From Cytobacillus oceanisediminis 2691 (GTDB lineage: Bacteria > Bacillota > Bacilli > Bacillales > Cytobacillaceae): a DNA stretch of 64,000 bases. Below, in pieces: positions 1 through 64,000 of this stretch (positions are counted from its first letter, which is position 1; every line of letters begins with the position of its first letter). The translations under genes were made by a program, and so were the position numbers. Location: the NCBI RefSeq assembly GCF_007678455.1, contig NZ_VEEP01000001.1, positions 672,795 to 736,794 on the forward strand, in the 5' to 3' direction. The notes beneath the pieces were generated by a model, which was given only the letters and a program-made list of their open reading frames with translations, made no database searches and was not told the origin of the DNA.

Positions 1-1336
1 GGAGAAGCATGCACGTGAAGACGCGATCAAAGAAGTGAAAAATGCTGTTGTCGCCCGCTATGAAGAGCAGGAAGCGGATGACGACAAGCTGAAGCAGGTC
101 AAACAAATCCTTGATAAAATTGTAAAAGGTGAAGTTCGCCGCCTGATCACAGAGGAAAAAGTCCGTCCAGATGGACGTGGCGTCGATGAAATTCGCCCGC
201 TTTCTTCTGAGGTAGGCATGCTTCCTAGAACCCACGGTTCCGGATTATTCACAAGGGGCCAAACTCAGGCATTGAGCATTTGTACTCTTGGTGCAATGGG
301 AGATGTGCAGATTCTGGACGGCCTTGGAATCGAAGAAGAAAAACGATTCATGCACCATTATAATTTCCCATTATTCTCTGTTGGTGAAACAGGACCGATC
401 CGCGGACCTGGCCGACGTGAAATCGGGCACGGTGCACTTGGTGAAAGAGCACTAGAACCAATCATTCCAAACGAAAAAGATTTCCCATATACAATCCGTC
501 TTGTTTCAGAAGTATTGGAGTCAAATGGCTCAACTTCACAAGCGAGTATTTGTGCAAGTACATTAGCGATGATGGATGCAGGTGTACCAATTAAAGCACC
601 TGTAGCGGGTATTGCAATGGGTCTAATCAAGTCAGGTGAGCACTATTCAATCCTTACTGATATCCAGGGCATGGAAGACCACCTTGGCGATATGGACTTC
701 AAGGTAGCAGGTACTTCCAAGGGTGTTACTGCTCTTCAAATGGATATAAAGATTGAAGGCTTGTCACGTGAGATTCTTGAAGAGGCTTTGCAGCAGGCTC
801 AAAAAGGCCGCATGCAAATCCTTGAATCAATGATGGCAACAATCAACGAGCCGCGCGGCAACTTATCAAAATACGCTCCAAAAATCATCACAATGTCTAT
901 CAATCCTGATAAGATCCGTGATGTCATTGGACCAAGCGGCAAGCAAATCAATAAGATCATCGAAGAAACCGGCGTAAAAATCGATATCGAACAAGATGGT
1001 ACAGTTTTCATTGCTTCCGTTGATGAAGAAATGAATCAAAAAGCAAAGAAAATCATCGAAGATATCGTCCGTGAAGTCGAAGTTGGCCAAATGTACCTCG
1101 GAAAAGTCCGCCGTATCGAAAAGTTCGGTGCTTTCGTGGAAATTTTCCCTGGAAAAGATGGTTTGGTCCATATTTCCGAACTTGCTGAAGAGCGAGTAGG
1201 AAAAGTCGAAGATGTCCTGAAGCTTGGCGATGAACTCCTTGTCAAGGTCACCGAAATTGACAAACAAGGAAGAGTAAATCTTTCACGCAAAGCAGTATTG
1301 AAAGAACAGCGCGAAAAAGCTGAAAAACAATCATAA
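1..1336 (+). CDS. pnp: Polyribonucleotide nucleotidyltransferase (PNPase), 5'-truncated by the window edge
   Basis: 3'-5' phosphorolytic exoribonuclease of mRNA decay, cytoplasmic, usually a trimer associated with the degradosome. The gene enters the window in frame from base 2, so about 444 C-terminal codons are visible of a family length near 700. Seen: the second RNase PH core ([14 protein letters not shown] start; SNGSTSQAS; the [16 protein letters not shown] stretch, whose two aspartates match the catalytic metal-binding Asp pair), then a KH domain ([18 protein letters not shown]) and a C-terminal S1 domain ([16 protein letters not shown]). The gene is intact at its 3' end and is followed directly by a strong terminator. 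The identification is secure; the first RNase PH domain lies outside the window. Confidence 0.97.
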
Positions 1337-1345
1337 GATAAAAAC

Positions 1346-1371
1346 AAGGCCGGGAAATCCCCGGCCTTTTT
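1346..1371 (+). terminator. Intrinsic terminator of pnp
   Basis: GGCCGGG and CCCCGGCC arms around a short A-rich loop are followed by a T run, 10 bases after the pnp stop codon. Confidence 0.9.
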
Positions 1372-1498
1372 ATGTATGTGAACAAATCACACTCGTTCTA
1401 CCTTGTCCTTCTGCTTCATAAAATAAAATAAGGCCATCTTTAATCAAAGACGAACATACATAGCTTTGGATGCCCTAACAGAAGAGGAGGCACATAGA

Positions 1499-2470
1499 AT
1501 GAGAATGAGAAAAATTGCGCTGGTTTCTATCATGCTGATTTCAGCCTGGACCATGGTTAATAATCCATTTTCCCATACATATGTAGCAGGACTTAAAACG
1601 GGAAGCATGGCTGTTTCAGGACAGGAAGATTCCTTGATGGCGGAAATTGAAATGAAGGCAAAAGATTATGAGGTTGAACCCTCTGACGCAAGAAAGGATC
1701 CAGTCTGGAAGGTAATTCCGGGCTATAACGGACTAAAAGTCGATGTGAAAAAATCATACGCCAGGATGAAAAAGGCAGGCAAATTCAATCCTGACAAGCT
1801 TGTTTTTGTTCAAGTGCCGCCTGAAATCCATTTGAGTGACTTGCCGCCTCAAGCAGTCTACAAAGGACATCCAGAAAAACCTATGGTCAGCTTTATCATC
1901 AATGTGGCATGGGGAAATGAGTATCTTTCCGGTATGCTTGCCACATTAAAAAAGCATAATGTGACCGCAAGTTTCTTTCTGGAGGGAAGATGGGTAAAAA
2001 ATAATCCGGGTATGGCGAAAATGATTTCTGATGCAGGCCATGAAATTGGCAACCACTCCTTCACGCACCCTGATATGAAACAACTATCAGCACCTAAAAT
2101 TAATGAGGAAATCAGGAAGACAGATGAGGTCATTGAAGCTGTGACTGGTGAAAAGACTAAATGGTTTGCACCACCAAGCGGTTCTTATAAAGACGAAGTA
2201 GTAGACATTGCAGCAGCTCATAACTTAGGCACAGTCATGTGGAGCGTGGATACGATCGATTGGCAGAAGCCCACCCGGGAAAAGCTGATTAGCAGGGTGA
2301 TGGGAAAGGTTCATAACGGAGCATTGATCCTGATGCACCCCACCGAGGCGACTGCTTCATCGCTGGACCAATTGATCACGGAAATCAAGAGTAAGGGCTT
2401 GCAAATAGGAACTGTATCGGAATTGTTAAGTGAAAATCGCATCCTCCCGGCAAAAAATATGAAAGAATAG
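1499..2470 (+). CDS. ylxY: YlxY-type polysaccharide deacetylase homologue with a degenerate active site
   Basis: NodB-fold (carbohydrate esterase 4-like) protein of 323 residues. An N-terminal hydrophobic segment (residues 5-20) is a signal peptide or membrane anchor, so the protein should act outside the membrane. The start at 1499 was chosen because AGAGGAGG ends 8 bases upstream. The fold runs from about residue 128 to 310. The metal-binding pair H186/H190 (NHSFTHP) and a late LMHP motif are present. However, motif 1, normally TFDDG with the catalytic base, reads INVAWG (residues 134-139), and the usual RPPYG motif reads APPSGSY. Deacetylase activity is therefore doubtful. Its position between pnp and mlpA matches B. 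subtilis ylxY. The exact function is unknown; a sporulation or cell-wall role is only inferred from relatives. Confidence 0.85.
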   Translation: MRMRKIALVSIMLISAWTMVNNPFSHTYVAGLKTGSMAVSGQEDSLMAEIEMKAKDYEVEPSDARKDPVWKVIPGYNGLKVDVKKSYARMKKAGKFNPDKLVFVQVPPEIHLSDLPPQAVYKGHPEKPMVSFIINVAWGNEYLSGMLATLKKHNVTASFFLEGRWVKNNPGMAKMISDAGHEIGNHSFTHPDMKQLSAPKINEEIRKTDEVIEAVTGEKTKWFAPPSGSYKDEVVDIAAAHNLGTVMWSVDTIDWQKPTREKLISRVMGKVHNGALILMHPTEATASSLDQLITEIKSKGLQIGTVSELLSENRILPAKNMKE

Positions 2471-2478
2471 CATTGTAT

Positions 2479-2508
2479 TTGGAAAAAGTAAGTTAAATGG
2501 ACTATACT
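2479..2508 (+). promoter_or_regulatory. Candidate sigma-A promoter for mlpA
   Basis: TTGGAA and TATACT are separated by 18 bases, about 50 bases upstream of the mlpA start. Motif match only. Confidence 0.4.
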
Positions 2509-2556
2509 AAGTAAATGCAGTAGTTTTTTAGCAGCAGGTTCCAGAGGAGGAATATA

Positions 2557-3789
2557 ATGATAAAGAAATATACATGCCAAAATGGGGTAAGAATTGTACT
2601 AGAACAAATCCCGACAGTCCGGTCAGTAGCCATAGGAGTTTGGATTGGAACGGGCTCCCGCAATGAAAATCCTGATAATAATGGAATCTCCCATTTCCTT
2701 GAACATATGTTTTTTAAAGGCACCAAAACCAGGTCTGCCAGAGAAATAGCCGAATCATTTGACAGCATCGGCGGTCAGGTGAATGCCTTCACCTCCAAGG
2801 AATATACATGCTATTATGCAAAAGTATTGGATAACCATGCCCAATATGCCCTTGAAGTATTGGCTGATATGTTCTTTCATTCTACTTTTGATTCTGAAGA
2901 ATTGAATAAAGAGAAGAATGTAGTCAATGAAGAAATCAAAATGTATGAGGATACGCCTGATGATATCGTCCATGATTTGCTAAGCCAGGCTATTTACGGT
3001 GATCATCCACTGGGGTATCCGATCCTAGGTACTGAGGAAACGCTCCAAACCTTTACAGGAGAAAAATTAGAGCAATACATGCATGACATGTATAGGCCTG
3101 AGAATGTAGTCATTTCAATTGCCGGGAATGTCCCGGAATCATTCATTAAAAATGCTGAACAATTCTTTGGCTCCTACGAAGCGAGCAAGGAAGAGTTGGA
3201 ATACATTAAGCCGGAATTCCATACGAAACAAATATCACGCAAGAAAGAGACTGAGCAAGCCCACCTTTGCCTGGGATTCGAAGGGCTGCAGATCGGCCAT
3301 TCTGACGTATACAACTTGATTGTCCTGAATAATGTGCTCGGCGGAAGCATGAGCAGCAGATTATTTCAGGAAGTCAGGGAACAGCGCGGTCTAGCCTACT
3401 CTGTATTTTCCTATCATTCCGCATACAGGGATAGCGGGATGGTCACAATTTATGGAGGAACTGGTTCAAATCAGCTGAATGTTTTGTATGAGACCATTCA
3501 GGAGACGCTCGATAAGCTTCGCGCAGACGGCATTACGGAAAAAGAACTTAATAACAGCAAAGAACAACTGAAAGGCAGTTTGATGTTAAGCCTTGAGAGC
3601 ACAAACAGCCGGATGAGCAGGAATGGGAAAAATGAGCTTCTGCTTGGAAGGCATCGCTCTCTTGATGAAATCGTCGAACAAATCGATCAGGTGACAAAGG
3701 ACCGTGTTGACGGCATGGCCAATAAGATATTCACAGACCAATATTCAGTATCCCTGATCAGCCCTAGCGGCGAGCTCCCAACACAATAA
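2557..3789 (+). CDS. mlpA: M16 family zinc protease MlpA (YmxG)
   Basis: Processing peptidase of the pitrilysin/mitochondrial processing peptidase family, 410 residues, as in B. subtilis MlpA. The inverted zinc motif HxxEH is present as H46-FL-E49-H50, and the distal glutamate region VNEEIKMYEDTP follows about 75 residues later. A second M16 half carries the RGLAYSVFSYH stretch typical of the C-terminal domain. There is no signal peptide, so it is cytoplasmic. The start is preceded by AGAGGAGG. In B. subtilis it has been connected with control of extracellular protease expression; its substrate here is unknown. Confidence 0.93.
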   Translation: MIKKYTCQNGVRIVLEQIPTVRSVAIGVWIGTGSRNENPDNNGISHFLEHMFFKGTKTRSAREIAESFDSIGGQVNAFTSKEYTCYYAKVLDNHAQYALEVLADMFFHSTFDSEELNKEKNVVNEEIKMYEDTPDDIVHDLLSQAIYGDHPLGYPILGTEETLQTFTGEKLEQYMHDMYRPENVVISIAGNVPESFIKNAEQFFGSYEASKEELEYIKPEFHTKQISRKKETEQAHLCLGFEGLQIGHSDVYNLIVLNNVLGGSMSSRLFQEVREQRGLAYSVFSYHSAYRDSGMVTIYGGTGSNQLNVLYETIQETLDKLRADGITEKELNNSKEQLKGSLMLSLESTNSRMSRNGKNELLLGRHRSLDEIVEQIDQVTKDRVDGMANKIFTDQYSVSLISPSGELPTQ

Positions 3790-3800
3790 TGAATTCCAGG

Positions 3801-3832
3801 ACAGCAGTTTCTTTAAGAAGCTGCTGTTTTTT
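3801..3832 (+). terminator. Intrinsic terminator of mlpA
   Basis: ACAGCAG...CTGCTGT arms continue inward (TTCTT/AAGAA) and are followed by six T residues. Confidence 0.85.
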
Positions 3833-3897
3833 ATATTCTAAAAAGGGTTCCGAAACGATAAATATAGAATAAGGACAAAGTGACGGGGAGGTCCATC

Positions 3898-4140
3898 ATG
3901 AAACTGAGTGAACTTGGCGGCAAAGAAATTGTCGATGTGAAAAGGGCAGAGAGGTTAGGAGTACTTGGTCAAACAGATTTGGAAATCAACGAAAGAACAG
4001 GGCAAATCGAAGCATTGATCATTCCATCATTAAAATGGTTTGGCCTCCGCAAGCAATCCGGGGAGGTAAGGGTGCCATGGAAGCACATCAAGAAAATCGG
4101 TTCAGATATGATCATCATCGATATACCAGATGATGAGTAA
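3898..4140 (+). CDS. ymxH: PRC-barrel protein of the YlmC/YmxH family
   Basis: Small protein of 80 residues with one PRC-barrel-like domain (MKLSELGGKEIVDV at the start, RVPWKHIKKIGSDMIIID at the end). The start at 3898 follows a GGGGAGG ribosome site. The family is widespread in sporulating Firmicutes, and its members are sporulation-associated with no defined biochemical activity. It sits alone between the mlpA terminator and the dpa operon, as ymxH does in B. subtilis. Confidence 0.88.
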   Translation: MKLSELGGKEIVDVKRAERLGVLGQTDLEINERTGQIEALIIPSLKWFGLRKQSGEVRVPWKHIKKIGSDMIIIDIPDDE

Positions 4141-4236
4141 AAAGCGGGCTTTCATGCCGGCTTATTTTTTTTGCTGATTATTAAAAGATTAGTGAGTTCA
4201 CAGCCGCTTGTGGGTGCTTTTCTTTTATGGAAAACT

Positions 4237-4265
4237 CACCTATTCCGCGTTTGATACATATGATG
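4237..4265 (+). promoter_or_regulatory. Candidate sigma-K promoter of the dipicolinate synthase operon
   Basis: CACC (4237-4240), a 16-base spacer, then CATATGATG (4257-4265). This fits the sigma-K pattern of an AC-containing -35 and a CATAnnnT-type -10. In B. subtilis the dpa operon is transcribed in the mother cell by sigma-K. The same layout occurs upstream of cotE in this window. Confidence 0.5.
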
Positions 4266-4331
4266 TTGAAGTAGTTCATGTTGAATAGAAATTTTAATCC
4301 AGGATTAATGGAAAAGAAGGTGATTGTTCTC

Positions 4332-5234
4332 ATGCTGACAGGTATGCAAATCGCGGTTATCGGCGGTGATGCTAGACAGCTGGAGATTATTCGCAAGCTG
4401 ACAGAGCTTGATGCAAAGCTTTCTTTAATAGGCTTCGAGCAGTTGGACCATGCTTTCACAGGTGCCTCAAAAGAAAAGATAGATGAAGTTGATTTTTCAG
4501 TACAGGATGCTTTGATCCTGCCTGTTCCCGGAACTAGCCTGGAGGGTCAGGTCGAAACCATTTTCTCAAATGAAAGAGTTGTAATCATAAAAGAAATGCT
4601 TGAACGGACTCCGGAACACTGTAAGGTTTATTCTGGTATCAGCAACTCGTACTTGACGGGGATCGCCAGCCAGGCCAACCGCAAACTCGTACAGCTATTC
4701 TCCCGTGATGATGTCGCCATTTATAACTCGATTCCGACAGTGGAAGGAACGATCATGATGGCAATCCAGCACACGGATTTTACGATACATGGTTCCAATG
4801 TTTCTGTTCTGGGACTTGGCAGGGTCGGTATGAGTGTTGCGAGAACCTTCCATGCGCTTGGAGCAAAGGTTAAGGTAGGTGCCCGGAAAAGCGAGCATAT
4901 TGCAAGGATTACTGAAATGGGATTAGAACCTTTCCTTTTATCAGACATAGGAAAGGCAGTTTCTGATAGCGATATTTGCATCAATACCATTCCTAACCAG
5001 ATTGTTACTGCTTCTGTCATTTCGAGGATGCCCGCCCATACCTTGATCATTGACCTTGCATCGAAACCAGGTGGAACGGATTTTCGCTATGCTGAAAAAC
5101 GGGGAATCAAGGCTTTGCTTGCGCCAGGTTTGCCGGGCATCGTAGCCCCAAAGACTGCTGGGCAAATTCTGGCGAATGTTCTTTCTCAGCTGCTTATGGA
5201 AGACTTTTCTAACCGAAAGGAGAAAGAAGTATGA
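4332..5234 (+). CDS. dpaA: Dipicolinate synthase subunit A
   Basis: NAD(P)H-dependent dehydrogenase-like subunit of dipicolinate synthase, which makes pyridine-2,6-dicarboxylate in the mother cell for deposition in the spore core. It has 300 residues. The N-terminal domain begins MLTGMQIAVIGGDARQLEII, and a Rossmann nucleotide site VLGLGRVGMSVARTF lies near residue 160, followed by LDLASKPGGTDF and ALLAPGLPGIVAPKTAGQ. The start at 4332 was chosen over 4278 because it matches the family N terminus and has an AAGAAGGTGAT ribosome site. Its stop overlaps the dpaB start (ATGA), indicating translational coupling. Confidence 0.96.
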   Translation: MLTGMQIAVIGGDARQLEIIRKLTELDAKLSLIGFEQLDHAFTGASKEKIDEVDFSVQDALILPVPGTSLEGQVETIFSNERVVIIKEMLERTPEHCKVYSGISNSYLTGIASQANRKLVQLFSRDDVAIYNSIPTVEGTIMMAIQHTDFTIHGSNVSVLGLGRVGMSVARTFHALGAKVKVGARKSEHIARITEMGLEPFLLSDIGKAVSDSDICINTIPNQIVTASVISRMPAHTLIIDLASKPGGTDFRYAEKRGIKALLAPGLPGIVAPKTAGQILANVLSQLLMEDFSNRKEKEV

Positions 5235-5827
5235 GTTTACAAGGAAAAAAGATCGGATTTGGATTGACAGGTTCTCATTGTACGTATGATGCTGTTTTTC
5301 CCGAAATTGAAAAATTAGTGAATGCAGGTGCAGAAGTTCTGCCTGTTGTCACCTTCACCGTAAAAAATACTGAAACACGTTTTGGAAAAGGGGAGGACTG
5401 GGTACAGCGGATTGAGGAGCTTACCGGCAATAAGGTGATCGATTCAATTGTGAAGGCAGAGCCTCTTGGGCCCAAAATCCCGCTGGATTGCATGGTCATT
5501 GCGCCTCTCACCGGAAACTCGATGAGCAAGTTTGCAAATGCCATGACTGATTCACCAGTTTTGATGGCTGCGAAAGCGACTTTAAGAAACCAAAAACCAG
5601 TAGTGCTCGGCATTTCCACGAACGATGCCTTGGGACTCAATGGCGTCAACCTGATGAGACTAATGGCAACCAAAAATATTTTCATGATTCCTTTTGGCCA
5701 GGATGATCCGGTAAAAAAACCAAATTCAATGGTTGCCAGAATGGAGATGCTCTCCGAAACGGTTTTGGAGGCAATGGAAGGAAAGCAATTGCAGCCAGTT
5801 CTTGTTGAACGTTATAAGGATAACTAG
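5231..5827 (+). CDS. dpaB: Dipicolinate synthase subunit B
   Basis: Flavoprotein-like partner of DpaA in spore dipicolinate synthesis, 198 residues. Visible features are the flavoprotein-family N terminus KKIGFGLTGSHCTYDAVFP, the PLTGNSMSKFANAMTDSPVLMAAKA segment and a C-terminal IFMIPFGQDDPVKKPNSM stretch. It overlaps dpaA by 4 bases and has a GGAGAAAG ribosome site. No clear terminator was found before the asd leader, so read-through into asd cannot be excluded. Confidence 0.96.
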   Translation: MSLQGKKIGFGLTGSHCTYDAVFPEIEKLVNAGAEVLPVVTFTVKNTETRFGKGEDWVQRIEELTGNKVIDSIVKAEPLGPKIPLDCMVIAPLTGNSMSKFANAMTDSPVLMAAKATLRNQKPVVLGISTNDALGLNGVNLMRLMATKNIFMIPFGQDDPVKKPNSMVARMEMLSETVLEAMEGKQLQPVLVERYKDN

Positions 5828-5943
5828 GGAAAATCCAAGGAAGGATACCGTCAAATCAGCAGAAATCAAGATAAACGACCTGACTAGTCTAACTGGAAAC
5901 GCTTTTCTCCGGCAGTGAAGCAAAATCTTTCTTTCCTTAATGA

Positions 5944-5971
5944 TTGAATATGATAAAATATAGGATAATAT
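5944..5971 (+). promoter_or_regulatory. Candidate promoter of the asd leader
   Basis: TTGAAT and TAATAT are separated by 16 bases within AT-rich DNA, ahead of the folded leader. Weak match; the alternative -10 boxes GATAAT and TATACA overlap it. Confidence 0.3.
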
Positions 5972-6000
5972 ACAAGGCGGTTTTTAAGACAAGTAAAAAA

Positions 6001-6170
6001 TGTCTAGAATCTGCGCCTGGCCTGTTTTAACTCAGGAGAACGTCCCAAAGTACCATGCGAAAAGCTTTCGTACGGAGTGAGGATGGGTTTCTGGGCTGGC
6101 CTGGGCGCTTGCGCATTTCTTATAAGCCGCCGTTATACTTATGTTCAAACAACCGGCTTTTAACGGATAT
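6001..6170 (+). promoter_or_regulatory. Structured untranslated leader upstream of asd, class not recognised
   Basis: The 377-base gap between dpaB and asd is unusually GC-rich near its end and can fold. GCGCC-U-GGCC (6013-6022) pairs with GGCC-UG-GGCGC (6098-6108), enclosing a smaller hairpin TGCGAAA/TTTCGTA (6056-6072). Downstream, AAGCCG (6124-6129) can pair with CGGCTT (6154-6159, followed by T residues), while CCGTTA (6129-6134) can pair with TAACGG (6161-6166). The two pairings are mutually exclusive as nested helices, an arrangement typical of a switch. It does not show lysine-riboswitch (L-box), SAM or T-box signatures as I know them. Function is inferred only. Confidence 0.35.
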
Positions 6171-6204
6171 TAAAACGATAATGGCAGTGGAAGGGGAAAC
6201 AGAT

Positions 6205-7254
6205 ATGTCAGAGAGAAAAGGTTACCGAGTAGCAGTAGTTGGAGCAACAGGAGCAGTTGGGCAGCAAATGATCCAAACGCTTGAAAACAGGGATTTTCCA
6301 GTTTCGGAACTATTACTGCTTTCTTCAGCAAGATCTGCTGGTACGAAGGTTCATTATAAAGGTAACGAAATAACAGTTCAGGAAGCAAAACCGGAAAGCT
6401 TTGAAGGAGTGGATATAGCTCTTTTCAGCGCAGGCGGCAGTGTATCGAAACAATTGGCTCCTGAGGCTGTCAAGCGCGGAGCAATCGTTGTTGATAACAC
6501 AAGTGCCTTCAGGATGGAAGAAAATATTCCGCTGGTAGTACCAGAAGTTAATGAAGAAGATTTGCGCAATCATAATGGAATCATCGCTAATCCAAACTGC
6601 TCGACAATCCAGATGGTCGTGGCACTGGAGCCGCTCCGCAAGAAATACGGCCTTGATAAGATCATCGTCTCAACCTACCAGGCAGTTTCTGGTGCAGGTG
6701 CAGCAGCCGTGGAAGAGATGAAGGAACAAACTAGGGCGATTCTGGATGGCAAAGAATATGAGCCAAAGATCCTTCCTGTTAAATCTGGAGAAAAGCACTA
6801 CCAGATTGCCTTCAATGCCATTCCGCAGATTGACACATTCGTTGAAAATGGGTTCACGTATGAAGAAATGAAAATGATCAATGAAACCAAGAAAATCATG
6901 CATATGCCTGAGCTTCAGGTTGCTGCTACTTGTGTGCGGCTCCCTGTCGGTACTGGCCATTCTGAATCAGTTTACATCGAAATTGGCGAAGGCGGAGTAG
7001 CCGCATCTGAAGTGAAGGAATTGCTCGCAGATGCTCCAGGAGTTGTCCTTCAAGATAATCCGGACCAGCAGTTATATCCTATGCCTGCATTCTGTGTAGG
7101 AAAAAACGATGTATTCGTTGGCCGAATAAGGAAGGACCTTGACAACGATAAAGGCTTCCATATGTGGGTAGTATCAGATAACCTGCTGAAAGGTGCTGCG
7201 TGGAACTCTGTCCAGATTGCTGAAAGTCTTGTAAAACTCGGTCTTGTAAAATAA
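6205..7254 (+). CDS. asd: Aspartate-semialdehyde dehydrogenase
   Basis: Reduces aspartyl phosphate to aspartate semialdehyde with NADPH, the branch point to lysine, diaminopimelate, dipicolinate, threonine and methionine. It has 349 residues. The nucleotide site is GATGAVG (13-19), the catalytic cysteine C132 lies in NPNCSTIQ, and the active-site histidine lies in the GTGHSESVY stretch. The start at 6205 is preferred over an upstream in-frame start at 6055. GGAAGGGG lies 8 bases upstream, the family N terminus fits, and the 5' extension runs through the folded leader. First gene of asd-dapG-dapA. Confidence 0.96.
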
Positions 7255-7293
7255 TTGCATTAGGTTAAATGACAGAATTTCTGAGGTGTTACG

Positions 7294-8538
7294 ATGAAAA
7301 TAATCGTTCAAAAATTTGGCGGTACGTCTGTTCGTGATGAGCAAAGCCGCAGTCACGCAATAGGCCATATTAAAAATGCGGTTGCTGACGGATATAAAGC
7401 AGTTGTGGTTGTTTCTGCGATGGGCAGGAAGGGTGATCCGTACGCTACAGACACTCTCCTCAGCCTGATTGGTGGAAATGGGAGCAGGATCAGCAAGCGC
7501 GAGCACGACCTGCTGCTTTCTTGCGGTGAAACGATTTCGAGTGTGGTTTTTACAAATATGCTGATAGAAAATGGCATCAATGCGACTGCCCTTACTGGTG
7601 CACAGGCAGGGTTCAGGACCAACAGCGAGCATACGAACGCAAGGATCCTGGATATGAAGTGTGACCGTTTGCTGCGGGAACTGGACCATGTTGATGCAGT
7701 CGTTGTAGCAGGATTCCAGGGAGCAGCCAAAAATGGAGACGTAACAACGATTGGCAGAGGCGGCAGTGATACGTCCGCAGCAGCATTAGGCGCGGCTTTG
7801 AACGCTGAATGGATTGACATCTTTACCGATGTTGAAGGAATCATGACAGCTGATCCGAGGATTGCGGATAACGCACGGCCTCTTTCTGTGGTGACCTATA
7901 CAGAGGTGTGCAATATGGCATATCAGGGCGCGAAGGTCATCCACCCTCGTGCTGTCGAGATTGCCATGCAGGCAAAAGTACCGATCAGGATCAGGTCCAC
8001 GTATTCTGATGGCCTCGGGACATTAGTTACAACCCTGAATCGTGAAAATAAAGGAACTGACATCAAGGAGCGTCCTGTTACAGGCATCGCCCATGTTTCG
8101 AATGTCAGCCAAATCAAAGTTTTTGCCAAAAAGGACCAATACAATCTACAATCAGAAGTGTTCAAGGCTATGGCCAATGAAAACATCAGCGTGGATTTCA
8201 TCAATATTTCCCCTAATGGAGTAGTGTATACTGTGCTGGATGAAATGACAGACCGGGCAGTGAAAGTCCTCGAAGGATTAGGCCACACACCGCAGATAGA
8301 GAAGAATTGTGCGAAGGTCTCTGTCGTAGGGGCAGGTATGGCAGGTGTTCCAGGTGTGACCTCGAAGATCGTTACAGCACTGTCTGAGAAGGGCATCCGG
8401 ATTCTCCAATCCGCTGACAGCCACACAACCATTTGGGTCCTGGTCAAACAGGATGATTTGGGGAAGGCAGTGAATGCACTTCATGATGCTTTCCAGCTCG
8501 AAGAAGAAACAATAGAGTTCGAAAGACACGATATATAA
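7294..8538 (+). CDS. dapG: Aspartokinase I (diaminopimelate-sensitive type)
   Basis: Phosphorylates aspartate in the first committed step of the aspartate family. It has 414 residues. The amino-acid kinase domain starts with KFGGTSV (7-13) and contains GRGGSDTSAAALGAAL and DVEGIMTADPRI. Two C-terminal ACT domains (from about residue 265; ISVDFINISPNGVVYTV and VSVVGAGMAGVPGVTSK) would bind the feedback effector. Meso-diaminopimelate inhibition is known for B. subtilis DapG and is inferred here from synteny with asd and dapA. The gene is 39 bases after asd, in the same operon. Confidence 0.95.
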   Translation: MKIIVQKFGGTSVRDEQSRSHAIGHIKNAVADGYKAVVVVSAMGRKGDPYATDTLLSLIGGNGSRISKREHDLLLSCGETISSVVFTNMLIENGINATALTGAQAGFRTNSEHTNARILDMKCDRLLRELDHVDAVVVAGFQGAAKNGDVTTIGRGGSDTSAAALGAALNAEWIDIFTDVEGIMTADPRIADNARPLSVVTYTEVCNMAYQGAKVIHPRAVEIAMQAKVPIRIRSTYSDGLGTLVTTLNRENKGTDIKERPVTGIAHVSNVSQIKVFAKKDQYNLQSEVFKAMANENISVDFINISPNGVVYTVLDEMTDRAVKVLEGLGHTPQIEKNCAKVSVVGAGMAGVPGVTSKIVTALSEKGIRILQSADSHTTIWVLVKQDDLGKAVNALHDAFQLEEETIEFERHDI

Positions 8539-8542
8539 AATG

Positions 8543-8570
8543 GCTTCCAGCCTTGGCAGACGGAAGCTTT
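8543..8570 (+). terminator. Hairpin between dapG and dapA
   Basis: GCTTCC and GGAAGC flank a 13-base loop and are followed by TTTT. It may be a weak terminator or an RNA-processing/stability hairpin that sets dapG versus dapA levels. Low certainty. Confidence 0.35.
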
Positions 8571-8591
8571 TGAGAATAGGAGTGAACAGGA

Positions 8592-9458
8592 ATGGTTCAA
8601 TTCGGAAGAGTATCTACAGCAATGGTGACCCCATTTGATCATAAAGGTCACATTGATTTCGCTAAAACGACCCAGCTAGTCAACCATTTGATTTCGAACG
8701 GTACAGATTCACTGGTTGTCGCGGGAACGACAGGTGAATCTCCGACTCTTTCAAAGGAAGAAAAAATCGCTTTATTTCAGCATGTCGTGAAAGTCGTTGA
8801 CAAAAGAGTTCCCGTCATAGCAGGTACAGGCAGCAACAACACTTATGCTACTATCGAATTGACGAAAAAAGCCGAAGAAATTGGTGTGGACGCGATAATG
8901 ATCGTTGCCCCTTATTATAACAAGCCAAACCAGGAAGGACTCTACCAGCATTTCAAAGCAGCAGCTGAAGCTACTTCATTGCCAGTGATGGTGTATAACA
9001 TCCCGGGCAGGTCTGTAGTCAATATTCTTCCTGAAACGGTGATCAAGCTGGCAGAAATCCCGAATATCGTGGCCGTCAAGGAAGCAAGCGGCGACCTTAA
9101 CGCGATGACGAAAATCATTGCCAGCACACCTGATGATTTCCTTCTTTACAGCGGTGACGACGGGTTGACACTTCCTGTGCTTGCTATTGGCGGGGTGGGC
9201 ATCGTCTCTGTAGCATCCCATGTGATTGGCAACGAGATGCAAGCGATGGTTGATGCATTCTTCAGTGGAAGAAACGAGGATGCAGCGAAAATGCACCAGC
9301 GTCTCCTTCCAGTCATGCAAGGTTTGTTTGCCGCACCGAGCCCTGGACCAGTTAAAACTGCATTGCAGCTGAAAGGGCTCGACGTCGGCTCAGTGCGCTT
9401 GCCGATGGTTCCATTGACAGAGCAAGAAAGAACAGCGGTAGCGAAATTATTCGAATAG
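8592..9458 (+). CDS. dapA: 4-hydroxy-tetrahydrodipicolinate synthase
   Basis: Condenses pyruvate with aspartate semialdehyde to give the precursor of lysine, peptidoglycan diaminopimelate and spore dipicolinate. TIM-barrel protein of 288 residues, usual length. The Schiff-base lysine is K163 (VAVKEASGD), the catalytic tyrosine is Y135 (VMVYNIPGRS), and the T46-T47 pair lies in AGTTGES. It carries VAPYYNKPNQEG. Last gene of the asd-dapG-dapA set, before a terminator. Confidence 0.97.
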   Translation: MVQFGRVSTAMVTPFDHKGHIDFAKTTQLVNHLISNGTDSLVVAGTTGESPTLSKEEKIALFQHVVKVVDKRVPVIAGTGSNNTYATIELTKKAEEIGVDAIMIVAPYYNKPNQEGLYQHFKAAAEATSLPVMVYNIPGRSVVNILPETVIKLAEIPNIVAVKEASGDLNAMTKIIASTPDDFLLYSGDDGLTLPVLAIGGVGIVSVASHVIGNEMQAMVDAFFSGRNEDAAKMHQRLLPVMQGLFAAPSPGPVKTALQLKGLDVGSVRLPMVPLTEQERTAVAKLFE

Positions 9459-9460
9459 TA

Positions 9461-9490
9461 CAAGGGCCGGCCTGGTAAGGCTGGCCTTAT
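9461..9490 (+). terminator. Intrinsic terminator of asd-dapG-dapA
   Basis: AAGGGCCGGCC and GGCTGGCCTT arms are followed by ATTTTATT. Confidence 0.85.
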
Positions 9491-9574
9491 TTTATTGTGT
9501 ATAAGTGTTTTGTATTTTTCTTTTTATGACCTGGATATGGAAGCCCACTGCCAATAGAGAGCCGGAGAATAAAG

Positions 9575-9604
9575 TTGTAAAGATTTTCTGCCATCAAGTA
9601 TAAT
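9575..9604 (+). promoter_or_regulatory. Candidate sigma-A promoter of rnjB
   Basis: TTGTAA and TATAAT are separated by 18 bases. The -10 box overlaps the first possible in-frame start of rnjB (9603), which supports the downstream TTG start at 9654. Confidence 0.55.
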
Positions 9605-9653
9605 GATTTTAACTGATTTTGTTCGGGAGAAAACTCATAGGAGGGGCAGGGAA

Positions 9654-11324
9654 TTGATTAAAAAGAAAAACGAAATTATTAAAATCATTGCGCTAGGTGG
9701 CGTAGGGGAAATCGGCAAAAATATGTATGTCACCGAAGTGGACAATGATATTTTTGTGGTGGATGCCGGGTTGATGTTTCCGGAGGATGAAATGCTGGGG
9801 ATCGACATCGTCATTCCCGACTTTTCATATTTGAGTGCTAACAGTGAAAGAGTAAAAGGAATTTTCCTGACTCATGGCCATGAAGACCATATAGGAGCGC
9901 TGACCTACGTCCTGCGGAAAATGAATGTCCCGGTATATGGAACAAAGCTTACTCTTGCGCTGGCAAAGGAAAAAATGAGTGAGCAGGAATTTGTCGGCAA
10001 AGTCGAATTCCATGAAATTACGGCAGATACCAAACTGGACTTTGGCGTGGTTTCTGTTTCATTTTTCAAGACAAACCATAGTATCCCAGACTCTGTCGGA
10101 GTTTGTATCCATACATCGGAAGGGGCCATTGTACATACAGGGGACTATAAATTCGACCAGGCTGCAGCACCGATGTATAAGCCGGATATCGGCAGGATGG
10201 CCGCCATTGGCGAGCAAGGGGTTCTCTGCCTTCTTTCGGACAGTACAGAGGCTGAAAAACCTGGTTATACGCCTTCTGAAACAACTGTTATAGAGGAACT
10301 ATCGAGCGTTTTTTATAAGGCAAATGGCCGCATCATTGCTGCCTGTTTTGCTTCGGATTTAAACAGGGTCCAACATCTTTTCAATAGTGCAGCTTCGCAT
10401 GGCCGCAAGGTAGCGGTGGTGGGAAAAAGCCTGAAAAGGGTTTTTGATATCGCTCTGGAGCTCGGCTATCTTCAAGTTGAAAGTGACTTGCTCATTGCAG
10501 TGGATGACCTGAAGAAGTACGGCGATGCTGAAGTAGTTATTTTAACGACTGGCAGCCAGGGAGAGCCAATAGAAGTCCTGCAGAAAATGGCTAAGCAAGC
10601 CCATCCTCAGGTGAATATCAAGGAAGGGGACACTGTCCTGTTCGCTGCCTCTCCTCTAAGGGGAAGCGAAGTATTCATTTACAAAACAATGGATATGCTT
10701 TACCGGGCCGGAGCGAACGTAGTGGCGAGCAAGAAAAGTGTCCAGGTTTCAAGTCATGGAAGCCAGGAAGAATTAAAATTCATGATCAATTTGATGAATC
10801 CGAAATTCTTCATTCCTGTACACGGTGAATATAAAATGTTGAAAGCACATAAAAAAGTAGCTCAGTCATGTGGCATACCTGAAGAAAATATTTTCATACC
10901 TGACCGTGGAGATGTGATTGAGATTTCAGGCGGTAAACTAAAGGCCACAGAAAAAGTGCAGGCAGGAAACATATTGATAGATGGAATCGGTGTTGGAGAT
11001 GTAGGGAATATCGTACTCCGTGACCGGAGACTGCTTTCACAGGATGGTGTATTAATTGTTGTCGTGACACTGAATAAAGCAGACAGGAAAATTGCTGCAG
11101 GGCCAGAAATTATTTCACGTGGGTTTGTATATGTACGCGAATCGGAAAAAATGATGGCAGAGTCAGCCTCCCTTATAAGGGATATTGTTGAAAAAAACCT
11201 TCTAAAAGAACCCTTCGACTGGGCTGGCTTAAAGCAGGAAATGCGCGATTCCTTAAATCAATATTTATTTGAAAAAACAAAACGCCGTCCTATGATCATG
11301 CCAATCTTAATGGAAGTAAAATAA
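9654..11324 (+). CDS. rnjB: Ribonuclease J2-type beta-CASP nuclease
   Basis: Metallo-beta-lactamase/beta-CASP ribonuclease of RNA processing and decay, partner of RNase J1, cytoplasmic. It has 556 residues when started at TTG 9654, which has AGGAGGGG 7 bases upstream and gives the family start MIKKKNEIIKIIALGGVGEIG. The metal motif H74-G-H76-E-D78-H79 is complete and the later SxHSIPDS, TGDYKFD and VHGEYKML motifs are present. As I recall, B. subtilis RNase J2 has a degenerate form of the first motif, so this protein may be more active. Placement between dapA and tepA matches rnjB. Confidence 0.93.
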   Translation: MIKKKNEIIKIIALGGVGEIGKNMYVTEVDNDIFVVDAGLMFPEDEMLGIDIVIPDFSYLSANSERVKGIFLTHGHEDHIGALTYVLRKMNVPVYGTKLTLALAKEKMSEQEFVGKVEFHEITADTKLDFGVVSVSFFKTNHSIPDSVGVCIHTSEGAIVHTGDYKFDQAAAPMYKPDIGRMAAIGEQGVLCLLSDSTEAEKPGYTPSETTVIEELSSVFYKANGRIIAACFASDLNRVQHLFNSAASHGRKVAVVGKSLKRVFDIALELGYLQVESDLLIAVDDLKKYGDAEVVILTTGSQGEPIEVLQKMAKQAHPQVNIKEGDTVLFAASPLRGSEVFIYKTMDMLYRAGANVVASKKSVQVSSHGSQEELKFMINLMNPKFFIPVHGEYKMLKAHKKVAQSCGIPEENIFIPDRGDVIEISGGKLKATEKVQAGNILIDGIGVGDVGNIVLRDRRLLSQDGVLIVVVTLNKADRKIAAGPEIISRGFVYVRESEKMMAESASLIRDIVEKNLLKEPFDWAGLKQEMRDSLNQYLFEKTKRRPMIMPILMEVK

Positions 11325-11332
11325 TAAGAGAA

Positions 11333-11690
11333 AAGAGGGTGTCTCAATAAGTTGTATAACATCAATTGAGAGTCCGCCTTTTTTCATTTCCTCATGTTTT
11401 TTGGTGGCAATTAAATAATCCCTAAAGAGGAATGATCTTGTTTTAATTTTATTTGTAAATAAATTTTGAAACCTGAGTTGATTGGAGTGGAAGGTGCGAA
11501 GACTCCTGCGGGCTCAGCGCCAGCCAAGAAGAATTTGGTCTTTGAAAAAGCTGGCACTTGAGCTTTTTCATAATTCTTCCCCCGCGGAAAGCGAAGTGCC
11601 TGGAATTGAAATCAACGGACCCATTTTACAAGCCGACCTAAATAAAGAGGGTGTCCCAAAATTTTATACCTTTTGGGATACCCTCTTTAT
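11333..11690. repeat. Composite dispersed repeat between rnjB and tepA
   Basis: The 514-base gap holds no convincing gene. AGAGGGTGTCTCAA at 11334 and AAAGAGGGTGTCCCAAAA at 11646 bound the region. The right boundary is itself a perfect-looking hairpin (AAAGAGGGTGTCCCAAAA with TTTTGGGATACCCTCTTT, 11646-11690) followed by ATTG. It can terminate transcription. Inside (11475-11625) lies a copy of a dispersed repeat (GTTGATTGGAGTGGAAGG ... GCGGAAAGCGAAGTGCCTGG) that shares both ends with the copies at 42490 and 60173 but lacks their GGCTCTGTTAAA termini. The left boundary can fold (CTCAATAAG...AATTGAG, then CCTTTTTT) and may terminate rnjB. Confidence 0.7.
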
Positions 11691-11838
11691 TGTTTGCTGT
11701 TTTTCGATAGGTTCAACTGAAAAAGCCCTTTAGGTAAATTGATTTGCTTGAAAACATCCTTCATAAAAACCGCTTCCGGAATGAAATTGAGGATGATGTT
11801 CATACTAAAATTATCATGCCTGAAGGGAGCATTTAAGG

Positions 11839-12600
11839 ATGGATAAGGAAATGAATATAAACAGTGCAGAAACCCAGGAAGGACAACAAGGACCAGAGGG
11901 GGAACAGGAAAATAAACCATCAGGCCTTCTTGAAAAGATCCAGCAGCTTGGCCAGACGAATGTACCGCAGCTGTCCCAGGATTCGAAAATCCATTGCCTG
12001 ACGATTGTAGGCCAAATTGAAGGCCATATGCAGCTGCCGCCTCATAACAAGACAACAAAATATGAACATCTTATTCCGCAGCTTGTTGCTATTGAGCAGA
12101 ACCCGAATATCGAAGGCCTTCTTGTCATCCTGAACACGGTTGGCGGTGACGTAGAAGCGGGTCTAGCCATTTCAGAGATGCTTGCTTCCCTTTCGAAGCC
12201 GACAGTCTCGATCGTGTTAGGAGGAGGCCATTCAATCGGTGTGCCGATCGCAGTTTCCTGTGATTATTCTTTTATCGCTGAAACAGCGACGATGACCATT
12301 CATCCAATCAGATTGACTGGTCTGGTAATCGGGGTTCCTGCAACCTTTGAATACCTGGATAAAATGCAAGAGAGAGTTGTTAATTTTGTGACGAAGCATT
12401 CGAACATTCCTGAGGAAAAATTCAAAGAGCTTATGTTTGCCAAAGGAAACCTGACCAGGGACATTGGAACAAATGTCGTTGGCCATGATGCAGTGGACAT
12501 GGGCTTGATCCATGAAGTCGGCGGCATCGGACAAGCAATGAAGAAGCTCAATGAACTGATCGATATAAATAAGCCAAAGACAGAAGTGATCGTGCAATGA
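11839..12600 (+). CDS. tepA: TepA, ClpP-class translocation-enhancing protease
   Basis: ClpP/crotonase-fold serine protease homologue, 253 residues, slightly longer than B. subtilis TepA because of an acidic, glutamine-rich N-terminal tail (residues 1-28). The likely nucleophile is S132 in GGGHSIG and the partner histidine is H155 in [22 protein letters not shown] is a conserved core. No signal peptide. In B. subtilis it was linked to protein translocation and spore outgrowth. A GAAGGGAG ribosome site precedes the start. The stop overlaps ylzJ by 4 bases. Confidence 0.93.
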
Positions 12601-12809
12601 TCCTGTATACAATGATGCCCCATGAACAGATATTCCCTTATAGCGAGGAAGAAGCGATTAACCAGGTTATGATTTCCTACAACGGAATCCCGCTAATGGC
12701 TGAATGGACAGAAAATAATGAATACCGGATCGTCAGGGTCATGAGTACGGATCCGAATCACTATATGGACCCAATATGCAGACCCGGGTCGACCCTTTCA
12801 CTTTCTTAG
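12597..12809 (+). CDS. ylzJ: YlzJ-like small protein
   Basis: Seventy-residue protein of the YlzJ family, with no enzymatic motif. Visible features are [15 protein letters not shown] at the start, a conserved GIPLMAEW core and a short polar tail. Its start overlaps the tepA stop (ATGA), so the two are translationally coupled, the same pairing as in B. subtilis. Function unknown. Confidence 0.88.
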
Positions 12810-12865
12810 AATGGTATTGTTTTTATGCGCTTATTAAAACGAAGTGCCGTTTCAACTGGCAAATA

Positions 12866-12916
12866 TGATATAATATGGATACACTCAGCATTGGGCAGCC
12901 GGATAGGGCTGCTTTT
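12866..12916 (+). promoter_or_regulatory. Extended -10 promoter with promoter-proximal hairpin upstream of spoIIIE
   Basis: TGaTATAAT (12866-12874) is a perfect extended -10, with only a weak -35. Within about 15 bases of the expected start lies the hairpin GCAGCC-GGATA-GGGCTGC (12895-12912) followed by TTTTCTTCTT. It may instead simply end the tepA-ylzJ transcript, or act as an early terminator on the spoIIIE leader. Confidence 0.5.
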
Positions 12917-12991
12917 CTTCTTACTGAAGTTTGAAGGTTCGTTTTGTTGTTTATGCTGTAAGTGAAGCTATATAGATTCAGGTGATATATA

Positions 12992-15328
12992 ATGGCCAAA
13001 AAGAAAAGACGGCAATCGAGAAAGAAGAATGCAGTAAAAACAACCGTTCAATATGAACTTGCCGGGTTAGCCTTGCTCGCATTGGCCATCATTGCGATGG
13101 CAGATCTGGGCGCTGTCGGAAGAACAATCGTGATGTTTTTCCGCTTTTTCTTCGGCGAATGGTACATGCTCAGTCTCGTTGGACTTGTCGTATTCAGCAT
13201 CTTTATAATGTGGAAAAGACGACTCCCTTTCATTTTCCACACTAAATTGATTGGTACATACCTGATTATCGGTGCGATTTTGTTGCTGAGTCATGTGACC
13301 TTGTTTGAGCTCTTATCCAATGGGGGGAAGTTTAAAGACCCCAGTGTCATCAAGAATACCTTTGAATTATTTGTCATGGAAGCGAAAGGCGAGACAAGCA
13401 CCACAGACCTTGGCGGCGGAATGATCGGCGCAGTGATGTTTGCGTTGTTTTACTATTTATTCGATGCAGCAGGCTCCCAGCTGATTGCGTTTCTTTTAAT
13501 TATCATTGGCGGAATTCTTGTAACAGGCAGAACCTTTACAGAAGTTACGAGTAAGATTATTGCGCCTATGGGCGGGTTCATCAGAGATCAATGGCTTTCA
13601 TTCATTGAGGACTTGAAGCAATGGAAAGAAAATCAGCAGCAAAAGAAATCAGTCCAAAACAAAGAAGCTAAAAAGGCTAAAAATGAAGGTAAGCAGACAG
13701 CCATGGAAGAGGGTTCTGTGGAAAAAACAATTGACATTCCTGTGGAACCGACTCCAGAACCAATCATCTCCAGCTTTGCAGAACGGGCATATGCAACTCC
13801 GTCTGAAACACAAATACAGCAGCCCGAAAAGAAAGCTAAAGCGGAAACTAAATCCGAAGACGATGGAGAGGACCTGCAGCAGCCGATTACTTTTACAGAG
13901 GTAGAGAATACTTCTTATGAGCTGCCGCCAATTGATTTATTGAAACTCCCGAATAAAACCGACCAAAGCGGCGAATATGAAATGATTCATGCAAATGCGG
14001 CTAAGCTTGAGCGAACATTCCATAGTTTTGGGGTGAAAGCAAGGGTTACCCAGGTCCATCTCGGGCCAGCCGTTACAAAATATGAAGTCCATCCGGATGT
14101 CGGAGTGAAGGTCAGCAGGATTGTTAGCTTGAATGATGATTTAGCGCTTGCTTTGGCTGCAAAGGATATCAGGATTGAGGCGCCAATTCCAGGTAAGTCT
14201 GCAATCGGGATCGAAGTTCCCAACTCAGAGGTGGCAATGGTTTCTTTACGGGAAGTCATTGAATCAAAGCAGCATAATAAACCAGGGTCAAAGCTCCAGA
14301 TTGGACTTGGACGTGATATTACAGGCGAAGCAGTGCTGGCAGAATTGAATAAAATGCCCCATCTCCTTGTTGCCGGAGCGACAGGCAGCGGAAAGAGTGT
14401 CTGTATAAACGGAATCATCACAAGTATCCTGATGCGGGCCAAGCCTCATGAGGTCAAACTGATGATGATCGACCCTAAAATGGTCGAACTGAATGTCTAC
14501 AATGGTGTCCCTCATTTGCTGGCGCCAGTGGTAACGGATGCGAAAAAGGCATCTCAGGCGCTCAAGAAAGTGGTCAATGAGATGGAAAGGCGTTATGAAC
14601 TCTTCTCACATACCGGAACAAGAAACATAGAAGGCTATAATGAATATATCAAGCGGTACAATAATGAGGAAGAGGCCAACCAGCCACTTCTGCCTTTCAT
14701 TGTTGTCATTGTGGACGAGCTGGCAGACTTGATGATGGTCGCATCCTCAGATGTCGAAGATTCGATCACACGGCTGGCACAGATGGCCCGTGCGGCTGGA
14801 ATCCATTTGATCATCGCTACCCAAAGGCCTTCTGTCGATGTCATTACCGGCGTCATCAAAGCGAACATTCCTTCAAGAATCGCATTTGCCGTATCTTCAA
14901 TGACAGACTCAAGGACGATACTGGATATGGGCGGCGCCGAGAAGCTGCTGGGAAGAGGAGACATGCTGTTCCTGCCGGTTGGCGCATCGAAGCCTGTCAG
15001 GGTACAGGGAGCATTTTTGTCAGATGATGAGGTAGAAGAAGTTGTGAATTATGTGATCGGGCAACAGAAGGCGCAATACCAGGAAGAAATGATTCCTGAA
15101 GATGTTCCAGAGAATACCTCGGAAGTCGAGGATGATTTGTACAGTGATGCTGTGGACCTTGTCGTCGAGATGCAGACAGCATCTGTATCTATGCTCCAGA
15201 GAAGGTTCAGGATTGGATATTCACGTGCTGCCAGACTAATTGATGAGATGGAACTTCGCGGAATTGTCGGGCCATATGAAGGCAGCAAACCACGTAATGT
15301 TCTGGTTGCTAAGTCAGAAGAAGCATAA
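12992..15328 (+). CDS. spoIIIE: DNA translocase SpoIIIE (FtsK family)
   Basis: Membrane-anchored hexameric ATPase that pumps the chromosome through the sporulation septum. It has 778 residues. A basic N terminus is followed by four predicted membrane segments (about residues 22-185), an acidic low-complexity linker (about 210-310), then the alpha/beta motor domain with Walker A GATGSGKS (462-469, K468) and Walker B-like [14 protein letters not shown]-terminal winged-helix gamma domain follows ([18 protein letters not shown]) that reads chromosome polarity sequences. Position after tepA-ylzJ and before ymfC identifies it as SpoIIIE, not SftA. It has its own promoter and terminator. Confidence 0.95.
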
Positions 15329-15351
15329 GAATTGACTGTGAATGGGCAAAA

Positions 15352-15380
15352 AGTCGGATGCGTGCATCCGGCTTTTATTA
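15352..15380 (+). terminator. Intrinsic terminator of spoIIIE
   Basis: CGGATGC-GT-GCATCCG perfect arms, extended by G-U/A-U pairs, are followed by TTTTATTATT. Confidence 0.85.
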
Positions 15381-15428
15381 TTGTTTCTGGGGATTTAGCA
15401 CTTGTAAAACCTAATAGTGTCATACTAT

Positions 15429-15442
15429 TAAAAACGCTTTCA
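15429..15442 (+). promoter_or_regulatory. cre-like catabolite site upstream of the GntR gene
   Basis: TAAAAACGCTTTCA matches the CcpA consensus TGWAANCGNTNWCA at 13 of 14 positions (second base differs). It lies in the 309-base gap after spoIIIE, which otherwise holds AT-rich promoter-like DNA and no gene. Motif match only. Confidence 0.35.
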
Positions 15443-15589
15443 AACTACAATTATATCAGAAATATAGGTTATTTGTCCCGAAAAAATTGACAATTTTGGT
15501 CTTTCTAGCTTTTTTCGACAAAATGTTGAAACTCTATTTATTTATCCTTAAAAAAGTGTTATAGTATTTTCGATTAGTAGGAATGCTAT

Positions 15590-15607
15590 ACATCAGAGGT
15601 CTGATGT
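15590..15607. promoter_or_regulatory. Inverted repeat, candidate operator of the GntR regulator
   Basis: ACATCAGA-GG-TCTGATGT is an 18-base palindrome with perfect 8-base arms, 30 bases before the regulator's start and just after a possible -10 (TATAGT, 15560). Size and placement fit an autoregulatory GntR-family operator. Not tested. Confidence 0.5.
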
Positions 15608-15637
15608 CTTTGAGCAAAAAGGTTGGAGGAACGCCTC

Positions 15638-16363
15638 ATGTCGATCAAATCAGATAACCGGCACCTGTATTTACAAGTAATCGATCACCTGAAGCAGGAT
15701 ATTCAGAAGGGTGTTTATAAAGAAAGAGAAAAACTCCCATCAGAATTCGATCTTGCCAAACAGCTTGGCGTAAGCAGAGCTACACTAAGGGAAGCCTTGC
15801 GGATTCTTGAAGAAGAAAATGTGATTATCCGCCGGCATGGTGTAGGTACTTTCGTGAACGCTAAACCATTGTTTTCTTCAGGAATCGAGCAGCTTAACAG
15901 TGTTACCGCAATGATTGAACAGGCCGGGATGAAGCCAGGAACCATCTTTTTGAACTCTACGACTACCGGGCCAACTGAAGAGGATATCCGTCGTTTTTCA
16001 TGCTCTGTGGATGATGAAATCACTTTGATTGAACGAGTAAGGACCGCAAATGGGGAACCTGTTGTCTATTGTCTGGACAAAATCCCCGGAAAAATCCTGT
16101 CTGGTGACTTTTCATATGAAGATGAATCACTGCTTCATCTCCTTGAAGTCATGTCGAACAGGAAGGTTACATATGCGGTCGCACAAATCGAGCCGATAGG
16201 CTATCATGAAAAAATTTCACCGATCCTGGAATGTGAACCCGAAACTGCCCTGCTTGTTTTAAAGCAGATGCATTTCGATGAAAATGACGTACCAATCCTT
16301 TATTCCGTAAATTACTTTAAAGCCGATAAGTTCAGTTTTCATGTCCTGAGAAAGAGAGTTTAA
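15638..16363 (+). CDS. ymfC: GntR-family transcriptional regulator (HutC/UTRA type)
   Basis: Ligand-responsive repressor of 241 residues. The N-terminal winged helix (about residues 10-75; [34 protein letters not shown]) is followed by a UTRA effector-binding domain (about 95-240). The start at 15638 is backed by GGAGGAACG and gives the length of B. subtilis YmfC. It lies immediately upstream of the nucleoside importer operon, suggesting control of nupN-nupOPQ by a nucleoside or sugar-derived ligand; this is inference from position. A palindrome precedes its start. Confidence 0.88.
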
Positions 16364-16377
16364 TTTTTTCTGAGTTA

Positions 16378-16391
16378 TGAAAACGCTATCT
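16378..16391 (+). promoter_or_regulatory. cre-like site upstream of nupN
   Basis: TGAAAACGCTATCT matches TGWAANCGNTNWCA at 13 of 14 positions (last base differs), 60 bases before the lipoprotein start. Together with the site at 15429 it suggests catabolite control of the importer. Confidence 0.4.
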
Positions 16392-16451
16392 GTTCGGTTT
16401 TTCAGAACATTCCTGCGAAATCCAACAAACATTCTCTAGGGGGTACAAACC

Positions 16452-17549
16452 TTGAAAAAGCGTAAATTTGGTTTGGTAATGTCATTGCTTTTGGCAGCAG
16501 GCACAATGTTAGCTGGCTGTGGCAGCGATAGCGATGAAAAAGGCGGCGACAGCAAGAAGTCAGATTTAAAAGTTGGTATGGTTACGGATGCTGGTACAAT
16601 TGATGACAAATCATTCAACCAGGGAACATGGGAAGGTATCCTGAAGGCTGAAGATAAATTCGGAGTCGACACAAAGTACCTTAAGCCTGCAGGAACAACT
16701 GAAGCTGAATATTTAAAAGAAATGGGTAACCTTTACGACGCAGGATATAAGTTCATCGTTACGCCTGGCTTTAAGTTCGAAACTGCTGTTTTCCAAGCCC
16801 AAGATAAATATAAAGATGCTAAGTTCGTCATTCTTGACGGAAATCCACATAATGGAGACTACAACCCTGTTGTAAAAGATAACACAGTCGCTGTATTCTT
16901 CGCAGAGCACGAATCAGGCTTCCTTGCTGGTGTAGCAGCTGCTCTTGAATTAAAAGAAGGTGAAGCTGGCTTCATCGGCGGTATGGAAATCCCTGCTGTA
17001 CAGAAGTTCAACTGGGGCTTCCAGCAAGGTCTAAAGTATGCTAACGAAAACCTTGGAACAAATGTAGTAATCAAACAAGAAAACGTTATCTATCAAGGTT
17101 CATTTGATAATGCTGCTGCTGGCGGACAAATTGCTGCTCAGTACTATGACCGTGGCGTTGATGTAATCTTCACAGCTGCTGGCGGTGTTGGAGTAGGTGC
17201 TATTAAAGAAGCGAAAGACCGCGCTAAATCAGGCGAAAAAGTTTGGATCGTTGGTGTAGACGTTGACCAGTACGAAGATGGTAAGTACGAAGGCGACAAG
17301 TCAGTTATCCTGACTTCTGCAATGAAGAAGCTTGACCAGGTTTCTTACGACATGGTTCAGGCTGAACTTGATGGCAAATTCCCTGGCGGACAAACTCTGA
17401 CTTTCGATGCCAAGAACGATGGTATCGGTCTTCCTGACAAGAACCCTAACCTAAGCGATGAAACTGTAAGCAAGGTTAAGGAAGTATATGAAAAGATCAA
17501 GTCTGAAGAGGTTAAAGTCTCTGCTGAACAAGGTGACTTGTTTAAGTAA
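16452..17549 (+). CDS. nupN: BMP-family nucleoside-binding lipoprotein
   Basis: Substrate-binding subunit of a nucleoside ABC importer, anchored to the outer face of the membrane. It has 365 residues starting from TTG, with AGGGGG 8 bases upstream. The signal peptide ends in lipobox LAGC with the lipidated cysteine at 23, followed by a charged Ser/Asp/Lys linker. The BMP/Med domain starts at about residue 38 (KVGMVTDAGTIDDKSFNQG) and contains FIGGMEIPAVQKF and VDVIFTAAGGVGVG. The B. subtilis homologue NupN (YufN) takes up guanosine. Substrate here is inferred from the family and from the downstream NupOPQ-type genes. Confidence 0.93.
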   Translation: MKKRKFGLVMSLLLAAGTMLAGCGSDSDEKGGDSKKSDLKVGMVTDAGTIDDKSFNQGTWEGILKAEDKFGVDTKYLKPAGTTEAEYLKEMGNLYDAGYKFIVTPGFKFETAVFQAQDKYKDAKFVILDGNPHNGDYNPVVKDNTVAVFFAEHESGFLAGVAAALELKEGEAGFIGGMEIPAVQKFNWGFQQGLKYANENLGTNVVIKQENVIYQGSFDNAAAGGQIAAQYYDRGVDVIFTAAGGVGVGAIKEAKDRAKSGEKVWIVGVDVDQYEDGKYEGDKSVILTSAMKKLDQVSYDMVQAELDGKFPGGQTLTFDAKNDGIGLPDKNPNLSDETVSKVKEVYEKIKSEEVKVSAEQGDLFK

Positions 17550-17558
17550 AATAGAGTG

Positions 17559-17586
17559 AAAGAGACGGTTGTTTCCGTCTCTTTTG
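17559..17586 (+). terminator. Hairpin terminator after nupN
   Basis: AAAGAGACGG and CCGTCTCTTT arms are followed by TG. It probably lowers expression of nupOPQ relative to the abundant binding protein, a common arrangement in ABC importers. Confidence 0.8.
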
Positions 17587-17741
17587 TCTATTAAAGTCTG
17601 AACGGTAAATTTTTGAAATAAGGACTTGAATATTTTCAATCTTTCAAAAGTCTTTTGAAGTTTTACCAGAAATTCTGTTCCAGTATAGGGGACTCCCTAT
17701 TTAAAAAAGGTATAGAGTCTAATACAAAGGTGAGTGCTACT

Positions 17742-19265
17742 ATGAGTTATGTTGTAGAAATGTTAAATATCCGGAAAGAGTTCCCGGGTATCGTAGCCAA
17801 CGATAATATCACCCTTACATTGAAAAAAGGGGAAATCCATGCACTGTTAGGGGAAAATGGTGCAGGAAAATCAACCTTGATGGGCGTTTTATTCGGGATG
17901 TATCAGCCTGAAATAGGCGTTGTTAAAGTCCATGGAAAAGAAGTGCGCATCACGAATCCTAATGTGGCCAACCGTTTAGGAATCGGGATGGTGCACCAGC
18001 ACTTTAAACTGGTTGAGAATTTTACCGTAACAGAAAATATCATACTGGGCAGCGAGCCGCTTAAAGGCATGGTGCTTGATATCGACAAAGCAGCAAAAAG
18101 AATTGAAGAATTATCAAAGCATTACGGATTGAATGTGGATCCACACGCGAAAATTGAAGATATTTCAGTAGGTATGCAGCAAAGGGTAGAAATTTTAAAG
18201 ATGCTTTACCGAGAAGCAGACGTCTTGATATTGGATGAACCAACAGCTGTTCTTACACCAGCAGAAATTGATGAATTGATGAAGATTATGCGCAATCTTA
18301 TTAAAGAAGGAAAGTCTATCATCATTATCACTCATAAACTGAAAGAAATTAAAGCAGTAGCTGACCGCTGTACGGTAATACGCCGTGGAAAGGGAATCGG
18401 CACTGTCAATGTGGCTGAAGCAAGTGAGGCAAGCCTTGCAGAAATGATGGTTGGCCGTCATGTTTCATTCAAAGTGGATAAGAAAGAAAGTGCTCCTGGA
18501 GAGGTAGTACTTAAAATAGATTCTCTATCTGTGAAAAACAATAGAAAAGTAATGGGCCTTAAAGATTTTTCACTTGAAGTCCGTACTGGTGAAATTGTTG
18601 GGATCGCCGGGGTCGAAGGCAATGGCCAAACAGAGCTTATTGAAGCAATCACAGGATTAAGAAAAGCGGAATCAGGCTCTATCCAGATTGATGGCACAGA
18701 GATCAGCAGCTTGCCTGTTCGCGAGCGACTTGAAAAGGGAATGAGCCATATTCCGGAAGACAGGCACAAACGCGGACTGGTTCTGGACTACTCGTTACAG
18801 GAAAATATGGTTCTGCAAATCTATAACAAGAAGCCTTTTTCAAAAAATGGGATATTGAACAAAAACGCTATGAAAACGTATGCTCAAAACATATTGACCA
18901 ACTTTGATGTGCGATCAGGCGAAGGTGCAGTCTCTATCGCCAGGACACTATCAGGCGGCAATCAGCAAAAAGCGATCATTGGAAGGGAACTTGAGCTGGA
19001 TCCGAAACTGCTGATTTGTGTACAGCCTACTCGCGGGCTGGACGTAGGTTCTATTGAATATATCCATAAGAGAATCGTAGAACACCGTGATAAGGGGAAT
19101 GCAGTATTGCTTGTTTCTCTTGAGCTGGATGAAATCTTGCAGCTATCTGACCGTATAGCAATCGTTAACAACGGTGAACTGGTCGGAACAGTGATCGCTG
19201 CTGAAACGAACGAAAATGAAGTTGGTCTAATGATGGCAGGCGTGGCTAAGGAGAGAAGCATATGA
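17742..19265 (+). CDS. nupO: Nucleoside ABC importer, fused double ATPase subunit
   Basis: Cytoplasmic energy-coupling subunit of 507 residues with two ABC domains, the layout of ribose/nucleoside importers. Domain 1 has Walker A GENGAGKST (37-45), signature SVGMQQRVEI and Walker B LILDEPTAVL. Domain 2 has a degenerate Walker A (GVEGNGQTEL), signature LSGGNQQKA and LLICVQPTRGLDVG, so ATP hydrolysis is probably asymmetric as is usual in this family. The start at 17742 (AAAGGTGAG ribosome site) is preferred over 17655. The stop overlaps nupP. Confidence 0.94.
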   Translation: MSYVVEMLNIRKEFPGIVANDNITLTLKKGEIHALLGENGAGKSTLMGVLFGMYQPEIGVVKVHGKEVRITNPNVANRLGIGMVHQHFKLVENFTVTENIILGSEPLKGMVLDIDKAAKRIEELSKHYGLNVDPHAKIEDISVGMQQRVEILKMLYREADVLILDEPTAVLTPAEIDELMKIMRNLIKEGKSIIIITHKLKEIKAVADRCTVIRRGKGIGTVNVAEASEASLAEMMVGRHVSFKVDKKESAPGEVVLKIDSLSVKNNRKVMGLKDFSLEVRTGEIVGIAGVEGNGQTELIEAITGLRKAESGSIQIDGTEISSLPVRERLEKGMSHIPEDRHKRGLVLDYSLQENMVLQIYNKKPFSKNGILNKNAMKTYAQNILTNFDVRSGEGAVSIARTLSGGNQQKAIIGRELELDPKLLICVQPTRGLDVGSIEYIHKRIVEHRDKGNAVLLVSLELDEILQLSDRIAIVNNGELVGTVIAAETNENEVGLMMAGVAKERSI

Positions 19266-20341
19266 GACATACCATCGTATCTATAATATCGATTTTATTA
19301 GGACTGGTGGCCGGGGGAATCCTGATGCTCTTCATCGGAAGCAACCCGATTGAAGGCTATTCCTATCTTCTTCAAGGTGCCCTGAAGAACCTTGAACGTA
19401 TCGGGAATACCTTGGCTACGGCAACTCCACTTGTATTTACCGGTCTGTCCGTTGCTTTTGCATTCCGTACTGGTTTGTTCAATATTGGTGCTTCCGGCCA
19501 AATGTTAGTTGGCGGCTTATTGGCATCAGCTGTTGGTCTAACATATGATTTTTCAAGACCAGTCCTTCTTGCGGTCATGATTCTGGTGGGGATGCTTGGC
19601 GGAGCGCTTTGGGCATTCGTTCCTGGTTTGCTTAAGGCAAAATTCAATGTTCATGAGGTTGTATCGACAATCATGATGAACTGGATTGCTTATTGGACGA
19701 TCTATTATGTGATTCCTGGATACTTCAAAGGGGAATTCCTCGAAACTGAATCCAAGAAGCTGGCAGAATCCGCTACCCTGCGTACGCCTTGGCTGACAGA
19801 TATGTTCCAGGGTTCATACATCAACCTTGGATTGTTCCTTGCGGTCATTGCGGTAATCATTATAGCGTTCATTATCGATAAAACGACCTTAGGTTATGAG
19901 TTAAAGGCTGTAGGTTTTAATAGATTTGCAGCTGAATATGCAGGCATGAAAGTAAATCGCAATATTATTTTATCTATGCTGATTTCAGGTGCTCTTGCCG
20001 GACTCGGAGGAGTAGCGCTGTACACTGGTAATGCTTCCAGTATCCAGATCGGAATCCTGCCAGCCCAGGGTTATGATGGAATTGCAGTAGCATTGCTTGG
20101 TGCCAATAATCCAATTGGTGTATTCTTCGCAGCTGTTTTATTTGGAATCCTCTATTCTGGTACAGGCTTTATGAATGCGATGACTGAAATTCCTCCTGAA
20201 CTGGCGAATACAATCATTGCGATCATTATCTACTTCGCAGCGACAAGTGTACTGATTGAGCGCTTGCTGAACAAATTCAAGAAGAGAAGCTCAAACCGAA
20301 AAGACAAAAGTGGTCCTGTAGTCGAGAAGGGAGATTCCTAA
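19262..20341 (+). CDS. nupP: Nucleoside ABC importer permease NupP
   Basis: Integral membrane subunit of 359 residues (branched-chain/ribose permease fold) with about nine hydrophobic segments and the conserved AFRTGLFNIGASGQMLVGG region. The stretch NVHEVVSTIMMNWI probably contacts the ATPase. The basic C-terminal tail (KKRSSNRKDK) is cytoplasmic. It overlaps nupO by 4 bases and is followed one base later by nupQ, so all three should be co-translated. Confidence 0.92.
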   Translation: MRHTIVSIISILLGLVAGGILMLFIGSNPIEGYSYLLQGALKNLERIGNTLATATPLVFTGLSVAFAFRTGLFNIGASGQMLVGGLLASAVGLTYDFSRPVLLAVMILVGMLGGALWAFVPGLLKAKFNVHEVVSTIMMNWIAYWTIYYVIPGYFKGEFLETESKKLAESATLRTPWLTDMFQGSYINLGLFLAVIAVIIIAFIIDKTTLGYELKAVGFNRFAAEYAGMKVNRNIILSMLISGALAGLGGVALYTGNASSIQIGILPAQGYDGIAVALLGANNPIGVFFAAVLFGILYSGTGFMNAMTEIPPELANTIIAIIIYFAATSVLIERLLNKFKKRSSNRKDKSGPVVEKGDS

Positions 20342-20342
20342 G

Positions 20343-21296
20343 ATGTGGCATATTATAGAACAAATTTTTCCTTACGCGATTGTCTTTACAATTCCTCTTC
20401 TGATTACAGCCCTGGGCGGTCTTTTTAGTGAGCGAAGCGGAATTGTCAATATTGCCCTTGAAGGCTTGATGATCATCGGTGCTTTCTCTGGCGCTTTATC
20501 CATCCATTATCTGAGTGGTGTAATCGAAAACAATACGCTCGTTCTTTGGCTGGGATTATTGGCTGCTGTAGCAGCAGGCATCCTTTTTTCAATCTTGCAT
20601 GCATTTGCGAGCATTAACTTGAATGCGGATCAAATCATCAGTGGTACGGCAATCAATTTGATTGCGACTGCCTTGACGATTTTCCTTGCAAGAAATATGA
20701 CTGGAAGCGGGAATATCCGAATCACTAGTGGATTCACACCTTCGAATGTCCCTTTCTTGTCTGATATTCCGATAATTGGAGATCTTTTCTTTACAAAAAC
20801 ATATCCGACTACTTGGTTTGTATTGGCCATTCTTTTCATTAGTTCGTTTATCCTTTACAAAACAAGATTCGGTCTGCGTCTAAGATCCTGTGGTGAATTC
20901 CCGCAGGCAGCAGAGGCAGCAGGAATTAATGTGCGAAGAATACGCTATAGTGGAGTCCTTATTTCCGGTGCGTTTGCTGGTCTTGGCGGAGCTTTGATCA
21001 TTGTGACTTACGCTGGTGAGTTCACAGGTACTGTATCTGGTCTAGGATTCCTTGCATTGGCATCCTTGATCTTTGGACAGTGGAAGCCGCTTGGCGTATT
21101 GGCAGCGACATTCTTCTTTGGTTTTGCCAGTACAATTGCAAACGTATCACAGGTAATTCCAGAATTGGCTGTCATCCCGCCAATTCTGCTGAAGATTTTC
21201 CCTTATGTCGTAACGCTGATCGCATTGGTCATCTTTTCTAAGTCTTCACAGGCTCCAAAAGCCGTCGGTGAAACATTCGACAGTGGAAAAAGATAA
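20343..21296 (+). CDS. nupQ: Nucleoside ABC importer permease NupQ
   Basis: Second membrane subunit of the importer, 317 residues, with about eight hydrophobic segments. Conserved features are LFSERSGIVNIALEG near the N terminus, INLNADQIISGTAINL and the late RIRYSGVLISGAFAGLGGA segment. It pairs with NupP to form the channel. A GAAGGGAG ribosome site overlaps the nupP end. The operon ends at the hairpin 10 bases downstream. Confidence 0.92.
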   Translation: MWHIIEQIFPYAIVFTIPLLITALGGLFSERSGIVNIALEGLMIIGAFSGALSIHYLSGVIENNTLVLWLGLLAAVAAGILFSILHAFASINLNADQIISGTAINLIATALTIFLARNMTGSGNIRITSGFTPSNVPFLSDIPIIGDLFFTKTYPTTWFVLAILFISSFILYKTRFGLRLRSCGEFPQAAEAAGINVRRIRYSGVLISGAFAGLGGALIIVTYAGEFTGTVSGLGFLALASLIFGQWKPLGVLAATFFFGFASTIANVSQVIPELAVIPPILLKIFPYVVTLIALVIFSKSSQAPKAVGETFDSGKR

Positions 21297-21305
21297 GTTT
21301 TTACC

Positions 21306-21336
21306 AAGAGGTGCCTTTATCGAGGTGCCTCTTTTC
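21306..21336 (+). terminator. Intrinsic terminator of nupOPQ
   Basis: AAGAGG...CCTCTT outer arms and CCT/AGG inner arms are followed by TTCTATT. Confidence 0.8.
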
Positions 21337-21482
21337 TATTCATTCGTTTAGTAACATTTGAGTAAAATGATAACCTTTAAAATATAGAAGAAAATGACAC
21401 ATTAAATTTAGAATTTTTCAAACCGTTATGGTAGAATATAGGAAAATGCTGGTTAAAAAAATAGCGGTAAGAGGTCTATAAG

Positions 21483-22568
21483 ATGAAGCTATCATTATAT
21501 TTGGATGACCGTGAAACAGAGAAGATATTTTCTTATTTGCGCTGGATTTTTCTTGTTATTGGTGTTCTTGTTTTTTATTATCCGCCTCTCGCTGACAGGC
21601 TGGATTTTACAGAAGAGACCTTCCCGCTGCTTTTGACAGTGGGATTCATTTATATGGCCTCTGCACAAATTGCCCTGGTCAAGCTGCCTCCTGGAAATGA
21701 ATATTTTTCATTGCTTACTAAAGCAGGTATTGTATTCGACTATGTCGCACTCATCTGGCTGCTCGTTTTAACCAGGGGAACCATGTCTCCGCTATTTCCG
21801 ATTTCATACTTGCTTGTCATGCATGCGACGATCTATTGGAGAACAAAGGGGGCGATTTTGTCCTCTGCCTTTTTAACTCTTGGATACAGCATCATTTATG
21901 TTACACAGGGACATTTTGAATTTTATACTTCCTTTGTGTTTATCCTGAATCTCGCGTTCATCTGGGTTGTCGGTGTATTTGGTTCACTTATTGTCATAAG
22001 GGAAAGAAAGCACCTCAAGCAAAAGGAAATTTTCCATGAATTGATGTTCACTGATTATCTCACGGGTTTATACAACCATAGGCATTTTCAGGAACAGTTG
22101 AGGATGCTTACTCTCAATAAGGAAGATTTCATGCTTGTCATGGGGGATATTGATTATTTTAAGCAGGTGAATGACCAGTTTGGCCACCTGACCGGTGATG
22201 AAATATTGAAGCGAATTGGGTTGATTTTTCAGGAGCTGGCCGACCGCCATGACGCACAGGCATTTCGATACGGTGGAGAAGAGTTTGCGTTCCTTTTGCC
22301 TTTAATGGATGAAATGAGACAAGTTGCCTTTTTTGAAGATCTTTATTCAACCCTGGCGGCTGAGGAATTTACCGGGGATTGTAAAACCATTACGATGAGC
22401 TTCGGAATTGCTTCCTCACAAACAGTGTCACTGCCTGATAAGCTATTAGGCTATACCGATCAGCTTTTGTACAGCGCGAAGGCTGCTGGCAGGAATCAGG
22501 TAAAATTTGAAACAGGCTATACATATCGTTTTGATGCTGTATCGGAAATTGCCGCAGCAAGAGAATGA
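21483..22568 (+). CDS. Membrane-bound GGDEF diguanylate cyclase
   Basis: Predicted to make cyclic di-GMP at the membrane. It has 361 residues. About six hydrophobic segments (residues 18-170) form an unassigned sensor; a short linker (RKHLKQKEIFHELMF) leads to a GGDEF domain from about residue 188 (DYLTGLYNHRHF). The active-site loop is intact as GGEEF (RYGGEEFAFLLP), and MGDIDYFKQVND holds a metal-binding aspartate. I see no inhibitory RxxD site at the usual spacing before GGEEF. It is monocistronic between two terminators and sits where B. subtilis carries unrelated ymfD/ymfE. Ligand and target are unknown. Confidence 0.88.
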   Translation: MKLSLYLDDRETEKIFSYLRWIFLVIGVLVFYYPPLADRLDFTEETFPLLLTVGFIYMASAQIALVKLPPGNEYFSLLTKAGIVFDYVALIWLLVLTRGTMSPLFPISYLLVMHATIYWRTKGAILSSAFLTLGYSIIYVTQGHFEFYTSFVFILNLAFIWVVGVFGSLIVIRERKHLKQKEIFHELMFTDYLTGLYNHRHFQEQLRMLTLNKEDFMLVMGDIDYFKQVNDQFGHLTGDEILKRIGLIFQELADRHDAQAFRYGGEEFAFLLPLMDEMRQVAFFEDLYSTLAAEEFTGDCKTITMSFGIASSQTVSLPDKLLGYTDQLLYSAKAAGRNQVKFETGYTYRFDAVSEIAAARE

Positions 22569-22574
22569 AAATAT

Positions 22575-22605
22575 AAAGCTCCCCATTTTGAGGGGAGCTT
22601 TTGTG
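22575..22605 (+). terminator. Intrinsic terminator of the GGDEF gene
   Basis: AAAGCTCCCC and GGGGAGCTTTT arms around ATTTTGA. Confidence 0.88.
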
Positions 22606-22632
22606 TTCAAATTTAATCGAATTGGCAATTGC

Positions 22633-22662
22633 TTGAATTAGACAACTATGGAAAGGTATAGT
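22633..22662 (+). promoter_or_regulatory. Candidate sigma-A promoter of ymfF-ymfH
   Basis: TTGAAT and TATAGT are separated by 18 bases, giving a leader of about 130 bases before ymfF. Confidence 0.4.
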
Positions 22663-22798
22663 TAGAGTGTATTTATAGGAATATTAAATATGAGCATCTC
22701 AACGTATACATAGAGTAAAGATGTTTTGCAGGATTACAAACAGTGAAGAATGGATAGAAAAAGATTACTTATCGTGTTCCCATTAAAGGAGGATTTAA

Positions 22799-24076
22799 AT
22801 GGCTGTCATTTCAGAAACAATCAAGGATATGAAGGGTTACAAGCTTCACATCGTAAAAACAGCAAAGTTCAAGACAAACACAATTGTCTGGAAGATGAAA
22901 ACACCTCTGACGAGCGAAAACGTAACAAAACGTGCTTTGCTTCCATACGTTCTGCAGAGCAGCTCAAAAGCATACGAGACAACTTCAAAGCTGCGCTCCT
23001 ATTTAGATGAGCTCTATGGGGCCAATCTTTATGTTGATGTATCCAAAAAAGGGGAGTACCAGGTCATTAGCTTCTCGCTTGAAATTGCCAATGAAAAATT
23101 CCTGAGTGACCCAGAGCCTTTGTTGAAAAAGGGGATGGAATTAATCGCAGAAATCCTTGTCAATCCTCTGGCCGAGAATGATGCTTTTGACAAAGAAACG
23201 GTGGAGAAGGAAAAGCGCACCCTTAAACAGAGGATTCAGGCAGTTTATGATGATAAAATGCGCTACTCCAATTTCAGGCTTGTACAGGAAATGTGTAAAG
23301 GTGAGCCGTATGCATTGCATGTGAATGGAGAAATAGACGATATCCCCCAGATTAATGAGGGGAACTTGTATGAGTATTACAAGCAGGCTTTTGCAGAGGA
23401 CGAAATGGATTTGTACATTATTGGCGATGTGAACGAAGACGAAGTCCATTCCACTGCTGACGAACTGCTTCAATTCGAGGATAGGGTCCCTGTGAAGGTG
23501 GAAACACATCATGCTGGCAGCATAGAAGAAAAAACAGTAAAAGATCAGGAAGATGTAAAACAAGGCAAGCTGAATATCGGCTATCGGACAAATGTGCTTT
23601 ATGGTGATCAGGACTATTATGCACTTCAGGTGTTCAATGGTATCTTTGGCGGCTTCTCACATTCCAAGTTATTTTTGAATGTCCGCGAAAAAAACAGCCT
23701 TGCCTATTATGTCGCCAGTCGTCTTGAAAGCCACAAGGGTTTGATGATGGTCATGTCTGGTATCGAATTCGAAAATTTTGAGCTCGCTGTTAAAATAATC
23801 CGTGAACAAATGGAAGCCATGCAAGCAGGCGATTTTACCGATCAGGAAGTTGAACAGACAAAAGCGGTGATTGAAAACCAAATGCTTGAAACTATGGATA
23901 CTGCAAGAGGCATGGTAGAGGTCCTTTATCATAATGTTGTATCAGATCAAAATGTTAGCCTCGATGACTGGCTTCAGGGCATGAGTAAAACCACAAAAGA
24001 AGAAATCGTCGATGTAGCCAAGAAGGTCCAGCTTGACACGGTTTACTTCTTAACTGGATTGGAGGCGGACAAATAA
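22799..24076 (+). CDS. ymfF: M16 peptidase-like protein YmfF (catalytically inactive partner)
   Basis: M16-fold protein of 425 residues that lacks the HxxEH zinc motif but keeps the C-terminal-type stretch REKNSLAYYVASRLES. This is the pattern of the inactive partner in two-component M16 peptidases. Its neighbour YmfH carries the catalytic motif, so a YmfF-YmfH heterodimer is likely. An AAAGGAGG ribosome site lies 7 bases upstream. No signal peptide, so cytoplasmic. In B. subtilis the pair is conserved but without a firmly assigned substrate; relatives process peptide antibiotics or pheromones. Confidence 0.9.
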   Translation: MAVISETIKDMKGYKLHIVKTAKFKTNTIVWKMKTPLTSENVTKRALLPYVLQSSSKAYETTSKLRSYLDELYGANLYVDVSKKGEYQVISFSLEIANEKFLSDPEPLLKKGMELIAEILVNPLAENDAFDKETVEKEKRTLKQRIQAVYDDKMRYSNFRLVQEMCKGEPYALHVNGEIDDIPQINEGNLYEYYKQAFAEDEMDLYIIGDVNEDEVHSTADELLQFEDRVPVKVETHHAGSIEEKTVKDQEDVKQGKLNIGYRTNVLYGDQDYYALQVFNGIFGGFSHSKLFLNVREKNSLAYYVASRLESHKGLMMVMSGIEFENFELAVKIIREQMEAMQAGDFTDQEVEQTKAVIENQMLETMDTARGMVEVLYHNVVSDQNVSLDDWLQGMSKTTKEEIVDVAKKVQLDTVYFLTGLEADK

Positions 24077-25368
24077 TGGAGAAGATCACTTTTGAACAAC
24101 TTCAGGAAGAAATGTACTATGAAAAGCTGAATAATGGGCTTGATGTCTACATTCTGCCGAAAAAAGGCTTCAATAAAACATATGCCACATTTACAACGAA
24201 ATTCGGTTCAATCGATAATCACTTCCTTCCTCCGGGAAAGGATGAATACGTTAAGGTCCCTGATGGCATTGCCCACTTCCTTGAGCATAAATTATTTGAA
24301 AAGGAAGATGGGGATGTATTTCAGCAGTTCAGCAAGCAGGGTGCATCTGCGAATGCTTTCACATCGTTTACGAGGACTGCTTACTTATTTTCCAGTACCT
24401 CCAATGTGGAGAAAAACCTTGAAACACTGATTGACTTCGTTCAAGAGCCTTATTTCACAGAGAAGACGGTTGAAAAGGAAAAGGGAATCATCGGGCAGGA
24501 AATCACGATGTATGATGACAACCCTGACTGGAGGCTGTATTTCGGGCTTATACAGAATATGTATAAAAACCACCCAGTAAGCATCGATATCGCGGGTACC
24601 ATCGAATCGATTTCCCATATAACGAAAGATATGCTGTATGAATGCTATGAAACCTTCTACCACCCAAGCAATATGCTGCTGTTTGTGGTTGGTCCTGTCA
24701 ACCCTGATGAAATCATGGGCCAGATAAAAGATAACCAGAGCAAGAAAGAGTATAAGAACAAGCCTGAAATCCAGCGGAAATTTGATGCAGAACAGGCTGG
24801 AGTCGCTGAAAAGAAACAAGTCCTTAAAATGAACGTCCAAACATCAAAATGCCTTGTGGGAATCAAAGCTGCCAACCCGACTGAATCAGGAAGCGAAATG
24901 CTGAAAAATGAACTTTCAGTTAATGTGCTCCTTGATATGCTATTTGGAAAAAGCTCTGATAACTACACTGAATTGTATAGTTCGGGGTTGATTGACGACA
25001 CGTTTTCCTATGACTATTCACAGGAGCAAGGTTTCGGGTTCGCGATGGTTGGCGGAGATACAAATGAGCCGGATGTCCTGGCCAGTAAGCTTGAAGCGAT
25101 GCTGAAGGAAGCGAAATCGGGTCAGGGACTCACTGCTGAAAGCCTCGAAAGGACAAAAAAGAAAAAAATTGGGGCTTTCTTAAGAGCGGTGAATTCACCA
25201 GAATATATCGCAAATCAATTCACGCGTTACGCTTTCAATGATATGGATTTGTTCGAAGTAGTCCCTGTGCTTGAAAGTCTCACAATGGATGATCTCAATC
25301 AGGCAGCTGAACGGCTTATATCAGAGGACCGATTCACAGTCTGCCAGGTAGTTCCAAAGGGGAAGTAA
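24076..25368 (+). CDS. ymfH: M16 zinc peptidase YmfH (active subunit)
   Basis: Zinc-dependent processing peptidase of 430 residues. The inverted motif is H67-FL-E70-H71 (GIAHFLEHKLFEK), followed about 75 residues later by the expected glutamate region (IIGQEITMYDDNPDW). The start overlaps the ymfF stop by one base (TAATG), consistent with coupled synthesis of the two halves. Soluble and cytoplasmic by sequence. Closed by a strong terminator. Confidence 0.92.
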   Translation: MEKITFEQLQEEMYYEKLNNGLDVYILPKKGFNKTYATFTTKFGSIDNHFLPPGKDEYVKVPDGIAHFLEHKLFEKEDGDVFQQFSKQGASANAFTSFTRTAYLFSSTSNVEKNLETLIDFVQEPYFTEKTVEKEKGIIGQEITMYDDNPDWRLYFGLIQNMYKNHPVSIDIAGTIESISHITKDMLYECYETFYHPSNMLLFVVGPVNPDEIMGQIKDNQSKKEYKNKPEIQRKFDAEQAGVAEKKQVLKMNVQTSKCLVGIKAANPTESGSEMLKNELSVNVLLDMLFGKSSDNYTELYSSGLIDDTFSYDYSQEQGFGFAMVGGDTNEPDVLASKLEAMLKEAKSGQGLTAESLERTKKKKIGAFLRAVNSPEYIANQFTRYAFNDMDLFEVVPVLESLTMDDLNQAAERLISEDRFTVCQVVPKGK

Positions 25369-25385
25369 CTGACATATGAAGCGTG

Positions 25386-25412
25386 TGCGCCGGCCTTTCC
25401 CGGCGCATATTT
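25386..25412 (+). terminator. Intrinsic terminator of ymfF-ymfH
   Basis: TGCGCCGG and CCGGCGCA perfect arms are followed by TATTTAATT. Confidence 0.85.
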
Positions 25413-25439
25413 AATTAGAAATGGTGAGAGGGAAAAGAC

Positions 25440-26162
25440 ATGAAAAGATTCGCATTGGTGACAGGTGCAAGCGGAGCAATCGGTAAAGCAATCTCAATCA
25501 AGCTGGCATCAGAAGGTTATTCGCTTTACTTACATTACAATCAGAACGAAAAGGGAATTGGAGAGCTTTTAAGCGAGATTGGCTCATTTGGCGGAGAATA
25601 TATACCGATCAAGGCCAATTTAGCCTCGAAGACAGGTTATCTTGAATTAGCCAACCAGATTTTTTCGATTGATGCAATCGTACATAATGCTGGCAATGCT
25701 TTATATGGCCTTCTCGAGGATTTGGAAGAAGAAGAAACAGAAGCCTTGATTCAAATCCATGTTACAACGCCGCTTCTTCTGACAAAAAAGCTGCTTCCAA
25801 AATTGCGGCAAAAACAAAATGGGAATATTGTGATTGTCTCATCTATATGGGGCCAGACAGGAGCGTCATATGAGGTGGCGTATTCAACAGTAAAGGGAGC
25901 GCAGTTGGCATTTGCGAAAGCGCTAAGCAAAGAACTGGCACCTTCTAATATTAGGGTGAACGCAGTTGCGCCTGGAGCGATCCAGACTCCAATGGTAGAC
26001 GGATTTACCCTCGAGGAACTTGAAGCGATTGCTGCTGAGGTCCCATCCGGCCGTCTTGGGACCCCTGAAGAAGTAGCAAATGGCGTGGAATTCCTTTTAT
26101 CAGAGAAATCCTCCTATATTACCGGACAGGTTGTGGCAATCAACGGCGGCTGGCTGACCTGA
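25440..26162 (+). CDS. ymfI: Short-chain dehydrogenase/reductase YmfI
   Basis: NAD(P)H-dependent oxidoreductase of 240 residues, classical SDR length. The cofactor loop is TGASGAIG (8-15), NAG is at about 83-85, the catalytic serine lies in IVSSIWG, and the YxxxK motif is YSTVK. The APGAIQTPM and ITGQVVAINGGW motifs are typical of 3-oxoacyl-ACP-reductase-like members. Substrate unknown. It lies 71 bases after ymfH beyond a terminator, in the same order as in B. subtilis. Confidence 0.9.
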   Translation: MKRFALVTGASGAIGKAISIKLASEGYSLYLHYNQNEKGIGELLSEIGSFGGEYIPIKANLASKTGYLELANQIFSIDAIVHNAGNALYGLLEDLEEEETEALIQIHVTTPLLLTKKLLPKLRQKQNGNIVIVSSIWGQTGASYEVAYSTVKGAQLAFAKALSKELAPSNIRVNAVAPGAIQTPMVDGFTLEELEAIAAEVPSGRLGTPEEVANGVEFLLSEKSSYITGQVVAINGGWLT

Positions 26163-26263
26163 ACAATTTGTGACAAATTTTCTAATCCCGTTTCTTGATG
26201 AATAATTCTCCGCGAACCAATGCAAAATAACCTTGTACTATTTTAGACAAGGAGGTTGTCAAT

Positions 26264-26521
26264 ATGTCTGTATTGGAAAATTGGAATCAGTGGAAAGACT
26301 TCCTGGGAGACCGTCTTCATCAGGCGCAGGATAAAGGGATGAATAAAGAAGTAATGGGTGATCTTGCATACCAGATCGGCGACTATCTTGCCAAGAACGT
26401 CGACCCTAAGAACGAACAGGAAAGAGTTCTTTCAGACCTTTGGTCAGTAGCAAGCCCGGACGAGCAGCATGCGATCGCTACCATGATGGTAAAGCTTGTT
26501 CAAAACAACGGAAGTAAATAG
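26264..26521 (+). CDS. ymfJ: DUF3243 family protein YmfJ
   Basis: Small acidic helical protein of 85 residues (VLENWNQWKDFLGDRLHQAQ at the start). It has an AAGGAGG ribosome site and belongs to the DUF3243 family found throughout Bacillaceae. No motif that indicates a reaction. It stands alone between ymfI and a terminator. Confidence 0.88.
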   Translation: MSVLENWNQWKDFLGDRLHQAQDKGMNKEVMGDLAYQIGDYLAKNVDPKNEQERVLSDLWSVASPDEQHAIATMMVKLVQNNGSK

Positions 26522-26533
26522 GTGAGTTTGATG

Positions 26534-26563
26534 AAGAGGGGACTTACATTCCTCTCTTTTTTT
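26534..26563 (+). terminator. Intrinsic terminator of ymfJ
   Basis: AGAGGGGA and TCCTCTCT arms (one mismatch) are followed by a run of seven T residues. Confidence 0.8.
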
Positions 26564-26715
26564 ATTTATAACAGTCCATATCAGATGCATTAGGGCAGTT
26601 TTCATTTCTGGCTTGTTTTTCCTTTCATCTTCTTAGAAAATCATATATTATAGTAGCTAGATAATCGATGTCAAAATGTGTCGCAATTATTGGCTGAAAG
26701 CAGAGGAGGAGAATG

Positions 26716-27507
26716 ATGGAGAAGAAAGAATGGTACTTGGAATATGAAATAATGATTAACCGTCCAGGACTGCTAGGTGATATTTCCTCTTTGCTTGGAA
26801 TGCTGTCCATCAATATTGTAACGATCAATGGTGTGGATGAAGGAAGACGTGGCCTATTGATCCTTGCGAAAGATGATGATCAAATTGAGAGACTTGAGTC
26901 AATTTTAAATACTATGGATACAATAAGGGTAATTAAAATCAGGGAGCCTAAACTGCGTGACCGGATGGCGGTAAGACATGGCAGGTACATACAACGTGAT
27001 GCGGACGATAAAAAAACATTCCGGTTTGTAAGGGATGAACTTGGACTGCTGGTCGACTTTATGGCAGAATTGTTTAAGATGGAGGGGCATAAACTGATTG
27101 GCATACGTGGAATGCCTCGTGTCGGAAAGACAGAATCTGTTGTGGCATCAAGTGTTTGTGCCAATAAAAGATGGCTTTTTGTTTCCTCTACATTATTGAA
27201 GCAGACAATTCGCAATCAGTTGATTGAGGATGAGTACAATGCTGATAACCTATTCATCATCGATGGTATTGTTTCAACAAGGAGAGCCAATGAAAAGCAC
27301 TGGCAGCTTGTCAGGGAAATCATGCGCCTTCCTGCAGTCAAGGTTGTGGAACATCCTGATATTTTTGTCCAGAACACAGAATATACATTGGATGATTTTG
27401 ATTATATTATCGAATTAAGAAATAACCCCGATGAGGAAATCGTATATGATATGGTCCAGAAGAATCACATGTTTACTGATTCCGATTTTGGAGGATTTGA
27501 TTTTTAA
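26716..27507 (+). CDS. ymfK: YmfK-type protein: ACT-like domain plus P-loop domain (DUF3388)
   Basis: Protein of 263 residues. The N terminus (about 1-75) looks like an ACT domain (MINRPGLLGDISSLLGMLS, IVTINGVDEGRRG). The rest carries a Walker A-like GMPRVGKTES near residue 135 and the DUF3388 region. ATG 26716 is favoured over 26713 because it leaves 6 bases after GAGGAGG. The ACT plus P-loop layout suggests a ligand-sensing NTP-binding protein, but no function has been defined. It lies 20 bases upstream of rodZ and probably shares its transcript. Confidence 0.85.
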   Translation: MEKKEWYLEYEIMINRPGLLGDISSLLGMLSINIVTINGVDEGRRGLLILAKDDDQIERLESILNTMDTIRVIKIREPKLRDRMAVRHGRYIQRDADDKKTFRFVRDELGLLVDFMAELFKMEGHKLIGIRGMPRVGKTESVVASSVCANKRWLFVSSTLLKQTIRNQLIEDEYNADNLFIIDGIVSTRRANEKHWQLVREIMRLPAVKVVEHPDIFVQNTEYTLDDFDYIIELRNNPDEEIVYDMVQKNHMFTDSDFGGFDF

Positions 27508-27527
27508 CAGTATTGGAAGGTGTTATC

Positions 27528-28409
27528 GTGTCTGAGTTAGGAATTATTTTAAAGGAAGCACGGGAAGCAAAAGGTCTCAGCCTGGACGAACTGCAGTCCA
27601 TCACGAAAATTCAAAAGCGTTATCTCCTGGGCATTGAAGAAGGCAATTATTCTATGATGCCAGGTAAGTTCTATGTTCGGGCATTCATCAAACAATATGC
27701 CGAAGCAGTGGGCCTTGATCCGGACCAGCTTTTTGAACAGCATAAATCCGAAATCCCATCTTCATATAACGAAGAGTTGCCAGAACAGCTGTCACGTGTC
27801 CAATCGAGGAAGAGTCTTTCACCAGAAACTTCTAAGGTTCTGAATGTACTTCCAAAAATATTGATTGGCATATTCATTATTGGCGCGATAGCTCTCGTGT
27901 GGTATTTAATTGTCAAAAACGCTGGCGATGACGCTGGACAGACTGCGAATACCAAAAAGGACCAGCCAATCGTTGAAGAACCTGCAGGGAGCGCGGAAGA
28001 TGCCGCTGATGATGATCCAAGCGAATCTGATACCCCTGCTGAGGAAAAACCTGCTGAAGAAGAAGCAGAGCCTGAAACCCCGGCACAGGAGCTTACAGTC
28101 TCTTCTAGCAATGGCAGCAAGACGGTATACGAACTGAAGAATACCGATAAATTTGCCATCAAGATTGTTTCACTTGGGCAAACATGGGTTGGCCTTTCTA
28201 ATGGGGCTGGGAAATCGATCTTCCAGGGTATGCTGGATAAAGACAAAACTGGAAGCCATACAGAAGATATGACCAGTGAAACAGAGGCAGTCATCAATAT
28301 CGGACGGGCTACCGAAACGGAAATTTACGTAAACGACCAAAAGCTAGAGTACGCCGTTTCGCCGGAAGAGGATATGACCCAGCTGATCACAATCAAATTT
28401 GTGAAATAA
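27528..28409 (+). CDS. rodZ: Cell-shape protein RodZ (YmfM)
   Basis: Membrane protein of the MreB elongation machinery, 293 residues. The N-terminal helix-turn-helix domain (about 1-70; LKEAREAKGLSLDELQSITK, AFIKQYAEAVGLDP) faces the cytoplasm. One membrane segment spans residues 110-129, followed by a long acidic Pro/Glu/Ala-rich linker (about 140-190) and an external DUF4115 beta domain. The GTG start at 27528 follows GGAAGGTG and matches the family N terminus MSELG. It is followed by pgsA as in B. subtilis. Confidence 0.9.
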   Translation: MSELGIILKEAREAKGLSLDELQSITKIQKRYLLGIEEGNYSMMPGKFYVRAFIKQYAEAVGLDPDQLFEQHKSEIPSSYNEELPEQLSRVQSRKSLSPETSKVLNVLPKILIGIFIIGAIALVWYLIVKNAGDDAGQTANTKKDQPIVEEPAGSAEDAADDDPSESDTPAEEKPAEEEAEPETPAQELTVSSSNGSKTVYELKNTDKFAIKIVSLGQTWVGLSNGAGKSIFQGMLDKDKTGSHTEDMTSETEAVINIGRATETEIYVNDQKLEYAVSPEEDMTQLITIKFVK

Positions 28410-28457
28410 TGTAACGTAATAAAATGCAGTCCGATTAGAGGCTGCTGCAACAAAAAT

Positions 28458-28552
28458 GCCCGTATGGACGTTTGTTTATACGGGCTATACTATTAGTGCT
28501 AAGCTCCAGCGCTTCTCGGAGCTTGTTGAGGTGCTTGCCGCTTCAGGCATAT
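28458..28552. repeat. Hairpin and fragment of a dispersed repeat between rodZ and pgsA
   Basis: GCCCGTAT...ATACGGGC (28458-28485) is a perfect 8-bp stem that may terminate rodZ, although no T run follows. The next 55 bases (from AAGCTCCAGCGCTTCTCGGAGC) resemble a second kind of short intergenic repeat often seen in Bacillaceae. That resemblance is from memory, and the copy looks truncated. Confidence 0.4.
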
Positions 28553-28632
28553 TTAATGTCGTTTTTTACATATTGGATATAATGAAGAAGTCAGCCAAAT
28601 GGCTGTGTAATTAACATCTGGAGGAATAGGAT

Positions 28633-29211
28633 ATGAACTTGCCAAATAAAATTACGGTTTCACGCATTTTATTGATTCCGTTATTCTTGATCGTGATGGT
28701 TGTTCCATTTTCCTGGGGCGAGATTGCCCTGCTTGGAACGACAATGCCGGTCACTCATTTAGTAGGAGCGCTGATTTATATTTTCGCTTCTGTTACAGAC
28801 TGGGTTGATGGGTATCTTGCACGGAAACATAATCTCGTTACGAATCTGGGGAAATTCCTTGATCCGCTGGCGGATAAACTTCTGGTCTCCTCGGCACTGA
28901 TTGTGCTTGTTGAACTTGGGTATGCCCCAGCGTGGATTGTCATCGTGATCATCAGCAGGGAGTTTGCCGTGACAGGGCTTCGTTTATTGCTTGCGGGAGG
29001 CGGCGAGGTTGTTGCTGCCAAGATGCCAGGGAAAATCAAAATGTGGGCTCAAACAGTCGCGATTTCCGCTTTGTTGCTGCATAATATCATCTTTGAAGCT
29101 TTCTCAATCCCGTTTGCCGATATCGCCTTATGGGTGGCGATGTTCTTTACAATCTGGTCTGGTTGGGACTACTTCGCCAAGAACAAGCAAATATTCAGCA
29201 ATTCTAAATAA
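28633..29211 (+). CDS. pgsA: CDP-diacylglycerol-glycerol-3-phosphate 3-phosphatidyltransferase
   Basis: Makes phosphatidylglycerophosphate, the first step to phosphatidylglycerol, at the membrane. It has 192 residues with four to five hydrophobic helices. The CDP-alcohol phosphotransferase motif is complete: D56, D59-G60, A-R64, G73, D77 and D81 (TDWVDGYLAR, GKFLDPLADK). A GGAGG ribosome site precedes it. Essential in B. subtilis. Confidence 0.96.
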   Translation: MNLPNKITVSRILLIPLFLIVMVVPFSWGEIALLGTTMPVTHLVGALIYIFASVTDWVDGYLARKHNLVTNLGKFLDPLADKLLVSSALIVLVELGYAPAWIVIVIISREFAVTGLRLLLAGGGEVVAAKMPGKIKMWAQTVAISALLLHNIIFEAFSIPFADIALWVAMFFTIWSGWDYFAKNKQIFSNSK

Positions 29212-29234
29212 AGGATTTGCCAGGAGGATGTCAT

Positions 29235-30482
29235 ATGAATGCAGAAATCATAGCAGTTGGATCTGAATTGCTTCTCGGGCAAATTGTCAATACAAACGCC
29301 AGGTTCCTGTCAAGGCAGCTTGCAGACCTGGGAATCAATGTATTCTATCACACGGTTGTCGGGGATAATTCCGATAGGCTGAAAAGTGCAATCAGGATTG
29401 CCCAGGAACGTGCAGAATTGATCATTTTCACTGGCGGCCTTGGGCCAACTAAAGATGACCTCACCAAAGATACCATTGCCGCTCAGCTCGGAAAGAAATT
29501 GGTGCTTGATGAGGAAGCCATGAGGTCGATCGAACTCTATTTTGAAAAAACGAAGAGGGTAATGACCGAGAATAACAGGAAGCAGGCTCTCGTGATTGAC
29601 GGTTCCGTTATTCTTAAGAACGAAAATGGCATGGCTCCGGGTATGTTCCTGTCAACATCTGACCACAAGTATATGCTGTTGCCGGGTCCTCCTTCTGAAA
29701 TGGAGCCCATGTTCCTGAAATATGGCCAGGCAGCTATCACTGGCATAAATGGCAGCCAGGCAAGGATTGAATCAAGAGTCCTGCGTTTTTTTGGAATAGG
29801 CGAGGCAGCATTGGAAGCACAAATAGAGGATTTAATCGATCAGCAAAGCAATCCGACCATTGCCCCGCTGGCAGGTGACGGGGAAGTGACCCTGAGGCTT
29901 ACAGCAAGAGATGATGCTAATGGCACTGCCCAGGAATTAATTGATAAAGTGGAAGCGGAAATCATGGACAGAGTCGGCGAGTATTTCTATGGTTACGACG
30001 AAACCTCACTAATATTGGAACTTTCCAAACTAGTAAAAAGCAAGAACTTGACGATATCAGCAGCGGAAAGCCTTACAGGCGGGATGTTCCAGGAGGAATT
30101 GACCTCTGTTTCCGGAGCCAGCAGCCTTTTTAAGGGCGGGATTGTATGCTATTCAAATGAGGCTAAAATCGGACTGGTGAACGTCAGCCCTGCTACAATA
30201 GAGAACTTCGGGGCTGTCAGCAAAGAATGTGCGGAAGAGCTTGCGGTCAATATTGCATCGATCACCAATTCGGAAATTGGCTTAGGCTTCACGGGAGTGG
30301 CAGGCCCTGACTCTCTTGAAGGGCATCCGGCAGGAACTGTTTTCATTGGTGTACATATAAAGGGGAAGCCAGTGCATGTAGAAAAATTGAACCTGAGCGG
30401 GTCACGAGCTGCAATCAGGAGCAGGTCAGTGAAGTTTGGCTGCCAGCTGCTAATTAATAGATTATCAGAAACACGGAAGTGA
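29235..30482 (+). CDS. cinA: CinA-family nicotinamide-nucleotide amidase / competence-damage protein
   Basis: Two-domain protein of 415 residues. The N-terminal MoaB/COG1058 domain (about 1-170; AEIIAVGSELLLGQIVNTN, FTGGLGPTKDD) is linked to ADP-ribose/NMN-cycle pyrophosphatase activity in relatives. The C-terminal CinA domain (about 255-415; LTISAAESLTGGMF, GFTGVAGPD) is the NMN deamidase type. The start at 29235 has AGGAGGATG upstream and matches the family. It lies ahead of recA, but a terminator and a separate SOS-type promoter intervene. Confidence 0.93.
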   Translation: MNAEIIAVGSELLLGQIVNTNARFLSRQLADLGINVFYHTVVGDNSDRLKSAIRIAQERAELIIFTGGLGPTKDDLTKDTIAAQLGKKLVLDEEAMRSIELYFEKTKRVMTENNRKQALVIDGSVILKNENGMAPGMFLSTSDHKYMLLPGPPSEMEPMFLKYGQAAITGINGSQARIESRVLRFFGIGEAALEAQIEDLIDQQSNPTIAPLAGDGEVTLRLTARDDANGTAQELIDKVEAEIMDRVGEYFYGYDETSLILELSKLVKSKNLTISAAESLTGGMFQEELTSVSGASSLFKGGIVCYSNEAKIGLVNVSPATIENFGAVSKECAEELAVNIASITNSEIGLGFTGVAGPDSLEGHPAGTVFIGVHIKGKPVHVEKLNLSGSRAAIRSRSVKFGCQLLINRLSETRK

Positions 30483-30500
30483 TTTGCTTCCGTGTTTTTT
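30470..30500 (+). terminator. Intrinsic terminator of pgsA-cinA
   Basis: AACACGGAAG and CTTCCGTGTT arms, overlapping the cinA stop codon, are followed by TTTTTC. Confidence 0.88.
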
Positions 30501-30637
30501 CATTAGCGAGGTTCCTGGAGTACCGAATAGGCAGATTACTTGCCGAATTCGTGTTTTAAAGGGGATGTTCCTACTCAAAATTAGTAAAAAAGCTATTTAA
30601 AATTCAGTTTTAATGATTATTCCAGCTTCAAAAAAAA

Positions 30638-30651
30638 CGAATAAATGTTCG
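30638..30651. promoter_or_regulatory. LexA/DinR SOS box of recA
   Basis: CGAATAAATGTTCG matches the Bacillus SOS core CGAAC-N4-GTTCG with one mismatch. It lies 10 bases upstream of the recA -35, so LexA would occlude the promoter. Confidence 0.8.
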
Positions 30652-30660
30652 ATTTTTTAA

Positions 30661-30689
30661 TGGACAAACCGCATGGAAAAAGGTATAGT
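30661..30689 (+). promoter_or_regulatory. Sigma-A promoter of recA
   Basis: TGGACA and TATAGT are separated by 17 bases, giving a leader of about 70 bases. Confidence 0.7.
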
Positions 30690-30764
30690 AATAGTAGGCT
30701 TTGAATAAGAGATTTGCGGACAGGCAGTATGCAGTTCGTTTTTTATATAAAAGGAGGAAATTGT

Positions 30765-31805
30765 GTGAGTGATCGTCAAGCGGCGTTAGATATGGCATTA
30801 AAACAAATCGAAAAGCAATTTGGTAAAGGCTCTGTAATGAAGTTGGGTGAGAAGACAGATACCAAGATTTCTACTTCTCCAAGTGGTTCTCTTGCGCTGG
30901 ACACAGCGCTGGGAATAGGCGGCTATCCTCGCGGACGTGTTATCGAAATCTATGGACCTGAAAGTTCAGGTAAGACAACTGTTGCGCTCCATGCGATTGC
31001 TGAGGTGCAGGCTAATGGCGGCCAGGCAGCGTTCATTGACGCTGAACACGCGCTGGATCCTGTATATGCACAAAAACTCGGTGTAAACATTGATGAGCTT
31101 CTTTTGTCACAGCCGGACACAGGAGAGCAGGCGCTTGAAATCGCTGAAGCACTTGTACGAAGCGGCGCGATTGATATCATTGTTATTGACTCCGTTGCAG
31201 CTCTAGTCCCTAAGGCAGAAATCGAAGGTGAGATGGGTGATTCCCATGTCGGTCTTCAGGCTCGTTTGATGTCCCAGGCATTGCGCAAACTTTCCGGTGC
31301 AATCAACAAATCAAAGACTATCGCGATCTTCATCAACCAGATTCGTGAAAAGGTTGGCGTCATGTTCGGTAACCCTGAGACTACACCAGGCGGCCGTGCT
31401 TTGAAGTTCTACTCAAGTGTCCGTCTTGAAGTGCGCCGTGCTGAAACGTTGAAGCAGGGCAATGACATGGTCGGTAACAAAACGAAGATTAAAGTTGTCA
31501 AGAACAAGGTTGCACCTCCGTTCCGTACAGCTGAAGTGGATATCATGTACGGTGAAGGAATCTCCAAAGAAGGTGAAATCATCGATATGGGATCAGACCT
31601 TGATATCGTAGATAAAAGCGGTTCATGGTATTCCTATAATGGTGAACGTCTTGGACAGGGAAGGGAAAACGCAAAGATTTTCCTTAAAGAAAACCCATCC
31701 ATCCGTCTTGAAATTCAGAAGAAAATCCGTGACCACTACGGTCTGGATGGCGAATTCACTGTGACTGAAACAGACGAAGACCAGGAAGAACTTCAACTGG
31801 ATTAA
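30765..31805 (+). CDS. recA: Recombinase RecA
   Basis: ATP-dependent strand-exchange protein and LexA co-protease. It has 346 residues, starting at GTG 30765 (AAGGAGG 7 bases upstream; N terminus [20 protein letters not shown] as in the family). Walker A is GPESSGKT (64-71); [20 protein letters not shown], the L2 loop [20 protein letters not shown] and an acidic C-terminal tail ([10 protein letters not shown]) are all present. Monocistronic, controlled by an SOS box. Confidence 0.98.
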
Positions 31806-31827
31806 TAGATTTACACTAAGGATTAGC

Positions 31828-31857
31828 AAGGTCTCCTGAATGACAGGAGGCCTTTTT
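31828..31857 (+). terminator. Intrinsic terminator of recA
   Basis: AAGG-CTCCTG and CAGGAG-CCTT arms, each half interrupted by one unpaired base, are followed by TTTTT. Confidence 0.85.
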
Positions 31858-31933
31858 GGTATGAATTCACTCTAAAAATAAGAATTGATTGAATAATTAA
31901 TTAAAATCGATGACATCCTTATGGGACAAACCC

Positions 31934-31962
31934 TTGACAATAAAATTTGGCAGCTTTACAAT
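31934..31962 (+). promoter_or_regulatory. Sigma-A promoter of rny
   Basis: Consensus TTGACA and TACAAT are separated by 17 bases. Transcription would start near 31969, giving a leader of about 130 bases with no further recognisable element. Confidence 0.7.
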
Positions 31963-32100
31963 TAAAAATGTATATTTTACATTTTCATGGTATTAAAAAC
32001 GTTTAAAAGCATTAGAGCTGTATGTTGATGCTTGTAACAATGTACATGCCGACACTTTAAAAAACGTAACACAAGTTCATAGCAAGAGGAGGTGAAAATG

Positions 32101-33663
32101 ATGGATCTAATTATTTCAATCATCTCCATTTTGCTTGGCCTATTCGTCGGTGCAGTTGTTGGCTATTTTTATCGTAAATCCGTTGCGGAAGCAAAAATTG
32201 CAGGTGCCAAAAACGCCGCAGAACAAATTATTGAAGATGCGAAGCGTGGAGCAGAGGCAATGAAGAAGGAAGCCCTGCTGGAGGCTAAGGATGAAAATCA
32301 CAAACTGCGTACTGAAGCAGAACGTGAGATTCGTGAACGAAGAAATGAACTGCAAAAACAAGAAAATCGTTTATTGCAAAAAGAGGAGAATCTTGATCGT
32401 AAAGATGAGTCGTTGAACAAACGCGAGAATCTTTTAGAGAAAAAAGATGACGCTCTTACCAAAAGACAACAGCATATTGAAGAGATGGAAAGCAAAGTGG
32501 ACGAGATGGTACGAAATCAGCAGGCTGAACTGGAACGCATCTCGAGCTTAACGCGTGATGAGGCTAAATCCATCATTTTGGAGCGTACTGAGCAAGAACT
32601 TGCTCACGACATTGCACTAATGATTAAGGAAAACGAAAACAGGGCGAAAGAAGAATCCGATAAGAAAGCGAAAGAGGTACTTTCACTTGCCATCCAAAGA
32701 TGCGCAGCTGACCATGTCGCTGAAACGACTGTGTCGGTCGTGAATCTTCCGAATGATGAAATGAAGGGACGCATTATCGGACGTGAGGGACGGAATATCC
32801 GCACCCTGGAAACGTTGACGGGAATAGACCTCATAATTGATGATACTCCGGAAGCAGTTATATTATCCGGATTTGACCCAATCAGACGTGAAACAGCCCG
32901 ATTAGCTCTGGAAAAGCTTGTCCAGGATGGACGTATTCATCCGGCCCGAATCGAAGAAATGGTTGAGAAGGCACGCCGTGAAGTGGATGAACATATTCGC
33001 GAGGTTGGTGAACAGACGACCTTCGAAGTGGGAGTACATGGGCTGCATCCAGACCTCATCAAGATTCTTGGCCGCTTGAAGTATCGTACAAGCTACGGAC
33101 AGAATGTTCTTAAGCATTCAATGGAAGTAGCCCAATTGTCCGGATTGCTTGCTGCAGAGCTAGGTGAAGATGAAACATTGGCTCGCCGAGCAGGACTCCT
33201 GCATGACATCGGAAAGGCAATTGACCATGAAGTAGAAGGCAGCCACGTTGAAATTGGCGTGGAGCTCGCTACCAAGTACAAGGAACATCCTGTTGTCATC
33301 AACAGCATTGCTTCCCACCATGGTGATACTGAGCCTACATCGATCATCGCAGTTCTAGTTGCTGCTGCTGATGCATTATCAGCTGCAAGGCCAGGTGCCC
33401 GCAGCGAAGCACTTGAAAACTATATCCGCCGTCTTGAAAGACTCGAAGAAATCTCGGAATCCTATGAAGGGGTCGAGAAGTCCTTCGCTATTCAAGCGGG
33501 AAGAGAAATCAGGATCATGGTTCGACCTGATCAAATCGATGACTTGCAGGCACACCGCCTCGCTCGTGATATCCGTAAGAAAATCGAGGAAGAGCTCGAT
33601 TATCCAGGACATATCAAGGTTACAGTCATCCGTGAAACACGTGCAGTTGAATACGCAAAATAA
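32101..33663 (+). CDS. rny: Ribonuclease Y
   Basis: Membrane-anchored endoribonuclease that starts bulk mRNA decay. It has 520 residues when started at ATG 32101, the length of B. subtilis RNase Y; GTG 32092 and ATG 32098 lie too close to the AGAGGAGG ribosome site. One N-terminal membrane helix (about 3-24), a long charged coiled coil (about 30-190, [20 protein letters not shown] region), a KH domain ([21 protein letters not shown]) and an HD domain ([16 protein letters not shown]) follow in order. Confidence 0.97.
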
Positions 33664-33690
33664 AGCGGTGCTTCGGCGCCGCTTTTTATA
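33662..33690 (+). terminator. Intrinsic terminator of rny
   Basis: AAAGCGG and CCGCTTT arms enclose TGC-TTCG-GCG and are followed by TTATATT. Confidence 0.88.
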
Positions 33691-33775
33691 TTGTGGTCAC
33701 ATTGCTGTTTTCCTCTGATCACGATGATATGATACAATTTTTATATAAATAACTTATAGGCAGGAATGAAGATTA

Positions 33776-34573
33776 ATGAGAATTTTATTTGTAGGGGATG
33801 TTGTAGGTTCTCCAGGCAGGGATATGGTTACGGAATACCTGCCAAAGCTGAAGGGGAAATTTCGTCCGACTGTTACGATCATAAATGGTGAGAATGCAGC
33901 GAGCGGTAAAGGGATTACCGAAAAGATTTACCGGCAGTTTCTCGAGCAGGGCGCACAGGCGGTCACTCTAGGAAACCACGCATGGGATAACCGTGATATT
34001 TTTGAGTTCATCGATGGAGCTAAATATCTGGTACGGCCTGCTAATTTCCCAGAAGAAGTTCCTGGCAAAGGGATTGTTTATTTAAAAATCAACCAGGAGG
34101 AACTGGCAATAATCAATTTGCAAGGCCGAACATTCTTGACGCCAATTGATTGCCCATTTAAAAAAGCCGATGAACTGATTGAAGAAGCTAGAAAGCGCAC
34201 ATCCCTCATATTCGTTGATTTCCATGCAGAAGCAACTAGCGAAAAGCAGGCAATGGGATGGTATCTTGATGGAAAAGTTTCCGCCGTGGTCGGTACGCAT
34301 ACTCATGTCCAAACTGCAGATGAGCGAATTTTGCCTTCTGGTACAGCATATCTGACCGATGTAGGCATGACCGGTCCATATGATGGCATTTTAGGAGTAG
34401 AAAAAGAAGCAGTTCTCAGAAGGTTCATTACAAGCCTGCCAACACGTTTCGAAGTAGCCAAGGAAGGAAGGAACCAGCTATCAGCAGTATTGATCGATTT
34501 GGATAAGAAAACTGGCAAAGCAGTGAAAATCCAGAAAATCCTTATCAATGAAGACCACCCTTTTTATGAATAA
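33776..34573 (+). CDS. ymdB: YmdB phosphodiesterase
   Basis: Calcineurin-like (2',3'-cyclic nucleotide) phosphodiesterase of 265 residues, which in B. subtilis affects biofilm and motility gene expression. Metal ligands are visible in FVGDVVGSPGR (D8), INGENAASGKG (E39, the residue whose change abolishes activity in B. subtilis), LGNHAWDNRD, FVDFHAEATSE and VVGTHTHVQTAD. Cytoplasmic. It follows rny as in B. subtilis and ends before a long stem-loop. Confidence 0.95.
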   Translation: MRILFVGDVVGSPGRDMVTEYLPKLKGKFRPTVTIINGENAASGKGITEKIYRQFLEQGAQAVTLGNHAWDNRDIFEFIDGAKYLVRPANFPEEVPGKGIVYLKINQEELAIINLQGRTFLTPIDCPFKKADELIEEARKRTSLIFVDFHAEATSEKQAMGWYLDGKVSAVVGTHTHVQTADERILPSGTAYLTDVGMTGPYDGILGVEKEAVLRRFITSLPTRFEVAKEGRNQLSAVLIDLDKKTGKAVKIQKILINEDHPFYE

Positions 34574-34594
34574 GACATTAGAGTGACAATCGTG

Positions 34595-34636
34595 AGACTG
34601 CAGGAAAACTCATTCGAGTTTATCTGCAGTCTTTAC
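34595..34636 (+). terminator. Long stem-loop terminator of ymdB
   Basis: AGACTGCAG and CTGCAGTCT perfect outer arms and AAACTC/GAGTTT inner arms are followed by TTAC. Confidence 0.7.
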
Positions 34637-34683
34637 TTATGAGCTGAATTTGGTTATTTGGAGAAGGATTAAGTTGGATGAAA

Positions 34684-35690
34684 GATACCCTTGTGAAGAG
34701 GTAGGAGGGTGGATAAGGGTATCATTGCTGTCGAGAAATACCCTTTTGATGGGAAAAGAGTGCGCATAAGGGTATCATTCCTGTCGAGAAATACCCTTAT
34801 GACGAGAAAAGAGTGTGGATAAGGGTATCATTCTGCCTGAGAGATACCCTTATGAAGAGTGAAGAGTGCACATAAGGTCACCATTGCCTCCGAGAGACAC
34901 CCTTATGAAGAGTGAAGATTGCGCATAAGGTCACCATTCCGCCAGAGAGACACCCTTATGAAGAGTGAAGAGTCCACATAAGGGTATCATTCCTGTCGAG
35001 AGATACCCTTATGACGAGAAAAGAGTGTGGATAAGGGTATCATTCTGCCTGAGAGATACCCTTATGAAGAGTGAAGAGTGCACATAAGGTCACCATTGCC
35101 TCCGAGAGACACCCTTATGAAGAGTGAAGATTGCGCATAAGGTTACCATTCCGCCAGAGAGACACCCTTATGAAGAGCTAAGAGTCCACATAAGGGCATC
35201 ATTCCGCCAGAGAGACACCCTTATGAAGAGCTAAGAGTCCACATAAGGGCATCATTCCCCCAGAGAGACACCCTTATGAAGAGGCAAGAGAACGCATAAG
35301 GTCACCATTCCGCCAGAGAGATACCCTTATGAAGAGTGAAGATTGCGCATAAGGGCACCATTCCACCCGAGAGATACCCTTATGAAGAGTGAAGAGTCCA
35401 CATAAGGCCACCATTCCGCCAGAGAGACACCCTTATGAAGAGGCAAGAAAACGCATAAGGGCACCATTCCGTCAGAGAGACACCCTTAAGAAGAGGCAAG
35501 AGTGCACATAAGGGCACTATTCCGCCAGAGAGACACCCTTATGAAGAGGCAAGAGTCCACATAAGGGCATCATTCCGCCAGAGAGACACCCTTATGAAGA
35601 AGAAAGAGTCAACATAAGGGTACCATTGCCCCCGAGAGGTACCCTTATGAAGAGAAAAGAGTCCGCATAAGGTCACCATTCCGCCCGAAT
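34684..35690. repeat. 53-bp tandem array of inverted-repeat units (19 units)
   Basis: Intergenic array between ymdB and spoVS with no gene. The box ACCCTTAT (or a close variant) ends at 34694, 34747, 34800 and so on to 35648: 19 occurrences, all exactly 53 bases apart. Each unit has left arm ATAAGG-rich and right arm ACCCTTAT, followed by a conserved GAAGAG. In several units the arms pair completely (ATAAGGGTATC with GATACCCTTAT); in the last the pair becomes ATAAGGGTACC with GGTACCCTTAT, a compensatory change. A four-unit block is duplicated (34765-34964 and 34977-35176). Both halves of each unit are conserved, so this is not a CRISPR. Function unknown. Confidence 0.93.
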
Positions 35691-35739
35691 AGCATCATAA
35701 CAGGGGTGTGATCCCGGTTCTAAAGGGAATTACCATTAT

Positions 35740-35796
35740 AAAAAAGCCTTGCCATGCAAAAAAACAGAATCAAAGTCATCACTTGCAATGCTTTTT
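35740..35796. terminator. Imperfect inverted repeat upstream of spoVS, possible bidirectional terminator
   Basis: AAAAAAGCCTTGC and GCAATGCTTTTTT pair with one mismatch around a loop of about 30 bases. It may insulate spoVS from the array region. Confidence 0.4.
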
Positions 35797-35910
35797 TTAA
35801 CTGAAGGTCATATGTGGGCTTCCTCCTGAATATAGTAGCAGTGGAACAGACTAACCTGGATGTCCACAAACAGGACATCTGGTACGGGACAAAATAAGGA
35901 GGAGCCAGGA

Positions 35911-36171
35911 ATGGAGATATTAAAAGTTTCAGCAAAATCTAATCCTAATTCTGTAGCTGGTGCGCTTGCTGGAGTACTGCGCGAAAGAGGGGGCGCAGAA
36001 ATTCAGGCAATTGGGGCGGGTGCATTAAATCAGGCCGTTAAGGCAGTAGCGATCGCAAGAGGGTTCGTAGCACCCAGCGGCGTTGATTTAATTTGCATCC
36101 CGGCATTTACTGATATCCTGATTGATGGCGAAGAGCGGACAGCCATTAAGTTGATTGTTGAACCCCGATAA
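35911..36171 (+). CDS. spoVS: Stage V sporulation protein S
   Basis: Small Alba-like-fold regulator of 86 residues needed for late spore coat and heat-resistance stages in B. subtilis. Nearly the whole sequence is diagnostic (MEILKVSAKSNPNSVAGALA, AVKAVAIARGF). The start at 35911 with AAGGAGGAG upstream is preferred over 35860. A weak sigma-H-like arrangement (AAGGTCAT at 35804 and GAAT at 35828) lies upstream, consistent with known sigma-H control but not convincing alone. Confidence 0.96.
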   Translation: MEILKVSAKSNPNSVAGALAGVLRERGGAEIQAIGAGALNQAVKAVAIARGFVAPSGVDLICIPAFTDILIDGEERTAIKLIVEPR

Positions 36172-36210
36172 AGTAAATATCAAACACATAAGAAATTATT
36201 GATATACTCG

Positions 36211-36242
36211 CCTGTTTGCATGTGCAAGCAGGTTTCTTTTAT
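36211..36242 (+). terminator. Intrinsic terminator of spoVS
   Basis: CCTGTTTGCA and TGCAAGCAGG arms (one mismatch) are followed by TTTCTTTTATTTT. Confidence 0.85.
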
Positions 36243-36275
36243 TTTCTTGTATAATGGGCACAAGGGGGAATTCTT

Positions 36276-37211
36276 TTGAAAATCTATGATGGACATTGTG
36301 ATGTTCTCTATAAACTATTAATGGATCCGACACTTGATTATGTTAAAGCAGGGGAATTACAGGTCAATTTGGAAAAGCTGAATGCTTCAGGAACGAAAGT
36401 CCAGTTGTTCGCCATTTATGTACCCGAATCGGTCCATCCTGATTTGAAATTCGAGGCAGCACTTAGGATGGTAGATTTGTTCTATGAAAAGGTTCTATCG
36501 CCGAATCCCCAAATGAAGCTTGTGACTAACAGGGCAGAGATTAATGACCTCACTGAACAAGAAATAGGTGCTGTCCTGACTCTTGAAGGTTGTGATGCCA
36601 TTGGTCAGGATTTGTTGAAGCTGCGAACGCTGTTAAGGCTTGGGGTGCGTTCCGTAGGATTGACGTGGAACTTTGGAAATTATTGCGCCGACGGGGCGTT
36701 AGAGGAACGGGGGGCAGGGCTGACGAGATTTGGCCGGCAGGTTGTCCAGCTCCTGAATGAAACGGAAACAGCCTGTGATGTCTCCCATCTATCCGAGAGG
36801 GGGTTCTGGGATGTGCTGGAAGTATCAGACCGTGTGTTTGCGTCCCATTCAAACAGTTATACGAAATGCCAGCATCCGCGGAATTTGAGGGACGAACAAA
36901 TCAAAGCGCTGATCGATTTGGATTCTGTCATGGGCCTCACCTTTGTCCCGGAATTTTTATCGGGTAAAAAGGAATCGGCATCGATTGATGATATAATCCG
37001 CCATCTGGAACATGTCTGTACTCTTGGAGGAGAAAATCATGTAGGCTTCGGTTCCGATTTTGACGGTATAGAATTTACGGTGAAGAATCTATCGGGAAAT
37101 GATCAATATGAGAACCTTTGGAACGAATTGCAAAAATATTATACTGATATACAAGTCCGAAAGTTTCTTTTTGACAATATGGCGTCCAAACTTCCGTTGA
37201 AAAACAGCTGA
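36276..37211 (+). CDS. Membrane-dipeptidase family (M19) metallopeptidase
   Basis: Zinc dipeptidase of 311 residues (renal dipeptidase family). Metal ligands are H7 and D9 (DGHCDVLYKL), a glutamate in LTLEGCDAIG, and histidines in CDVSHLSERG and ASHSNS; GFGSDFDG is the conserved late motif. There is no signal peptide, so it is probably cytoplasmic and cleaves dipeptides, possibly containing D-residues. The TTG start has AAGGGGGAA upstream. A TATAAT lies at 36250 without a good -35. It is not in the B. subtilis order here (ymdB-spoVS-tdh). Confidence 0.88.
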   Translation: MKIYDGHCDVLYKLLMDPTLDYVKAGELQVNLEKLNASGTKVQLFAIYVPESVHPDLKFEAALRMVDLFYEKVLSPNPQMKLVTNRAEINDLTEQEIGAVLTLEGCDAIGQDLLKLRTLLRLGVRSVGLTWNFGNYCADGALEERGAGLTRFGRQVVQLLNETETACDVSHLSERGFWDVLEVSDRVFASHSNSYTKCQHPRNLRDEQIKALIDLDSVMGLTFVPEFLSGKKESASIDDIIRHLEHVCTLGGENHVGFGSDFDGIEFTVKNLSGNDQYENLWNELQKYYTDIQVRKFLFDNMASKLPLKNS

Positions 37212-37358
37212 AATCAATAGACACAACAGGTTTCAGTCCCTGAATAAGAGGGCCAGAATGCAGGAAACTTAAAATATTTTAACAAATAAAAAAATATTCA
37301 TATTTTCGTCAAGAATTATTCTGAAAGGGTTGCTTTTTTTTTCACATAGGTCTAGAAT

Positions 37359-37372
37359 TGAAAGCGTTTAGT
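37359..37372 (+). promoter_or_regulatory. cre-like site upstream of korA
   Basis: TGAAAGCGTTTAGT matches the CcpA consensus with two mismatches near its end. A TTGACA box follows at 37391 without a clear -10. Confidence 0.25.
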
Positions 37373-37493
37373 ACCATCCATTTACTAGATTTGACAGGGG
37401 TTTTAGAGATACCCACTAAATTCTAGTGAATTACTTGGAAAAGTGCTACACTTAATAACGAAGCGTTTTTACATATCTAAAGGGGTGTAAGAG

Positions 37494-39227
37494 ATGATCA
37501 ATCAACTTTCATGGAAAGTTGGCGGACAGCAGGGAGAAGGAATTGAATCTACCGGGGAAATTTTCTCTATTGCTTTGAACCGTCTAGGCTACTACTTGTA
37601 TGGCTACCGTCACTTTTCATCACGTATCAAGGGCGGACACACAAATAACAAGATTCGGGTAAGCACTACAGAGGTTCGATCTATTTCTGACGATTTAGAT
37701 ATTCTTGTAGCGTTCGATCAGGAAACGATCGATGTTAACTACAAGGAATTGCATGAGAAAGGCGTCATTTTGGCTGATGCGAAGTTTGATCCTAAAAAGC
37801 CAGAAGATACTCAAGCTGCATTGTATGCGGTTCCATTTACGGAAATAGCTACTGAACTTGGAACATCTCTTATGAAGAACATGGTCGCGATTGGTGCGAC
37901 AAGTGCAATCCTTGACTTGGACATCCAGGTTTTCGAGGAAGTCGTCCAGGAAATCTTCGGACGCAAAGGACAACAGGTTGTCGATAAAAACATGGAAGCC
38001 ATTAAAGCTGGCTACGAATATACGAAGGAACAATTGTCGGGCGCCGAGACGATGCAGCTTGAAAAGGCTGATGGACAGAAACGTCTGTTCATGATCGGCA
38101 ATGACGCAATCGCAATGGGTGCAGTAGCAGGAGGCTGCCGCTTTATGGCTGCTTATCCAATCACGCCTGCATCAGAAATCATGGAATATCTGATCAAGAA
38201 GCTGCCGGCTCTTGGCGGAACTGTCATCCAGACAGAAGATGAAATTGCTGCTGCTACAATGGCAATCGGTGCCAACTATGGCGGAGTTCGTGCGATTACA
38301 GCATCTGCGGGTCCTGGCCTTTCTTTGAAAATGGAAGCAATCGGCCTTGCCGGAATCACTGAAACTCCGATCGTTATCGTTGATACACAGCGTGGCGGTC
38401 CATCAACAGGTCTTCCTACTAAACAGGAACAATCAGACCTTATGGCAATGATCTATGGAACGCACGGCGAAATCCCTAAGATTGTCATGGCTCCAAGTAC
38501 GGTCCAGGAAGCATTCTATGATGCAGCTGAAGCATTCAACCTTGCTGAAGAGTATCAATGCCCTGTTATCGTCCTGACTGACCTTCAGCTTTCACTTGGA
38601 AAGCAAACAGTCGAGCCGCTTAATTTTGATAAAGTGGAAATCCGCCGAGGCAAGCTGGCGACAGAAGAACTTCCTGAAATTGAGAATAAAGGGTACTTCA
38701 AGCGTTATGAAGTAACTGAAGATGGTATTTCACCTCGTGTCATTCCAGGCATGAAAAACGGAATCCACCACGTTACTGGTGTTGAGCATGACGAAACAGG
38801 AAAGCCTTCAGAATCTGCTGCGAACCGCATTGCCCAAATGGATAAGCGTTTCCGCAAAATCAGCAATCTGAAGTTCGATACGCCAATCCATAAAAATGCT
38901 CCGCATGAGGAAGCTGATCTCTTAATCGTAGGTTTCAACTCTACTAGAGGTGCAATCGAAGAGGCAATGGGAAGACTGGAGAAGGATGGTTTGAAAGTAA
39001 ACCATGCTCATGTACGTTTGATCCACCCATTCCCTGCCGATGAAATGATGCAGCTTGTAAATTCTGCTAAGAAAGTGGCAGTTATTGAAAACAATGCGAC
39101 AGGACAACTTGCGAACATCATGAAGATGAATGTCGGAGGACACGAGAAGATCCACAAGATCCTCAAGTATGACGGAAATCCGTTCTTGCCGCAGGAAGTC
39201 CACACAAAATGCAAGGAGTTGTTCTAG
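37494..39227 (+). CDS. korA: 2-oxoacid:ferredoxin oxidoreductase, alpha (gamma-alpha fused) subunit
   Basis: Subunit of a ferredoxin-dependent 2-oxoacid oxidoreductase (probably 2-oxoglutarate), cytoplasmic. It has 577 residues. The N-terminal gamma-type domain (about 1-185; WKVGGQQGEGIESTGEIF, RHFSSRIKGGHT) is fused to the pyrimidine-binding alpha domain (about 205-420; AAYPITPASEIMEYL, TASAGPGLSLKMEAIGLAG) and a transketolase C-terminal domain. There are no Fe-S motifs, as usual for the two-subunit form. It is followed by korB one base after its stop. Confidence 0.92.
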   Translation: MINQLSWKVGGQQGEGIESTGEIFSIALNRLGYYLYGYRHFSSRIKGGHTNNKIRVSTTEVRSISDDLDILVAFDQETIDVNYKELHEKGVILADAKFDPKKPEDTQAALYAVPFTEIATELGTSLMKNMVAIGATSAILDLDIQVFEEVVQEIFGRKGQQVVDKNMEAIKAGYEYTKEQLSGAETMQLEKADGQKRLFMIGNDAIAMGAVAGGCRFMAAYPITPASEIMEYLIKKLPALGGTVIQTEDEIAAATMAIGANYGGVRAITASAGPGLSLKMEAIGLAGITETPIVIVDTQRGGPSTGLPTKQEQSDLMAMIYGTHGEIPKIVMAPSTVQEAFYDAAEAFNLAEEYQCPVIVLTDLQLSLGKQTVEPLNFDKVEIRRGKLATEELPEIENKGYFKRYEVTEDGISPRVIPGMKNGIHHVTGVEHDETGKPSESAANRIAQMDKRFRKISNLKFDTPIHKNAPHEEADLLIVGFNSTRGAIEEAMGRLEKDGLKVNHAHVRLIHPFPADEMMQLVNSAKKVAVIENNATGQLANIMKMNVGGHEKIHKILKYDGNPFLPQEVHTKCKELF

Positions 39228-39228
39228 G

Positions 39229-40095
39229 ATGGCGACTTTTAAAGAATTTCGCAATAATGTAAAACCAAACTGGTGCCCAGGCTGCGGAGACTTCTCTGTA
39301 CAGGCAGCGATGCAGCGTGCTGCTGCTAACGTTGGTCTTGAACCCGAAGATCTGGCCGTCATTTCAGGTATTGGCTGTTCTGGCCGTATCTCTGGATATA
39401 TCAATTCTTACGGTTTCCACGGAATCCATGGCCGCTCACTTCCAATCGCACAAGGTGTGAAGATGGCGAACCGTGATTTAACGGTTATCGCTTCCGGTGG
39501 TGACGGGGACGGTTTCGCGATCGGTATGGGACATACTGTCCATGCGATCCGCCGTAACATCAATATCACTTACATTGTCATGGACAACCAGATTTATGGT
39601 CTGACAAAGGGACAAACTTCTCCGCGTTCGGCAGCTGGATTCAAGACAAAATCAACACCTGCTGGTTCCATCGAGCAAGCTATTTCCCCTATGGAACTGG
39701 CTTTGACAGCTGGTGCTACTTTTGTGGCACAAAGTTTCTCAACTGACCTGAAAGACTTAACTGCCCTGATTGAAGCAGGTATTAAGCATGAAGGTTTCTC
39801 GCTGATCAATGTCTTCAGCCCTTGTGTAACTTACAACAAGGTAAACACATATGACTGGTTCAAGGAAAACTTGACAAAGCTGAGCGACATTGAAGGTTAT
39901 GACCCGTCAAATCGTGAAGCGGCTATGCAGACTTTGATGGAACATAAAGGTTTGGTTACTGGCCTAATCTATCAAAATACAGAGCAAAAATCTTATCAGG
40001 ATCTGGTTAGCGGTTATTCTGAAACTCCGCTTTCAAAAGCAGACCTTAAGCTTGACCAGGCTCATTTTGATAAGCTTGTTGCTGAATTCATGTAA
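39229..40095 (+). CDS. korB: 2-oxoacid:ferredoxin oxidoreductase, beta (TPP-binding) subunit
   Basis: Catalytic thiamine-pyrophosphate subunit partnering KorA, 288 residues. Fe-S ligand cysteines are in NWCPGCGDF and GIGCSGR; the TPP/Mg motif is GGDGDGFAIGMGHT followed by MDNQIYGLTKGQ. The start at 39229 (AAGGAG upstream) is preferred over an in-frame start inside korA. Oxidative decarboxylation passes electrons to ferredoxin; no ferredoxin gene lies next to it. Confidence 0.94.
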   Translation: MATFKEFRNNVKPNWCPGCGDFSVQAAMQRAAANVGLEPEDLAVISGIGCSGRISGYINSYGFHGIHGRSLPIAQGVKMANRDLTVIASGGDGDGFAIGMGHTVHAIRRNINITYIVMDNQIYGLTKGQTSPRSAAGFKTKSTPAGSIEQAISPMELALTAGATFVAQSFSTDLKDLTALIEAGIKHEGFSLINVFSPCVTYNKVNTYDWFKENLTKLSDIEGYDPSNREAAMQTLMEHKGLVTGLIYQNTEQKSYQDLVSGYSETPLSKADLKLDQAHFDKLVAEFM

Positions 40096-40111
40096 TAAAT
40101 CTGCACATTGC

Positions 40112-40149
40112 AATAAAACCCCAATCATCATGGATTGGGGTTTTATTTT
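40112..40149 (+). terminator. Intrinsic terminator of korAB
   Basis: AATAAAACCCCAATC and GATTGGGGTTTTATT are 15-base perfect arms around ATCATG, followed by TTT. It could work in both directions. Confidence 0.92.
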
Positions 40150-40189
40150 TCAGTAAGAGTATGAAACTGAAAACTTGCGAAATGATTTA

Positions 40190-40207
40190 TAGTGATAAGT
40201 ATCACTA
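40190..40207. promoter_or_regulatory. Palindrome TAGTGATA-AG-TATCACTA upstream of miaB
   Basis: Perfect 8-base arms with a 2-base centre, overlapped at the right by a TATAAT (40209-40214). The 355-base gap between korB and miaB holds no gene. The palindrome resembles an operator; it does not fit the Fur, PerR, LexA or FNR consensus exactly. Confidence 0.45.
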
Positions 40208-40292
40208 CTATAATGACAGTTATAAGGTAATATGATTGAGTCGGTTTTTTTTACCGTGAATGCTGTATTTCCAATGCATACTATTGTTTTCA

Positions 40293-40320
40293 TTGAATCA
40301 AGAGTTTATACTATTATAAT
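40293..40320 (+). promoter_or_regulatory. Sigma-A promoter of miaB-ymcA
   Basis: TTGAAT and TATAAT are separated by 16 bases, about 130 bases before miaB. Confidence 0.6.
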
Positions 40321-40450
40321 GTGTATATTTAATAATTTCAGGGTAAAATATCGCCCTTTTTGCAAGTAGAATGCAGTTCAGTATGCTTCCCAGGAAAAAT
40401 TACCGGGAATCTATGCTGCCTGCAAGCTTTCTATTGAAAGGAGATCTGTC

Positions 40451-41995
40451 ATGAACGAAAATCAACGCCTGGAAGGACAGCAAGTACAAACTGAAAATTC
40501 TTCGGACAAAAAATCCAGCAAGGATTATAGCAAGTACTTTGAAACAGTATATACTGCTCCTTCTTTGAAGGATGCGAAAAAGCGCGGAAAAGAAGAGGTA
40601 AAGTACCATAAGGACTTCGACATCCCACAAGAATTCATCGGGATGGGAAAAGGCCGCAAATTCTATATCCGTACGTATGGGTGCCAGATGAACGAACATG
40701 ACACTGAGGTCATGGCTGGTATTTTCCTTGGGTTAGGCTATGAGCCTACTGACAGTGTCGAGGATGCGAATGTCATCCTGCTGAATACATGCGCAATCCG
40801 GGAAAACGCTGAAAACAAGGTGTTCGGTGAACTTGGTCATTTAAAGCATCTGAAACGTGAAAAACCGGATCTGCTTTTGGGTGTATGCGGCTGTATGTCA
40901 CAGGAAGAATCTGTCGTCAATAAAATCCTGAAAACCTATAACCAGGTTGATATGATTTTTGGTACGCATAATATCCATCGCCTGCCGAATATTCTCCAGG
41001 AAGCATACATGTCCAAAGAGATGGTCGTGGAAGTTTGGTCCAAGGAAGGGGATGTCATTGAAAACCTTCCTAAGGTACGCCGCGGCAATATCAAGGCATG
41101 GGTTAACATTATGTATGGCTGCGATAAATTCTGCACATACTGCATCGTTCCTTATACACGGGGCAAAGAGCGAAGCCGCCGTCCGGAAGATATCATCCAG
41201 GAAGTACGCCAGCTTGCGGCACAGGGCTATCAGGAAATTACCCTGCTGGGCCAGAATGTAAACGCATATGGAAAAGACTTCTCAGATATTAAATACGGAC
41301 TGGGAGACCTGATGGATGAAATCCGTAAAATCGATATCCCGAGGATTCGATTCACTACGAGCCATCCACGTGACTTCGATGATCACTTGATAGAAGTCCT
41401 GGCAAAAGGCGGAAACCTGATGGACCATATCCATCTTCCTGTGCAATCAGGTTCTACCGATGTATTGAAAATCATGGCCAGGAAGTATACGCGTGAACAA
41501 TATCTTGAACTTGTACGCAAGATTAAGGCAGCCATTCCGAATGCCACTTTGACAACGGATATCATCGTCGGATATCCGAATGAAACGGATGAACAATTCG
41601 AGGAGACATTGTCACTCGTCCGTGAGGTTGGCTATGAATCAGCGTATACCTTCATCTACTCTCCAAGAGAGGGAACTCCAGCAGCGAAAATGCAGGATAA
41701 TGTTCCTATGGAAGTGAAAAAGGAGCGTCTTCAGCGTCTGAATGCACTTGTGAATGAACAGTCTGCCCAGTCGATGAAGAAGTATCAAGATCAGATTGTT
41801 GAGGTACTGGTCGAAGGCGAAAGCAAAAACAATCCGGATGTACTTGCGGGATATACAAGCAAGTTGAAGCTCGTCAATTTCGTAGCTCCTAAGTCGGCAA
41901 TCGGCAAAATCGTCAAAGTAAAGATCACAGATGCAAAAACATGGTCTTTAAACGGGGAAATGGTAGAAGAAAACGAACCAGTTGAGGTGAAGTAA
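40451..41995 (+). CDS. miaB: tRNA-2-methylthio-N6-dimethylallyladenosine synthase
   Basis: Radical-SAM methylthiotransferase that modifies A37 of tRNAs reading UNN codons. It has 514 residues. The UPF0004 domain contributes three cluster cysteines ([31 protein letters not shown]). The radical-SAM motif CxxxCxxC is CDKFCTYC, followed by [13 protein letters not shown] domain closes the protein (from about 440). An AAGGAGATCT ribosome site precedes it. It is followed by ymcA at a distance of one base. Confidence 0.97.
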
Positions 41996-41996
41996 G

Positions 41997-42434
41997 TTGG
42001 CAAAATACAATAAAGATGACATTATCGAACGTTCAAGAGAAATCGCACGAATGATTGCTGAAACAGAAGAAGTGGACTTTTTTAAGCGTGCTGAAGCACA
42101 AATTCATGAGAATGAAAAAGTAAGAACGCTTATTTCTTCTATAAAAGGTCTTCAAAAACAAGCTGTAAACTTCCAGCATTACGGAAAAACAGAAGCTTTG
42201 AAAAAGACCGAGGAAAAAATCGCTTCCTTAGAAGCGCAGCTTGACGCAATTCCGGTAGTACAGGAATTCAAGCAATCCCAGATCGATGTAAATGACTTGC
42301 TGCAGATGGTCGCAACGACTATTTCTAATACTGTTACAGATGAAATCGTTGTATCAACCGGAGGAGATATCCTCCGCGGCGAAACCGGCGCTTCACTCCA
42401 GAACGGAGCAAGCTGCCACACCCACGAACATTAA
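41997..42434 (+). CDS. ymcA: YmcA (RicA), partner of the Y-complex
   Basis: Helical protein of 145 residues that in B. subtilis joins YlbF and YaaT in a complex acting with RNase Y and promoting competence, sporulation and biofilm. Recognisable by IAETEEVDFFKRAEAQIHEN and VQEFKQSQIDVNDLLQMV. A cysteine (SCHTHEH) lies at the C-terminal tail, where the family carries Fe-S-binding cysteines. The TTG start at 41997 lies one base after the miaB stop with GAGGTGAAG upstream. Confidence 0.92.
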   Translation: MAKYNKDDIIERSREIARMIAETEEVDFFKRAEAQIHENEKVRTLISSIKGLQKQAVNFQHYGKTEALKKTEEKIASLEAQLDAIPVVQEFKQSQIDVNDLLQMVATTISNTVTDEIVVSTGGDILRGETGASLQNGASCHTHEH

Positions 42435-42450
42435 ATCACTAGTTTAAAAC

Positions 42451-42482
42451 AAGGCACCTGTTTATAGCAGGTGTCTTTTTTA
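42451..42482 (+). terminator. Intrinsic terminator of miaB-ymcA
   Basis: GGCACCTG and CAGGTGTC arms (one G-U pair) are followed by six T residues. Confidence 0.88.
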
Positions 42483-42489
42483 TGGAAAA

Positions 42490-42718
42490 GGCTCTGTTAA
42501 ACAGGACAGTTAATATGCGTTCCAGGTGCTTCGCTTTCCGCGTGGATGGGGTTAGCTGAGCTGCTTCTGCAGGGTCTCACATGACCAGCTGCGCCCGCAG
42601 GACAATGAGAACCTTCCTCGAACTCGCCAACGCATGAGGAAAAATTCGGAGGAGTCTACGCGCCTTCCACTACATACAATCAACAGGTGTAATACCAATA
42701 TTGAACTTTAACAGAGCC
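42490..42718 (-). repeat. Dispersed intergenic repeat, copy bounded by GGCTCTGTTAAA inverted ends
   Basis: GGCTCTGTTAAA at 42490-42501 and TTTAACAGAGCC at 42707-42718 are perfect terminal inverted repeats. The interior, read on the minus strand, matches the copy at 60173-60506 over several blocks (CTGTTGATTG, GTGGAAGGCGCGTAGACTCC, CCTGCGGGCGCAGCTGGTCA, GCGGAAAGCGAAG). No reading frame of note. The remaining 240 bases to cotE are AT-rich and hold no recognisable gene. Confidence 0.85.
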
Positions 42719-42912
42719 ATGCGAAAAAGAGCTTTCCGTCTACAAGTGCAAAACATTATTTTGCTTTCTTTTTCAGGTTTCTCACTATAAATGGACTCCA
42801 GTGAATGCTCAAATGAATTACCCATCATCTTTCATCAATCGGGAACATTCATCGCCTGTGGGCATACAATGAACTATGCCTAAATTTTTAACAGCGGTTC
42901 TAAAATTAATCG

Positions 42913-42941
42913 CACACTAGTCTAATATCACGCATAGGATG
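42913..42941 (+). promoter_or_regulatory. Candidate sigma-K promoter of cotE
   Basis: CACA, a 16-base spacer and CATAGGATG, about 30 bases before cotE. It has the same geometry as the dpaA candidate. B. subtilis cotE has a late sigma-K promoter. The gap leaves little room for a ribosome site, but GAGGAGG follows at 42957. Confidence 0.4.
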
Positions 42942-42972
42942 AATTGAAAAAGATTGAGGAGGTTTCGCTCGC

Positions 42973-43515
42973 ATGGGAGATTACAGAGAGATTATCACGA
43001 AAGCCGTCGTAGCGAAAGGACGTAAATTCACACAGTCCAATCATACGATCAACCCAGCGCATCATCCAAGCAGCATTCTTGGCGCTTGGGTCATAAACCA
43101 TAAGTACAAGGCAAAGAAAGTAGGGAAAGTGGTTGAGGTAAACGGGTCCTACGAAGCCAACATCTGGTACTCCTTTGATGATAATACAAAAACAGAAGTA
43201 GTCACGGAGAAAGTAACTTACTGCGATGTCATCAAGCTTAAGTACCGTGATCCAGATTGCATGGATGACCATGATGTGCTCGTTGAAGTCCTTCAGCAGC
43301 CTAACTGCATCGAAGCGGTCATTTCGCCAAATGGCAACAAAATCATCGTTCACGTCGAAAGGGAATTCCTGGTCGAAGTCATCGGTGAAACCAAGGTTTG
43401 TGTCGTCACTCACCCAGGCGGATGTGACTGTGACGAGGACGAGTGGGGTCACGGAGTCGATGACGATGAATTTGAAGACTTGAACCCAGACTTCCTGCTT
43501 GGTGAGGAAGAATAA
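42973..43515 (+). CDS. cotE: Outer spore coat morphogenetic protein CotE
   Basis: Scaffold protein for outer coat assembly on the forespore, 180 residues as in B. subtilis (181). The family is evident from [35 protein letters not shown] and [17 protein letters not shown]; the C-terminal tail is strongly acidic ([17 protein letters not shown]), as in the family. GAGGAGG lies upstream. Monocistronic. Confidence 0.97.
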
Positions 43516-43520
43516 CATCG

Positions 43521-43552
43521 AACTAGGAAGCTTCTACTTCCTAGTTTTTTTT
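43521..43552 (+). terminator. Intrinsic terminator of cotE
   Basis: AACTAGGAAG and CTTCCTAGTT arms are followed by eight T residues. Confidence 0.92.
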
Positions 43553-43554
43553 TA

Positions 43555-43611
43555 CGCAATAAACAGGCAGCAGCTACCCTGTAAGGTAACCCGGGGTCGC
43601 TGCTGCCTGTT
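43555..43611 (-). terminator. Terminator of the minus-strand polyferredoxin gene
   Basis: CAGGCAGCAGC and GCTGCTGCCTG perfect arms; on the minus strand the hairpin is followed by TTTATTGCG. It lies back to back with the cotE terminator between convergent genes. Confidence 0.75.
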
Positions 43612-43624
43612 TTCGTTCATGTAT

Positions 43625-44536
43625 TTATAAGAAGAAATTCGGTTTTTCAACAGAGCTGCAAATTGGACATAATTCTGCTGCTCTCCAGGAATGGAAGGGA
43701 GTATGGCATTTTTGGCAGTTAGTTTTGATGACCGGGAATCTCTCTTCATCACTTTTATGGACTTTAGGGAAGATTTGCACTGATTTTTCTCTGCATATGT
43801 CACTGCAAAGACGGCAGCCGCTGCAGTTATGATCCGTAAGTTTCAATGAATCATCAACAAGGCGGAATACATCAGAGGGACAAATCGCAAAACATGCCTC
43901 GCATAATGTACAATCCTCTTGATTCAACTTTACCTCATAAAATGACCAACCTTTAAAAAGGTTCGAGGTTTTGAAGCTGCTTTCATTGAACCGCCATTTG
44001 ATTGGAGTCATAGAAGAAAGAACGGTCTTTTTGCTGTCTGAAGTAAGCTTGGCAAAAAAGGCACGTCTTGATATCAGGAGCTGATCTCCTATATCTAATT
44101 CAACTTTATTTACGAGGGATAGTGGCTCAAATTCCATTTTCGCGAGCAGTTCATTTGTCCGCTTGACTTTCTCCTTTAGCTCCTCGCACATCAATGGATC
44201 ATGGACGCGCCGTATTCCTTTCTTATGATAATAAAGAAGTTCAGTGACAGTAGGTAAAGCAGAACCATCCTCCAATAAAATATGATTTTGGATGATTCTC
44301 CTTGGTGGTGACTGTCCTTTAATCGCCTGTACCGGGCAAATCGTGATACAGACACCACAAGTCGTGCATGATTGTTTGCTAATATTTATTTCGCCATTTT
44401 CCACACGTATGGCTTCTGTGGGGCATTCGTCTATGCAGGCTGTACAGGAACTCATGTGACTGATTTTTCTTGTACAGGAGGAGGAAATCTCCAATTCATA
44501 ACTCAAGCTTTCAATCCAATTGCCAATCAGCGACAT
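43625..44536 (-). CDS. Polyferredoxin-like 4Fe-4S protein with C-terminal CxxC pairs
   Basis: Cytoplasmic protein of 303 residues without signal peptide. Four ferredoxin motifs are seen. Motif 1 is CTACIDECP (31-39, lacking the first Cys of the usual pattern but with C21 nearby). The others are CTTCGVCITICP, CTLCEACFAICP and CSGCRLCSDIC. The centre (about 85-210) is a domain I do not recognise; the C terminus has CQKC and CPIC, a zinc-ribbon-like pair. GAGGTGACC is the ribosome site. It is divergent from the torD/molybdoenzyme operon, suggesting electron delivery to that complex or to its maturation. Function not assigned. Confidence 0.8.
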   Translation of the reverse strand: MSLIGNWIESLSYELEISSSCTRKISHMSSCTACIDECPTEAIRVENGEINISKQSCTTCGVCITICPVQAIKGQSPPRRIIQNHILLEDGSALPTVTELLYYHKKGIRRVHDPLMCEELKEKVKRTNELLAKMEFEPLSLVNKVELDIGDQLLISRRAFFAKLTSDSKKTVLSSMTPIKWRFNESSFKTSNLFKGWSFYEVKLNQEDCTLCEACFAICPSDVFRLVDDSLKLTDHNCSGCRLCSDICREKSVQIFPKVHKSDEERFPVIKTNCQKCHTPFHSWRAAELCPICSSVEKPNFFL

Positions 44537-44739
44537 TGAAGGTCACCTCAACATTCATTTTTACTACACTACCATTCTACGATTAAAGTCTTTTAAAAAA
44601 GTCGTGTTCGCCAGAAATTCATATAGATGTTAAGGAATGTTCACAAAACCTCTAGCACAAATATAGAAAAAAAGCAGGTTAGAGCGGACTTAGCACAGTG
44701 TATGGCGGGAAGGTCAATGAAAATCTTCCAGTCTTATTA

Positions 44740-44755
44740 GGTGAAATCCTTCACA
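44740..44755. promoter_or_regulatory. FNR-like box upstream of the respiratory operon
   Basis: GGTGA-AATCCT-TCACA differs from the Bacillus FNR consensus TGTGA-N6-TCACA at one position. A CAGAAT at 44776-44781 would place the box near -41 from the transcription start, the activator position. The 309-base divergent gap holds no gene. Confidence 0.5.
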
Positions 44756-44845
44756 TACTAAAAGGCTATTCTCCACAGAATGTTTGTTGTTTCACAAACT
44801 TGCTTGAAATATAGTGAAGATGTAATCGAAAGGTGGTGTAACCAG

Positions 44846-45463
44846 ATGATTGAGTCAATCGAAAAGAGAGCCGGAACTGCGGTGGTTTTTAACATTATTG
44901 CAGACTTATATAAGCCGCCTGTTTTGGAGACCTGGAAAGAGATGGAGCAAAACCATTTACTGAAAAGGCTAGAGTTACTGGCCAGGGATTTATATGGTTT
45001 TGAATCTTCATTAGACGGGATCTTGCCTGATGACTTTGAACAATTATGCAAAATACATAAAAAGGCGATCGGGTCAGCAGAAGAGAAAGCCGTCCTTCCG
45101 ATAGAGTCGCTATATAAACCGTGGACCCAGGATGAAACTTGTACTCTTCCATTTGCTCGGGAAAAAGGCTACCTGCAAGGTGATCCGGCCCTGCACATTA
45201 CCTTCCTCTTAAATGAACTGAAAATGGAAATTCCAATGCAGTACAAAGGCATTCCCGATCATATATCCATTCTGCTTGAGCTGGCAGCATACTTCATCGA
45301 ACATGCTCCTGAAAAATTCAGCAGAGAGTTCATTGAGGATCACCTGGACTGGCTGAGTGAATTTGAAATAAAACTTAAAGAAAAATCGATCCATTCTTTC
45401 TATGAAGGGATTACTCGTTTATTAATAAAAGTTATTGAAGCGCAGCAGAAAATGGATAATTAA
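44846..45463 (+). CDS. TorD/DmsD-family molybdoenzyme chaperone
   Basis: All-helical cytoplasmic chaperone of 205 residues that would hold the Tat-exported catalytic subunit until its molybdenum cofactor is inserted. The family signature is seen as GIPDHISILLELAAYFIE near residue 135. The start at 44846 (AAAGGTGGTG upstream) is preferred over 44780. It is the first gene of the operon that encodes the molybdopterin subunit; the gap to the next long gene is about 150 bases with a tiny frame in it. Confidence 0.82.
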   Translation: MIESIEKRAGTAVVFNIIADLYKPPVLETWKEMEQNHLLKRLELLARDLYGFESSLDGILPDDFEQLCKIHKKAIGSAEEKAVLPIESLYKPWTQDETCTLPFAREKGYLQGDPALHITFLLNELKMEIPMQYKGIPDHISILLELAAYFIEHAPEKFSREFIEDHLDWLSEFEIKLKEKSIHSFYEGITRLLIKVIEAQQKMDN

Positions 45464-45487
45464 AAAGGTCTGCAACATAAGGTGGTG

Positions 45488-45616
45488 ATGCTTTCGGTGC
45501 GAGCAATGAGACGATTGCAAAGAGGGAAGGCTGGGTTTGATCTGTTCAAGGTTTGTGAAGCAGCCTGCCTGACTGAAGGCGGAAAAGGGTCAAGAGAAAA
45601 AGGAGGGCTAGTATAA
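45488..45616 (+). CDS. Possible 42-codon leader peptide overlapping the molybdoenzyme start
   Basis: A short frame ATG...TAA whose stop overlaps the next start as TAATG. It starts MLSVRAMRRLQRGKAG and is basic. AAGGTGGTG lies directly before the ATG, very close for a ribosome site. The overlap suggests translational coupling, but no homologue is recognised and chance is quite possible. Confidence 0.25.
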   Translation: MLSVRAMRRLQRGKAGFDLFKVCEAACLTEGGKGSREKGGLV

Positions 45617-47811
45617 TGCTAGAAACAAAACTATCAAGGCGGCGATTCATAAAAGCTTCTGCCGCGACAGCTGCCCTGGCATCTGCGGGGACTGTTGGCT
45701 TTAATGAATGGTCTAAAGAATATGTAAAAGCTAGTGCTAACGCGGAAATTAAAGAAATTCCCAGTACATGCAATGCATGCTCCAGCAAATGCGGAATGGT
45801 TGGCCACATCAAGAATGGGCGTTTATGGAAGCTTACCGGGCATCCAGACCATCCATATTCCAAAGGAAAGCTTTGCGCCAGAGGACATGGGTATGCGACG
45901 GTTGTTTATTCTCAAGACAGGCTGACCCAGCCGCTGAAACGGGATGGAAAGAATAACTTCGAGCCCATTACCTGGGAGCAGGCTTATAAAGAAATTGCTG
46001 AAAAATTAAATAAGATCATCAAAGAGCATGGTCCCGAGGCGGTGGCGCTCACAGAAGACCCAAGAGCTACAGGAAAGTTCTATTCTCCACGATTTATTAA
46101 TGCGCTGGGCTCGGCCAATTATTATACACATCATGTCGTTTGTTCAAATTCAAGAGATGCGGGTTTTCTTCATACAGTCGGAGTGACTGCTACCAGTGCG
46201 GACATCAGCAATGCAAAATATATTATGTTCATTGGCAGAAGCTACGGCGATGGAATCCGTCCGAGTTCGGTCCAGTCTTTGGCAGCTGCACGGGACAATG
46301 GAGCAAAGATTGTCATCGTGGATCCGCGATTGAATAACACGGGCAATCTCGCTACTGAGTGGCTGGCCATTCGTCCAGGTACTGACCTTGCCCTCGTGCT
46401 GGCAATGTCACATGTTCTTATCAAGGAAAACCTTCATGATTTGGATTTTATTAAAAAGTATACAGTTGGTTTTGAAGCGTATGCCAAAGAATTGGTAAAA
46501 TACACTCCGCAATGGGCAGAGGGTATCACGGGTATTCCAGCTGCAGATATCACCCGTATTGCAATTGATATGGGGAAAGCAAAACCAAAAGCCCTGATTG
46601 AACAATCTTGGAGAGGCGCATTTGGCTGCAACTATGAAAATAGCACAGAAACCGGCCGCGCCGTCGCCATGTTCAATGCTTTACTGGGTAATTACCAGCA
46701 AAAAGGCGGAAGTATCTTTGGAGCTAAACCCCACCTGGGCAAATTAGATGAGGTGAAATATCCAAACCCGAAAGAACCAGAGTCACCAAAGGCAGGCAAA
46801 AAGGAATTCCCTCTTGCCTACCAGGGTAGCGGTGTCGCAACAATAGTTGCGAAAGAAGCACTGGAAGGCAAAATGAAGGCGGCTATTTACTACCATTCCA
46901 ATGCTGCCCTTGGCTATGGGAATCCAAAAGTGATGAAAGAAGCATTTTCAAAAATGGATTTGGTTGTAGCCATTGATGTCCAAATGTCTGAAACGGCTCA
47001 ATTGGCCCATTATGTTCTTCCGGAAGTCACCTATATCGAGCGTGATGAGGTCATTGAAGAGTTATCCGGTAAAGTACCGGGAATCGCCTTAAGACAGCAG
47101 ATGGTTGATAAAGTCCATCCTAAGACAAAGCCAATCCATGAGATTTATACAGAGTTGGCAAAAGCGTGCGGTGTAGGCCAATATTTCAATTTCACTCTGG
47201 ATGAGTTGAACGAAGCAATGCTTGCACCGACAGGAATAACCTATAAGCAGCTGAGGGAAAAAGGCACTATCATGTTCCCTGCTGAGGAAATTACGATAGG
47301 GGAAATGCCGAAAGTAAAGACACCATCTGGAAAAATTGAATTCTACAGTGAAACGTATAAGGAAGCCGGTTTTAACCCAATTGTCGAATGGATCGAGCCA
47401 AAAGTTAGTCCTGCAGATGATTCTTTCCGGTTAATCACAGGAAAACAGGCAATCCACAGCCATACACAAACTGCGAATATCCCCATATTGATGCAGATTA
47501 CTAAAGATTATGATTTAGAAAGAATCTGGATCAACCCAGTTCGTGCCAAAGCGCTGGGAATAAAGGATGGGGATATGGTGGAAGTGAAATCCAGTGAAGC
47601 CACCAGCAAAATCCGTGTTAAAGTAACTGAGAGGATCCATCCGGAAGCAATCTTTGTTCCAAGCCACTATGGGATCACATCCAAGGATTTAAAGACCGGA
47701 TACGGTGTGGGCTTTGGCTACATGGAACATGTACCCTTCGATTTTGAAAAATGGAGCGGAGCAGGAAATATCCACGAAGTAATCGTGAAGGTTAGGAAGG
47801 TGAATGGCTGA
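45616..47811 (+). CDS. Tat-exported molybdopterin oxidoreductase, PsrA/PhsA-like catalytic subunit
   Basis: Catalytic subunit (731 residues) of an external respiratory reductase of the DMSO-reductase family. The twin-arginine signal is SRRRFIK (7-13) followed by an Ala-rich core. The 4Fe-4S ligands are C52-x2-C55-x3-C59-x27-C87. The likely molybdenum ligand is C176 (HHVVCSNSRDAG), a cysteine as in polysulfide, thiosulfate and some arsenate or selenate reductases, not serine as in DMSO reductase. The C-terminal molydopterin-binding barrel contains ITGKQAIHSHTQTANIP. Substrate cannot be told from sequence. GGAGGG ribosome site; operon with the next two genes. Confidence 0.88.
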   Translation: MLETKLSRRRFIKASAATAALASAGTVGFNEWSKEYVKASANAEIKEIPSTCNACSSKCGMVGHIKNGRLWKLTGHPDHPYSKGKLCARGHGYATVVYSQDRLTQPLKRDGKNNFEPITWEQAYKEIAEKLNKIIKEHGPEAVALTEDPRATGKFYSPRFINALGSANYYTHHVVCSNSRDAGFLHTVGVTATSADISNAKYIMFIGRSYGDGIRPSSVQSLAAARDNGAKIVIVDPRLNNTGNLATEWLAIRPGTDLALVLAMSHVLIKENLHDLDFIKKYTVGFEAYAKELVKYTPQWAEGITGIPAADITRIAIDMGKAKPKALIEQSWRGAFGCNYENSTETGRAVAMFNALLGNYQQKGGSIFGAKPHLGKLDEVKYPNPKEPESPKAGKKEFPLAYQGSGVATIVAKEALEGKMKAAIYYHSNAALGYGNPKVMKEAFSKMDLVVAIDVQMSETAQLAHYVLPEVTYIERDEVIEELSGKVPGIALRQQMVDKVHPKTKPIHEIYTELAKACGVGQYFNFTLDELNEAMLAPTGITYKQLREKGTIMFPAEEITIGEMPKVKTPSGKIEFYSETYKEAGFNPIVEWIEPKVSPADDSFRLITGKQAIHSHTQTANIPILMQITKDYDLERIWINPVRAKALGIKDGDMVEVKSSEATSKIRVKVTERIHPEAIFVPSHYGITSKDLKTGYGVGFGYMEHVPFDFEKWSGAGNIHEVIVKVRKVNG

Positions 47812-48347
47812 TGGCACGCTATGGAATGGTGATAGACACAAGAAAATGCGTCGGCTGTTACGCATGCCGGGTGAGCTGCCAGATGCAGAATGAACTTCCG
47901 GTGGAAGAGTCCTTTATTAAATTTTACGAAAAAGAAACGGGCGTTTTCCCGAACGTAAAGAACGAAATCGTCCCTGTGCAATGTCAGCATTGCGAGGATG
48001 CACCATGTGTAAGTGTCTGCCCGACCAAGGCTACCTACACAACAGAAGAAGGCATCGTACTTGTAGACTCAGAAAAATGTATAGGCTGCAAATATTGTAT
48101 GGTTGCTTGCCATTACGGTGCAAGAACACAGAATCACGAGACGGGAGTAGTGGAAAAATGCCGTTTCTGTTCCGAACTTGTGGCGGAAGGAAAACAGCCG
48201 GCCTGTGTCACAACATGCATTAGCAATGCCCGGATTTTCGGTGACCTTGATGATCCGAGCAGTGAAGTATCAAAGGCGATTGTAAAATTAAATGCCCAGC
48301 CTTTGAGACCGGATTTAGGAAAGGCAAAAATTTATTACGTGAGGTGA
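47811..48347 (+). CDS. Four-cluster Fe-S electron-transfer subunit (PsrB/PhsB/DmsB-like)
   Basis: Subunit of 178 residues carrying electrons between the membrane anchor and the catalytic subunit. Four cysteine groups suit four [4Fe-4S] clusters: CVGCYACRVSC (13-23), CQHCEDAPCVSVCP, CIGCKYCMVAC and CRFC with a later CVTTC. It has no signal of its own, so it would be co-exported with the Tat-bearing subunit. The start overlaps the preceding stop by one base (TGATG). Confidence 0.92.
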   Translation: MARYGMVIDTRKCVGCYACRVSCQMQNELPVEESFIKFYEKETGVFPNVKNEIVPVQCQHCEDAPCVSVCPTKATYTTEEGIVLVDSEKCIGCKYCMVACHYGARTQNHETGVVEKCRFCSELVAEGKQPACVTTCISNARIFGDLDDPSSEVSKAIVKLNAQPLRPDLGKAKIYYVR

Positions 48348-48353
48348 TTATAA

Positions 48354-49250
48354 ATGGTTTGGGGAACTATTATCGCAGCTTATTTATTCCTTGCCGGGCT
48401 GAGTGCAGGGGCGTTCTTAACCTCTTCCTATGCAGCAAGAAAATATCCTGATGCTGTTGCCGTCCGTTTTGCTGGCAGACTGATCAGTCCAATCCTGATG
48501 GGGATCGGTCTATTGCTTCTCATTGTCGATGCAGAGGCAGGATTGAAAGATCCATTGCGCTTCATCTATTTGTTCACGAATTTCAATTCAGTCATGACCA
48601 TTGGGACTTATTTCATCAGCTTCTTTATGATGGCTGCAGCCTACATGGCCGTGATGGAATTGTTGAAAAAAGAAACAAACAAAATAATCGAATACGTCGG
48701 CATGGTTTTTGCTGTTGCAACAGCAATTTATACAGGCTTCCTAATTGGTGTCATTGGTGCTGTACCACTTTGGAACACGGCCATTTTGCCTATCCTGTTT
48801 GTTGTTTCTGCCTTCTCAACAGGGATTGCCGGGACGATGCTTGCGGCATCGATAATGGATAAAAAAGTCATCCATCATGTGATGTCCATCAAAAAAATTC
48901 ACCTATCGCTGCTGATTGCTGAAGTCTTCCTGATATTCACAATGTTCTTGATCACATCTTCAACCAATGAATCGGCTGCCCAATCGGTATCCATGCTGCT
49001 GACTGGCGAATACAGCACAATTTTTTGGGTCGGCTTGATTGCAATAGGGCTGATTGTGCCAATCATCATCGAAGGTCTGGAGTTATTTAACTTCAAAAAG
49101 CTGAACACCAGCCGCGCAGGACTGGAAGTTGCAGCCGGAGGTACAAGCGGGATTGCCGCAACCCTCATAACCGAAAGCGCAGTTCTTACCGGAGGCTTCA
49201 TCCTTCGTTATCTATTGCTAGCCGCAGCAGTACCTGTCATCTTTTTATAA
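48354..49250 (+). CDS. NrfD/PsrC-type membrane anchor and quinol-oxidising subunit
   Basis: Integral membrane protein of 298 residues with eight to nine hydrophobic helices, NrfD family. It begins WGTIIAAYLFLAGLSAGAFL, the usual first helix. It would take electrons from menaquinol and pass them to the Fe-S subunit. Last gene of the operon, followed by a strong terminator. Confidence 0.9.
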   Translation: MVWGTIIAAYLFLAGLSAGAFLTSSYAARKYPDAVAVRFAGRLISPILMGIGLLLLIVDAEAGLKDPLRFIYLFTNFNSVMTIGTYFISFFMMAAAYMAVMELLKKETNKIIEYVGMVFAVATAIYTGFLIGVIGAVPLWNTAILPILFVVSAFSTGIAGTMLAASIMDKKVIHHVMSIKKIHLSLLIAEVFLIFTMFLITSSTNESAAQSVSMLLTGEYSTIFWVGLIAIGLIVPIIIEGLELFNFKKLNTSRAGLEVAAGGTSGIAATLITESAVLTGGFILRYLLLAAAVPVIFL

Positions 49251-49263
49251 GAACAAAACGAAT

Positions 49264-49300
49264 CAGCGTGAAATCTTGATATAAGATTTCACGCTTTTTA
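49264..49300 (+). terminator. Intrinsic terminator of the molybdoenzyme operon
   Basis: AGCGTGAAATCTT and AAGATTTCACGCT perfect 13-base arms are followed by TTTTAATTT. Confidence 0.93.
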
Positions 49301-49311
49301 ATTTGTCTTTT

Positions 49312-49945
49312 TCTCGGACAAAACCTAGGCATAATTAGCTGGAAATGTCTGAAGTAGGTCCATGTTCGGTCAAGACTTATGCATCACCAGCTGAAAATGT
49401 CTGAAGTGGGGTCGTGTTCGGACAAAAGCCTGGCGTCAGCAGCTATAAATGTCCGAAGTGGGGTAGTCTTCGGACAAAAGTCCGGCGTTAGCAACTCGAA
49501 ATGTCAGAAGTAGGTCCATGTTCGGACAAAACTCAGGCATCAGCAGCTGGAAATGTCTGAAGTAGGTCCATGTTCGGACAAAACTCAGGCATCACCAGCT
49601 GGAAATGTCTGAAGTGGGGTCGTGTTCGGACAAAAGCCTGGCGTCAGCAGCTGGTAATGTCTGAAGGAGGGTCGTGTTCGGACAAAAGCCTGGCTTCAGA
49701 ACCTCGAAATGTCTGAAATAGGAGTATGTTCGGACAAAACTCAGGCATCAGCAGCATGAAATGTCTGAAGTAGGAGTATGTTCGGACAAAACTCAGGCAT
49801 CAGCAGCTGGAAATGTCTGAAGTAGGACCATGTTCGGACAAAAGCCTGGCTTCAGCAACTCGAAATGTGTAAAGTAGGAGCGTGTTCAGACAACAAAACC
49901 ATGCGGTCAACATCCGAAAATGTCTGAACTATAATCGTGTTCAAA
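49312..49945. repeat. 52-bp tandem array of inverted-repeat units (12 units plus a degenerate end)
   Basis: TCGG/TCAG marks at 49314, 49366, 49418 and so on to 49886 are each exactly 52 bases apart. Each unit has a TTCGGACAAAA box and, about 25 bases on, AATGTCTGAAG; TTCGGACA and TGTCTGAA pair with one G-U (fully as TGTCCGAA in unit 3). A 13th, degenerate unit begins about 3 bases out of phase near 49941. Two sub-types differ in the middle (ACTCAGGCATCAGCAG and GCCTGGCGTCAGCAG). No gene is found here. The rest of the 839-base gap (49946-50021) shows nothing. Confidence 0.92.
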
Positions 49946-50021
49946 AAAACTCCCGATTGCAGAAGAATTATCACCTTAAAAAACCAATAATTAAGCTGAA
50001 TCCTTATCGATGTTCAACTTG

Positions 50022-50051
50022 TTGACATTAAAAGGGATTTCCAGCGATAAT
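50022..50051 (+). promoter_or_regulatory. Sigma-A promoter of the Nudix gene
   Basis: TTGACA and GATAAT are separated by 18 bases, about 40 bases before the start. Confidence 0.55.
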
Positions 50052-50089
50052 GTCATAAAATGCACCTGATAAACTGAGAGGATAAGAAA

Positions 50090-50548
50090 ATGATAATCTT
50101 TGGAAAAAAGGAAGCAGACATCAGTTACAAATGGAGACCAGGTGTTTATGGATTGATTTTTAATGAAAAGAATCAAATCGCCTTGATCCGGACTGATGAG
50201 GGTAAGTATTTCCTTCCAGGTGGCGGCATGGAAGATTATGAAACTCACCAGGAATGTCTCGTTAGGGAAGGTATAGAAGAAACCGCCCTGATTCTTACAG
50301 TCGGTGAATGGATTGGCAAAGCGAAGCAATATTTTTATTCGGAAAATGATCAACAACATTATTTGTCCGAAGGAGATTTCTATTTAGCTCATATTGCGGG
50401 AAAAGCCGATGGGCCTGCTGAACTAGACCACCACTTGGAATGGATCGAATTGGACGCAGCTATTGAAAAACTATTTCATGAGCACCAGCGCTGGGCTGTC
50501 CGAAAAGTTTTGAAGCTGGCTAAGAATCACCATCTGCATTCTATTTAA
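50090..50548 (+). CDS. Nudix hydrolase
   Basis: Hydrolase of nucleoside-diphosphate-linked substrates, 152 residues. The Nudix box fits Gx5Ex7REUxEExGU: it runs from GGGMEDYETH (44-53) to LVREGIEETAL, with the metal-binding E-E pair present. The box is preceded by YFLPGG. No other domain, so the substrate is unknown. It has a GAGAGG-like weak ribosome site and its own promoter. Confidence 0.88.
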   Translation: MIIFGKKEADISYKWRPGVYGLIFNEKNQIALIRTDEGKYFLPGGGMEDYETHQECLVREGIEETALILTVGEWIGKAKQYFYSENDQQHYLSEGDFYLAHIAGKADGPAELDHHLEWIELDAAIEKLFHEHQRWAVRKVLKLAKNHHLHSI

Positions 50549-50736
50549 TGAATATGGTGAAAGAAGGAGAATCCGTGCCATTTGGGAAAATCAAATGACC
50601 CAAATTACCTCTTTTCTTTCACACCTGCTTAATGGTAATGTTAGCTTAATCACCTTTTCCTTACATAAAAATAGTTTGATGGAAGCATTTAGTGGGAAAA
50701 TATTTCATAGAACAGCAAAGAATAATGAGGGTGATT

Positions 50737-50880
50737 ATGGATATCAACTATGAATTTCAGATCTTCCACGAAGAATTAAGAAAGCTGAAAAAAGATTTTC
50801 AGCGTTGTGAAGATGTGACAATAAAGAAATCAATTGCCAATGACATTGAACTTTTGGAAAATGCGCTTAAAGCGATCTGA
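50737..50880 (+). CDS. Small charged helical protein, unknown function
   Basis: Forty-seven residues (MDINYEFQIFHEELRKLKKD at the start), rich in Lys and Glu and likely a short helical hairpin. GAGGGTGATT lies just upstream of ATG 50737; an upstream in-frame ATG at 50725 is possible. It lies 23 bases before the next gene, so the two may be co-transcribed. It lacks the signature of Spo0E-like small proteins. Not recognised. Confidence 0.5.
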   Translation: MDINYEFQIFHEELRKLKKDFQRCEDVTIKKSIANDIELLENALKAI

Positions 50881-50903
50881 AAAAATGAAGCAGGAGATTT
50901 ACT

Positions 50904-51230
50904 ATGAATAGACAAATAACTGATCCAGAATTCCTTTCTTTCTGTGAAACTGCCAAACCGATCGAAGTAGTTGAAAAGATCACTGATCATAACATCCGTG
51001 GGCTTGAGAATATTGCGCTACGTTCGATTTCGACTCGGAACAAGCTTCCGGCAAATGTTGTGAACCTTTTGGTGGCCTATTTTTACAGCCACTATGGGAA
51101 TCAGGTGTATAATCGGAATGATCTGGCACGGCTTTATGATTACTGGGCCTCAAAGGATGTCAGGACAATGGCCAAAGCTTCTGAAATGGTCCAGGAGGAT
51201 ATTGAGGAAGTCCTTAAATCATTGAAATAG
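50904..51230 (+). CDS. Stand-alone DnaB/DnaD C-terminal-domain-like protein
   Basis: Protein of 108 residues. DPEFLSFCETAKPIEVVE, KLPANVVNLLVAYFYSHYG and YDYWASKDVRTMAKASEMVQ resemble the second DnaD-like domain of Gram-positive DnaB and DnaD replication initiation proteins (LPPGVVNVLL..YV and IA.HWARK.VKT in the B. subtilis protein, from memory). Here it forms the whole protein, without the N-terminal oligomerisation domain. The role is unknown; single-strand DNA binding is a possible inference. Ribosome site GCAGGAG. Confidence 0.65.
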   Translation: MNRQITDPEFLSFCETAKPIEVVEKITDHNIRGLENIALRSISTRNKLPANVVNLLVAYFYSHYGNQVYNRNDLARLYDYWASKDVRTMAKASEMVQEDIEEVLKSLK

Positions 51231-51241
51231 CCCAATTTATG

Positions 51242-51270
51242 AACAGGCTGATAGCAGCCTGTTTTTTTTT
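51242..51270 (+). terminator. Intrinsic terminator after the DnaD-like gene
   Basis: AACAGGCTG and CAGCCTGTT perfect arms around ATAG are followed by eight T residues. Confidence 0.92.
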
Positions 51271-51330
51271 GGAGGAAAATCACATTTCATCGCGAAATCT
51301 TATACAAAGGCTGTATTCGTAAAGATTGTT

Positions 51331-51356
51331 GTTAAAATCCTAAAGCCGATTTTAAC
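51331..51356. other. Inverted repeat of unknown role upstream of the acetyltransferase gene
   Basis: GTTAAAATC and GATTTTAAC flank CTAAAGCC. No T run follows. The 291-base gap shows nothing else definite. Confidence 0.4.
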
Positions 51357-51521
51357 GTGATAAAAGCCATTTTGTTGGTCGGGACTAAGTTGGCAAGCTC
51401 TTTTCTCATATTAAGCGTGAATTTTGTGAAGAAACTTAGGTAGTTCCATCCTAATTTGTATTCAATAGCAACAATGTTTGAGAAAAGAGCCTATACAAAA
51501 GATTGAAAGCAGGGTGGTATT

Positions 51522-52019
51522 TTGCTCAAGGAATCTCAGATAAAAATAGCCGGAAATGATGACGGTCAAAAGGTGGTCCAGTTTTTAAAGCGAATCGCAC
51601 AGTGGATGAAGGACAATGATATCAATCAGTGGCGATACCTTCTTAGTGGCGGGGATGATGAAGAAATCCTGCATGCGGTAAAGAAGATGGAAACTTATAT
51701 CGTTTTGAATGGAGATGAAGTGATTGCTACCTTTACTATTTCGGAAGACCAGAGTGAATGGGATCATCATATCTTTGGTGTAGATTTCGCCCGGGATTCA
51801 CTTTATTTGCACAGATTGGCCATTTCTCCAGAATTGATAGGAACTGGTGTGGGAAGCGAACTATTGGACTGGATTCATCAACACATATCAACAGACAAAT
51901 CCTTCCTCAAATTAGATTGCGTTTCGGATAACAGGAAATTGAACAAGTTTTATATAGACAACGGTTTTGAATATTTGGGCGAAACGGATCATCATAGCAA
52001 ATACCAAAAAAAATTATAA
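51522..52019 (+). CDS. GNAT-family N-acetyltransferase
   Basis: Acetyl-CoA-dependent transferase of 165 residues. The central GNAT motif is LYLHRLAISPELIGTGVGSE (residues about 91-110), with the acetyl-CoA loop in IGTGVGSELL, and motif B is LDCVSDNRKLNKFYIDNGFEYLG. The TTG start at 51522 follows AGGGTGG. Substrate unknown. No operon partner; it ends 14 bases before T-rich DNA. Confidence 0.85.
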   Translation: MLKESQIKIAGNDDGQKVVQFLKRIAQWMKDNDINQWRYLLSGGDDEEILHAVKKMETYIVLNGDEVIATFTISEDQSEWDHHIFGVDFARDSLYLHRLAISPELIGTGVGSELLDWIHQHISTDKSFLKLDCVSDNRKLNKFYIDNGFEYLGETDHHSKYQKKL

Positions 52020-52120
52020 AGATGAATCAGAGGACTCTATGCGGGTCTTTTTTTTATACAGCAATGGGAAGATGTCACTCAATGTTAATAAACAAAACAT
52101 TTTACCCGCAAAAACAGAGG

Positions 52121-52137
52121 TTACAATAGAGTTGTAA
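52121..52137. promoter_or_regulatory. Inverted repeat near the kinase promoter
   Basis: TTACAA-TAGAG-TTGTAA overlaps a possible -10 (TACAAT) 27 bases before the kinase start. It may be a response-regulator site; the match is structural only. Confidence 0.3.
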
Positions 52138-52163
52138 AGATACCGCAGTTGCGAGGGATTGCT

Positions 52164-53207
52164 ATGTTGATGCAGACAGAATATTTGGCAGATATTGTGA
52201 ATCATTTGCCTGAGGGTATGATTGTAATGGATACAGAGCGGACGATTCATTACCTTAATGAAAAGGCAATAGAAATGACAGGCTGGAAACTTGGAGAGAA
52301 GGTGCCATATTGCACTTATTGCCAGGAACGTGAAGTGAATGAGGATGAGAACCGCTGTATTCTTACGGCTGATGAGCCAATTCCTTCTTTTAACTCCCAT
52401 CTGGCTGTATATGAAGGACTTGAAGAGTTTGAAATGTCCTTGAAAAAACTCATAATAGCTGAAGTAACCTATTATGTCCTGCGCATCCGACAGCCAGTGC
52501 AGAATGAAAATAGCGAACGCGCCAGGTTCCATGAGCTGCTTGTCCGGGAGACGCTGCTTGCCCAGGAAGCAGAACGGAAAAGGATTGCCAGGGAATTGCA
52601 CGACCATATCGGCCAAAGCGTATATAGTATATTCCTTGGCTTGGAGGTCATAAAGCAGGGATTCAGCGATGAGAAATATCAGCACCATCTTTTCAATATG
52701 ATAAATGTCATGGAAAAAACGCTTAAAAATATCAAACAGCTGACCAAAAGTCTCCGGCCAGAAATTGTCTACGATATCGGCCTCGAAAAATCACTTCGCC
52801 AGGCTGTTAAGGACTGGCGGAAATTATATCAGATAGAAATCTTCCTTGAAATGGAGCTGGATAAAAAACAGGAGCTTGACCCGGAAAAAGAGCTCCATCT
52901 ATTCAGGGTCATCCAGGAAAGTGTTGCCAATGCGGTTCGCCACGGACAAGCAACCTATGTCTCCATTCATTTAAAAACCTATTATCAATATGTCTTTTTC
53001 AATTTATACGATAACGGAATCGGATTCTTATCAGAAGGCTGTAAAAAGAAAGGACTTGGCTTAAAGCATATGTATGAGCGCTGTAAAATGCTTGATGGAG
53101 ATATCAAGTGGCTTAGCAAAGAGGGCGGGCCGACAAGGGTGGAAGGATTTGTATCTTTGATCAAAGCGGAGGGAGAGAGGGAAAGTGAACTTAATGATCA
53201 TCGATGA
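52164..53207 (+). CDS. Soluble PAS-domain sensor histidine kinase with a cysteine motif (NreB/LnrJ-like)
   Basis: Cytoplasmic kinase of 347 residues with no membrane segment. The PAS domain (about 5-110) carries C50-x2-C53-x11-C65-x2-T68. As I recall, the oxygen sensor NreB of staphylococci binds a [4Fe-4S] cluster through C-x2-C-x11-C-x2-C, so only the last ligand differs. The HisKA_3 helix follows with the phospho-acceptor H146 (IARELHDHIGQS), then a HATPase domain (ESVANAVRHGQA, YDNGIGF, GLGLKHMYERC). The start at 52164 is supported by GAGGGA upstream. It overlaps the response regulator gene by 23 bases. Confidence 0.85.
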   Translation: MLMQTEYLADIVNHLPEGMIVMDTERTIHYLNEKAIEMTGWKLGEKVPYCTYCQEREVNEDENRCILTADEPIPSFNSHLAVYEGLEEFEMSLKKLIIAEVTYYVLRIRQPVQNENSERARFHELLVRETLLAQEAERKRIARELHDHIGQSVYSIFLGLEVIKQGFSDEKYQHHLFNMINVMEKTLKNIKQLTKSLRPEIVYDIGLEKSLRQAVKDWRKLYQIEIFLEMELDKKQELDPEKELHLFRVIQESVANAVRHGQATYVSIHLKTYYQYVFFNLYDNGIGFLSEGCKKKGLGLKHMYERCKMLDGDIKWLSKEGGPTRVEGFVSLIKAEGERESELNDHR

Positions 53208-53811
53208 CCATGAGATTGTCAGGGATGGATTGAGCATGCTTCTTCAACAATCATTTTGCATTGATGGAAGGATCTGTGCCTGTGATGGTTATGAAGCTGT
53301 AAAAGCTGCGGAGAATTTTCCGGCAGACCTCGTCCTGCTGGACCTTTCGATGCCCGGCGGGTTGGATGGTATGTCAACTCTGGAAAGATTGAGGAAATTG
53401 CTGCCGGAGGCCAAGATTGTCATCTTTTCAATGCACGATGATATAGTCTACCAGAAAAAAGCTTATGAGGCAGGAGCTGACGGCTTTTTAATCAAACAGT
53501 TGAAGCGGGATGATCTCATCCAATCCCTTGATCAGATTTTGGCAAATCAAAAGGTGTTCGATACATATGTTTGGGAAGATAGTTCAGAAGGGGATCATTT
53601 TAATCTGGTCGACCTCCCGATAACAAAACGCGAAAAAGAGGTTTTCGTACTGACTGTTAAAGGATACTCGCAAAAAGATATAGCAGAAAGGCTTGACATT
53701 TCCGTCAAAACTGTTGAAAATCACAGACAGAAAATCGGTGAGAAGCTCGGTACCCACAAGCGTTATGAATGGGTTGAAACTGCAAGGAAATACAATGTAT
53801 TTTACTCTTAA
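53185..53811 (+). CDS. NarL/LuxR-family response regulator
   Basis: Response regulator of 208 residues, partner of the overlapping kinase. The receiver domain has acidic pair D7-D8, phospho-acceptor D53 (LVLLDLSMPGG) and a conserved lysine (GFLIKQLKRD). The C-terminal LuxR helix-turn-helix is TKREKEVFVLTVKGYSQKDI followed by VKTVENHRQKI. The GTG start at 53185 has GGAGAGAGGG upstream. The ABC exporter downstream is the obvious target, by analogy with LnrK and lnrLMN in B. subtilis; inference. Confidence 0.92.
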   Translation: MNLMIIDDHEIVRDGLSMLLQQSFCIDGRICACDGYEAVKAAENFPADLVLLDLSMPGGLDGMSTLERLRKLLPEAKIVIFSMHDDIVYQKKAYEAGADGFLIKQLKRDDLIQSLDQILANQKVFDTYVWEDSSEGDHFNLVDLPITKREKEVFVLTVKGYSQKDIAERLDISVKTVENHRQKIGEKLGTHKRYEWVETARKYNVFYS

Positions 53812-53812
53812 C

Positions 53813-53842
53813 AACAGGGCAAAAAAATGTCCTGTTTTTTTT
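53813..53842 (+). terminator. Intrinsic terminator of the two-component genes
   Basis: AACAGG...CCTGTT arms around an A-rich loop are followed by eight T residues. Confidence 0.85.
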
Positions 53843-53969
53843 ACTATATAAATAAGGGCTGTAATCCAAAGTGATTTTTTGATGAAATGTCCATTTTTTT
53901 TTGGGATTATTTCATGCTGGGATTTTTTTTGCGATAATGGAAGAATAATAGTACGAAAGCAGGTGTTTT

Positions 53970-54914
53970 GTGTTGCAAGTACTTCAAGTGAATCAGGTAA
54001 CCAAGAGATTCAAAGATTTTGAGGCTGTAAAAAATGTCTCTTTTTCTGTTAACAAGGGGGAATCATTTGGTCTGCTTGGCCCTAATGGCGCTGGTAAGAC
54101 AACGACAATCCAGATGGTATCCGGACTGTTTCCTCCAAGTTCGGGAAGCATCGAGATTGCTGGCATTGATATGATCAGGCAACCCAAGAGAGGACAGGGA
54201 CTTTTAGGAATAGTTCCACAGGAAATAGCTCTTTACCAAACGATGAGTGCAAGGGAAAACCTTGCTTTCTGGGGGAGGATGTACGGTTTAAGGGGACAAA
54301 ACCTGCAAAAGAGGATAAACGATGTGCTGGAAATCATCGGGCTGGCTGATCGGGCAAAGGAAAAGGTTGAGACTTTTTCTGGAGGAATGAAGCGGAGAGT
54401 CAATATTGGAGCTGCCATATTACATAATCCTGAGTTATTAATCATGGATGAGCCGACTGTAGGGATCGATCCCCAATCACGGAGCCACATCCTTGAAACA
54501 GTAAAAAAGCTGAATCAAGAAGGAATGACAGTCATTTATACAAGTCATTATATGGAGGAAGTCGAGTATCTTTGTGAAAAGATTGGCATTATGGACCACG
54601 GAAAATTCATCACTTCAGGAACAATTTCTGAATTAAGGGAGACAATCGGTGATCGTTCTCGGATTGTCATGAATTTCTCGGAAGCGCACGAACCTGAGAA
54701 CATAAAGAAGGCACTGAGCCAATTAGTGCCTGAAGAGGATCTGGCTATCCAAGAAAGTGAACTAGCCATCTTTCATAATGAACCGCAAAAGGTCTTGAGT
54801 GAATTGATTCAGACAGTTACTGGAGCAGGATTCGATATCACATCTGTTGAGATCGTTGAACCAAATCTTGAAAGTGTCTTCCTCCATTTGACCGGACGAA
54901 GCTTAAGAGACTGA
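53970..54914 (+). CDS. ABC exporter ATPase (LnrL-like)
   Basis: ATP-binding subunit of 314 residues of an ABC-2 type exporter. Walker A GPNGAGKTTT (about 38-47), signature FSGGMKRRVN, Walker B LLIMDEPTVGID and the switch TSHYMEEVEYLCE are all intact, and a C-terminal extension (about 220-314) is typical of the DrrA group. The start is GTG 53970. Size and the two following permeases match B. subtilis LnrLMN (YfiLMN), which confers resistance to linearmycin-type polyenes. Substrate here is inferred. Confidence 0.88.
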   Translation: MLQVLQVNQVTKRFKDFEAVKNVSFSVNKGESFGLLGPNGAGKTTTIQMVSGLFPPSSGSIEIAGIDMIRQPKRGQGLLGIVPQEIALYQTMSARENLAFWGRMYGLRGQNLQKRINDVLEIIGLADRAKEKVETFSGGMKRRVNIGAAILHNPELLIMDEPTVGIDPQSRSHILETVKKLNQEGMTVIYTSHYMEEVEYLCEKIGIMDHGKFITSGTISELRETIGDRSRIVMNFSEAHEPENIKKALSQLVPEEDLAIQESELAIFHNEPQKVLSELIQTVTGAGFDITSVEIVEPNLESVFLHLTGRSLRD

Positions 54915-54925
54915 GGGGGATTATC

Positions 54926-56116
54926 ATGGGATTTTGGTGGCTGGCATTGAAGGATGCGCTCCTGATTGGAAGAGACAAAAAAGCGTTGCTGACACTTGTT
55001 TTCATGCCTATTTTATTAATTGGTATTCTTGGCGCAGCATTCGGCAATATGATGGGAAATGAAGAAGAAGCTCCCATCAAAGAATTCAAGATTGGAATTG
55101 TCAATCTTGATGAAGGTCCACTTGGCAAGGTTTTAGAGGAAGAAGTCTTCATGGAAGGACTGCCAGATCTTATCTCTGCTGAGGCAATGGGTGAAGACGA
55201 ATTAAACGATCAATTAAAGCAGCAGGCCATCTCCGTGGGAGTCATTCTTCCACCAAATTTTTCTGATCATATCATTTTAGGTGAAGAATCAAAAGTTCGA
55301 ATCATCTCCATTCCATCTGCTTCGATCCAGTCGTCGATCGTGGAGAGCGCAGTGCTGCAGTTCGCGCAGGGTGCTGCCGTTAATATGGCAGCCATAAAGG
55401 TTGCGGGTCCGCCAGACTCTGGAAAGTCCGTTACTGCATTTGCTCTGCCTGCCATTGAAACTTTTGACCTTGTCGAAGAGGTTGCAGTGAAGCAGGAACA
55501 GAAGCCCGTTGGCTCGTTCCAGTATTATGCAGCAGGTATGGGAGTGATGTTCTTACTTATGACCGTTATTACGGGTGTATGCACAATGATTGAAGAAAAG
55601 GAACAGGATGTTTTTAATCGTCTGCTGATCACCAAGTTGACCAATACTGATTACCTTATAGGCAAATTCATCGGTTTGCTGTTCATGTCCTCAATTCAAT
55701 TTTTCATCATCATTATCGGAACAAGATACCTGTACGGAGTTGATTGGGGAAATTCGATGTTGGGTGTCATGGTGGTTGGCCTGTCTTTCGTTTTTAGCGT
55801 ATGCGGGCTGGGAGTCCTTCTGGGCACGCTTGTGAAAACAGAGAAAACCTTCAATGCGGCTGGTATGCTTGGCACGCAGATCATGGCGGCTGTTGGGGGG
55901 AGCATGGTCCCGTTATATGTTTTTCCGGAGTGGATGAATTCAGTCGTAAAAATCCTTCCCAATGCTCTTGCACTCCAGACATTCCTTGAGTTGATGACCG
56001 GGGCAGACGTGGGGCAAGTGTTAGTGGAAGCGGGTATTTTAATTGCCATCGGAGTCGGTTCGATTGTACTTGCGTTTGCATCCCTTTCTGTAAAAAGGAG
56101 GGCTTCACATGCTTAA
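54926..56116 (+). CDS. ABC-2 type permease (LnrM-like)
   Basis: Membrane subunit of 396 residues. One N-terminal helix is followed by a long external domain (about 45-185) and then five hydrophobic helices (about 205-385), the YhgE/ABC2_membrane_3 layout. Cytoplasmic motif MIEEKEQDVFNRLLITKLTN between helices is typical. It overlaps the next gene by 8 bases. The GAGGGGG ribosome site partly overlaps the ATPase stop. Confidence 0.87.
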   Translation: MGFWWLALKDALLIGRDKKALLTLVFMPILLIGILGAAFGNMMGNEEEAPIKEFKIGIVNLDEGPLGKVLEEEVFMEGLPDLISAEAMGEDELNDQLKQQAISVGVILPPNFSDHIILGEESKVRIISIPSASIQSSIVESAVLQFAQGAAVNMAAIKVAGPPDSGKSVTAFALPAIETFDLVEEVAVKQEQKPVGSFQYYAAGMGVMFLLMTVITGVCTMIEEKEQDVFNRLLITKLTNTDYLIGKFIGLLFMSSIQFFIIIIGTRYLYGVDWGNSMLGVMVVGLSFVFSVCGLGVLLGTLVKTEKTFNAAGMLGTQIMAAVGGSMVPLYVFPEWMNSVVKILPNALALQTFLELMTGADVGQVLVEAGILIAIGVGSIVLAFASLSVKRRASHA

Positions 56117-57242
56117 AGTGTTCTCCATTGCGGTTTTACATCTGAAAACATTGTTTAAGACCCCTTCTGCACTCATTTTGATGTTTGTCATGCCCATTAT
56201 GTTCAGCTTGATTTTTGGCGGAATTGGCTCAGGTGGATCCTCTGAAAAAAATAAGCCAGTGGTCATGGTGGTAGAATCAAAAGAGGATGTGGATGGCTCG
56301 ATCATGAAGCTCTTATCCTCTAACAGCCAGTACAAATGGCAGCGGGCTAGTGAAAAAGCAGCAAGAGATTCGGTCGACAACCAGAAAGCAATCGCAGCAG
56401 TGGTCATGGCTGAATCAATGATTGGAAATTATGAACAGGAACAACCTCTATTTCAAATGATTGTCCAAAGAAAAACCCAAGAGTATCTTGCTTTGAACAA
56501 CTATATCAAAGGAGTCGGAAGGACAGTTGGACAGTCAATGGAAGTCAGCGCGGCTCAAGGCAAAGAGAAAGCTTTTGATATGATTGGCGAAGTGGCAGCA
56601 AAGGATCCGATTGGGGTGAACAGGGAAATAGCCAAAAAAGAGCAATCAGAATCAGAGTCTGTGGGAATGCTGGCGATTGGTTTTACCATCATGTTTATGA
56701 TGTTTGGTATTTCAGGAGCTGCATCAGCCATCCTTGACGAAAGAATCGGCGGAACCTGGCAGCGGCTGCTCACTTCTCCTGCTACCAAAGTCCAGGTCAT
56801 GGCAGGGTATTTAATCTCCTATTTCTTGATGGGAGCTATTCAATTATCCGTACTGATGGCGGTGATGAACCTGATCTATGGTTCTTCCTGGGGAAATCTG
56901 GTTTATTTCGCTCCTTTTGCGGCATTGGTGATCATAACGATTGTAGGCTTTGGCCTGATGATGGCTGGCATCGTGAAAACCAGACAACAGTCTGGGGCAT
57001 TAAGTGCAGTACTGATTGTCAGTACCTGTATGCTTGGGGGAGTCTATTGGCCGATTGAGATTGTACCGGAGTTCATGCAGCAGATTGCCAAAGCAGTGCC
57101 TCAGAGCTGGATGATCACAGGATTTCGGGAAATCGTCAGTGGCAGCCTTTATACCCCGGCAATTGTCAGCTCCACACTGGTACTGCTCACTTTCAGTACG
57201 ATCTTTTTTACTATTGGCTTAAGGAAAATGAAATTTGATTGA
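56109..57242 (+). CDS. ABC-2 type permease (LnrN-like)
   Basis: Second membrane subunit, 377 residues, same layout as the previous gene: an N-terminal helix (about 18-38), an external domain and five C-terminal helices (about 185-370), with the cytoplasmic DERIGGTWQRLLTSPATKVQ motif. Together the two would form a heterodimeric exporter with the ATPase. AGGAGGG lies inside the preceding gene. Followed by a stem-loop. Confidence 0.87.
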   Translation: MLKVFSIAVLHLKTLFKTPSALILMFVMPIMFSLIFGGIGSGGSSEKNKPVVMVVESKEDVDGSIMKLLSSNSQYKWQRASEKAARDSVDNQKAIAAVVMAESMIGNYEQEQPLFQMIVQRKTQEYLALNNYIKGVGRTVGQSMEVSAAQGKEKAFDMIGEVAAKDPIGVNREIAKKEQSESESVGMLAIGFTIMFMMFGISGAASAILDERIGGTWQRLLTSPATKVQVMAGYLISYFLMGAIQLSVLMAVMNLIYGSSWGNLVYFAPFAALVIITIVGFGLMMAGIVKTRQQSGALSAVLIVSTCMLGGVYWPIEIVPEFMQQIAKAVPQSWMITGFREIVSGSLYTPAIVSSTLVLLTFSTIFFTIGLRKMKFD

Positions 57243-57248
57243 ATTTTT

Positions 57249-57281
57249 GCCAGTCCATTTATGGGCTGGTAATTCTTTTTA
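57249..57281 (+). terminator. Intrinsic terminator of the exporter operon
   Basis: CCAGTCCA and TGGGCTGG arms (one G-U) are followed by TAATTCTTTTT. Confidence 0.75.
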
Positions 57282-57494
57282 AGTGGATTCTATCGAAAAT
57301 TATAATTTGTCGAGTTATAATAGATATTTAGAATAAGAGTCGAAACAGCGGCTCTTTACTTTGTCTGAAAAAGGGAAAGAACCGTGAAAAGGTAGAATCA
57401 GAGGTGCTTCACTGCCCTTAAAACAAAGAAGTATATGAAACGTAAACGTGAGTATAAACTCAACAACTACGCAATGTGAATTTTGGAGGATAAT

Positions 57495-60146
57495 ATGGCT
57501 GCATATACCCCTATGATCAAGCAATACCTGCAAGTGAAGGCAGATTACCAGGATGCCTTTTTATTTTTCCGTCTGGGAGATTTTTATGAAATGTTCTTTG
57601 AGGATGCGCTAAAGGCATCCCAGGAACTTGAAATCACACTGACCAGCAGAGAGGGCGGCGGTGAGGAACGGATCCCGATGTGCGGAGTTCCATACCATTC
57701 TGCTCCTAACTATATCGAACAGTTGATAAACAGAGGGTACAAAGTGGCCATCTGCGAACAAACGGAAGACCCGAAGACAGCTAAAGGCGTCGTAAAGCGT
57801 GAAGTGGTCCAATTGATTACGCCCGGAACAGTGATGGAAGGGCGAGGACTTCTTGAAAAAGAGAATAATTTCATTGCCACTGTATCTGTATTTTCTAATA
57901 ATCGATTCGGTTTTGCCTGCAGCGACCTTTCAACTGGAGAAAGCAGGGCAACATTGATTAATGGAAGTATTGATGAGCTGATCAACGAATTATCGATGTC
58001 TGGCGCAAAGGAAGTCGTCATCGAAAGCACACTTTCACCAGAGATCCAGAAAAAGCTCAGGGAACGATCCATTCTGGCCCTTTCAATAGAGGACAATAGC
58101 GAAGTGAATGAGAGTTTTTCAGATTTGTTTGCGGAACTGGATAATGAGGCACTGATCACCACTGTCTCAAGACTTTTCAATTATCTGTACCGAACCCAGA
58201 AGCGAAGCCTTGACCATTTGCAAAAGGTCTCAGTTTACCATGTTCAGCAATATATGAAGATCGATTATTTTTCAAAGCGGAATTTAGAGCTTACTGAAAC
58301 AATCCGTTCCACAGCGAAAAAAGGTACGCTTTTATGGCTGCTGGATGAGACGATGACAGCAATGGGCGGCAGGATGCTTAAGCAATGGATCAACAGGCCG
58401 CTGATTGATAAAACTGAAATCGGCCGCCGCCAGGAGCTGGTTCAATTATTCGTTGGCCAGTTTTTCGAACGACAGGAATTACGGGAAAAATTGAAGGACG
58501 TATACGACCTGGAACGCCTGGCAGGCCGCGTTGCTTTTGGCAATTTGAATCCTAGAGACTTAATGCAGCTGAAAAGATCATTGCTCCAGGTTCCTGTGCT
58601 GAAAGATATACTGGAGAATCTCTCCCATGAGGAAGCTGCCAGGATGGCAGAAAGGCTAGATCCTTGTGAGGAAGCTGCCGATTTGCTTGAACAGGCAATC
58701 GTGGAAAATCCCCCTATCTCAGTAAAAGAGGGGAACATCATTCGTGACGGATATGACCAGCAGCTGGATCAGTATCGTGATGCGAGCCGCAATGGGAAGA
58801 CATGGATTGCGATGCTTGAACGTGAAGAGCGTGAAAAGACGGGCATTAGATCGCTTAAAGTTGGCTATAACCGGGTGTTTGGCTACTATATCGAAGTGAC
58901 TAGGGCGAATTTGCATTTGCTCCAGGAAGGACAGTATGAGAGAAAGCAGACTCTTTCAAATGCAGAGCGTTTCATCACTCCTGAGCTGAAGGAAAAGGAA
59001 GAATTAATCCTTGCTGCCGAGGAAAAAAGTGTCGAGCTGGAGTACCAGCTATTTACCGGCATACGTGAAACAATCAAAGAATATATTCCGAGATTGCAAG
59101 GACTTGCAAAGGCGCTCAGTGAACTGGATGTCCTGCTTGGGTTCGCAGAACTTAGTGAACAAAGGCATTATGCCAGACCTGTGTTCTCCGCTGACCGGAA
59201 AATATATTTGAAGGATGGACGCCATCCTGTAGTCGAAAAGGTGATGGACGCGCAGGAATATGTACCCAACGATTGCTATATGGATAATGAACGTGAAGTC
59301 CTGCTGATCACAGGTCCGAATATGTCTGGTAAAAGCACTTATATGCGCCAGGTTGCATTAACCGCCATCATGGCTCAAATTGGCTGCTTTGTACCTGCTG
59401 AGAAGGCTGAGCTGCCTATTTTTGACCAGGTGTTCACCCGAATCGGGGCTGCCGACGATCTCGTCTCAGGTCAAAGTACCTTCATGGTTGAAATGCTTGA
59501 GGCGAGGAACGCGATTATTAATGCTTCCAGGGACAGCCTGATTCTATTCGATGAGATTGGCCGGGGAACATCGACCTATGATGGAATGGCTCTCGCCCAG
59601 GCAATGATTGAATACATCCATGACAAAATTGGCGCAAAAACCTTGTTTTCAACCCATTATCATGAATTGACTACGCTTGAAAAGGAACTGCATAAATTGA
59701 AAAATGTCCATGTCAGTGCTGTGGAGCAAAACGGCAAGGTCGTCTTCCTTCATAAAATCAGAGAAGGCGCAGCGGATAAGAGTTACGGTATCCACGTTGC
59801 CCAGCTGGCTGAATTGCCGTCAGAACTGATTGAACGTGCTGCCGAAATCCTGCAGATCCTAGAGCAGACGGACAGCCAGGTTTCAGGTGATGTGGGCTTT
59901 GAAAGTGGCCTGGATACTGTCATGGCATCTGCGGAGGTAGACCAAAGTTCGCTTCAGGCCAGGGAAACAGCAGCTGCAGCACAACTGTCATTTTTTGATG
60001 AAGAGCCCGGACAACAAAAAACCAATAAGGCCAGCAAGAAAGAAAAGCAGGTCCTCGATCAATTGAGCGGACTTGAGATTCTGGATATGACCCCATTACA
60101 GGCGATGAATATGCTTTATGAATTGCAAAAAAAGCTAAGAAAGTAA
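57495..60146 (+). CDS. mutS: DNA mismatch repair protein MutS
   Basis: Mismatch-recognition ATPase of 883 residues (MutS1 type). The N-terminal mismatch-binding domain contains [15 protein letters not shown] with the Phe-x-Glu reader motif. Connector, lever and clamp domains follow; the ATPase has Walker [10 protein letters not shown] (607-615), [12 protein letters not shown] and [13 protein letters not shown]-terminal tail after about 800 includes QLSFFDEEP, a likely clamp-binding motif. ATG 57495 is preferred because GGAGG lies 5 bases upstream and it gives the family start [12 protein letters not shown]. Confidence 0.97.
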
Positions 60147-60172
60147 TGAATAACAAGATAATATTTAAAATT

Positions 60173-60506
60173 GGCTCTGTTAAAGCCCAACGTTGTTTTT
60201 ATTCCTGTTGATTGTAGTGGAAGGCGCGTAGACTCCTCCGAAAATGCTAACGCATTTCCATCGTGCGTGGGTCCATTCGGGGAAGCTTTTCAATGTCCTG
60301 CGGGCGCAGCTGGTCAGGTGAGACCTAGGTGAAATGATTCACGTGAGGAATCATTTGCACCCCGCAGGAGCAAAGCGACGAGGAGGCTCAGCGCCAGCCG
60401 GGAAGAATTGCCTTTTGAAAAAGCCTGCAGTTGGGCGTTTTCATTATTCTTCCAGCGGAAAGCGAAGCGCCTGGAACGAAAATCAACAGCCTGGTTTAAC
60501 AGAGCC
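60173..60506 (+). repeat. Dispersed intergenic repeat between mutS and mutL
   Basis: Perfect terminal inverted repeats GGCTCTGTTAAA (60173-60184) and TTTAACAGAGCC (60495-60506) enclose 310 bases matching, on the opposite strand, the copy at 42490-42718, with an extra internal block. The 3' part (GGCTCAGCGCCAGCC, GCGGAAAGCGAAG, GCCTGGAA) also matches the copy at 11475-11625. It fills almost the whole 397-base gap between mutS and mutL and ends 26 bases before the mutL ribosome site. No transposase inside; non-autonomous. Confidence 0.88.
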
Positions 60507-60543
60507 TTTAAATAAAAAATTCATGATTGCTGGAGGTGAAGAA

Positions 60544-62469
60544 TTGGGAAAGATCATGCAGCTCGATGATGCACTATCGAATAAAATCGCAGCCGGTGAG
60601 GTAGTTGAACGGCCGGCTTCCGTTGTAAAGGAGTTGCTTGAGAACGCAATCGATGCCAACAGTACTGTAATTGAAATCGATTTGGAAGAAGCTGGGCTTG
60701 CAAGGATTCGGATAACAGATAATGGTGATGGCATCGAGGAAGAGGATGTTCTTATCGCCTTCCAAAGGCATGCTACCAGCAAAATCAAGAATGAAAACGA
60801 CTTATTCCGGATCAGGACACTCGGCTTCAGGGGAGAGGCATTGCCAAGTATCGCCTCTGTTTCGAGACTTGAAATGAAGACATCTACCGGATTGGAAGGC
60901 AATAAAGTGTTGATCGAAGGCGGCAAAGTCGAATCGATAGAAAAGGCAGACAGCCGAAAAGGAACGGATATCAGTATCTCTGACCTGTTTTTCAACACAC
61001 CGGCACGACTTAAATATATGAAGACCATCCATACAGAGCTCGGCAATATCACAGATGTCGTGAATCGTCTGGCACTGGCGAATCCGACTATTTCATTCAG
61101 GCTTGTCCATAATGGGCGCCAGCTATTGAAGACGACCGGAAATGGAGACGTTCGCCAGGTGCTCGCTGCTATTTATGGCATCAATATGGTCAAATCCATG
61201 ATTCCCATTTCCGGTGAGTCATTGGATTATAAAATCAGCGGCTATATTTCAATGCCTGAGATTACAAGGGCATCGAGAAACTATATATCGACGATGATCA
61301 ATGGACGTTTTATCAAAAACTATGCGCTGGTGAAGGCAATCCAGGAAGGGTATCATACCCTGCTTCCGATTGGCCGGTATCCGGTTGTCCTGCTTAACAT
61401 CGAAATGGACCCGCTGCTCATTGATGTGAACGTCCATCCTTCGAAAATGGAAGTGCGTTTAAGCAAGGAGCAGGAACTTAATAATCTTGTGTCAAGCGTG
61501 ATTAAGGATGCTTTCAAAACGAAAGAGCTGATCCCAGCAGGGTTTGTTGCACAAAAACAGGAAAAACCCAAATCGGAACAAACTTTTATGGAACTTGACC
61601 ACATGGAGAATCCTGCTAACCAGCAAGATAATGGGCAAAGCTCTATGGCCAGCAAACCTTTCGTTGAGGAAAAAGCAGAAGAACTGAGCGGGCGTTACAA
61701 AGCAGCAGGACAGCAGGATTTCCCAAAAACAGAGATGCCAAACTGGCAAAATGCCTTCGTAGCCCAGGAGCCCTTCATGGAGACGAAGTTCGATGCAAGG
61801 GATGAACAAGATGATGATGGCAAAAACGCGAGTGAACCTGAGGTTTTTATTGACGTTCCAGAAAACCAGCCAGAGGTGACATCCTCCCGGGTTCCTCCTT
61901 TATATCCAATCGGGCAAATGCACGGAACATATATACTTGCCCAGAATGACCGTGGCTTATATATCATTGACCAGCATGCTGCCCAGGAACGGATCAAATA
62001 TGAATATTTCAGGGAAAAGGTCGGCCAGGTGGCAACAGAGCTTCAGGAAATGCTTGTTCCGATTACACTTGAATATTCTGCCGATGAATGCATGAAAATC
62101 AGTGAATATCAACACGAACTTGAGAAGGTCGGTGTATTCCTGGAGCCATTTGGCTACAACAGTTTCATTGTCCGCTCGCACCCACAGTGGCTTCCCCGCG
62201 GCGAGGAAAAAGAGCTGATTGAAGACATGATCGAACAGCTTTTGCTGATGAAAAAGGTGGATATTAAAAAGCTCAGGGAGGAAGCAGCGATCATGATGAG
62301 CTGCAAAGCATCCATTAAAGCGAATCATCACTTGCGTATGGATGAAATACAGGCTTTGCTTGATGAACTACGCCGCTCGTCTGATCCCTTCACTTGCCCG
62401 CATGGCAGGCCCATAATCGTCCATTATTCAACCTATGAAATGGAGAAAATGTTCAAAAGAGTAATGTAA
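60544..62469 (+). CDS. mutL: DNA mismatch repair protein MutL
   Basis: GHKL-ATPase and endonuclease of mismatch repair, 641 residues. The TTG start at 60544 has GGAGG 7 bases upstream and gives the family start [23 protein letters not shown]; the longer frame from 60334 runs through the repeat and is rejected. The ATPase has [15 protein letters not shown] and [11 protein letters not shown] variable acidic linker (about 335-440) is followed by the C-terminal endonuclease domain with [24 protein letters not shown] and CPHGRPI zinc motifs. Confidence 0.97.
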
Positions 62470-62479
62470 TGCTAGAAAG

Positions 62480-62513
62480 CAGTGTTTCCCAAAAGGAGAC
62501 ACTGTTTTTTTTA
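62480..62513 (+). terminator. Intrinsic terminator of mutL
   Basis: CAGTGTTTCC and GGAGACACTG arms (one mismatch) are followed by eight T residues. Confidence 0.88.
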
Positions 62514-62658
62514 TTAATAATGAAAGATTTTCATCAATAGGATAAAAATGCTTTAATTTATGTATAAAATGGTGTAAAATTACACTAATAGAAAAATAAT
62601 TACAAATCATCATCCATACCAGCTGATTTTAATATGATAGAAGGAGGGGGGAGATTCA

Positions 62659-63105
62659 TTGGTTGCCTTTTCGTTATTATTTACAATCATGCCGATTGTG
62701 GTACTCGTTTTTATTGTAGCTTTTGCAGTTAAAAATAAGGAGCAGGGGGGAGAAAAAGTGGTTAGACATTTATACACTTATCTAGTTTTATTTGCAACAT
62801 TGATGATGGTCATAGGCGGAGGGGTGTCAATTTTCATGGCGGCAGCTGATCTTGCAAGCCCGTCAGGCTATTATCAAAGTTTTACAGAATATAAGCAATT
62901 GACGATAGCTGGTAAAATAGAAGGTTCAAAAACCGAAATGAGCGAACAAGAACTGCGGAGTAACTATGAGGTCTATGTTAAAGAGGAAGAAAAGCGGCAA
63001 AAGGACAGGGCAATCAACCAAATCATCAAGAGTCTCGGCTTTATTGTCATTCCGCTTCCGGTTTTCCTTTATTTCAACAGGCTAAGAAAGCAGCAATCAG
63101 AGTGA
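62659..63105 (+). CDS. Small integral membrane protein, unknown function (possibly DUF5671-like)
   Basis: Protein of 148 residues starting from TTG 62659 after a strong AAGGAGGGG. Three hydrophobic helices (about residues 3-24, 38-60 and 125-141). Between helices 2 and 3 lies a charged, probably helical stretch rich in Glu and Lys (TEMSEQELRSNYEVYVKEEE). The HLYTYLVLFATLMMVIGG part resembles DUF5671 membrane proteins, but this is not certain. Monocistronic. Confidence 0.65.
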   Translation: MVAFSLLFTIMPIVVLVFIVAFAVKNKEQGGEKVVRHLYTYLVLFATLMMVIGGGVSIFMAAADLASPSGYYQSFTEYKQLTIAGKIEGSKTEMSEQELRSNYEVYVKEEEKRQKDRAINQIIKSLGFIVIPLPVFLYFNRLRKQQSE

Positions 63106-63119
63106 ATTTAAATTTCCTG

Positions 63120-63150
63120 AAGGCACTGCATCTGGTGCCTTTTTTTATTT
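63120..63150 (+). terminator. Intrinsic terminator of the small membrane protein gene
   Basis: AAGGCAC and GTGCCTT arms are followed by seven T residues. Confidence 0.85.
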
Positions 63151-63213
63151 TTTAAGAGGAATAAACCACATTATAACGAATTTAGAAATCGAACGAAGAA
63201 AGGTGGCGATCAA

Positions 63214-63732
63214 ATGTTAAAACGACCAGATCTAGAAGAGTTTCCAGTATATATGAGGAGTTATGTTCAATTGATACCAGAAGGCGACATAATCCAAATC
63301 CTCAACGGACAAATGGCATCGACGCAGGAAATATTTTCTGCGGTCACAGAAAAACAGGCTGAATACAGGTATGCAGAAGGAAAATGGACTTTATCTGAAG
63401 TATTGGGACATCTAACTGATACCGAAAGGATCATGAACTATAGAATCCTCCGTATTGCCCGTGGGGACAAGAGTCCTTTGATGGGATTCGACGAAAATGA
63501 ATATGTACAAGAGGCTTCCTTTAATGAACGACCGATAGCTGATCTGCTGGAAGACTATCAAAATGTTAGAAGAGCAACGATCAGTTTGTTGAAAGGCCTG
63601 CCACAAAAATCTTTACAGAACAAGGGCAATGCCAATGGATTTGAAGTAACAGTGGAAACGATCGCTTATATGATTGCAGGACATGAACTTCATCATATAA
63701 AAATCATTCAGGAAAAGTATTTGAAAGATTAA
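63214..63732 (+). CDS. DinB-fold (DinB/YfiT-like) putative metal-dependent protein
   Basis: Four-helix-bundle protein of 172 residues. The three histidines of the DinB superfamily metal site appear to be in VLGHLTDTERI and GHELHHIKII; WTLSEVLGHL and AYMIAGHELHH are the family blocks. Members include bacillithiol transferases and hydrolases, so thiol-linked chemistry is possible but unproved. An AAAGGTGGCG ribosome site precedes it. There is no SOS box upstream, so no evidence of damage induction despite the family name. Confidence 0.85.
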   Translation: MLKRPDLEEFPVYMRSYVQLIPEGDIIQILNGQMASTQEIFSAVTEKQAEYRYAEGKWTLSEVLGHLTDTERIMNYRILRIARGDKSPLMGFDENEYVQEASFNERPIADLLEDYQNVRRATISLLKGLPQKSLQNKGNANGFEVTVETIAYMIAGHELHHIKIIQEKYLKD

Positions 63733-63896
63733 ATCAACACAGTTTTAGATAGATGCTATGGAATCAAATAGATTGCAAGTGTTACAAAGATATGAGCAGG
63801 ATTTACAAATATTCATATACACTATGTGACATAAAAGGTATCTGGTAAGATGAGGATCTAGTTGAAAATAGTTGTGTTTTAACAGAATGAATAGAA

Positions 63897-63930
63897 AAAG
63901 ATCGCTAACTAAATAGCGATCTTTTTTTAC
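63897..63930 (+). terminator. Intrinsic terminator downstream of the DinB-fold gene
   Basis: AAGATCGCTA and TAGCGATCTT perfect arms around ACTAAA are followed by seven T residues, 165 bases after the stop codon. The stretch between holds no recognisable gene. Confidence 0.88.
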
Positions 63931-63938
63931 TGTGTTAG

Positions 63939-64000
63939 AAAACCCCTGGCTATGCCGGGGGTTCCAGAGAGCTTATAGCGTGGTAGTAATAAAAAAACCT
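63939..64000. mobile_element. Probable left end of an IS200/IS605-type element, cut by the window edge
   Basis: AACCCCTGGC-TAT-GCCGGGGGTT (63941-63963) is a subterminal-type hairpin. It is followed by TTCCAGAGAGCTTATAGCGT and a run ending AATAAAAAAACCT. From memory, this combination is the usual left end of Bacillus IS200-family insertion sequences, just before tnpA. The transposase itself is outside the window. Confidence 0.5.

Follow-up and report, generated by a model that had tools for sequence, protein, structure and literature searches.

The intergenic region between ymdB and spoVS in the window (the whole 64,000-nucleotide stretch of DNA that was analysed) holds 19 tandem units with fixed inverted arms, a 16-nt loop of free sequence and a 21-nt linker, repeated at an exact period with A/T runs in helical phase, and arrays of this kind change in length by whole units. 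A cooperative protein-binding array had been one suggestion of the original prediction and, favored by the phase and the fixed arms, it remains the best reading, although we place it somewhat below an even chance: the array may be a helically phased DNA platform for a putative sequence-specific binding protein. The inverted half-sites, exactly five helical turns apart, would act as double-stranded DNA, and the putative protein would bind each arm pair on one face of the DNA; neighboring copies, assembled side by side five turns on, would wrap or bend the DNA, the presumed role being to control DNA topology locally, or the structure of the nucleoid, where transcription units end. The array itself is observed, and from its sequence we infer the binding protein, the cooperativity, the wrapping and the role. 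The arms seem to be read, their distance is maintained and everything else varies freely; the best explanation of this pattern would be a protein that recognized an arm pair and touched its neighbor five turns on. The features of the window on which this discussion draws are the following.

33776 to 34573, plus strand: ymdB, the upstream gene (Pfam YmdB)
34595 to 34640, plus strand: terminator-like hairpin AGACTGCAG...CTGCAGTCT with T-rich sequence after it, in the gap from ymdB to the array (by eye)
34684 to 35690, no strand assigned: 53-bp inverted-repeat array of family A, 19 units, intergenic between ymdB and spoVS
34688 to 34740, no strand assigned: unit 1 of the array, with the degenerate arm CCCTTGTG
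35642 to 35690, no strand assigned: last unit of the array, its linker passing into unique sequence (TRF end at 35685)
35911 to 36171, plus strand: spoVS, the downstream gene (Pfam SpoVS)
49314 to 49893, no strand assigned: second array of the window (family B), flanked by an NrfD-family gene and a NUDIX gene, with a period of 52 bp and the arms TTCGGACA / TGTCYGAA

As had been claimed, 19 CCCTT boxes (34688 to 35642) follow one another at exactly 53 bp in 18 of 18 spacings, and the usual unit is an inverted repeat made up of ACCCTTATG, a 16-nt loop, CATAAGGGT and a 21-nt linker. The longest run of boxes at this spacing in 1000 shuffles of the region was 1, which excludes a chance origin. The compensatory change read into the last unit did not survive inspection: the unit has GGTACCCTTATG ... 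CATAAGGTCACC, of which the outer GGT/ACC could pair and two inner positions do not.

The arms of family A are CCCTTATG-N16-CATAAGGG. A query of the host's own genome with the array DNA gave 24 matches, overlapping ones counted, and TRF on the fetched loci resolved 15 period-53 arrays at 14 loci, the window array included, with arms in common and with loops and linkers particular to each array. When the spacing was allowed to vary, a search for the exact arms in tandem gave matches in 15 of the 193 genomes of the taxonomic family, all of one genus, the host's (15 of its 21 genomes, against 0 of the 172 others). A scan of named genomes returned 89 stretches with the pattern; among the matches listed (80 of the 89), Mesobacillus or Bacillus sp. 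ISL strains account for most, others bear the title Chryseobacterium sp. ISL-80, and nine belong to unrelated records. From these matches the host is likely a Mesobacillus. The genus-type records show period 53 in 335 of 351 tandem matches, again with free spacing, and the 11 matches in the nine unrelated records have periods scattered from 36 to 61. The records titled Chryseobacterium sp. ISL-80, a Bacteroidota genus (L036, L042, L044, L064 and others), hold many Mesobacillus-type arrays, and one of them has an array consensus in common with genome G013 of the host's genus (L046, L127); the title is probably wrong. In another search, the matches listed include one apparently solitary hit (C221:43407), dispersed single palindromes being a feature of REP/BIME systems with RAYT.

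In a set of 83 family A arrays, which includes one Lachnospiraceae record that is probably a chance match, the spacing is 53 in 514 of 563 cases. For the 522 cases with a single right arm enclosed by two left arms, the loop measures 16 in 510 and the linker 21 in 503, and no one-base indel in the loop or linker was found to be balanced in the other part. In the consensi of 80 arrays the arms hardly vary, conservation is intermediate at the linker edges (TAYSWTT / AAWSRTA), and the loop and the center of the linker are free, the arm conservation in both sets being partly built in because most loci were found through exact arms. As a check on this bias, the ymdB-spoVS locus was retrieved from 21 genomes through spoVS, independently of the arms. 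In 16 of them it contains one or more left arms (range 1 to 19), and among 11 of these genomes the differences between genomes amount to 1.5% in the core arm, 20.5% at the edges and 31.6% at free positions, under the mild condition that a unit was counted if it kept at least 11 of 16 arm letters. Comparison of two strains points the same way, with new states at 5 of 1200 core positions versus 29 of 2100 free ones (P 0.007).

The period is more constant than the sequence, as the original prediction had proposed in suggesting selection on phase, and we uphold both the observation and that reading of it; nor do units elsewhere vary freely in spacing. Among arrays of period 40-66 with at least 3.5 copies, TRF gave a period of 53 in 74 of 74 family A arrays, none of them shifted, and of 52 in 24 of 24 family B and 12 of 12 other arrays. 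Single spacings do deviate (28 of 542, range 49 to 57), and none of these deviations is fixed across an array. Had single-unit length variants spread in the manner of loop changes, a shifted period would be expected in about 8 of 73 arrays, by a rough estimate in which the arrays are not independent, and 0 were observed.

This constancy is accompanied by a helical phase of the A/T runs, which recur in the units every 10.6 bp. Among arrays with a TRF consensus as long as the period, the strongest A/T harmonic falls at one fifth of the period (about 10.5 bp) in 57 of 73 family A, 11 of 22 family B and 4 of 12 other arrays; the published families of other Bacillus species show this in 7 of 21 cases, and random genomic windows in 5%. 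The unit thus spans five turns, and the A/T run of every turn faces roughly the same side; in the other families the five-turn phase is a tendency. Even the variable loop of family A obeys the phase predicted from the rest of the unit (0 of 2000 permutations; 77 of the 80 consensi were used), and still does so when each loop cluster is represented by a single array (n = 12). In a wedge model, static curvature is not raised in family A (52.1 vs 48.2 in shuffled sequence), and the phase would therefore have to act through bendability; in family B it is somewhat raised (75.8 vs 51.7, median z 1.7).

Family B, whose unit consists of TTCGGACA, 25 nt, TGTCCGAA and 11 nt, is spread more widely. Its pattern, with spacing free, was found in 74 of the 193 genomes of the taxonomic family, covering 13 of 25 genera. 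A sample of 150 genomes from the order gave 10 with the pattern, which thus occurs in six families, the host's own included and one by a single match. Three genomes of the genus that are without family A carry 52-bp arrays with about seven other arm pairs (TRF, 400 kb sampled; grouped by eye). An exact inverted repeat beyond that of shuffled units occurs in 19 of 22 arrays of family B, in 5 of 12 others and in 9 of the 21 published families, so that not every family has clear arms. The existence of many arm families side by side (A, B and the seven or so others), hardly readable by one protein, speaks against the binding reading. A wider form of the binding model, which we consider rather unlikely, would have an order-wide factor that reads TTCGGACA/TGTCCGAA-type arm pairs on satellite arrays and organizes the chromosome at a five-turn pitch, with lineage families such as CCCTTATG/CATAAGGG of Mesobacillus diverged from it or parallel to it; the loop would be irrelevant and the length decisive. 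One genome, G018 (L174-L181), has nine 52-bp TRF arrays of several arm families in 200 kb sampled; it is without the exact tandem family A pattern and keeps two or three decayed family A units at ymdB-spoVS.

That the arrays are not coding was confirmed for family A, where a stop-free strand occurs in 0 of 73 consensus units. In family B, 13 of 22 arrays are overlapped by a long open frame (L024, L026, L028, L032, L033, L147, L150, L153, L156-L160), and 10 of 22 units have a stop-free strand versus 2.9 expected; as 52 is not a multiple of 3, a frame across such an array would pass through all three phases.

The position of the arrays relative to genes was compared with that of other gaps, gene strands being those predicted by simple open-frame calling. 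Clear neighbors exist for 72 of the 107 arrays, and these were used, leaving out 17 that overlap a predicted frame and 18 without a usable neighbor. These 72 lie between 43 codirectional, 24 convergent and 5 divergent gene pairs, as compared with 139, 30 and 43 among 212 background gaps of at least 50 bp (400 kb, three relatives), so that convergent positions are enriched (P 0.0008) and divergent ones depleted (P 0.010); against gaps of at least 300 bp the values are P 0.045 and P 0.035. The median distance from array to gene is 78 bp on the side of a 3' end and 178 bp on the side of a 5' end. The arrays avoid divergent promoters, and most of them are found downstream of genes. A polarity is also seen in family A arrays with codirectional neighbors, their loops on the transcript strand being purine-rich in 25 cases, pyrimidine-rich in 7 and equal in 1, and their linkers oriented with transcription in 16 cases to 4. 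No loop purine bias relative to replication direction was seen in the host's own genome (7 purine-rich, 6 pyrimidine-rich, 1 equal), with that direction assumed from dnaA, which lies at the record start, and from a terminus taken as opposite.

The main rival to the binding platform is a self-perpetuating satellite without a job in the cell, propagated by unequal recombination, whose arms would be needed by a putative copying or seeding enzyme. The way in which the arrays change between strains speaks for such a model. In a second strain, where the flanks of 20 arrays (12 or 13 family A loci, the rest family B) were located, the flank-to-flank length at 19 of 20 loci differs by a whole number of units to within 2 bp, the difference being zero at three, as compared by hand from flank coordinates with a few ends extrapolated, and at eight loci including spoVS, 63 of 100 units of the second strain are exact copies or two-piece mosaics of units from the host genome of the window. 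Higher-order periods of four units agree with this. The family B array of the window has one of 208 bp by TRF and the window array one of 212 bp (4 x 53) besides the period of 53 (17.5 copies); the latter, together with a peak of unit identity at a lag of four units (0.857 vs 0.831 for neighbors), indicates that the window array also grew in four-unit blocks. The patchy distribution of the families and a clean empty site at one locus can be counted on the same side. Arrays are dispensable locus by locus, which weighs against the binding reading: at ymdB-spoVS, 5 of the 21 genomes have no unit and five hold only one to three. For the same reason, that single loci gain, shrink or lose arrays as the genome retains many, the role would not be the regulation of single genes.

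A satellite whose copying machinery needs both the arms and the length would explain much of this pattern; we nevertheless judge a mere satellite to be somewhat unlikely, in view of how well the loci are kept. All 20 leave room for an array in the second strain (the 7 that were read each contain one), and 17 of 20 do so in a second species, judged by lengths only, the others being the clean empty site, a site with two decayed units and one whose flank was not found. Furthermore, unrelated arm families all settle at 52-53 bp, no transposase is linked to the arrays (two array-rich genomes, G006 and G015, are without a Y1_Tnp match), two viral contigs carry the family B pattern and one that of family A, and the window array has no plasmid match; on these last grounds a phage or plasmid origin was also rejected. 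At the clean empty site (L184 compared with L015) the flanks abut without a clear target duplication.

A structured RNA, in which the array would be transcribed and its hairpins would serve as small RNAs, sponges or terminators, appears improbable to us. Four two-unit stretches, taken from two places on both strands, do fold better than shuffles (z -2.2 to -3.0), the arrays lie mostly 3' of genes, and the 52-nt repeats of B. coagulans are present in RNA-seq according to the sections of PMC8625621 considered here. The pairing evidence itself is divided. For 514 family A units, with 4112 arm cells each for loop and linker, both partners have changed and kept their pairing in 2 cells across the loop and in 4 across the linker, and 2 further cells across the loop have changed in both partners and are unpaired. 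These six paired double changes stand against one-sided changes in 270 cells across the loop and 259 across the linker; 191 of the 270 destroy the pair. Of eight flank pairs compared with shuffled partners, one is higher by about 2 sd, whereas two fall short by 2 to 3.5 sd. Relative to re-paired halves, array-level symmetry is more frequent at linker positions 34, 36 and 40 and less frequent at 33 and 37; the pair 37/49 is anti-complementary (symmetric in 23 of 76 versus 38.3 expected) and 33/53 falls below expectation. On the transcript strand G:U cells outnumber A.C cells by 53 to 35, though by array the count is 14 to 15. Pairing is thus not consistently held, covariation being mixed rather than absent. 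The arm changes, which had been expected to be compensatory, are largely not so, selection on the fold is not clearly supported, and compensatory pairing is not borne out as the driver. In addition, the Rfam models had no match at the gathering threshold in the whole 64-kb window, a terminator-like hairpin already stands 5' of the array, with a stem resembling it visible at ymdB-spoVS in several relatives, and RNA does not require a period of five turns. We do not claim position 37/49 as obligate unlike half-sites, as the strand asymmetry of the free positions, which are A- and purine-rich on the transcript strand, would explain it equally.

The possibility of an array of gyrase sites like BIME-2 of E. 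coli, in which phased A/T would wrap on the gyrase tail domains and transcription supercoils would be removed, we consider more doubtful still. The gyrase wrapping motif shares with the arrays a 10-11-bp G+C periodicity over about 50 bp (in family A, with a tendency elsewhere), the downstream and convergent positions would suit such a role, and by analogy gyrase is an attractive candidate for the source of the phase. It differs in that the arrays have fixed arms and the cleavage core G-N-A-N-G-N-N-C-N-T-N-C is not enriched in them: matches at five or six of six letters number 13 versus 14.1 expected in family A, 5 versus 4.7 in family B and 0 versus 2.0 in the others. To our knowledge, gyrase is not known to read fixed arms. 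In the parts of the gyrase reports considered here, the E. coli motif has 47-bp flanks with a 10.75-bp GC periodicity and cleavage is enriched in BIME-2 (PMC6379681), and a Bacillus gyrase likewise prefers GC at 10-11 bp (PMC12324340). Gyrase is described there as lacking any one recognition sequence, whereas the arrays have their arms. BIME-2 or REP arrays are similarly intergenic, with palindromic units in variable number, and those described here are distinct from them as direct tandem arrays of constant length, with another sequence, in another phylum and with no required Y1 transposase. A Y1 (RAYT-type) transposase was rejected as the driver, its presence not tracking the arrays (G006 and G015 being the exceptions already named); the host's own genome has one Y1_Tnp match. 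A CRISPR array shares the regular spacing and the constant parts around a variable one, but the loops recur within an array and are inherited by locus, with free positions deviating by 14% within and 60% between arrays, and the earlier exclusion of CRISPR therefore stands.

The class of repeat to which these arrays belong is already known, including from species of the host's likely genus. Subirana and Messeguer (2021, PMC8161180) published constant-size 52-nt tandem repeats of Bacillus, whose function the sections of the report considered here leave open; there they have a period of 51-53 with several families per genome, contain short signals and their reverse, and are not coding. The present arrays agree with that description, with 19 copies of constant length (at least four being the published minimum), families A and B in both the window and the genome, and the short sequence and its reverse CCCTTATG / CATAAGGG in the unit. 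Two of the published families (oceanisediminis and alkalitelluris) have TTCGGAC arms, and B. selenatarsenatis, B. boroniphilus and B. subterraneus, which share many 52-nt repeats in that report, are Mesobacillus in the scan of named genomes. The same sections describe neither the arm geometry in these species nor a covariation test or an arm family spread over the order, and they relate helical phase to the 20-21-nt class only and not to the 52-nt class. What is added here is the retention of the arms with the rest free at an orthologous locus, the five-turn phase, the fixed period, the inconsistent compensatory covariation, the avoidance of divergent promoters, the change in length by whole units between strains and an arm pair that recurs in several families of the order; literature searches found no earlier report of a five-turn phase or of order-wide arms, which is not proof of their absence. 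A published enigma, the constant 52-nt Bacillus repeat, is thereby made testable as a five-turn unit with constrained arms and all else free. Should a binding protein be found, it would represent a new kind of chromosome-structuring system in Firmicutes; otherwise, the arrays would be a clean case of bacterial satellites maintained by their own copying rules.

Repeats of 20-21 nt (or 40-41 nt), about two helical turns, of the TTTTATTGGCGA / TTTTATAGCGA type were also observed in the host's genus, at the following places.

L164, 126 to 219: TTTTATTGGCGA / TTTTATAGCGA-type repeats
L168, 16286 to 16397: repeats of the same type
L107, 2482 to 2593: repeats of the same type
L049, 21 to 129: repeats of the same type
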